Virus record (IMG/VR): IMGVR_UViG_3300006802_000346
Span: 1-30,254 of that record
Source of the DNA: a virus
Length of the DNA stretch: 30,254 bases
Direction: 5' to 3' (one strand)
Positions 1 through 30,254 of this stretch are shown piece by piece. The notes beneath the pieces are model-generated. The model did no database searches. It saw nothing but the letters and a program-made list of their open reading frames with translations, and was not told the origin of the DNA. The position numbers and the translations under genes were made by a program. The first letter of the stretch is position 1; each line of letters begins with the position of its first letter.

Positions 1-526
1 AGCGACTCTTGCTAACTGGAATCTTTTTCTTTTCGACGGCTTCGGTTCTTTTGATCCTGATCTCATCTACAACCGAATTGAGTACCTGGCAACAGGTCTT
101 GATACGCGGGTCATCTTTCTAGATCACCTATCCATTCTTCTTAGTGGTCTTGATGGCGACGAGCGTCGCATGATTGATACCACAATGACCAAACTCCGCT
201 CATTGGTCGAGAGAACAGGTATCGCAATGTTCCTTGTATCCCATTTGCGGAGGACGTCTAATGACACAAACCATGAAGAGGGTGCCCGCGTCACTTTGGG
301 ACAGCTGCGCGGATCTGGAGCGATTGCACAGCTCTCTGACTCAGTTATTGCGCTCGAAAGAAACCAGCAGAGCACATCTGGAGGAAGTGATACAACTGTG
401 CGAGTCCTCAAGAATCGCTATTCAGGCGAAGTTGGTGTCGCGTGCAAGCTGACATACGATTTATCTACTTGTAAGTTCAATGAAACCGAACACGAAGACG
501 AATTCGATCCAACGACCGATTTCTAA
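1..526 (+). CDS. T7 gp4-like DNA primase/helicase, C-terminal part (5' partial)
   Basis: The open frame enters the window at base 2 and ends at TAA 524-526, so only the end of the helicase domain is present. It is a RecA-fold (DnaB-family) replicative helicase that unwinds the phage fork using NTP. Visible motifs are the Walker B strand VIFLDH followed by LSILLSG, then the MIDTTMTKLRSL helix, the sensor-like VSHLRR, the RGSGAIAQLSD loop and ALERNQQ. These match the order and spacing of T7 gp4 (LDHISIVVS, HLK, RGSGALRQLSD, ALERNQQ). The C-terminal tail is acidic and ends in DPTTDF, like the acidic DTDF end of T7 gp4, which contacts the polymerase; the same role here is inferred. Primase and Walker A lie upstream of the window. 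A small gene overlaps the 3' end in another frame. Confidence 0.95.
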   Translation, partial: ATLANWNLFLFDGFGSFDPDLIYNRIEYLATGLDTRVIFLDHLSILLSGLDGDERRMIDTTMTKLRSLVERTGIAMFLVSHLRRTSNDTNHEEGARVTLGQLRGSGAIAQLSDSVIALERNQQSTSGGSDTTVRVLKNRYSGEVGVACKLTYDLSTCKFNETEHEDEFDPTTDF

Positions 527-602
527 GCCTAATCCCCCTACACCTGAAGCTGTAGCTAAAGCACAGTTTGTTGACAAGACATACGTTTGGCAAGGTAAGT
601 GA
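480..602 (+). CDS. Small overlapping protein, 40 aa, unknown function
   Basis: An ATG at 480 opens a 40-codon frame that overlaps the last 47 bases of the helicase gene in a different frame and ends in TGA 600-602. Its stop overlaps the GTG start of the exonuclease gene (GTGA, 599-602). The product is basic and proline-rich (SKPNPPTPEAV) and ends in WQGK. It fills the only apparent gap (527-598) between two replication genes. The junction CAAGGTAAGTGA is identical to the one at 2478-2489, where another small basic gene ends in QGK and overlaps a GTG start, which supports real translation and coupling. No family is recognised. T7 also carries tiny genes between 4 and 5, but no homology is claimed. 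Confidence 0.6.
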   Translation: MKPNTKTNSIQRPISKPNPPTPEAVAKAQFVDKTYVWQGK

Positions 603-1117
603 ACCTAGTCTTCGACATCGAAACAGACGGGTTATACGATGATGTTACCTGTGTCCACTGTGTATGTATCCATGATCTCGATAGTAAAGAGACGTTTGTC
701 TTTAACGATCAAGGAGATACAGAACCGATTACTCGTGCTGTCACGATGCTTGAAGAGGCCGATCACATCATTGGCCATAACAGTATTGGTTACGATATTC
801 CTGTGCTTAAGCATCTTTACCCCTTTTTCACCCCTGGTGGTGTGGTATTGGATACTTTGGTGCTCTCTCGCTGTATTCATCCAGACCTCCTGGTAATTGA
901 CCAGAAGCGTAAGTGGAAAAACATGCCACTGCAGTTGTACGGTAGGCACTCGCTTGAAAGCTATGGCTACCGACTAGGAGAGTACAAGGGGTGCTTCGGG
1001 AAGACAGCAGACTGGAAACAATGGTCTCCAGAGATGCAGGACTACATGGTACAGGACGTAAACGTAACAACTAAACTATGGCACCATTTCCAGAAATACC
1101 TGACTGGATCACGTTAG
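599..1117 (+). CDS. 3'-5' proofreading exonuclease, separate half of a family A DNA polymerase
   Basis: This 172-aa protein is the DEDDy exonuclease domain that in T7 is the N-terminus of gp5. The three metal-binding motifs are present: Exo I DIETDG (D6, E8), Exo II HNSIGYDIPVL (D66) and Exo III DYMVQDV (Y149, D153). TLVLSRCIHPDL and HSLESYGYRLGEYKG also match T7 gp5. The start is GTG at 599, forced by the DIETD motif just downstream; an AAGG lies a few bases before it. The frame stops at TAG 1115-1117, exactly at the exonuclease/polymerase boundary. The polymerase domain follows as a separate frame overlapping by 40 bases. Presumably it proofreads in complex with the polymerase subunit; that association is inferred. 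Confidence 0.93.
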   Translation: MNLVFDIETDGLYDDVTCVHCVCIHDLDSKETFVFNDQGDTEPITRAVTMLEEADHIIGHNSIGYDIPVLKHLYPFFTPGGVVLDTLVLSRCIHPDLLVIDQKRKWKNMPLQLYGRHSLESYGYRLGEYKGCFGKTADWKQWSPEMQDYMVQDVNVTTKLWHHFQKYLTGSR

Positions 1118-2349
1118 AGCACAATGTTGCACAGATACTCACAGAACAGGAGTTGTATGGATGGTACTTTGATGAGCCTGCTGCACGGGAACTTGCACAA
1201 ACTCTCTACACCGAGCTTGATGGCCTTAATCGTGTATTACGAGAGCGGTATCCTTACGTCGCTGGATCGGAGTTTACTCCTAAGAGACCTAACAAGACAC
1301 TCGGATACATCGCAGGAGCTACTCTCACTAAGCTGAAGGAGTTCTCTCCAACCAGTCGTGATCACATTGCCTGGGTGATGGAGAACCTTCACGGTTGGAA
1401 GCCAGACAAGAAGACTCAGAATGGCAAGACAGCTATTGATGAGACAGTCCTCAAGGAGATCGGCACAGAGGAATCTCTGCAGTTCTTTCGATGCCTTGAG
1501 TTAACAAAACATCTAGGCATGTTGTCTGAAGGTAACAATGCCTGGCTCAAGCTTGTAAAGAACAATCGAATACATCACCACTGTTCAGTGGCTACTAACA
1601 CATCCCGATGTGCTCACCGTAATCCAAACCTAGCCCAGGTACCGAGTGACTCTGAATTTAGAAAGCTATTCCGCGCTACTCCTGGTTATGTCATGGTTGG
1701 CGCTGATCTCGCAGGTATTGAACTTAGACTCCTCGCTCACTATTTGGCTCGATACGATGGAGGACGTTACGGAGATATTCTTCTCCACGGTGACATTCAC
1801 CAGGAGAATGCCGACAAGATAGGCATTAGCAGGCGCCTAGTAAAGACTGTTACTTACGCCTTCCTCTATGGGGCAGGTGACCAAAAGATTGGACTTAGTT
1901 ATGACCCCCTCCTTACTCCATCCGCTGCAAAGACCAAAGGTGCTGAAATACGGCAAGCATACATGGATGCAATTCCTGGACTTGAGGAACTGGTTACGGC
2001 GGTTAAGCGTAAGGCCACCGAGTCTGGTGAGGTCCGTGCTATTGACGGTCGCCGCATTCCTTGTGATGGTGCTCACAAAGCCTTGAACTATCTCTTGCAG
2101 GGATCAGCAGCATGTGTAGCTAAGCAATGGATGTGGATCGCTCACGTCCACAACTATGTGCAAGGTCTAGAAGGTCACCAGCTTGCCTTCGTACATGATG
2201 AACTGCAGTACGAATGCACACCTGACATTGCTAATGATCTTAAGTTTCTCTTAGAGCTAGCAGCCACTATGGCTGGCGAAGCATATAACCTCCGAATCCC
2301 TATTGCTGCCGAAGGGAAGATCGGATCCACCTGGGCAGACGTGCACTAA
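1078..2349 (+). CDS. Family A DNA polymerase, polymerase domain (T7 gp5-like)
   Basis: This 423-aa protein is the thumb/palm/fingers part of a T7-type replicative polymerase. It begins with ITLEHNVAQIL, which aligns with the T7 gp5 segment just after the exonuclease domain. Motif A is GADLAGIELR (D210), motif B is KTVTYAFLYGAG (K256, Y260, Y264) and motif C is VHDE (D374). THRFPNLAQIP of T7 appears as AHRNPNLAQVP. Y260 occupies the position called 762 in E. coli Pol I. The stretch between LRER and SPTSRDHI is about 35 residues, against roughly 80 in T7, so most of the thioredoxin-binding insertion is missing. ATG 1078 is the only plausible start: the frame is closed by TAA at 1072-1074, and no clear Shine-Dalgarno precedes it. 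The upstream exonuclease gene is in another frame with no obvious slippery heptamer in the overlap. Confidence 0.95.
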   Translation: MAPFPEIPDWITLEHNVAQILTEQELYGWYFDEPAARELAQTLYTELDGLNRVLRERYPYVAGSEFTPKRPNKTLGYIAGATLTKLKEFSPTSRDHIAWVMENLHGWKPDKKTQNGKTAIDETVLKEIGTEESLQFFRCLELTKHLGMLSEGNNAWLKLVKNNRIHHHCSVATNTSRCAHRNPNLAQVPSDSEFRKLFRATPGYVMVGADLAGIELRLLAHYLARYDGGRYGDILLHGDIHQENADKIGISRRLVKTVTYAFLYGAGDQKIGLSYDPLLTPSAAKTKGAEIRQAYMDAIPGLEELVTAVKRKATESGEVRAIDGRRIPCDGAHKALNYLLQGSAACVAKQWMWIAHVHNYVQGLEGHQLAFVHDELQYECTPDIANDLKFLLELAATMAGEAYNLRIPIAAEGKIGSTWADVH

Positions 2350-2351
2350 TT

Positions 2352-2489
2352 ATGGCTGTTAAATCAAAAACCGCACTTGGTCGAGTAGAGTTTACCTCTC
2401 GTGCTAAATATAAGCACACACGACAAGGTAATGGTAAGCGTTCGCTTGCTAACCATGGTCGAAAACAACGGCGAGGTCAAGGTAAGTGA
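2352..2489 (+). CDS. Small very basic protein, 45 aa, unknown function
   Basis: ATG 2352 follows the polymerase stop by two bases and the frame ends at TGA 2487-2489, overlapping the GTG start of the next gene. The product is strongly basic (KSKTALGR, KYKHTRQGNGKRS, GRKQRRGQGK) with almost no acidic residues, which suggests nucleic-acid binding. Related tiny basic proteins are, to my recollection, found in other cyanophages near replication genes, but no function is known to me. Tight packing between polymerase and gp6 exonuclease supports a real gene with a replication-linked role. Confidence 0.75.
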   Translation: MAVKSKTALGRVEFTSRAKYKHTRQGNGKRSLANHGRKQRRGQGK

Positions 2490-3253
2490 GTCTTCTTATA
2501 GACGCTGATTATATTGTCTACAAATGTTGTGCAGCATGTGAGACAGAAGTTGATTATGGTGATGATGTTATCGTGGTCACCAGCAGATTCTCTGATGCGT
2601 ATGAGATGGTGCTGCGTGAGTTGTACAACATTGCCAACGACTTAGGCTGCTTTGACGATTCTATTCTGTTCTTTTCTGATAGCAGTAACTTTCGTAAACT
2701 GCTTGATTCAACGTATAAAGGACATCGAAACCGTAAGAAACCGTGCGGCTACAAAAGGGTCATCAACAAACTTAAGGAAGACTTCCCGGTTGTTGTGATG
2801 CCAACTCTTGAAGCTGATGATGCGATTGGCATCTACGCTACAAAGGAGGAAGGTCACATCATTTGTTCTCCTGACAAAGACATGCGTCAAATTCCTGGTG
2901 AGCTGTATGATCTTAACAATGAAGTCACACTCATCACAAAAGAACAAGGCTATCGCTGGCATCTTGTACAAACAATGGCAGGTGACCAAACAGATGGCTA
3001 TGCAGGTGTACCTAGTATTGGTGTTAAGCGTGCTGAAGCTCTCCTTGACTCCAAAGGGTGTACCTGGAACACAGTTGTAGACGCATTTGCAGAGAAAGAT
3101 CTTGATGAGGATCATGCTCTACTAAATGCACGCCTTGCCAAGATACTTCAAGTAAATGATTATGATTTCACCAATCAAGAAGTCAGACTCTGGTCTCCCT
3201 CCACCAGTGTTGGAGCTGAGGATGGAGCAGCAGTTCAAACTCAAGCAGATTGA
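2486..3253 (+). CDS. T7 gp6-like 5'-3' exonuclease (FEN/PIN nuclease fold)
   Basis: This 255-aa protein is a flap-endonuclease-family 5'-3' exonuclease. In T7 the counterpart (gp6) removes RNA primers and degrades host DNA to feed phage dNTP pools. Acidic metal-binding residues are seen in order: LLIDAD (D6, D8), LEADDAIG (E109, D111, D112), CSPDKDM (D130, D132) and MAGDQTDGYAGVPSIGVKRA (D167, D170), the last also forming the helix-three-turn-helix DNA-binding element. The GTG start at 2486 lies directly before the N-terminal LLIDAD strand, and no in-frame ATG is possible before it without losing the fold. It overlaps the preceding gene by four bases, and the downstream gene begins inside its 3' end. 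Confidence 0.92.
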   Translation: MSLLIDADYIVYKCCAACETEVDYGDDVIVVTSRFSDAYEMVLRELYNIANDLGCFDDSILFFSDSSNFRKLLDSTYKGHRNRKKPCGYKRVINKLKEDFPVVVMPTLEADDAIGIYATKEEGHIICSPDKDMRQIPGELYDLNNEVTLITKEQGYRWHLVQTMAGDQTDGYAGVPSIGVKRAEALLDSKGCTWNTVVDAFAEKDLDEDHALLNARLAKILQVNDYDFTNQEVRLWSPSTSVGAEDGAAVQTQAD

Positions 3254-3449
3254 AGACGCACTTCGACACCCCAATACACAGAAGGAAGACATCATCACTG
3301 TCTTCATGGCTCTACAGCATCAAAATTTTGTACTAGCTAACTCAGTATCTAATCTTGTCAAAAATTGGCCAACAGTAACAGCACAGGACCCACCTACTAC
3401 AAACGCGGAAGCATTCAAGTTTGGGACTTCATTCGAGACCAGCGATTGA
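3222..3449 (+). CDS. Conserved small protein, 75 aa, unknown function
   Basis: The frame overlaps the end of gp6 and the start of the DUF3310 gene. ATG 3222 is preferred over an ATG at 3156, because residues from MEQQFKLKQIEDAL onward look like an independent helical protein, while the upstream part only reads gp6 in another frame. The helical core KEDIITVFMALQHQNFVLANSV resembles small proteins I recall from other cyanophages, of unknown function. The C-terminus (PPTTNAEAFKFGTS) looks disordered. It sits in the block leading to the nucleotide-metabolism genes. Confidence 0.7.
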   Translation: MEQQFKLKQIEDALRHPNTQKEDIITVFMALQHQNFVLANSVSNLVKNWPTVTAQDPPTTNAEAFKFGTSFETSD

Positions 3450-3679
3450 ACTTCCATCTCGGTAATGCCATCAAATACATTTGCCGAGCTGGGTACAAAG
3501 ACAAAAACTCTGCGGAGGAAGACCTCAAGAAAGCCATCCACTACCTTCAAAATGAACTCGATTACCACCAATCCCTACGACCTGTACGCAGCGAGAGCAA
3601 AGGAATTCCGGAAGGCGTATCAACTTCCGAGTGGATTGACGCCTACCACGCTAGAGTTGCAGCAGAATTTGATAGATGA
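3365..3679 (+). CDS. DUF3310 protein (T7 gp1.7 family)
   Basis: The 104-aa product carries the DUF3310 signature: TYYKRGSIQVWDFI, then LNFHLGNAIKYICRAGYKD and AEEDLKKAIHYLQNEL (residues about 9-67). T7 gp1.7, the best-known member, has been described as a nucleotide kinase; whether this short form is active is unknown. The start appears to be TTG at 3365, as no ATG or GTG lies upstream of the conserved part without running into the neighbouring gene. It overlaps the 75-aa gene before it and the MazG gene after it. Position beside mazG and the ribonucleotide reductase genes fits a nucleotide-metabolism role. Confidence 0.85.
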   Translation: MANSNSTGPTYYKRGSIQVWDFIRDQRLNFHLGNAIKYICRAGYKDKNSAEEDLKKAIHYLQNELDYHQSLRPVRSESKGIPEGVSTSEWIDAYHARVAAEFDR

Positions 3680-3956
3680 AGAGTACGTGGAAGTTTGCGA
3701 AGCAGTCCATGAACTATGGGATGATGTAACAAACAAACGTGCCAGAGAGAATCTCCTAAAGGAGCTTTGCGATCTGGTTTATGTGTGCCATCAAATGGCA
3801 ACAGCATTTAATTGGGACCTGACAACTGCTTATATGCGGGTCCATGAAAGCAATATGTCCAAACTCGATGAGAACGGTCAGCCCATTCGTCGAGAGGACG
3901 GAAAGATCCTCAAAGGACCTAACTATTTCACCCCCTCTCTTATTGACCTTGTATGA
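3552..3956 (+). CDS. mazG: MazG-like nucleotide pyrophosphohydrolase
   Basis: This all-alpha NTP pyrophosphatase hydrolyses (d)NTPs to monophosphates and pyrophosphate. The metal-binding signature is visible as IDEEYVEVCEA (E43, E44, E47) followed by KELCDLVYV (E71, D74). The downstream HESNMSKLDENGQPI and LKGPNYFTPSL are typical of cyanophage MazG-like proteins. ATG 3552 (134 aa) is chosen; an in-frame ATG at 3465 would add residues that only re-read the conserved DUF3310 core in another frame. The stop overlaps the nrdA start (ATGA, 3953-3956). Cyanophage MazG has been proposed to alter host nucleotide-alarmone levels or recycle bases from host DNA; the substrate here is unknown. Confidence 0.85.
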   Translation: MNSITTNPYDLYAARAKEFRKAYQLPSGLTPTTLELQQNLIDEEYVEVCEAVHELWDDVTNKRARENLLKELCDLVYVCHQMATAFNWDLTTAYMRVHESNMSKLDENGQPIRREDGKILKGPNYFTPSLIDLV

Positions 3957-5338
3957 CCACTGAACTGATTGCCCGAACTGGTCGCGTCCAGAACTGGATT
4001 GACGACCCTAACTCTCGACTGCCTGTGTCCTGCACAGTATTTGTCGTAGAAGACACTATGGAGGGACCCAATGGAATTGAAGCATCGTGGCGATTTGTAT
4101 CACACGCTCTTAGATATGGAGCTGGCGTTGCTGTGCATTTGTCTAAGCTGCGATCCAAGGGATCTGAGAACGGCAAAGGACTTGTTGCATCAGGTCCGGT
4201 TAGCTTTGCCAAAATCTATAGCACCCTGAATGAGATCCTACGCCGAGGAGGTGTATACAAAAATGGAGCTGTTGTTTGTCATCTTGATCTTAGCCATCCC
4301 GACATCCTTGAGTTTGTTAATGCTACGCGAGCTGAACTCCCGTGGGTTAAGCGGTGCGTCAACATCAACCGATTTTGGTGGGGAGAAGCTAGCCAAGAAG
4401 TTAAAAATGCCGTCATCGAAGGCATACGCCGAGGCGATATTTGGCTTAATAAAACAAAAGTAGACAAAGATGGAAATCGAATCCGGGGAAACGTTTGCCT
4501 GGAAGTGTACTTGCCTTCACGGGGAACCTGTCTTCTGCAACATGTCAACCTCGGTGCTTGCGAGTTCAATGACATTCAACGTGCGTTTGTCAACGGAATG
4601 TCCGAGTTGTGCGCCCTCCATGGACAAACAGGCGTTGCAGCTAGCGGAGAATACCTCCCTCCGGAGACGGATCGCCAGGTCGGTTTGGGAATCCTCGGAT
4701 TGGCTAACCTGCTCCGTCGCAACGGTGTGACTTACAAGGAGTTTGGCGAAGCTCTTGAAATTATCAACAATCGTCAACCTATTAGCCGAACACCAGCTGC
4801 TGAACTAGCACTAGAGCTTCAAGCTGGCATTGAACAAGCTGCACAAATTGCTAAGGCAAGCAAGATGGAGCGAGCCTTTGCTATTGCTCCTACAGCTAGC
4901 TGCAGCTACCGCTACACAGACTTGGATGGGTACACCACCTGCCCTGAGATTGCTCCCCCTATTGCGCGCCATGTAGACCGCGATAGTGGAACCTTTGGTG
5001 TACAGTCCTTTGATTACGGTCCTGTTGAGATCGCATCTGAGGTTGGCTGGGATGCCTATTTTAAGGTTGCTAACGGCATCGTCAAGATGCTTGACCGCAC
5101 GGGACTTCTTCACGGTTATAGCTTCAATAGTTGGTCGGATGTGATCACCTATGACGAAGCGTTTATTGAAGAGTGGTTGGATTCACCCCAGACCTCCCTT
5201 TACTACTCGCTCCAGGTCATGGGAGACACTCAAGACAAGTCCAGTGCATATGCTGCATTGGATGAGGATGAGGTCAGTGATTACCTGGAGTCGCTTCTAA
5301 ACGATAACCCTGCTCCAGATTGTAATTGCGGCGAATGA
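3953..5338 (+). CDS. nrdA: Class I ribonucleotide reductase, large (alpha) subunit
   Basis: The 461-aa protein reduces ribonucleotides to deoxyribonucleotides. Active-site residues are the redox pair C27 (PVSC) and C193 (GTCLL, before VNLGA), and the triad N180, C182, E184 (GNVCLEV). The LYYSL motif gives adjacent Y417 and Y418, the tyrosine pair that relays the radical from a small subunit in class I enzymes. The C-terminal tail ends CNCGE, giving a thiol pair (C457, C459) for re-reduction. The PTASCSYRYTDLDGYTTCPE segment is the loop near the nucleotide. No N-terminal ATP-cone is seen, and the protein is much shorter than E. coli NrdA, so overall ATP/dATP activity control is probably absent. 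It overlaps mazG and nrdB by four bases each. Relatives have been annotated as class II (B12-dependent), which the tyrosine pair and partner gene contradict. Confidence 0.92.
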   Translation: MTTELIARTGRVQNWIDDPNSRLPVSCTVFVVEDTMEGPNGIEASWRFVSHALRYGAGVAVHLSKLRSKGSENGKGLVASGPVSFAKIYSTLNEILRRGGVYKNGAVVCHLDLSHPDILEFVNATRAELPWVKRCVNINRFWWGEASQEVKNAVIEGIRRGDIWLNKTKVDKDGNRIRGNVCLEVYLPSRGTCLLQHVNLGACEFNDIQRAFVNGMSELCALHGQTGVAASGEYLPPETDRQVGLGILGLANLLRRNGVTYKEFGEALEIINNRQPISRTPAAELALELQAGIEQAAQIAKASKMERAFAIAPTASCSYRYTDLDGYTTCPEIAPPIARHVDRDSGTFGVQSFDYGPVEIASEVGWDAYFKVANGIVKMLDRTGLLHGYSFNSWSDVITYDEAFIEEWLDSPQTSLYYSLQVMGDTQDKSSAYAALDEDEVSDYLESLLNDNPAPDCNCGE

Positions 5339-6051
5339 ACCCCTATCAAAAACTACTTAATCGTAAACGTAAATGGTCCCCAGTACAGACAACTGCTGGG
5401 GCTGTAGCTGAAGGTGCAGAAGAGACTATCTTCCGTGCTTTGGCTATCCGACATATGGAACTCCCTGTTGGTGAGTTTATTAAAGAAGGAATGAAACGTG
5501 AGTATCCAGAGCTATCGCACGACCTACTGTTGTCCAATATCAAAGACGAAGAGAACCACGACCTGGCTCTTGGTTACATTGCCAATGCTCTTGGAACAGA
5601 TCCTAAGGCCGAAGCAGAAGCCCTCCGTCTTAAAACTGCTTGGGAAGCGCATCCTGATCACACGATCCTCAAAGCATTGGTGGCCGAGCGTGCAATTTTC
5701 TTCGTTCTACTCCCTTTCTTCCGCTTTAATGGTGACGCTGGTCTCCGAACAGTAAGTGCCGATATTAGTCGTGATGAACAAGTCCACGTTGCTACCAATA
5801 GCCTTGTTTGTAGTGAGTTGGGGCTTAGTTTCTCTCCTTCTCTTGATAAACTGCGTAAGGCAACTATCGCTTGGGTCCTAGAGCCACTAGGTAGAAATAC
5901 TCACTCAAAATATTTAGACAAAAAATTTTGGCTAGATGCAAGCGACAACTTGATGTATCAAGGTAAGGCACCCGAACTTTCTGAGACAAAGCGAGCACGG
6001 ATGCCTGCCTTCTTTGAACATGCCAACCCCAACTTACCTCAATACGCTTGA
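5335..6051 (+). CDS. nrdB: Class I ribonucleotide reductase, small (beta) subunit, lacking the radical tyrosine
   Basis: The 238-aa protein has a ferritin-like four-helix R2 fold that houses a two-metal site. Ligand motifs are the first ExxH, EENH (E72, H75), the helix glutamate in VAERAIFF (E118) and the second ExxH, RDEQVH (E148, H151). The remaining ligand is a glutamate near residues 42-47. In E. coli the radical tyrosine lies four residues after the first ligand histidine; here that position is L79. The enzyme therefore cannot use a standard Tyr122 radical and probably uses a metal-centred oxidant. ATG 5335 overlaps the nrdA stop (ATGA); a TTG at 5326 is less likely. The C-terminus (HANPNLPQYA) ends in a tyrosine near the tail that docks the large subunit. 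Confidence 0.9.
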   Translation: MNPYQKLLNRKRKWSPVQTTAGAVAEGAEETIFRALAIRHMELPVGEFIKEGMKREYPELSHDLLLSNIKDEENHDLALGYIANALGTDPKAEAEALRLKTAWEAHPDHTILKALVAERAIFFVLLPFFRFNGDAGLRTVSADISRDEQVHVATNSLVCSELGLSFSPSLDKLRKATIAWVLEPLGRNTHSKYLDKKFWLDASDNLMYQGKAPELSETKRARMPAFFEHANPNLPQYA

Positions 6052-6220
6052 GACATTTGGTCTCTCCGTAAAGAGTATCCTCCAAGAACTGGAGGAAAAC
6101 TTTCCACCCGTTAATCCCCACCCGGATGATCCACACTCATTAATAATGTACCGCTCTGGCCAACGTTCTGTGGTCGAGTGGATTCAACACCGAATCACTG
6201 AAGAACAAAATGGCTACTAA
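6020..6220 (+). CDS. Small hypothetical protein, 66 aa
   Basis: ATG 6020 lies inside the nrdB 3' end and the frame stops at TAA 6218-6220, overlapping the start of the next gene. The product is acidic and probably helical (SVKSILQELEENFPP, then SGQRSVVEWIQHRITEEQ). No family is recognised. It bridges the nucleotide-supply block and the virion genes, with overlaps on both sides, which supports it being translated. A TTG three codons further upstream is an alternative start. Confidence 0.65.
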   Translation: MPTPTYLNTLETFGLSVKSILQELEENFPPVNPHPDDPHSLIMYRSGQRSVVEWIQHRITEEQNGY

Positions 6221-6947
6221 ATCAAAAAAGGCTGCCAAGACATCAGCAGCATCTCCATATAAGGGAGTTAAAAGTATTGGCGCTGGTCTAAAGATTGGTG
6301 CCAACTCAAACGTCTCTAGAAAAGAGGCTACAAAAATTTCCAAGGCTACAGGTAAATCCTTTGATGCTGTGCTATCAAAAGCACTTTCTAAAGGTTTTAG
6401 CATTGGAGGTGGTGCGGTCAAAGCATCTAACAAAGCTTATGGTTCCTCCCGTGCTGGTATCTGGAACAGCGTCCTTAATGATACCTTTGGTGCAGGAGCT
6501 ACTAGGAAGCTTGGTCGTGATCCTTTGGCTGGTATGCGAGGCCTAGAGCTTGGTAAAAAGCAAGTCTATGGTGGCGAATACAAACTCAACGGTGCTTACA
6601 CTCCATTGGTGTCACCTAAGATTAGTAGCGTCAATCCTCTTGGCTCTAGTCTAAATTCTATGTCACCATACTCTGGGATTCCTATTCCTACTGGTGAAGG
6701 TCCACTGGCTCCTGCCCAAGACATTCCTCTAGAAGACATTCCGCTAGAAGAGATTCCAATGGAAGAGCCTTTGATGGAAGACCAAACCGGCATGGGTTTC
6801 GGTAGTGATGTTGCTTCTTTTGCTTCTGGCTATCGCTCTAAGAAAAGTCGTCGTGGTCGTGCAGGGGTTGGCTCTCAAGGTTTCAGCTCTATGCGTATTG
6901 CACCTAGTGCGTCCTCAGGTATTGGCGTCAACACTGGTTATCGCTAA
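6210..6947 (+). CDS. Basic low-complexity protein upstream of portal, possible T7 gp7.3-like tail assembly protein
   Basis: This 245-aa protein starts with a lysine-rich segment (MATKSKKAAKTSAAS), has Gly/Ser/Ala/Lys-rich middle sequence, then an acidic repeat with DIPLE, DIPLE and EIPME (residues 171-185). It ends in a basic tail, KKSRRGRAGVGS (211-222), followed by MRIAPSASSGIGVN. T7 gp7.3, also just upstream of the portal gene, has the same plan as I remember it: a Lys-rich start, an acidic middle and a KKARAGGKKSL/ARSSGGGIN end. Homology is therefore plausible, but it rests on layout and a short C-terminal resemblance. T7 gp7.3 is a small virion protein needed for tail/fibre assembly; this one is more than twice as long. 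The portal gene starts six bases after its stop. Confidence 0.8.
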   Translation: MATKSKKAAKTSAASPYKGVKSIGAGLKIGANSNVSRKEATKISKATGKSFDAVLSKALSKGFSIGGGAVKASNKAYGSSRAGIWNSVLNDTFGAGATRKLGRDPLAGMRGLELGKKQVYGGEYKLNGAYTPLVSPKISSVNPLGSSLNSMSPYSGIPIPTGEGPLAPAQDIPLEDIPLEEIPMEEPLMEDQTGMGFGSDVASFASGYRSKKSRRGRAGVGSQGFSSMRIAPSASSGIGVNTGYR

Positions 6948-6952
6948 TAGTA

Positions 6953-8566
6953 ATGACAAACGCTAAAACACGCTACGATCATCTAAGTAAATATCGTTCC
7001 ACATATCTAGACACTGCCTATCAATGTGCTCAACTCACCTTGCCTACTCTAATTAGGCAAGATGATGAAGGTGGTAGGTCTACACATGCACGACTCATCA
7101 CACCTTGGCAAAGCGTTGGAGCTAAGGGGGTAGTCACTCTGGCATCTAAGTTGATGCTAGCTCTACTTCCTCCTCAGACCAGCTTCTTTAAGCTACAGAT
7201 TGATGATTCCAAAATTGGTGTAGACATTCCACCAGAGGCACGCTCTGAACTAGATCTCTCCTTTGCAAAACTGGAGCGATCAGTGATGGAGATCATTGCA
7301 GCTTCAAGTGATCGAGTAACAGTACACCAAGCTCTAAAGCATCTGGTTGTTGCTGGTAATGCTTTGATCTATATGGGACCTAAAGGTCTGAAGCTGTACC
7401 CTTTGAATCGGTATGTCGTAGATCGAGATGGTAACGGTGAAATCCTAGAGATCGTCACTAAAGAGCGCATCAGCCGTAAGCTGTTGCAACCAATCCTTAC
7501 TGCATCACTCCCTGTTAATTCACCTGGAGAAGACGGTGCAGACAATGAAGAAGATGTTGATGTCTATACATGGGTGCGTCGGGATAACAACCGATTCATT
7601 TGGCATCAGGAAGTCTTCGATAAGATCATCCCCGGTTCACAAGGTAAGGCTCCACTAGAAGCTAACCCTTGGTTGGTACTCCGCTTCAATGTTGTTGATG
7701 GAGAACCGTTTGGAAGGGGTCGTGTTGAGGAATTTCTTGGCGACCTACGTTCCCTGGAAGCATTGATGCAAGCTCTCGTAGAGGGCTCTGCAGTCGCTGC
7801 AAAGGTGGTCTTCACTGTATCCCCATCTAGTACTACCAAACCACAAACACTGGCCGCTGCGGGCAACGGAGCCATCGTTCAGGGCCGACCTGATGACATC
7901 AGTGTGGTACAGGTTGGTAAAACTGCTGACTTCAAAACAGCAATGGAGATGGCCGGCGTCTTAGAGCGTCGTCTTAGTGAAGCATTCCTGATCCTTAATG
8001 TTAGGGACAGTGAGCGCACCACAGCCGAAGAAGTACGGATGACTCAAATGGAACTGGAGCAACAGCTTGGAGGATTGTTCTCCCTGTTGACTGTTGAGTT
8101 CCTTGTTCCGTATCTTAACCGTAAGCTTTCTGTACTGCAGAAGAATGCAGAGATTCCAAAGATCCCCAAAGATCTTGTACGTCCCACTATTGTGGCTGGT
8201 ATCAATGCTCTTGGTCGCGGTCAGGATCGAGAATCTCTTGGTCAGTTCTTTACGGTTATTGCTCAGACTCTTGGGCCTGAAGCGATCGGTACATACATGA
8301 ACATTGATGAGGCAATTAAACGTCTCGCCGCTGCACAAGGTATTGATGTACTGAATCTTGTTAAGTCTATGCAAGAGGTACAGCAAGAACAGCAGCGTAA
8401 CCTCCAACAACAGCAAGCACTGGAGCTGACCAAACAAACAGCAGCCCTTGCTGGTACTCCGATGATGGATCCGGAAAAGAATCCACAAGTAGCACAACAA
8501 ATTTATGGACAACCAAGCCCCAACCAAGCCCCAGAAATCCAAGCGACAAGCCCCACCCCAGGTTGA
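6953..8566 (+). CDS. Portal (head-tail connector) protein, T7 gp8-like
   Basis: The 537-aa length matches T7 gp8 (536). Conserved stretches in order are YLDTAYQCAQLTLPTL, TPWQSVGAKGVVTLASKLMLALLPPQT, LKHLVVAGNALIYM, FGRGRVEEFLGDLRSLEALMQALVEGS, VQGRPDDISVVQVGKTADF, RLSEAFLI, TAEEVRMTQMELEQQLGGLFSLL and INALGRGQD. All have clear T7 counterparts. It forms the dodecameric ring at one vertex of the head, through which DNA is packaged and ejected. The C-terminal part is glutamine-rich (QEVQQEQQRNLQQQQAL). ATG 6953 follows the preceding stop closely. The last 62 bases overlap the next small gene. Confidence 0.96.
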   Translation: MTNAKTRYDHLSKYRSTYLDTAYQCAQLTLPTLIRQDDEGGRSTHARLITPWQSVGAKGVVTLASKLMLALLPPQTSFFKLQIDDSKIGVDIPPEARSELDLSFAKLERSVMEIIAASSDRVTVHQALKHLVVAGNALIYMGPKGLKLYPLNRYVVDRDGNGEILEIVTKERISRKLLQPILTASLPVNSPGEDGADNEEDVDVYTWVRRDNNRFIWHQEVFDKIIPGSQGKAPLEANPWLVLRFNVVDGEPFGRGRVEEFLGDLRSLEALMQALVEGSAVAAKVVFTVSPSSTTKPQTLAAAGNGAIVQGRPDDISVVQVGKTADFKTAMEMAGVLERRLSEAFLILNVRDSERTTAEEVRMTQMELEQQLGGLFSLLTVEFLVPYLNRKLSVLQKNAEIPKIPKDLVRPTIVAGINALGRGQDRESLGQFFTVIAQTLGPEAIGTYMNIDEAIKRLAAAQGIDVLNLVKSMQEVQQEQQRNLQQQQALELTKQTAALAGTPMMDPEKNPQVAQQIYGQPSPNQAPEIQATSPTPG

Positions 8567-8738
8567 GGTAGAAGCACCCCAAGAAGGAGTAGAGGATAGC
8601 CCTAGTCCTTACATGAAGCGGAGTAAGATTGGTACTCCAACCCTCGGTCGTTCCCCCGATTATGTACAGACTGTAGGTCTGGGTAATCTAACCGTTATTA
8701 CTGCAAATGGCAAACGAAATTACTCTGAATCCGTATGA
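8505..8738 (+). CDS. Small overlapping protein between portal and scaffold, 77 aa
   Basis: ATG 8505 lies inside the portal 3' end, and the stop at 8736-8738 lies inside the scaffold gene, so the gene overlaps both neighbours in other frames. The N-terminal half is Pro/Gln/Glu-rich and probably disordered. The C-terminal half (SPYMKRSKIGTPTLGRSPDY, then VQTVGLGNLTVITANGKR) looks folded and resembles short proteins I recall at this place in other cyanopodoviruses. An internal ATG at 8613 would give only the conserved half and is a real alternative. Function is unknown; position suggests a head-associated role. Confidence 0.7.
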   Translation: MDNQAPTKPQKSKRQAPPQVEVEAPQEGVEDSPSPYMKRSKIGTPTLGRSPDYVQTVGLGNLTVITANGKRNYSESV

Positions 8739-9462
8739 TGAAGCTGATGGTCAACTGTCAGCTGAAGAACAAGACTCTCTCGCTATTGGTGAAAGGCTAG
8801 CAGAACAGGAAGAACAACTCCTTGCTGGTAAGTACAAGAATGCAGAAGAGCTAGAGCGTGGTTACCTTGAACTTCAGAAACGCCTAGGTGAGAAGCCTAC
8901 AGATACTGAAGTAGAGCAAGAACAAACGGAAGAAGAAGATCAACCAGAAGAGGTTGCTAACCTGTATGATCAGATCATGGAGTCCTACCGCAATGGTGAG
9001 TGGGATCAGGAGCTGGTACAACAGGTAGAAGGAATGAATCCAGTTGATGTGGTTAACCTCTTCCTTGAAAACCAACAGCAACCACAGGCAGCACAGCAAG
9101 CAACGCCTCAAGATATCGAACAGATCCAAGGATCAGTTGGTGGTACTGAAGAGTATCAGTCTATGATTCAATGGGCTAGTCAGAATCTTAGTGAGCAGGA
9201 GATTGCCATGTATGATGCTGTGATGGATCGTGGTGATCCTCTTGCTATGTTCTTTGCAGCACAAGCTTTGAATGCACGCTTTAAGGATTCAGAAGGATAC
9301 GATGGACAACTGCTGACTGGTTCAGCTCCACGTTCTACAGCTGATGTCTTCCGATCTCAAGCTGAAGTAGTACGAGCCATGAGTGATCCTCGCTACGAAA
9401 GTGATCCAGCATACCGTCAAGATATTGCTGAGAAACTCGAACGATCCACCCTACAGTTTTAA
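8707..9462 (+). CDS. Capsid assembly scaffolding protein, T7 gp9-like
   Basis: The 251-aa protein is very acidic and rich in Glu and Gln (for example EEQDSLAIGERLAEQEEQLL, then VEQEQTEEEDQPEEV), predicted mostly helical and flexible, as scaffolds are. An YKNAEELERGYLELQKRLG segment (residues about 41-59) is typical of podovirus scaffolds. Its place directly after the portal matches T7 gene 9. Scaffolds guide capsid shell assembly and leave before DNA is packaged. It is shorter than T7 gp9 (307). Its stop overlaps the hli start (TAATG). The capsid gene, its partner, is displaced 4.4 kb downstream by an accessory island. Confidence 0.9.
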   Translation: MANEITLNPYDEADGQLSAEEQDSLAIGERLAEQEEQLLAGKYKNAEELERGYLELQKRLGEKPTDTEVEQEQTEEEDQPEEVANLYDQIMESYRNGEWDQELVQQVEGMNPVDVVNLFLENQQQPQAAQQATPQDIEQIQGSVGGTEEYQSMIQWASQNLSEQEIAMYDAVMDRGDPLAMFFAAQALNARFKDSEGYDGQLLTGSAPRSTADVFRSQAEVVRAMSDPRYESDPAYRQDIAEKLERSTLQF

Positions 9463-9635
9463 TGAACGACACTAACATTTGGGCTAAAGAACCGCCAATG
9501 TATACTGACAAAGACTATACAGTACCTCACAATGAACGCGCTGAACTTCTCAACGGTCGCCTTGCTATGCTTGGTGTCGTGGCTGCTATTGGCGCTTATC
9601 TAACCACCGGACAACTTATTCCTGGTATTTTCTAA
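9462..9635 (+). CDS. hli: High-light-inducible protein (Hli), photosynthesis accessory gene
   Basis: This 57-aa protein has the single-helix chlorophyll-binding motif of the Hli/CAB superfamily: NERAELLNGRLAMLG (residues 24-38), followed by VVAAIGAYLTTGQLIPGIF. The Glu and Asn/Arg of ExxNGR bind chlorophyll and pair helices in the thylakoid membrane. Hli proteins protect photosystems from excess light, and cyanophages carry them to keep photosynthesis running during infection. The ATG overlaps the scaffold stop. The next gene starts immediately after the TAA, so it is transcribed with the head genes. It is separated from psbA by about 3 kb here. The ending TTGQLIPGIF is typical of phage and picocyanobacterial copies, a sign of host origin. 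Confidence 0.97.
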   Translation: MNDTNIWAKEPPMYTDKDYTVPHNERAELLNGRLAMLGVVAAIGAYLTTGQLIPGIF

Positions 9636-9830
9636 ATGGCACGAGCTAATCCTTTTGATCCTAAAGTTTCTTCTGTAGCTAAGGTTCAATACTGTGCTCC
9701 CACCAGTGCATCTCCTGGTTTTCAATATCCTTATCCAGGTACTACTCTCACTGAACTGAGCCCTAAGGGTTCAACATGTGAGCCTGGTACTCTTGATGAT
9801 GACGGTACCTACACAGGAGCGTGGGCTTAA
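9636..9830 (+). CDS. Small hypothetical protein, 64 aa
   Basis: ATG 9636 follows the hli stop with no gap. The product has PFDPKVSSVAKVQYCAPTSA and a Tyr/Pro/Gly-rich centre (FQYPYPGTTLTEL), with two cysteines (residues 20 and 48) and an acidic end (LDDDGTYTGAWA). No signal peptide, membrane segment or known family is seen. It belongs to the accessory island between scaffold and capsid. A minor structural role is a guess from position only. Confidence 0.7.
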   Translation: MARANPFDPKVSSVAKVQYCAPTSASPGFQYPYPGTTLTELSPKGSTCEPGTLDDDGTYTGAWA

Positions 9831-9847
9831 TATTTTAATCCACCATT

Positions 9848-10063
9848 ATGGCAAACATTGCAACAGGTCGGTATTCATCCCGACAAATGGAGTCTGGTCT
9901 AAGTGTACCAAAACACGATTACATCGGCATCACCAATGATGTCAACGGTAACCCCACCACTGTTGTGTACCGTGCTGGCGGAGCTAGTGGACAGATTGTG
10001 TCTACTGTTAACATGACCTATGATGGTAATGGTTACCTGACAAGTGTTACCCGTGTGTCGTAA
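9848..10063 (+). CDS. Small beta-rich hypothetical protein, 71 aa
   Basis: The product is rich in Gly, Thr, Ser, Asn and Val with alternating patterns expected of beta strands ([20 protein letters not shown], then [16 protein letters not shown]). The [12 protein letters not shown] ending is common in small beta-stranded phage proteins. Its last base is the first base of the collagen-like gene (TAATG overlap), indicating joint translation. A virion-associated role is inferred from context; no family is recognised. Confidence 0.7.
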
Positions 10064-10356
10064 TGTTCCGTCTTAACCCTATCAATGGGTGCTTCTCCTT
10101 TGCACCTGAGTATTCACCACCTGGTCCTCCTGGTGAACCTGGAGAACCTGGATATGATGGAGAAGACGGTCAAGATGGAGAGCCAGGCCCTATGGGTCCA
10201 CCTGGTCCTCAAGGAAAACAAGGAATCCCAGGTATTCAAGGAAGGCCAGGTCCTGCTGGTCCTATGGGACCTCCTGGTAGAGTGCAACATGTAGGTGATT
10301 CAGCACCTCCTCAAAAAGGGTGGGTATCTGGAGGCATTACTGTACAACATAACTAA
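10063..10356 (+). CDS. Collagen-like protein, 97 aa
   Basis: Residues 21-72 consist of 17 uninterrupted Gly-X-Y triplets ([18 protein letters not shown], ending GPM GPP), a collagen triple-helix sequence. It is flanked by a short N-terminal part ([18 protein letters not shown]) and a C-terminal part ([20 protein letters not shown]). Such repeats form trimeric rods and occur in phage fibres and head or tail appendages, so a trimeric virion fibre or linker is likely. Acidic triplets in the first half and basic ones later may set the register of the trimer. It starts by overlapping the preceding gene and ends two bases before the next one. No prolyl hydroxylase is seen; bacterial collagens are stable without it. 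Confidence 0.85.
10123..10278 (+). repeat. Collagen Gly-X-Y coding repeat
   Basis: About 17 nine-base units encode Gly-X-Y triplets with ggt/gga glycine codons and cct/cca prolines. The DNA copies are imperfect, so this is a protein-level repeat rather than a DNA element, though it could allow gain or loss of triplets by recombination. Confidence 0.85.
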
Positions 10357-10358
10357 CA

Positions 10359-10796
10359 ATGGCAACTTTTAATAAATACGAACAGTTCGTTCTTGATCTG
10401 GCATCAGGTGTCCATCAACTTCAAACTGGTACAACCCACGTCCTTAAGGTAGCACTTAGCAACACTACCCCTAACGCCGCTACCCACGCTGTACGGGCTG
10501 ACATTACTGAGCTGACAACTGCTGGTGGCTACACCTCTGGTGGTATCTCTGTTGGAACTATCACTGGTGCTGAATCTGGTGGTACCTTCAAGCTGACTGG
10601 TGGTACTGATCCTGTGTGGACTGGTTCAGGCTCGGGCTTTACTGCTCGCTATGCAATCCTCTATAACGACACTCCCACCTCTCCTGCTGATCCGTTGATT
10701 GGCTGGTGGGATTACGGCTCTTCTGTTGCTATTGGCGCAGGAGAAACGCTGACCGTAGACCTGGATCAGACCAACGGTATCCTCACTCTTGCTTGA
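10359..10796 (+). CDS. Beta-rich phage structural-type protein, 145 aa
   Basis: The N-terminus FNKYEQFVLDLASGVHQLQT, followed by HVLKVALSNTTPNAATHAVR, then ADITELTTAGGYTSGGI, follows a pattern I recall from many unrelated tailed phages, where a protein of this size sits near capsid or tail genes. The rest is Gly/Thr-rich with a WWDYGSSVAIGAGETL segment and an ITLA-like hydrophobic end, suggesting a compact beta sandwich. No enzymatic motif is visible. A decoration or adaptor role in the virion is an inference from this distribution and from its place beside the capsid cassette. Confidence 0.8.
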   Translation: MATFNKYEQFVLDLASGVHQLQTGTTHVLKVALSNTTPNAATHAVRADITELTTAGGYTSGGISVGTITGAESGGTFKLTGGTDPVWTGSGSGFTARYAILYNDTPTSPADPLIGWWDYGSSVAIGAGETLTVDLDQTNGILTLA

Positions 10797-10805
10797 TGAG
10801 TAGCC

Positions 10806-12065
10806 ATGAGCATCTCATATGTTGGTGCTCAGGGTGCTGCAGCAACAACAGTAACAATCCCTACTCATCAGAGTGGGGACATGATCCTCATCTTTGCCTA
10901 TCGAGACGGTAGTAACACGGCCCCCACTGTTCCAACTGCTGGGGGTACAGTTCCTACGTGGACACTGATTGGTACAAGCGGCGGTAACACCAACAGCTCC
11001 CGCTTTCACTATGCAGTAGCTACTGGTAGCACCACAACCTCTGGTACATGGACAAACGCCACTGAGCTGATTTGTCTGGTGTACCGTGGTACAAAGCTTG
11101 TCGGTGCTAGTGCTGGTGGTAGTGGCTCAGCAACCACAACGATCAGCTATCCAGCTCTAACTCTTCAGCGTACAAACAACAGCAGCTGGGTCGCAGGTGT
11201 CGCTGGTCACCGTACTGCTACGAACGTAGAGCTAGCTCCAACTGGAATGACCAACCGTGCCAGCAGTGGTACGGAAGCTGCTGGTCATGATACGAACGGT
11301 ACGGTCAGCAGCTGGTCAAACCAGAACGTCACTGTCAACGCGTCCTCTGCATTCCGTAGTTGGACTGTTGAGCTAAGGGATGCAACGGTTGTCCTTACTG
11401 CGGAGAAGGGCACCTTTACAGAGACTGGCATTGATGCTGGTGTCTATCGTGGCGCAAAGATTGTAGGCAGTGCTGGTGTATATACCCACACTGGTAATGC
11501 TGCTACCCTAACGAAAGGCTCTGACCCAAACAAAGTACTTACTGCTGATGTTGGGATATTCAGTAAGCTTGGCCGTGATGCTGGTATTCTTCATGCAGCA
11601 CTTCTAACTACACAAAAAGGTGCCTATGCTGCCAATGGTGTAGATGCTACCCTACGTCACGCTGTTGTTATTACAGCCGCTAAAGGTACGTTCACTGAAC
11701 TAGGTAATGATGCAGGTCTTCGGCACACAGCAATCCTTGCTGCAGAGAAGGCTACCTACACTCTTGTAGGCAACAATGCTGACCTACACTATGTACCTGG
11801 CATTGACCTTAACGGAGACGTTGGTCAATTCCTCATCACTGAAGGCACTGCTGTACTCCGTAAATCCTACATTGTAATCGCAGCAACTCGTGCATTCAAT
11901 ATAAATGGAATAGGAGCCAACCTAGTCTACTTCGGTAATGTCGTCAGCGACAACCATCACTACTACCAAATCCAAGAGACGGATCCACGGAAGATGGTTC
12001 TACTAGGACAGCCAAACAACGGTCAGTATGTCTACTATGTTAACCATTATCCGAGGATCCTCTGA
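10806..12065 (+). CDS. Beta-sandwich protein with about eight 22-residue tandem repeats, 419 aa
   Basis: Residues 1-192 resemble a beta-sandwich domain (SISYVGAQGAAATTVTIP, GDMILIFAYRDGS, SSWVAGVAGHR). Residues 198-377 are about eight tandem units of 18-25 residues with the pattern KGTFTxxGxDAxLRHxxxLTA; units start near 199, 222, 247, 269, 291, 313, 335 and 359 and diverge towards the end. The last 42 residues (VVSDNHHYYQIQETDP...) are a separate tail rich in Tyr and His. Regular repeats with a central Gly, Asp/Asn and Ala fit a beta-stack or fibre. No enzyme motif is seen. It is the largest gene of the island between scaffold and capsid and overlaps the next start (TGATG). A virion surface protein binding host glycans is possible but unproven. 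Confidence 0.85.
   Translation: MSISYVGAQGAAATTVTIPTHQSGDMILIFAYRDGSNTAPTVPTAGGTVPTWTLIGTSGGNTNSSRFHYAVATGSTTTSGTWTNATELICLVYRGTKLVGASAGGSGSATTTISYPALTLQRTNNSSWVAGVAGHRTATNVELAPTGMTNRASSGTEAAGHDTNGTVSSWSNQNVTVNASSAFRSWTVELRDATVVLTAEKGTFTETGIDAGVYRGAKIVGSAGVYTHTGNAATLTKGSDPNKVLTADVGIFSKLGRDAGILHAALLTTQKGAYAANGVDATLRHAVVITAAKGTFTELGNDAGLRHTAILAAEKATYTLVGNNADLHYVPGIDLNGDVGQFLITEGTAVLRKSYIVIAATRAFNINGIGANLVYFGNVVSDNHHYYQIQETDPRKMVLLGQPNNGQYVYYVNHYPRIL
11397..11936 (+). repeat. Tandem 22-residue coding repeats
   Basis: About eight degenerate units of roughly 66 bases lie within the preceding gene; the clearest pair are the units at residues 291-312 and 199-220 (AKGTFTELGNDAGLRH against EKGTFTETGIDAGVYR). 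Units 2, 7 and 8 are the most diverged. DNA identity is low enough to suggest old duplication. Confidence 0.75.
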
Positions 12066-12217
12066 TGAAAACAAATAAAGTTAAAAAGGTTATGGGAGAG
12101 TTCAAATCTGGTACTCTCCATAGTGGTTCCAAGACAGGGCCCAAAGTAACTTCACGTAAACAGGCTATGGCTATTGCAATGTCTGAACAAAAACGTGCTT
12201 CAAAAAAGAAGAAGTGA
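12065..12217 (+). CDS. Small basic protein, 50 aa (DUF6496-like)
   Basis: ATG 12065 overlaps the previous stop (TGATG) and the frame ends at TGA 12215-12217. The core MGEFKSGTLHSGSKTGPKVT, followed by SRKQAMAIAMSEQKRA and a poly-lysine end, matches a short family found in many phages and bacteria that I believe is catalogued as DUF6496. The strongly basic composition suggests nucleic-acid or membrane-surface binding; no function is known. A hairpin follows directly after the stop. Confidence 0.85.
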   Translation: MKTNKVKKVMGEFKSGTLHSGSKTGPKVTSRKQAMAIAMSEQKRASKKKK

Positions 12218-12222
12218 AGAAC

Positions 12223-12253
12223 AGCCCTACTTCTTGCGAGTAGTTGTAGGGCT
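12223..12253 (+). other. 8-bp inverted repeat (hairpin) without U-tract
   Basis: AGCCCTAC (12223-12230) and GTAGGGCT (12246-12253) can pair perfectly around a 15-base loop. An alternative shorter hairpin, CTACT/AGTAG (12227-12231 with 12239-12243), shares the left arm, so the two are mutually exclusive. No run of T follows, so it is not a classical terminator. It lies in the 77-base gap before the rlpA-like gene and could be an RNA stability or processing element. Confidence 0.5.
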
Positions 12254-12294
12254 TATGTGTAGACGGAGATAAGAAAGTTCTTCGCTATCTAATC

Positions 12295-12591
12295 ATGATT
12301 CCTCTTCTAACTACTCTGTCAGTCATTAGCTCATGGTATGGCCCTGGTTTCCATGGCAACCTTACTGCTAATGGCGAACGGTATAATCAACATGCCCTTA
12401 CTGCAGCGCACAAGACACTCCCCTTCGGTACAAGACTTAAGGTCTGCTACCAGAGGTGTGCCATTGTTCGGGTAACAGATCGCGGTCCTTATATTTATGG
12501 TAGGGAACTTGATCTTAGTAAAGGTGCGGCTGATGCTATCGGTCTCACTGACTCTGGAGTTGGACGGATTAAAGTAACTCGTCTTAACTAA
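12295..12591 (+). CDS. RlpA-like double-psi beta-barrel protein (putative lytic transglycosylase)
   Basis: The 98-aa protein is essentially one RlpA domain: [55 protein letters not shown] and GAADAIGL. E28, H39 and D62 occupy the positions of the catalytic residues described for Pseudomonas RlpA, which cleaves peptide-free glycan strands of peptidoglycan. It lacks a lipobox, a clear signal peptide (only a short hydrophobic [11 protein letters not shown] start) and a SPOR domain, so it would need another route to the wall or be virion-borne. It lies seven bases before psbA and is very similar in style to cyanobacterial RlpA proteins, suggesting capture from a host. Functions in host-wall degradation at lysis or entry are inferred. 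Confidence 0.88.
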
Positions 12592-12598
12592 CTTCACT

Positions 12599-13657
12599 AT
12601 GACTGCAATTGCAGTAGCACGCTCTCAAGACAACACTTGGGAGCGTTTTTGTAGCTGGGTAACCAGCACCAATAACCGTCTTTATGTTGGGTGGTTTGGG
12701 ACACTGATGATCCCATGCCTGTTGGCAGCCACCATTTGTTTTATTATTGCATTCATTGCGGCTCCCCCTGTCGATATTGATGGCATCCGTGAGCCCGTAT
12801 CTGGGAGTCTTCTCTATGGAAACAACATCATTTCGGGAGCCGTCGTTCCGAGCAGCAATGCCATCGGACTTCACCTCTACCCAATTTGGGAAGCTAATTC
12901 ACTTGATGAGTGGCTATACAATGGAGGTCCCTATCAACTCACGGTCTTCCATTTCCTCATTGGTATCTACGCTTACCTGGGACGAGAGTGGGAACTTAGC
13001 TATCGACTAGGGATGAGGCCCTGGATCTTTGTCGCATATTCAGCACCAGTGGCGGCTGCTACCGCTGTATTCCTTGTCTATCCCTTTGGTCAAGGAAGCT
13101 TCTCTGATGGTATGCCTTTGGGTATCTCGGGAACCTTCAACTTCATGCTGGTCTTCCAGGCTGAACATAACATCCTTATGCACCCCTTCCATATGCTTGG
13201 AGTCGCGGGTGTATTCGGTGGGGCTTTGTTTAGCGCGATGCACGGCAGCTTGGTTACGTCTAGTCTTGTACGTGAAACGACTGAAGAGATCTCTCAGAAC
13301 TACGGCTACAAGTTTGGCCAAGAAGAGGAGACGTATAACATCGTTGCCGCTCATGGCTATTTTGGACGTTTGATCTTCCAATATGCTAGCTTCAATAATT
13401 CCCGTAGTCTTCACTTCTTCCTTGCTGCTTGGCCTGTTGTTGGTATCTGGCTTACTAGTCTGGGCGTTTCGACCATGGCTTTTAATCTTAATGGGTTCAA
13501 TTTTAACCAAAGTATTATTGACTCTCAAGGTCAAGTAATCAATACTTGGGCTGATGTACTCAACCGAGCAGACCTTGGCTTCGAGGTAATGCACGAGCGT
13601 AATGCTCATAACTTCCCGCTTGATCTAGCGGCACATACAGCACCTGTTATTGGGTGA
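12599..13657 (+). CDS. psbA: Photosystem II D1 protein
   Basis: The 352-aa product is a complete D1 reaction-centre protein of photosystem II, with five transmembrane helices in the thylakoid. Key residues are all in place: Y161 (TyrZ), the Mn4Ca ligands D170, E189, H332, E333, D342 and A344, chlorophyll ligand H198, non-haem iron ligands H215 and H272, and QB-site S264. Position 130 is Glu (GREWELSY), the high-light D1 form, rather than Gln. The C-terminal pre-sequence after A344 is short (AHTAPVIG). Phage D1 replaces the fast-turning-over host protein and keeps photosynthetic energy flowing during infection. Only seven bases separate it from the rlpA-like gene, with no visible promoter, and a terminator follows, so it is probably the last gene of its transcript. 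Confidence 0.98.
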
Positions 13658-13663
13658 TGGATT

Positions 13664-13696
13664 GAGGGCACCTCAGAGTAGGACCCTCTTTTCTTT
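13664..13696 (+). terminator. Rho-independent terminator after psbA
   Basis: GAGGG (13664-13668) pairs with CCCTC (13684-13688); an inner CC/GG pair (13671-13672 with 13681-13682) extends the stem across a small bulge. TTTTCTTT follows at 13689-13696. It starts six bases after the psbA stop and separates the photosynthesis island from the capsid cassette. Confidence 0.75.
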
Positions 13697-13818
13697 GGCT
13701 GAGGCCGGTACGCCGATACCCTTAGTCATGACAGTCTGGAGAGACAGACAACAAGAAATATAGCGCAACAAATTTTCCAAGCTTGGAGAGAAGACCACAC
13801 TAATCTCTCTTTACTATC
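13697..13818 (+). promoter_or_regulatory. Leader of the capsid gene with several small hairpins
   Basis: This is the longest gene-free stretch in the window. GTCTG (13734-13738) and CAGAC (13745-13749) enclose a GAGAGA loop. A second GAGAGA (13786-13791) can pair with TCTCTC (13804-13809) directly before the GTG start at 13819. GGTA/TACC (13707-13710 with 13717-13720) is a weaker stem. The purine-rich GGAGAGAAG (13785-13793) lies too far from the start for an ordinary Shine-Dalgarno. Since a terminator precedes it, a promoter is expected here, but no convincing -35/-10 pair or known phage promoter is seen. Confidence 0.45.
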
Positions 13819-14835
13819 GTGTCTAACGTAACTCAAACCGTACTCGGTACTCTTAATAAGGCAGTATCCGATACGTCTGGCGCGCGTGCTTATGATACTA
13901 AGTACGCAACTTATCTGAAGCTGTTTAGCGGTGAAATGTTCAAGGCCTATGAATCGGCCACTATCGCTAAAGGCACTGTGCAGAGCCGTACCCTGAAGAA
14001 TGGTAAGGCTATGCAGTTCATCTTCACTGGTCGTATGCAGGCTGGCTACCATACTCCTGGTACGCCTATCCTCGGTTCCGGTGATCCCCCGGTGGCAGAG
14101 AAGACCATCGTCTGTGACGACCTGCTGATCAGCTCGGCATTCGTCTATGACCTGGATGAAACTCTGGCTCACTATTCGCTGCGCGGCGAGATCGCTAAGA
14201 AGATCGGTCATGCTCTGGCCGAAGCTTATGATAAAAAGATCTTCCGTCAAATTGCTAAAGCTGCCCGTGAAGCTCATCCGATCACTGCTGCCCCTGGTCC
14301 TGAGCCCGGCGGTTCTGTGATTCAACTTGGTGCTAACAAGGAGTTTGATGCTCAAGCTCTGGTTGACGCCTTCTTTGAAGCTGCTTCCATCATGGATGAG
14401 AAGAACCTTCCTAAGCAAGGTCGTATGGCTGTGCTGTCTCCTCGTCAGTACTACGCTCTGATCTCCCAGGTTGATAGCAACATCCTCAACCGTGACTTCG
14501 GTAACACTCAAGGTAGCCTGAATAGCGGTGAAGGTCTCTATGAGATCGCTGGTATCCCCATCAAGCGTTCTAACAACCTGCCTTTCCTGGCTGGTACTGT
14601 GAATGCTGTGAGCGGTGAGAACAACGATTACTCTGGTGACTTCGGTACCCACTGTGGTCTCATCTATCACAAAGATGCTGCTGGTGTTGTGGAAGCTATT
14701 GCCCCCTCCGTGCAGACCACCTCTGGTGATGTGTCGGTGATGTACCAAGGTGACCTGATTGTTGGTCGTCTGGCTATGGGCTGTGGCACTCTGAATCCTG
14801 CTGCTGCTATCGAACTGCAGTCGGCTCGTTCCTGA
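13819..14835 (+). CDS. Major capsid protein, T7 gp10-like
   Basis: The 338-aa protein (T7 gp10A is 344-347) has the HK97-fold capsid pattern of T7-like phages: KYATYLKLFSGEMFKAYE, SRTLKNGKAMQFIFTGRM, the HTPGTPILG loop, DDLLISSAFVYDLDETLAHYSLRGEI, MAVLSPRQYYAL, LYEIAGIPIKRSNNLPF and a C-terminal VMYQGDLIVGRLAMGCGTLNPAAAIEL. It starts with GTG at 13819 without a normal Shine-Dalgarno. Codon choice is markedly biased (CTG, CGT, GGT, GAC, AAG) compared with the tail genes, as expected for the most abundant virion protein. It is preceded by a terminator and leader and followed by three small genes and another terminator. No gp10B-like frameshift extension is obvious. Confidence 0.96.
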   Translation: MSNVTQTVLGTLNKAVSDTSGARAYDTKYATYLKLFSGEMFKAYESATIAKGTVQSRTLKNGKAMQFIFTGRMQAGYHTPGTPILGSGDPPVAEKTIVCDDLLISSAFVYDLDETLAHYSLRGEIAKKIGHALAEAYDKKIFRQIAKAAREAHPITAAPGPEPGGSVIQLGANKEFDAQALVDAFFEAASIMDEKNLPKQGRMAVLSPRQYYALISQVDSNILNRDFGNTQGSLNSGEGLYEIAGIPIKRSNNLPFLAGTVNAVSGENNDYSGDFGTHCGLIYHKDAAGVVEAIAPSVQTTSGDVSVMYQGDLIVGRLAMGCGTLNPAAAIELQSARS

Positions 14836-14850
14836 TAAGAGGTTAGCCAA

Positions 14851-15039
14851 ATGTCTATCATTCCTGGCACCTCTGTTGTCCTTGTTGATACGAATGCCAT
14901 TGGCAGCCTTGCCCAGTCTGAGACAATGAACCCTGCCACTCCTTTGGAGTATGGCAAGACTGTTGCTTCTGGCGAAGGTATTCGTGTAAGCAAGGTTAAA
15001 ACTGACGACGCTGACGGCAAACTGCCGTATGCAAGCTAA
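14851..15039 (+). CDS. Small hypothetical protein in the capsid cassette, 62 aa
   Basis: ATG 14851 has an AGAGG Shine-Dalgarno about ten bases upstream. The product begins with a hydrophobic strand (IIPGTSVVLVDTNAIGSL) and continues with TPLEYGKTVASGEGIRVSKV, looking like a small beta-rich domain. Codon use resembles the capsid gene, suggesting high expression. No family is recognised. Location between capsid and terminator suggests a head-decorating or capsid-associated protein, which is inference. Confidence 0.75.
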   Translation: MSIIPGTSVVLVDTNAIGSLAQSETMNPATPLEYGKTVASGEGIRVSKVKTDDADGKLPYAS

Positions 15040-15056
15040 CTACTAGGATTTAAGAA

Positions 15057-15536
15057 ATGTCTGTTACCACTTCTCCTGATGGGATTATCTATAGTCCCGA
15101 TATTCTCACTGTTGCTAACGTCGTTGACGCTGACGTAACTGTGACAAATAGCGCTACCCTGGTTGATGTTCCTGATCTGACCATCCCCATTGGTAAGCGT
15201 GAGCGGATCCTTTTCCGCTATACCCTCTTCTATACGACCACCGCTAGTGGCGACCTGAAGTATCGTGTTGAGATCCCCGCATCTCCGACTCTCTATCGCC
15301 TGGCGATTAAGTCTATTGATCCGGGTGGTACTCATGCACAATCCGTCATCACCGCTGAGGCTGATGGAACTGTGACTGCTGCTTCTGGTACTGATGGTCT
15401 TCTGGAACTGCGTGGTGTTCTTGTAAATGCTGGCACCGAAGGTGAGGTCAAGTTCCAATTTGCTCAGAATACCGCTACCTCTGCTGAGTCTGCGATTATC
15501 CGTCGTGGCTCCTTCCTTGAGTTCCGGAGGTTCTGA
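15057..15536 (+). CDS. Beta-rich structural protein in the capsid cassette, 159 aa
   Basis: An AGGA Shine-Dalgarno (TAGGATTTAAGAA) precedes ATG 15057. The sequence has the strand-rich pattern of an immunoglobulin- or jelly-roll-like domain: DLTIPIGKRERILFRYTLFY, TTTASGDLKYRVEIPASPT, then GLLELRGVLVNAGTEGEVKF and a final SAIIRRGSFLEFRRF. Similar sequence segments (ILFRYTLFYTTTASGDLKY) occur, to my recollection, in phage structural proteins of unknown role. Codon use is biased like that of the capsid gene. It is likely a capsid decoration or minor head protein; no motif identifies it precisely. Confidence 0.82.
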   Translation: MSVTTSPDGIIYSPDILTVANVVDADVTVTNSATLVDVPDLTIPIGKRERILFRYTLFYTTTASGDLKYRVEIPASPTLYRLAIKSIDPGGTHAQSVITAEADGTVTAASGTDGLLELRGVLVNAGTEGEVKFQFAQNTATSAESAIIRRGSFLEFRRF

Positions 15537-15538
15537 TC

Positions 15539-15808
15539 ATGGCTAACACTACTGCTGTTGCTGGCAACAACGGTGTTGCCGGTACTGATGCTGGTGGCCT
15601 CGGTAATGCCGTTACTGGCGCTTATGGTTCTACCTATAGCGACAACGGCACTCTGGCTGTAGCTGATAACTGTGCTGTGCGTCGCTCTGTGAGCCGCACT
15701 AACGGTACCACTACGCCTTCTAATGTGTTCTCTGAAACACAAGGCCTGCGATTTGCGTATGCTGGTGTAGAGGCTGATAGCCCTGCACTGGATGCCACTC
15801 GCGTCTGA
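15539..15808 (+). CDS. Gly/Ala/Asn/Thr-rich small protein, 89 aa
   Basis: The gene starts two bases after the previous stop. The product is low in complexity (ANTTAVAGNNGVAGTDAGGL, then GNAVTGAYGSTYSDNGTL), with one cysteine and an RRSVSRTNGTTTPSNVFSET segment. It has no membrane helix or known domain. It is the last gene before the strong terminator at 15822, so it belongs to the capsid transcript. It is probably a minor virion protein, but this rests on position alone. Confidence 0.75.
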   Translation: MANTTAVAGNNGVAGTDAGGLGNAVTGAYGSTYSDNGTLAVADNCAVRRSVSRTNGTTTPSNVFSETQGLRFAYAGVEADSPALDATRV

Positions 15809-15821
15809 TCGTTTAATAACG

Positions 15822-15850
15822 GGGGAGCTTATTTAAAGTTCCCCTTTTTT
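15822..15850 (+). terminator. Strong rho-independent terminator after the capsid cassette
   Basis: GGGGAGC (15822-15828) pairs with GTTCCCC (15838-15844), seven pairs with one G-U, around a nine-base loop (TTATTTAAA). Six Ts follow (15845-15850). It sits after the capsid and its three partners and before the tail genes, comparable in position to T-phi after T7 gene 10, and would let capsid message exceed tail message. Confidence 0.9.
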
Positions 15851-15877
15851 ATTTAAATAGCGTATAACGTTATCATT

Positions 15878-16492
15878 ATGCCGTCTCCTACTTATACGAC
15901 CACACAATTAGCTGCTGTCAACGAAATTCTGGGGTCAGTAGGACAGGCTCCAGTCACTGTTCTCGATACAACTAACCCTGAAGTTGCTTTTGCCTATAAC
16001 ACCCTAATGGACATTAGCAGAGAAGTGCAGGCAGAAGGTTGGTCATTCAATAAAGAACTAGAGTATCCTGTTACTCCTGATACTAACGGATACATCAATA
16101 TAGCTAACAACATTATCTCAATGGACCTCAGTCCCTTGTACGAGAATGTTCAATACGACACCGTTATTCGTGACGGTAAACTATACGACAAGATCGGCCA
16201 CACTAATGTGTGGGAGAACAAGGAGTATAAAGCTGATATTGTTTGGTTCTTTGATTTTGATGATCTCCCTCAACCCTTCAGGGATTACATTACAGCTAGA
16301 GCAGCCTCTAGAGCAGCGATTAGATTGGTAGGTGATGTCAACCTAGCTCAGACTCTTAGTGCTGCAGAAGGTTGGCGTCGAGCAGCCTGCATCGAATATG
16401 AATGCAATGAAGGGGATTACACCATGTTTGGATTCCCCAAAGGAAACGACTATTACGTCAGCTATCAACCATTTAGAGCATTGGCACGATGA
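15878..16492 (+). CDS. Tail tubular protein A (adaptor), T7 gp11-like
   Basis: The 204-aa protein (T7 gp11 is 196) matches in order: LAAVNEILGSVGQAPVTVLD, SREVQAEGWSFNKE, DGKLYDKIGHTNVW, DDLPQPFRDYITARASR-type segment, and WRRAACIEYECNEGDYTMFG. It forms the ring joining portal to the tail nozzle and may bind fibres. The region 15851-15877 upstream contains a 10-bp palindrome (ATAACGTTAT, 15864-15873) but no clear Shine-Dalgarno. Its stop overlaps the next start (ATGA). Confidence 0.94.
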   Translation: MPSPTYTTTQLAAVNEILGSVGQAPVTVLDTTNPEVAFAYNTLMDISREVQAEGWSFNKELEYPVTPDTNGYINIANNIISMDLSPLYENVQYDTVIRDGKLYDKIGHTNVWENKEYKADIVWFFDFDDLPQPFRDYITARAASRAAIRLVGDVNLAQTLSAAEGWRRAACIEYECNEGDYTMFGFPKGNDYYVSYQPFRALAR

Positions 16493-18912
16493 CAGCAGTA
16501 TCACAGAGAATATCTAACTTCCTTGGTGGTGTCTCCCAGCAAGCTGATGAGAAGCTCTTTCCAGGTCAGGTAAAGGATGCTCTGAACTGCTATCCAGATC
16601 CTACTCTTGGGATGATTAAAAGGCCTGGTGGTAAGTTTCTCAGTAAACTAGGTGGTAGTCCTAGTGGTAAGGATAGCGATGCTTGGTTCTTTGTCTTTAG
16701 GGACGATGCAACTAAGTACATTGTCTCCATTAAAAAGAGTGATGGTACTGTAAGGGTGTGGGATATTACCACTGGTACTGAGCAGACTGTTACTTATTCC
16801 GGTAGTGCAGGTACTCAAACAGCAACAAAGGCTTACCTTACTGCTACTGACTATCGTAGTCTTAAGTCTCTTACTATTAACGACTTCACCTATATTGTCA
16901 ATAGTGAAAAGGTTGTCGGTACTGTAGCAGCACCTACATGGAATGCTAAAAGGCAAGCTACTATTGTTGTTAATTCTGTTGAGTACGAAACTCAGTATAA
17001 GGTTACTATCAACGGTACTGACTACACATATACAACTACGGCAACCTCTAGTCCTCCTCTTAAACTTGCTGATGTAACCAGTGGTATTTCTGCTGCAATT
17101 ACTGCAGGTTATACTACTAAGACTATTATCGACAATACGATCTATCTTACCCATACATCGGATATTGATGTTAAAGCAACAGCTGGTCTTGACGGTAAGG
17201 ACTTGAGGGTCTTCCAGGATAGTGTTGATACGTTCAATCGTCTTCCTGAGCAGGCTTCACATAATCAAGTTGTTAAGATCTCCAATAGTTCTGCAGATAA
17301 AGACGACTTCTACCTGAAGTTTATTGCAGAGAATGGGACATCTGGCAAGGGATATTGGGAAGAGACTATTGCTCCTAATGTTAGTGAAGGTTTGAATGCA
17401 GCTACGATGCCTGTAGTGCTACTAAATGCTGGTGGTGGTACATTCAAAGTAGCTCAACTTAATGGTGATGAAACTGTCAACGGGCTACCTTTGATATGGG
17501 AAGAACGTCTTGTTGGAGATGATGACTCCAACTCTCATCCTAGCTTTGTCAACAATACTATTGCTGACATCTTCTCATTTAATAACAGGTTAGGGTTCCT
17601 GACTGAGGATAATGTTTCGATGTCACAAGCTGGTGACTATTGGAACTTCTACCACAAGACTGCAGCTACACAAGTTATAGCGGATCCTATTGATCTCAGT
17701 TGTGCTAGTATCAAACCTGCTGTATTGCATTCTGTTGTACCTATTCCACAGGGTCTACTTCTCTTTAGTGCTAATCAGCAGTTCCTTATGGAATCAGGAG
17801 ATGGTGATGCTTGGACACCAGCTAACGTAACGATTCGTACATTGTCTAATTACGAGTGCGATAAGTATGTCAAACCAGCTGACCTAGGTTCTACTGTGAT
17901 GTTCACCAGTAAGAATCCTAGCTGGTCTAGGGCGTTTGAGATCTTTACTCGTGGTCAAAAGGAAGCACCATCCGTTAATGAATCTAGTAAGGTAGTACCT
18001 GAGTGGATTCCTGAGTCTATTACTACAGCAATTGGAAGCTCTCAGAATGGCCTCTGGGTGGCCTCAGGAAGGGCCTCTACTTACCTGTATATGTTCAGGT
18101 ACTACGATGAGGGAGATGAGCGTAAGATGGCTTCCTGGGTGCGTTGGAGTCTTTATTCTAATATCATCCATACTGCCTTTCAAAACGATACTCTTTATAT
18201 CCTGACTTCAGGTACTGAAGGTTACAATATCCTATCTCACAAGTTGGTACTATCTCCTACGAGTGGTGGTCTAACCAACTCTCTGGGTAACAAAGTTGAT
18301 CCTTATCTTGATGCTTGGTTTGAGATTACCACTACTCCAACTTATGCTTCTGGATTAACTAAGGTCTACATCCCAACTCATTATAACACAACCAAGACGC
18401 TGCAATATGTTGTAGGTCTACTGAAGACTAACCCTTCTAATCTTATCTACTCAGGTCTTTCTAACACCATTACCGTTAAATCAGATGGTGGTGGTAACTA
18501 CTTTGAAATTCCTGGAGATGTAACTGGTAACTATATCTACATTGGTTACCAATATCAAATGGAGCTTAGATTGCCTCGCTATAACTATTCAGCAGGTGAC
18601 CAGGGGTATGACTTTACTGGATATACGACAACAGCTAGAATGAAGTTCTATACAGGACTTGGTGGTGCTGTTAACTTTAACATTAAGGATAACACACGAC
18701 TTGAATGGACTGATGTTTCAGGTGTACAAATTGCTGACACCTACACAGCTGATACGGCTCCGTATCGTGAGTCCTATATCTACAAGGTACCCGTCTATCA
18801 AAGGCCTGATAACTATATCATGAAAGTAATTTCAAATAACCCATTCCCTGTTAGTCTTGTAGCTCTACAATGGGAAGGACAGTACTCACCTGGTTTCTAT
18901 AGGAGGGCGTGA
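16489..18912 (+). CDS. Tail tubular protein B (nozzle), T7 gp12-like
   Basis: The 807-aa length matches T7 gp12 (794). The N-terminus SQRISNFLGGVSQQADEKLF, then CYPDPTLGMIKRPGG, aligns with T7 SQSIKNLKGGISQQPDI and EGLQKRPP. Other typical stretches are FLTEDNVSMSQAGDYWNFY, DPIDLSCAS, LLFSANQQFLME, TPANVTIRTLSNYECD and a C-terminal VALQWEGQYSPGFYRRA. Six copies are expected to form the tail nozzle through which DNA leaves. Start and gp11 stop overlap by four bases, so both tail tube proteins are probably translationally coupled. Confidence 0.96.
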   Translation: MTAVSQRISNFLGGVSQQADEKLFPGQVKDALNCYPDPTLGMIKRPGGKFLSKLGGSPSGKDSDAWFFVFRDDATKYIVSIKKSDGTVRVWDITTGTEQTVTYSGSAGTQTATKAYLTATDYRSLKSLTINDFTYIVNSEKVVGTVAAPTWNAKRQATIVVNSVEYETQYKVTINGTDYTYTTTATSSPPLKLADVTSGISAAITAGYTTKTIIDNTIYLTHTSDIDVKATAGLDGKDLRVFQDSVDTFNRLPEQASHNQVVKISNSSADKDDFYLKFIAENGTSGKGYWEETIAPNVSEGLNAATMPVVLLNAGGGTFKVAQLNGDETVNGLPLIWEERLVGDDDSNSHPSFVNNTIADIFSFNNRLGFLTEDNVSMSQAGDYWNFYHKTAATQVIADPIDLSCASIKPAVLHSVVPIPQGLLLFSANQQFLMESGDGDAWTPANVTIRTLSNYECDKYVKPADLGSTVMFTSKNPSWSRAFEIFTRGQKEAPSVNESSKVVPEWIPESITTAIGSSQNGLWVASGRASTYLYMFRYYDEGDERKMASWVRWSLYSNIIHTAFQNDTLYILTSGTEGYNILSHKLVLSPTSGGLTNSLGNKVDPYLDAWFEITTTPTYASGLTKVYIPTHYNTTKTLQYVVGLLKTNPSNLIYSGLSNTITVKSDGGGNYFEIPGDVTGNYIYIGYQYQMELRLPRYNYSAGDQGYDFTGYTTTARMKFYTGLGGAVNFNIKDNTRLEWTDVSGVQIADTYTADTAPYRESYIYKVPVYQRPDNYIMKVISNNPFPVSLVALQWEGQYSPGFYRRA
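18901..18906 (+). promoter_or_regulatory. Strong Shine-Dalgarno for the gp14-like gene
   Basis: AGGAGG lies nine bases before ATG 18916, inside the end of the gp12 gene. It is one of the few near-perfect ribosome sites in the window and fixes the start of the next gene. Confidence 0.8.
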
Positions 18913-18915
18913 TAG

Positions 18916-19830
18916 ATGGATCCATTTGTAGGATCACTAATAACTACTGGTATTAGTAGCATCTTTGGAGGGTTGTCTGGTCAAGCTGAAGCAGATGCTC
19001 AGAACAGAGCTATCGAAGCCCAGTATAATTACAACCTTCAAAACTGGAAGTACGGTAAGAAGCGAATTAAAGCAGACTACCGTCAAGAAAAGAAGCAGTG
19101 GGAACTCAACAAACAAAACGAGGAAACACTTGCTAACTGGAAAGATCTAACAGCTAATCAAGATTGGCAATATGCCTTAAAGATTCAAGACTTTGAGTAT
19201 CGGTCTCAACTCCGTCAATACCAGAAGTCTGAACAGCTGTATGGACAGCAGCTTACATTCAACAAGATGGCGCAACAGGCAGCAGAAGAGGCTGAACGTC
19301 GTCGTCTTGAAGATGCAGTCAACGAGATTGCCTTCCAAAATCAAGACCTTGTGATTAAATCACTTGAGTCTGAAGGTGCTGCTGCTGTTAAAGGACAGCA
19401 AGGTAGAAGTGCAGCTAAGGGAGACCAATCCGTTGTAGCTGCTCTTGGTCGTAATCAAGCCATCCTTGCTGAGTCTTTGATTAGCGCCAGAGGAGAGACT
19501 GAAGCTGCAATGAAGAAGATTGCTGCTGATAAGTACGGAGCTGATCTTGCTGCTCAAGCTGCACGTATGCTCAAACCTGAACGTGCTCCTGCACCTCCCA
19601 AGCCTATTACAACCCCACGAGCTGAGTTTCTCAAACCACGCAAGCCTAAGGCATTTGACTTTGGTGCTAAGCCTATTAAAGGTGCTATGGCTAGTTCTGC
19701 AGGTGCATGGCTTGGTGCTGCTGGTAACCTAGCTACAGGTATTGCTGGTGCTGCTATCAGTAGTGGTAAATCTAGTGTTGGTTCTTTTGACATTAACAGC
19801 ATCTCTGCTAATCCTTACGGATACAAATAA
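18916..19830 (+). CDS. Internal virion protein B, T7 gp14-like
   Basis: This 304-aa protein lies between nozzle and gp15, the T7 gp14 position, and is about 100 residues longer than T7 gp14. It starts with a hydrophobic Gly-rich segment (FVGSLITTGISSIFGGLSG), followed by a long charged helical region (residues about 25-215, rich in Gln, Lys, Glu and Ala, with VKGQQGRSAAKGDQSVVAALGRNQA typical of podovirus internal proteins). It ends with a second small-residue hydrophobic stretch (SSAGAWLGAAGNLATGIAGA, about 260-279). In T7, gp14 is ejected first and makes a pore in the outer membrane; the two hydrophobic stretches fit that role. Identity is from position and architecture. Confidence 0.88.
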   Translation: MDPFVGSLITTGISSIFGGLSGQAEADAQNRAIEAQYNYNLQNWKYGKKRIKADYRQEKKQWELNKQNEETLANWKDLTANQDWQYALKIQDFEYRSQLRQYQKSEQLYGQQLTFNKMAQQAAEEAERRRLEDAVNEIAFQNQDLVIKSLESEGAAAVKGQQGRSAAKGDQSVVAALGRNQAILAESLISARGETEAAMKKIAADKYGADLAAQAARMLKPERAPAPPKPITTPRAEFLKPRKPKAFDFGAKPIKGAMASSAGAWLGAAGNLATGIAGAAISSGKSSVGSFDINSISANPYGYK

Positions 19831-19836
19831 CAACTA

Positions 19837-22815
19837 ATGGATCAAGTAAACTACAAAGGGTACGCCCGTAGTATTGGTTTCGATCCGATTAAGGCCCCGT
19901 ATGCCGCTCTTGATCGTATTCAGGAGCGGGACAGCCGTATTGCACGCAATATGGACGAAAATCGGAGAGCCATTAAAGAGGTTCGTGATCAATACGGTTC
20001 AGCTCTAGAGCGTAAGTTTTCCTTGGAAGCACGTGATAGAGACCAGAACTACGCATGGGAACAGAAACTACGTGACCTACGTCAAAGTAGTCTGGACCGT
20101 AATGCACAGACAATGATTCAAGGCGCCAAAGTACAAGGCGAGAACGCATCAGCAGCTTTTCAAAGCTTAGCTAAATTCAGTAATACCCTTAGTCAAGGGT
20201 TGATGGAATACAAGAAAGCTAAGGATGAAGGAGATATGCTCAATGGCTACATGGAAGTAGCTTCTGGGCAAGTCTCTGTTGAGCGTAAAGCAGCACAAGC
20301 TAATGGTGAGACACTCCTTCAAGCTAGTGGTGAAGCACAAGATAAACTTGCAGAAGGTCTTCAGCAACGTGGAGCTGATCCGGAGATTATCACTAATCTT
20401 CTAACTGGTAACCGAGCTAGAGACTACGGTCGTCTTAAGGCTTACTGGGAGATGACTGCTAGTGAGTTCCCTGGTTGGGCTCAAACTAAACTTGATGAGA
20501 TGGGAGCTACTACTGCTCCTCAACGTATGGCAGCAATGCCTGATCTCTTTGGTCAATTCCTAAAGGAGAATGGTGTCTTTGGTCTGAAGGCTGACTTCAT
20601 GGCTGAAGGTCTCATGAAGATGCGTGGTACCTATAATGCACTTATTGAAGATGCAAGGCGCACTGATATTGTAACCAAATCACAAAGTATGCGTGATGAT
20701 GGTTTAGAGAATGTCTTTAGGTCTAAATCTGGTGAAGCATTTGGTCTTGCCTTTAAGGATATTGCACGGTCTTATCAAGAAGATGGTCGTACACCTGTAG
20801 GCTATGCTAAAGCTAGAGATTTTCTGTATAAGGAATTAGCTGATACGACTCGGTATTCTGATGCTGATGTAGAACGAATCCTTAGCGAAGCAATGACTGA
20901 TAATGGTCAAAGCTTTAAGGATCGGTTTGGTCGTCAATACGATGATCTGATTACTGCTCGTCGTCAAGATAATCAAGCTGAGTTTAATCTCAATCAAGCA
21001 GAGGAACGTCAACAGCAGGCACAAGCTGAGAAGCAACTACTTCAATGGGTAGGGGAGAACTGGAATGGTTCTGCTCAAACCCTACAAGAAATCATCCAGG
21101 AAGCAGAGACAAAAGGTATCCCCACTGATCGTCTTAAGGCGTATCTTGCTAATAGTAATGAGCAGCGTAATGCTGACTTCTGGAATCAAGAATTTACTAA
21201 GCTGTATGAGCAAGGTCTACTGACTACTGATGATACTGATCAGCCTGGTATTCCTGTTAATGTTCGGGAACAGTGGAGGTCACGTGCTGCTGAACAACAG
21301 AAGCAACGTGCTGATTCTGGTGTTAATCAGGAGACACTGAAGCAAGCATTTAAACGTCAGATTGATGCTAACCTGATTGGTGATAGCACAACCAAGACTG
21401 CACACTTCAGTTCTGTCTTGGCTACTGATTATGCAATGCGATTGTTTAATCAGAAGTTTGCTCAGTACTCCAAAACAATGGAGCCGTCTAAGGCAGCTCA
21501 GCAGGCCCAGAACGACGTTCTAACCGAGATCCAAGGGAAGAGAGGGGCCTTCACTGTTGTGGGCTCTGCAGAGGCTGCTAGCGGCCAGACACAGGCATTC
21601 TATGGGCAGTTCACCCCTGGTAAGCATCCTGGTGCTCCTAGGAAACTTGATATGATTAGCACATCTAGTGCTCTCAGACAGGTACGTGCTAACCCTAATG
21701 TTCTTAATGAGCGACCTTTGGTTAGTCCTGTGTTGTTGAAGGACATTGATAATCGTATCAAAGCTGGTAAACCCATCTCGATACCTGTCTTCTACAGTGA
21801 GCTTGCACGTGCTACTGGTGGCAACCTCAGTGCTGTAGATATCCTTAACCGTCAACTTAAAGCTGCTGGTCTTGATAGCCAGGTACAACCTGGATTCCGT
21901 GAACAGCTTAGTCAAATCAATGACCCTAAGTTGCAGTCAATCCTTAACCAACCTCTTACTCAGGACCGCTTGAACACTGTTATCAACGGCAGTGGTAGTG
22001 CTCCTGCTACCATTCGTACTGGTACTTCTGGCTTTTCTGATATTATCTCACTTGGTCGTGCTGCAGGGTTTAAGTTCCCTGAAGCTATGGCTGCTATGTG
22101 GGCACTAGAAAGTGGATACGGTAAATACAAGTCTGGTCGTAATAACGTCTTCAATATCAAGGATCGAGCTACTGGTGGTTGGAAGGATTACGGGTCTCCG
22201 TTGGAGTCCGCTAAAGACTTTATGTACCTGATGACTGATCCTAAGTATGCACCTGCTCTAGCTAAGGCACGTACACCTAGGCAGTTCATTGAAGGTATTG
22301 CCATGACCTACTCAGGTCAGGAAGCTGACTATGCAGACAAGATCATCCGAGTGATGAAGAGTAACGGGATTAACCCGGATCAACTGTATAACAATAACCC
22401 TAATCCTGCACGTAATAACGCATTCATGCGTCCAACTCTTGCTTACATTACTGGAAACATTGGTCCTACTTCTACTGGACCACACCTTGATGTTAAACAG
22501 CAAGATAACCCCAATACTCCACAGAATGAATTTGCTAAACAGTTTACTGCTAATGTGTTGGATTCATTTGTGACAGTTGATGATCCTCAGTATGGACGTG
22601 TTCCTTTGAGTAAAGTTGGTGTTACTGGGGATTGGTATTCTCATACCCGTAGAGGTTCACATGGTATTGACTATGGAACAGCTGCTGGTACTAAATTGTA
22701 TGTGCAAAATGGAGCACGTATTGTTTCTAAACAACGTACAGAACATGGGGATAAAGTAGTGATTCAATTGCCTGATGGAAGGCGTTTCAGTTTCTTGCAT
22801 GGTAAATCAGTATGA
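19837..22815 (+). CDS. Internal virion protein, T7 gp15-like, with C-terminal glucosaminidase and M23-like domains
   Basis: The 992-aa protein is much longer than T7 gp15 (747). Residues 1 to about 700 are charged and helical, as in gp15, which forms part of the DNA-ejection channel. From about 730 to 845 there is a glucosaminidase-type (GH73-like) lysozyme domain: AAMWALESGYGKYKSGRNNV, then FNIKD, with likely catalytic E758, followed by QFIEGIAMTYSGQEADYADKI. Residues about 925-992 resemble an M23 (LytM) peptidase: SHGIDYGTAAGTKLYVQNGA, HGDKVVIQLPDGRRFSFLHG. The zinc histidine lies three rather than four residues before D945, and the protein ends before the HxH ligand motif, so this module looks degenerate. 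The hydrolase would open peptidoglycan during DNA entry. Its stop overlaps the gp16 start. Confidence 0.9.
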   Translation: MDQVNYKGYARSIGFDPIKAPYAALDRIQERDSRIARNMDENRRAIKEVRDQYGSALERKFSLEARDRDQNYAWEQKLRDLRQSSLDRNAQTMIQGAKVQGENASAAFQSLAKFSNTLSQGLMEYKKAKDEGDMLNGYMEVASGQVSVERKAAQANGETLLQASGEAQDKLAEGLQQRGADPEIITNLLTGNRARDYGRLKAYWEMTASEFPGWAQTKLDEMGATTAPQRMAAMPDLFGQFLKENGVFGLKADFMAEGLMKMRGTYNALIEDARRTDIVTKSQSMRDDGLENVFRSKSGEAFGLAFKDIARSYQEDGRTPVGYAKARDFLYKELADTTRYSDADVERILSEAMTDNGQSFKDRFGRQYDDLITARRQDNQAEFNLNQAEERQQQAQAEKQLLQWVGENWNGSAQTLQEIIQEAETKGIPTDRLKAYLANSNEQRNADFWNQEFTKLYEQGLLTTDDTDQPGIPVNVREQWRSRAAEQQKQRADSGVNQETLKQAFKRQIDANLIGDSTTKTAHFSSVLATDYAMRLFNQKFAQYSKTMEPSKAAQQAQNDVLTEIQGKRGAFTVVGSAEAASGQTQAFYGQFTPGKHPGAPRKLDMISTSSALRQVRANPNVLNERPLVSPVLLKDIDNRIKAGKPISIPVFYSELARATGGNLSAVDILNRQLKAAGLDSQVQPGFREQLSQINDPKLQSILNQPLTQDRLNTVINGSGSAPATIRTGTSGFSDIISLGRAAGFKFPEAMAAMWALESGYGKYKSGRNNVFNIKDRATGGWKDYGSPLESAKDFMYLMTDPKYAPALAKARTPRQFIEGIAMTYSGQEADYADKIIRVMKSNGINPDQLYNNNPNPARNNAFMRPTLAYITGNIGPTSTGPHLDVKQQDNPNTPQNEFAKQFTANVLDSFVTVDDPQYGRVPLSKVGVTGDWYSHTRRGSHGIDYGTAAGTKLYVQNGARIVSKQRTEHGDKVVIQLPDGRRFSFLHGKSV

Positions 22816-25800
22816 CATTTACACCTTATTTTGATGAAGAAGAACTGAAGCGACTAGAGAAGGAGAATCTTCAACAGGAGCAAGTTCTTGAACAAGCAGC
22901 TCCTACTTACGATCCTCAGAAGAACGCAGCACAGACTCTTTATCAAGAAGCTAGCCCTCAGCAGAATAAGGCTGCTGGTAATGTTCAACCAGTAAAGGGA
23001 GCTACTGCACAGGCACAATCTCAGTTCAAGATGCCTGATCTTGGACAAGCTGCTAGGCAGACTCTAGAAGGAGCTACTACTGTACCAATGGGTCTTATTG
23101 ACTTTGGTATGGATGCTATTGGTCGCATTCCTGGAGCTGAGCAGATTGATGATGCTTGGGATGCTAAGACAAAGTTTCAAAACCCTCTATTTCAAAAACT
23201 TCGTGAAGTTGCCTCAATTCTTGTTCCTAGTATTGGTGTCGGTGTTGTTAGTGGTGGTGTTGGGACAGCAGTAAGTGCAGGAGGTATTGCTCGTGGCCTT
23301 GCTGTCTTAGGTACGAATGTTGTTGGTGATGTAGGTATTAACCTAGTTAGTGATCAATCTACTGGGAAGAACCTCACCACAATGGCTAAGGAAGCAATGC
23401 CTTGGCTACCTGCTCCTAGTGCTTTGATTGTTCAAGACACAGATTCTCCTGAAGTACGTCGTCATAAGAACATGTACGAATCAGCAGGATTGAGTGTTGT
23501 CGGTGATATCATCGGCTATTCAGTCAGTGCTGGTAGGGGAATCATGGATTGGTTCAAACCTAAGAGTAAATCTGCTGAAGCATACAAAGCTAGTGAAGCT
23601 CTTGTTAATGCTGATAGTGCTACGTCAATTCGTCTTTCTGAGCTTGCTAGCAAGTCTGATGAAGCAAAAGCACAGGCACAGATGCACGCTGAGATGCTAA
23701 CTAAAGATCCTCTTAACCTGGAGCATAGTGTTAATCTTGATGCTGCTAGCAATGCTGCTAAAGCTCTTGATACTGAATCACTAGAACTTACTAGGGAATA
23801 CATCTCTACAGGTCGTACAAACCTCACGGAGAACCCTTTAGAATCGTTTGTAGAGCGTCAGCAGGTCAGCAGAGACCTACAGATAGATGACGTAGGCAAA
23901 GAGCGTCTTCTAGCCGATCCTGAAGGGGCTGGTGGTGTGGATCCTATGATCACTCCTAACCTGTTCCCTGAAGGTTCTAGTGCTGCATTTAGCCAGACAC
24001 CTGGTTATGTAGCTAGGAACATGGCGGATACCACTGCTATTAAGTTTGGTGGTACGACTGGTACTCCTGCTCCAATCCTCTCTGAGAGGGCTTACTACGA
24101 CCTTGCTAAAGGTAATGCTAAGTCCCGTGATGTTATCTTTGATCTAGCAGAGGCTACCCGTGAAACAGGTGACTTCGATGCTATTGTTGATGGCTTTAGG
24201 TATACTAAAGCACAAATGACTGAAGCTGCCTGGGATATCTATCAAGATATTGTCCAAGCTGATGGCATTGATGATGTTAAAAAACTGTTCTTAGAGAACA
24301 GAGATGTCAAGACTATTCTTGATGGACGTAAAATTACCTACATCAATGATATCCAAGCTGAAGGTATTGCTTATGCAATGCGTGACTTGACTGATAAATA
24401 CCTAGGTCGTGTAGTGACTGAAACCTCTGCACGTGCTATGGATACACTTGGTCGTGAAGTTACTGATATTGCTTCTGGATTTAAAGCACTACCTGAGACT
24501 GCTGATTACGATCGTATCACTGAGATGCTTGCTGATCGTATTGGCTTCCTGATGGAAGAGTACTCTCTCAATAAGTATATCGCTGGTTGGGCTCTTAAGA
24601 ACCAAGACAGATGGGCTAAGATGGTGCAGAAGTCTTCTGATCCTGAAGCATCATTAAAAGAGCTGACTAAACAGTTTGATCTTCGTGTACAAGAAGCACA
24701 CTTCAAATCACAGAACTATCGTAATATGATTGTTCAAGTAGCTAAGGAACGTCCTGATGCTGCACAAGCTTTGATTGATGCGTTTGCTCTCACTAAAGGT
24801 GATGTAGACACGATTGATAAGCTGATGAAGTGGGGCGCTAAACAGGTAGGTCCTATGGGTCTCCTGAAAGGAGATAGTGATGGTTTAACTGCCTTTGCTC
24901 AAGGAGTATGGGCTGTTCGCTATAACAACATGTTGTCTGGTATTTCAGCTGTTAAAGCTGTTACTGGTAACACAGTTAACCTTATGCTGAAGCCCATCAA
25001 CTCATACCTCGGTACGGGTATTGGTATGATGCTAGGCAAGAATAGTATTGATGATCTCCGTAAAGCTACACATGTCTACGGTTCCATGTGGACTGTTAAC
25101 AAGCGAGCTGTTGCTGATTCCTGGGAAACCTTCAAGGGTCTTTGGAATACAGGTAAGTGGGGTGATGACTTCAAGATGGATCCCAAGCTTCTTGCTAGGG
25201 AGGATCTTATCAACGAGGCTGGTCCTAATCTTTGGGATACTCTTGCCAAGATGGAACCTATCTGGGAAAAGGAAGGTAACTATGGTCGTCTGATGCAATA
25301 TCGGATGTCTAGATTCCTCTATGATCTTGGTAATTGGCGTTGGTTTAAGTACGGCACTAATGCTCTTGTTAGTGCTGATAGTTATGTTCAGTCTACCATG
25401 GCTCAACAGCTTGCTAGGGCTAAAGCATGGGATGAAGTGTATTCTATTGGATACAAAGGTAGTGAGCTTGCTAATCAGCTGAAACAAGCTGAGAAGTTAG
25501 CTTATGATGAGATGTTTGATTCTGCAGGTAACCTTACAGATCAAGCTGTTAAGTACGCCTCTGGTGAGATTGCTCTTAACCTAGACGATGCTACTGCTTC
25601 CTGGCTGAGTAATGGTGTTAACAAACTACCTATCCTCAAGCCATTCTTCATGTTCCCGAAGACAGGTGTTAATGCAGCTAAACTAGCTATGTCTTATACA
25701 CCATTGGCTGCTATTCCTGGTACCAGTCGTTACGCTAAGACATTGTGGGCTGGTGATAACATTGACTTAATCAAAGAAGCCCTCCTGGAGCATGGTATTG

Positions 25801-26942
25801 AATTCAATGCTGTACCTGATGGTATGGCTATCTTTAAAGGATTAGAAGCTGAATATCGTGGTCGGCTTGCTTTTGGTAGCCTGTTAGCTTTTGGGTTGAT
25901 GGGTCATGCAATGGCAGGTAACATCCGAGGTAACGGTCCTGTCAATGCAGGTGAACGTCGTAAGCTTCGTGATAACTTTGGTTGGCAACCTAAGACCATT
26001 AACGTCGGAGGTAAGTGGTTGTCCTATTCTGGTTATGAACCACTTGATACTATCCTGACTTTGGTGGGTGACCTTGGTTATTACTCCAGAGATATTGGGT
26101 CTACTTTGACTCAAGATGTAGTGGATAAACTGGCTTGGACTCTTTCTGCTACCTTCGTCAATAAGACGTGGACTTCTGGCCTTGAGCCTTTGGTCTCTGT
26201 AGTGAATGGTGATGAGACTGCCATCTCTCGTATGCTGGCTAATGAAGTAAGGTCTGCAATACCGCTTGCTGGTGCGTTGAGTGTGGTTAATAACGCCATT
26301 ACTAGTTCTCAGAAAGACATTTACAATGATATGATCGGATATGTCAAGAACCGTATCCCTGGTCTTTCTAGTACCCTTCCTGAGCAGATTGACATCTATA
26401 CTGGCAAACCTCTTAATGATGTAGACAACCCTGTTCTCCGTGCTCTTAACGCTGTTAATCCAGTCAAGGTAAGCGAAGGCACTGAACCGTGGCGTCAATG
26501 GTTGATTGATAGCGGCTGGGATGGTGTTCAGATGATTCGTAAAGATTCTACTGGTAACCACGAATATACACCAGCTGAACGTGAGCAACTCTACAAGTAC
26601 ATCGGAGAGATGCAACTGTGGAAAGAGTTCGATAAACTTAGCAAGAATAAGAAGTACAATGATCAATTGGATCGTGTACGTGCTATGCGTGTTGCAGGTA
26701 GACCGTCTGAAGAGATTGATGCTGCAAAACTCGAGACCTATAGTGTAATGAATGATATTATGCGTAAAGCTCAAGTTGCTGCTGAACAGCGTCTTCAGAA
26801 TGATAATGAACCGATGTGGCGTTCCATCCAAGAGTCCATCCGTAATAAGAACTATATGCAGCAAGGTCGAGTAGATGATGCTGCACGTGCTGCTGATCGC
26901 CGTAAGGCAGAGATCGAGCGACTAACACAAATGTACAGGTAA
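22812..26942 (+). CDS. Internal virion protein D, T7 gp16-like
   Basis: At 1376 aa it is the largest gene and matches T7 gp16 in size (1318) and position. The N-terminus is Gln/Glu-rich and helical; no lytic transglycosylase (SLT) domain, which T7 gp16 carries at its N-terminus, is seen. Residues about 134-180 form a long Gly/Val/Ala-rich hydrophobic stretch (ILVPSIGVGVVSGGVGTAVS), a candidate membrane-crossing part of the ejection conduit. The remainder is helical with few recognisable motifs; FFMFPKTGVNAAKLAMSYTP and GLEAEYRGRLAFGSLLAFGL resemble conserved podovirus ejection-protein segments. It should be ejected into the cell with DNA. The cell-wall hydrolase role appears to have moved to the gp15 homologue. 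Confidence 0.9.
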   Translation: MTFTPYFDEEELKRLEKENLQQEQVLEQAAPTYDPQKNAAQTLYQEASPQQNKAAGNVQPVKGATAQAQSQFKMPDLGQAARQTLEGATTVPMGLIDFGMDAIGRIPGAEQIDDAWDAKTKFQNPLFQKLREVASILVPSIGVGVVSGGVGTAVSAGGIARGLAVLGTNVVGDVGINLVSDQSTGKNLTTMAKEAMPWLPAPSALIVQDTDSPEVRRHKNMYESAGLSVVGDIIGYSVSAGRGIMDWFKPKSKSAEAYKASEALVNADSATSIRLSELASKSDEAKAQAQMHAEMLTKDPLNLEHSVNLDAASNAAKALDTESLELTREYISTGRTNLTENPLESFVERQQVSRDLQIDDVGKERLLADPEGAGGVDPMITPNLFPEGSSAAFSQTPGYVARNMADTTAIKFGGTTGTPAPILSERAYYDLAKGNAKSRDVIFDLAEATRETGDFDAIVDGFRYTKAQMTEAAWDIYQDIVQADGIDDVKKLFLENRDVKTILDGRKITYINDIQAEGIAYAMRDLTDKYLGRVVTETSARAMDTLGREVTDIASGFKALPETADYDRITEMLADRIGFLMEEYSLNKYIAGWALKNQDRWAKMVQKSSDPEASLKELTKQFDLRVQEAHFKSQNYRNMIVQVAKERPDAAQALIDAFALTKGDVDTIDKLMKWGAKQVGPMGLLKGDSDGLTAFAQGVWAVRYNNMLSGISAVKAVTGNTVNLMLKPINSYLGTGIGMMLGKNSIDDLRKATHVYGSMWTVNKRAVADSWETFKGLWNTGKWGDDFKMDPKLLAREDLINEAGPNLWDTLAKMEPIWEKEGNYGRLMQYRMSRFLYDLGNWRWFKYGTNALVSADSYVQSTMAQQLARAKAWDEVYSIGYKGSELANQLKQAEKLAYDEMFDSAGNLTDQAVKYASGEIALNLDDATASWLSNGVNKLPILKPFFMFPKTGVNAAKLAMSYTPLAAIPGTSRYAKTLWAGDNIDLIKEALLEHGIEFNAVPDGMAIFKGLEAEYRGRLAFGSLLAFGLMGHAMAGNIRGNGPVNAGERRKLRDNFGWQPKTINVGGKWLSYSGYEPLDTILTLVGDLGYYSRDIGSTLTQDVVDKLAWTLSATFVNKTWTSGLEPLVSVVNGDETAISRMLANEVRSAIPLAGALSVVNNAITSSQKDIYNDMIGYVKNRIPGLSSTLPEQIDIYTGKPLNDVDNPVLRALNAVNPVKVSEGTEPWRQWLIDSGWDGVQMIRKDSTGNHEYTPAEREQLYKYIGEMQLWKEFDKLSKNKKYNDQLDRVRAMRVAGRPSEEIDAAKLETYSVMNDIMRKAQVAAEQRLQNDNEPMWRSIQESIRNKNYMQQGRVDDAARAADRRKAEIERLTQMYR

Positions 26943-26949
26943 CTTTTAG

Positions 26950-29907
26950 ATGGCTGTTACTCAGAATACTTATACAGGGAATGGTACGACAACGAACTAT
27001 TCCTTCACTTTCCCATATCTTGAAACCACTGACATCAAAGTAAGTGTCAATGGTGTTGATACAACTGCATATACCCTAGCCAACGCTACCACGGTATCGT
27101 TCAACACGGCTCCAGCTAATGGTGCGGCTATTCGTATTTATCGGGATACCGATGATTCGACACTGGCTGCCACCTTCTATCCGGGTTCTGCTATTCGCTC
27201 TCAGGATCTGAATAATAACTTCACTCAGAACCTATATGTAACGCAGGAGGTGAACAATAATGCTGTCGTGACCGATGGATCAAACCCTATGATTGGGGAT
27301 CTTGATGTTGGACTGAATAAGATAGTTAATGTTGGTAGTCCAACAGATAGCCTTGATGCTACTAACAAGTCTTATGTTGATTCTGTTGCCACCAATAGCT
27401 CCCCATCCTTTACGCAAAATGGTACAGGTGCTACCTCGCGTACATGGGACAGCAAGTTAAAAGATGTTGTCAGCATCAAAGATTTTGGCGCGGTAGGCGA
27501 TGGAATTACAAATGATAGGGCGGCAATTCAGGCCGCGCTAAACACCGGGAAGAATATCTATATTCCCGATGGCATCTATCTCTTTAACAGCAGCATTAAC
27601 TACACTGCAGGCGGTCAGACTATCTATGGCTCCGGCAACAACTCTGTCCTAAAGTCTGGTGCTGGCAGTGTTTATATCAATACCAACGGAAAGAATAACG
27701 TTGGCATGTACGACCTCAAGCTTGATGGAGATGGTACTAATGGTGGCTATCTTATTAATGGCGGCTCGTCTAACGTAACAGTATCTCGTATTTACTGGTA
27801 CAAAGGTGGTCAGAGGGTCTGGCTCTTTACGTGCTCATCGGTCAAGGTTCTTGATTGTACGTTTGAGAGCACAGGATACGGTATTATTCAACAAATCGGA
27901 CATGCCTCTAGCTTTGTGCTTATCAGCGGTAATACAGCCATTGATATGGTAGGTGATTTTGTAGAAGCCAACTGCGAGAGTGGAACACCATCGTCTAGCT
28001 GGACTATTACAGATAACGTTTACAAGGGATCCAACGGTTACCCGACTCCAGCTACGGAAAAACGCTTTGTCGGCATCACCTCTGTCAATGGGGTGGTTAT
28101 TGACGGAAACGTTGTCGAGGACGTGGCGGGCGATGCCGCTATTCACCTTGAAAACACTCTCGGTGAAACGGTTATCAGCAACAATGTCTTTGATAATTGC
28201 CTAGGAGACGGGGGCAATGTTGGGTACATCTACTTGCTAAACAGCGGCGAGAATACTGTTGTAAACGGTAACATATTTCTTCGCACTGATGCTGGTCTGA
28301 CCTCGGCTTATGCACTGCAATGCAATAATAACTACGCTAACAAAATTCAGTTTACTGGAAATCGTGTCGTAGGTACATCCGCTGGATCAAATTTCAGCGG
28401 CCTGAGAATTGGAGACTCTTATGGCCAAAAGTTAATTTCAGATAACGTTTTTGAGAAACTCGACATTGCTATAGATGCCCCTAGAAACACAAGTAACGTC
28501 ATCTTTAACGGCAACTTTATTATTGACACTGCCAATGCCCTTGCACAGCAAGTCACTAGCGCTGGTTCTGGCTATCGGAATTGGTTAATCTCAAACAACG
28601 TATTTACTGGAACCACGGGAACATATGACATTCTTACCAGGGAGAATACAAATGGAACCAGTGCTCCAAAAAACGTCTTTATTGCAAACAATAAGTTTTG
28701 CAAAGCGGTAACTGTAAGAGGGTTAATTGGTGGAGTCGTTGATTCGGAGAATGATGCAACAGACATTCAAGTAACCAATAACATTTTCTCGTCTGCGGCA
28801 TCGTTAAGCTTTAACGGCACAATGTCGAGGCGTGTTTCCACAAACAACACTTTTGAATCAGACGGCACGTATGATGTTAACGCCACTACGGTAAACACCA
28901 CGACTTTAAATGCTACAGGGTTAGGTAACTTTGAAAGTACTATTGACTATCGCCCCCTAAAGAATCGCACACACTTTAGCGATTATCAAAACGGAGTCTC
29001 TCTAAGCGGGACAAGCGCTCAATACAACATTTCAGACAACTCAGTACAGCAGTTTGCAAATACGTCTAGCACGTTAAATATCGGCAATGGGTTTATACTG
29101 CCAAAGAACTACTCCGGGACGCTGACCTACACCGTTGGCACAATTACTGCCGGTGCTTTTACATTACACCTGGAGTCTTCTATTGACGGTGTAACCTGGA
29201 CGAGCCTGCAATCCTCTAACAGTGGCAGCACAGGCGCAAAGACCTATGCCTTTTCCAGTCTAACTGATGCCACAGCGCTTCGTTTTAGATTTCAGAATAG
29301 CAATGGTACAACAGGGAATATTACGGTTAATTCCGTTGTTATTCCCGGTCTCACGGCAGCGCAGATTGCCCAAGCAACAGGTAATGGTCGAGTAATTCTA
29401 AACCAGCCACATTTTCCAAACATTTCCACAACAGCTTCTGCTGCCAACGCATTCATTGATAATGCCACAACTCCTATTAATCGATTGCTTAGGTCAACAT
29501 CATCGATCCGATACAAGACAGATGTTGAGGATCTAGACCATCAGAAAGCCAATGCAATCCTTGGTTTACGCCCGGTTTGGTATCGCTCTCTTGCAGAAGC
29601 GGATCCAAGTGAATGGAGTTATTATGGTCTTATTGCGGAAGAAGTGGCTGAGATTGAGCCAAGGCTTGTCACTTGGACTTATTTACCAGAAGCATATGAA
29701 ACAGTCGAAGAAACTGTTGACGTAGATGGTGTGATTACCACTCAGCAAGTTACAAGACTGAAGAGTGATGCTAAGAAGGTTCCAGATGGAGTTGGGTACG
29801 AGCGACTCTCTGTCCTCCTTCTTGACGTAGTAAAGGGGCAGCAAGAGGCCATTAAGACCCTGAAAGCTGAAGTGGCTTCTATTAATACAAGACTGGCTAA
29901 CAACTAA
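26950..29907 (+). CDS. Tail fibre/tailspike with T7 gp17 N-terminus, pectate-lyase-type beta-helix and S74 chaperone
   Basis: Residues 1 to about 150 are the T7 gp17 virion-attachment domain (TYTGNGTTTNYSFTFPYLET, GSAIRSQDLNNNFTQNLY). From about 172 a right-handed beta-helix begins (VSIKDFGAVGDGITNDRAAI, IYIPDGIYLF), the Pectate_lyase_3 type found in tailspike depolymerases, continuing to about 640. Residues about 714-797 look like a carbohydrate-binding beta sandwich. The C-terminus is a Peptidase S74 intramolecular chaperone: SSIRYKTDVEDL holds the S851/K856 dyad, and cleavage before S851 would release about 135 residues. Length is nearly twice T7 gp17 (553). Base and codon use between about 27400 and 29490 (more GCG, GGC and CGC, fewer T-ending codons) differ from gp15 and gp16, suggesting an exchanged receptor-binding module. 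It recognises and perhaps digests host surface polysaccharide. Confidence 0.95.
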   Translation: MAVTQNTYTGNGTTTNYSFTFPYLETTDIKVSVNGVDTTAYTLANATTVSFNTAPANGAAIRIYRDTDDSTLAATFYPGSAIRSQDLNNNFTQNLYVTQEVNNNAVVTDGSNPMIGDLDVGLNKIVNVGSPTDSLDATNKSYVDSVATNSSPSFTQNGTGATSRTWDSKLKDVVSIKDFGAVGDGITNDRAAIQAALNTGKNIYIPDGIYLFNSSINYTAGGQTIYGSGNNSVLKSGAGSVYINTNGKNNVGMYDLKLDGDGTNGGYLINGGSSNVTVSRIYWYKGGQRVWLFTCSSVKVLDCTFESTGYGIIQQIGHASSFVLISGNTAIDMVGDFVEANCESGTPSSSWTITDNVYKGSNGYPTPATEKRFVGITSVNGVVIDGNVVEDVAGDAAIHLENTLGETVISNNVFDNCLGDGGNVGYIYLLNSGENTVVNGNIFLRTDAGLTSAYALQCNNNYANKIQFTGNRVVGTSAGSNFSGLRIGDSYGQKLISDNVFEKLDIAIDAPRNTSNVIFNGNFIIDTANALAQQVTSAGSGYRNWLISNNVFTGTTGTYDILTRENTNGTSAPKNVFIANNKFCKAVTVRGLIGGVVDSENDATDIQVTNNIFSSAASLSFNGTMSRRVSTNNTFESDGTYDVNATTVNTTTLNATGLGNFESTIDYRPLKNRTHFSDYQNGVSLSGTSAQYNISDNSVQQFANTSSTLNIGNGFILPKNYSGTLTYTVGTITAGAFTLHLESSIDGVTWTSLQSSNSGSTGAKTYAFSSLTDATALRFRFQNSNGTTGNITVNSVVIPGLTAAQIAQATGNGRVILNQPHFPNISTTASAANAFIDNATTPINRLLRSTSSIRYKTDVEDLDHQKANAILGLRPVWYRSLAEADPSEWSYYGLIAEEVAEIEPRLVTWTYLPEAYETVEETVDVDGVITTQQVTRLKSDAKKVPDGVGYERLSVLLLDVVKGQQEAIKTLKAEVASINTRLANN

Positions 29908-29917
29908 TTAAAAACAG

Positions 29918-30124
29918 ATGATCACTATCTTCGGCGTTAAGGTTTCCTATGAGACCTTGGCTTTCTTTGCGCTATTCATTGCCTCTGAGTACCTTGGCAT
30001 GACCAAGAAGCGCAAAGCAAACAGCGTTACTCAACTCATCACTTATGCAGCTGTGTTCTTCAGTAAGACTCGTACTGAAGATGACACTGTACGTCGTATC
30101 CGTAGAGCATTCAAGAACCGATGA
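29918..30124 (+). CDS. Small membrane protein, holin candidate, 68 aa
   Basis: The protein has one hydrophobic segment (YETLAFFALFIASEYLGM, residues about 11-28), followed by a basic, charged tail (KKRKANSV, DDTVRRIRRAFKNR). Size and place directly after the tail fibre match T7 gene 17.5, a 67-aa class II holin that permeabilises the inner membrane at lysis. Sequence similarity to T7 gp17.5 is not evident by eye, so the holin role rests on position and topology. Its stop overlaps the next start (ATGA, 30121-30124). Confidence 0.75.
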   Translation: MITIFGVKVSYETLAFFALFIASEYLGMTKKRKANSVTQLITYAAVFFSKTRTEDDTVRRIRRAFKNR

Positions 30125-30254
30125 TTAAGCTAACCGATGTAGCACGGTACTACAAAGGTTTGCCCAATCAAGTCAAAGCCCTTCAAGCCCTTGAGAAACT
30201 TCTTGGGTCTGAGGGGCTTTCTGATGACCAGGAATGGGTAAAACTTTGGAGGAC
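30121..30254 (+). CDS. N-terminal fragment of a YYKGLPxQ-type protein (3' partial)
   Basis: Only the first 44 codons are in the window: KLTDVARYYKGLPNQVKALQ, then ALEKLLGSEGLSDDQEW and VKLWR. The motif AxxYYKGLPxQ, followed by a short helix and a WxxLW-like end, occurs as a small repeat at the start of lytic enzymes and other proteins in cyanobacteria and their phages, as far as I recall. By T7 synteny (17.5, 18, 18.5, 19) one would instead expect the small terminase subunit or an Rz-type lysis protein here. A lysis enzyme following a holin fits the motif better; the choice is open without the rest of the gene. Confidence 0.8.
   Translation, partial: MIKLTDVARYYKGLPNQVKALQALEKLLGSEGLSDDQEWVKLWR

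Follow-up and report, generated by a model that had tools for sequence, protein, structure and literature searches.

The division of a T7 gp5-type DNA polymerase between two overlapping reading frames is no discovery of ours: the arrangement is already known and has been recorded in the annotations of P-SSP7 and further clade B cyanopodoviruses. ORF17A/17B of P-SSP7 (AY939843.2) resembles the locus described here, which lies in a viral stretch of 30,254 nt (IMG/VR record IMGVR_UViG_3300006802_000346; the whole stretch is referred to as the window), in its two ORFs, -1 register, 40-bp overlap and gene order. Amino acid identity between the two is 60-64%, and according to the GenBank note the P-SSP7 pair may be either a split DNA polymerase variant or a programmed event. 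The 17A/17B genes of S-TIP37 (MH540083; 61-65% amino acid identity) overlap as they do in the window, and the record notes a split variant or frameshift. The records of S-SRP01, S-SBP1 and two uncultured fosmids likewise show two annotated CDSs that share this overlap. A 2012 paper described the arrangement as "a putative frameshift or ... a split variant" (PMC3350473), and our literature search found no paper deciding between split and frameshift for clade B.

Other related polymerases depart from this arrangement. The clade A phages P60, Syn5, S-CBP2, S-CBP42 and S-TIP28 encode exonuclease and polymerase domains homologous to those of the window (polymerase 44-49% identical), but in one continuous gene, often with a thioredoxin-like gene upstream. 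T7 gp5 shares its domain folds and catalytic residues with the window proteins; however, it is a single chain rather than two ORFs, and it has a thioredoxin-binding insertion (T7 residues ~269 to 316) without counterpart between window polymerase residues 69 and 74. The OM43 phages MEP401 and MEP402 also encode a family A polymerase in two ORFs, but there the break interrupts the polymerase domain itself, and a small ORF, possibly an intron, separates the two parts (PMC10580990).

The two halves of the polymerase in the window

The polymerase ORF of the window sits in the -1 register relative to the exonuclease ORF (Table 1). Because an in-frame TAA blocks the polymerase frame, ATG 1078 is the earliest possible start; the next candidate, TTG 1153, is within the polymerase sequence. 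Pfam identified RNase_H_2 (1.2e-07) in the exonuclease ORF and DNA_pol_A (1.9e-38) in the polymerase ORF, and the PHROG match of the former was 'DNA polymerase exonuclease subunit'. When searched against the PDB with phmmer, the exonuclease ORF aligned to T7 polymerase residues 2-181 and the polymerase ORF to residues 317-704. The predicted masses of 20.0 and 47.4 kDa match the products of about 20 and 47 kDa expected in the initial annotation, and our coordinates for the exonuclease stop, polymerase ATG, 40-base overlap and -1 register agree with those given there.

Table 1. Features of the exonuclease-polymerase junction in the window.
Feature	Position	Strand	Description
Exonuclease ORF	599..1117	+	172 aa; GTG start 599, TAG stop 1115-1117; DnaQ-like 3'-5' exonuclease part of a T7 gp5-type polymerase
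Polymerase ORF	1078..2349	+	423 aa; ATG start 1078, TAA stop 2347-2349; family A polymerase part without the T7 thioredoxin-binding insertion
Overlap of exonuclease and polymerase ORFs	1078..1117	+	40 bp; both frames coding
Polymerase start codon ATG	1078..1080	+	ATG or TTG in all split relatives
TAA closing the polymerase frame 5' of the start	1072..1074	+	Followed by a single sense codon (1075-1077), then ATG

Active-site residues were conserved in alignments of 38 sequences. Exonuclease residues D6, E8, D66, Y149 and D153 and polymerase residues D210, R252, K256, Y260, Y264, H373 and D374 were invariant, and polymerase E375 was conserved at 90% or more. The catalytic motifs are intact in both halves, as first noted from the window, where their integrity had been taken to speak against decay.

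The AlphaFold models of both halves found T7 DNA polymerase as their best match (exonuclease, pLDDT 92, TMq about 0.81; polymerase, pLDDT 88, TMq about 0.87), and each half is confidently predicted to fold by itself as its part of T7 gp5. The exonuclease model ends C-terminally in one helix (144-168) that takes in much of the tail coded by the overlap, while the polymerase model begins with eight coil residues followed by its first helix (9-27). A helix-ended exonuclease and a coil-led polymerase place the break in the linker between the domains. Together with the ORFs and Pfam matches, the models agree with the original reading of a gp5 homologue broken at the exonuclease/polymerase domain boundary.

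Small ORFs flank both genes. One of ~40 codons (479-602) overlaps the helicase gene end and the exonuclease GTG, and a similar peptide was found in 237 loci; another, encoding a basic 45-aa peptide (2352-2489), lies between the polymerase and a gp6-like exonuclease, with relatives in 97 loci. Farther along the window are a short, Gly-Pro-rich collagen-like ORF (10063-10356) and an intact psbA-like photosystem II D1 gene (12599-13657).

The split across relatives

Relatives were collected from five viral-contig scans and 22 annotated phage regions, giving about 400-420 loci including the window, some of which were second copies of one contig. A split gene whose polymerase half is in the -1 register was found in 331 loci, the window among them, and a fused gene in 74. 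P-GSP1 was scored otherwise owing to a partial exonuclease match, and its junction is in the -1 register. Also scored otherwise was L411, which resembled another split; its gene is fused, and one isolated in-frame TGA lies at 421-423, in the region of exonuclease motif III. Polymerase matches in at least two frames, probably reflecting sequencing errors, were seen in L090, L093, L098 and L099 (records NATL2A-133, P-GSP1, S-RIP1 and S05-C849).

A maximum-likelihood tree was built from 82 polymerases, with the first 16 residues left out. Split and fused genes were separated by one change (support 99), and the midpoint root fell among the fused rows; the simplest account is therefore a single origin of the split from a fused gene. 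P60, Syn5, S-CBP2, S-CBP42 and S-TIP28 fell on the fused side, and P-SSP7, S-TIP37, S-CBP1, 9515-10a and the window on the split side. Within this tree the window polymerase grouped with those of P-SSP7, S-TIP37 and S-CBP1, and not with P60 and Syn5; judged by its polymerase sequence, the window phage is a member of the clade B (MPP-B) marine cyanopodoviruses. The comparison of this junction across cyanopodovirus genomes, suggested with the initial annotation, thus found one side of the tree sharing both the split and its register, with the fused loci forming the other.

The polymerase start codon is under constraint

A polymerase initiated at a start of its own is expected to keep its first codon even at places where the exonuclease frame has no need of it. 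All split junctions had an ATG or TTG at one same point, and the distance from this start to the end of the exonuclease stop was 40 bases in 68 of 83 junction clusters and 34-52 in the others. In the exonuclease frame, the first base of the start occupies the third position of a conserved Leu codon. Among 80 aligned Leu rows, this base was A in 64, T in 16, and C or G in none; at eight other conserved Leu columns, located upstream in the exonuclease gene, 21-57% were C or G.

The TG of the start codon supplies the first two bases of the next exonuclease codon, which was TGG, TGC or TGT in all split junctions. This codon specifies Trp or Cys, two dissimilar residues that interchange four times on the tree. 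Fused relatives had Ala, Tyr, Val and others at this codon, and a TGN triplet in 6 of 74. The junction rows are related by descent and no P-value is given; as controls we use the eight remaining Leu columns and the fused relatives. Set against these controls, the aligned junctions show that the polymerase start codon is kept by selection in the split clade.

The Shine-Dalgarno-like 4-mers GGAG, GAGG and AGGA were found at -18 to -4 in none of the 83 junctions, and Shine-Dalgarno-led polymerase initiation was rejected on this basis.

Alternatives to two separate proteins

A programmed -1 frameshift, in which some ribosomes slip in the overlap to produce a fused exonuclease-polymerase besides or instead of the separate polymerase, was considered unlikely. 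It is left standing by the GenBank notes and by PMC3350473, and a shift at TTT-C in the window would yield a join close to that of the fused P60. The constant -1 register of all split relatives would also fit frameshifting, but a single origin and two coding frames explain this register as well. A search of 83 divergent junction clusters found no strict X XXY YYZ heptamer inside the overlap (0/83); the window's overlap has none either, in agreement with the initial annotation. Weaker single-tRNA slip sites occurred in 75 of the 83 overlaps, though at varying places, so low-level frameshifting may occur. RNAalifold, run for structures free of pseudoknots, predicted no pair across 34 junctions, and thus no consensus RNA structure of this kind. 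If frameshifting were the route to the polymerase, the conserved start codon would serve no purpose.

One relative bears directly on this alternative. L013 and L406 come from one 44-kb contig, in which an inserted HNH-like ORF (2105-2523 in L013, apparently in two frames) separates exonuclease from polymerase. The last base of the exonuclease stop is 2207, and the polymerase has acquired a separate ATG at 2489, still in the same register across the insert; what used to be the polymerase start position holds an ATG that now begins a short Cys-rich frame. No frameshift could join exonuclease and polymerase across this insert. L013 is one metagenome contig, and it supports, rather than proves, the production of two proteins.

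The same HNH-like ORF is what might favor a mobile intron or intein that interrupts one gene and is then removed, an explanation to which we assign very little weight. The genes overlap in the window and in nearly all relatives, leaving nothing to remove, and Rfam matched no intron family in the window, L013 or L406; for the window, an intron is refuted by its overlapping genes and by the lack of an Rfam intron. Sequencing error or gene decay in one phage has a negligible chance of being correct: although some relatives' records do carry breaks inside the polymerase, the identical junction and relative frame in 331 loci from many projects, together with invariant catalytic residues, refute it.

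Discussion

We conclude that two separately initiated polypeptides, derived from one old split in the clade B ancestor, are very probably the best explanation of these sequences. The initial annotation had favored two polypeptides over a frameshift or decay, and the comparative data (start-codon constraint, a single split clade, no conserved heptamer) lean the same way. In the ancestor of the clade B (MPP-B) marine cyanopodoviruses, a T7 gp5-type replicative polymerase would have split once at its domain boundary. In the window, the ribosome making the 20-kDa proofreading exonuclease would stop at 1117, and the 47-kDa polymerase would start independently at ATG 1078, sharing its first 40 bases with the exonuclease frame. 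Because no Shine-Dalgarno-like 4-mer precedes the polymerase start, its initiation is probably coupled to translation of the exonuclease.

With both active sites intact and the gene pairing constant, the exonuclease may act as a separate proofreading subunit, as DnaQ does for DnaE. The two proteins would then partner non-covalently, like the DnaE/DnaQ pair of bacterial Pol III, and may form an exonuclease-polymerase complex, a putative stable two-subunit replicase.

Of the 62 fused genes with sufficient flanking sequence, 41 had a thioredoxin-like gene upstream; the count for split genes was 0 of 286. Thioredoxin has been described in most clade A phages and as lacking in clade B (PMC9381782). 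A functional link between thioredoxin absence and the split is speculation.

Among markers for marine cyanopodoviruses, the DNA polymerase gene is in wide use; published notes are undecided between one fused and two separate proteins in clade B; the comparison presented here points to two. We suggest, tentatively and as somewhat doubtful, that in an abundant lineage of ocean phages the single-chain T7-type replicase gave way to a dissociable pair, consisting of a separate proofreading subunit and an exonuclease-free family A polymerase. If so, proofreading might be adjustable or provided in trans, and the absence of the upstream thioredoxin-like gene that the fused sister clade commonly has may point to another processivity system. 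The split raises the testable question of how a T7-type polymerase proofreads with its exonuclease as a separate protein.
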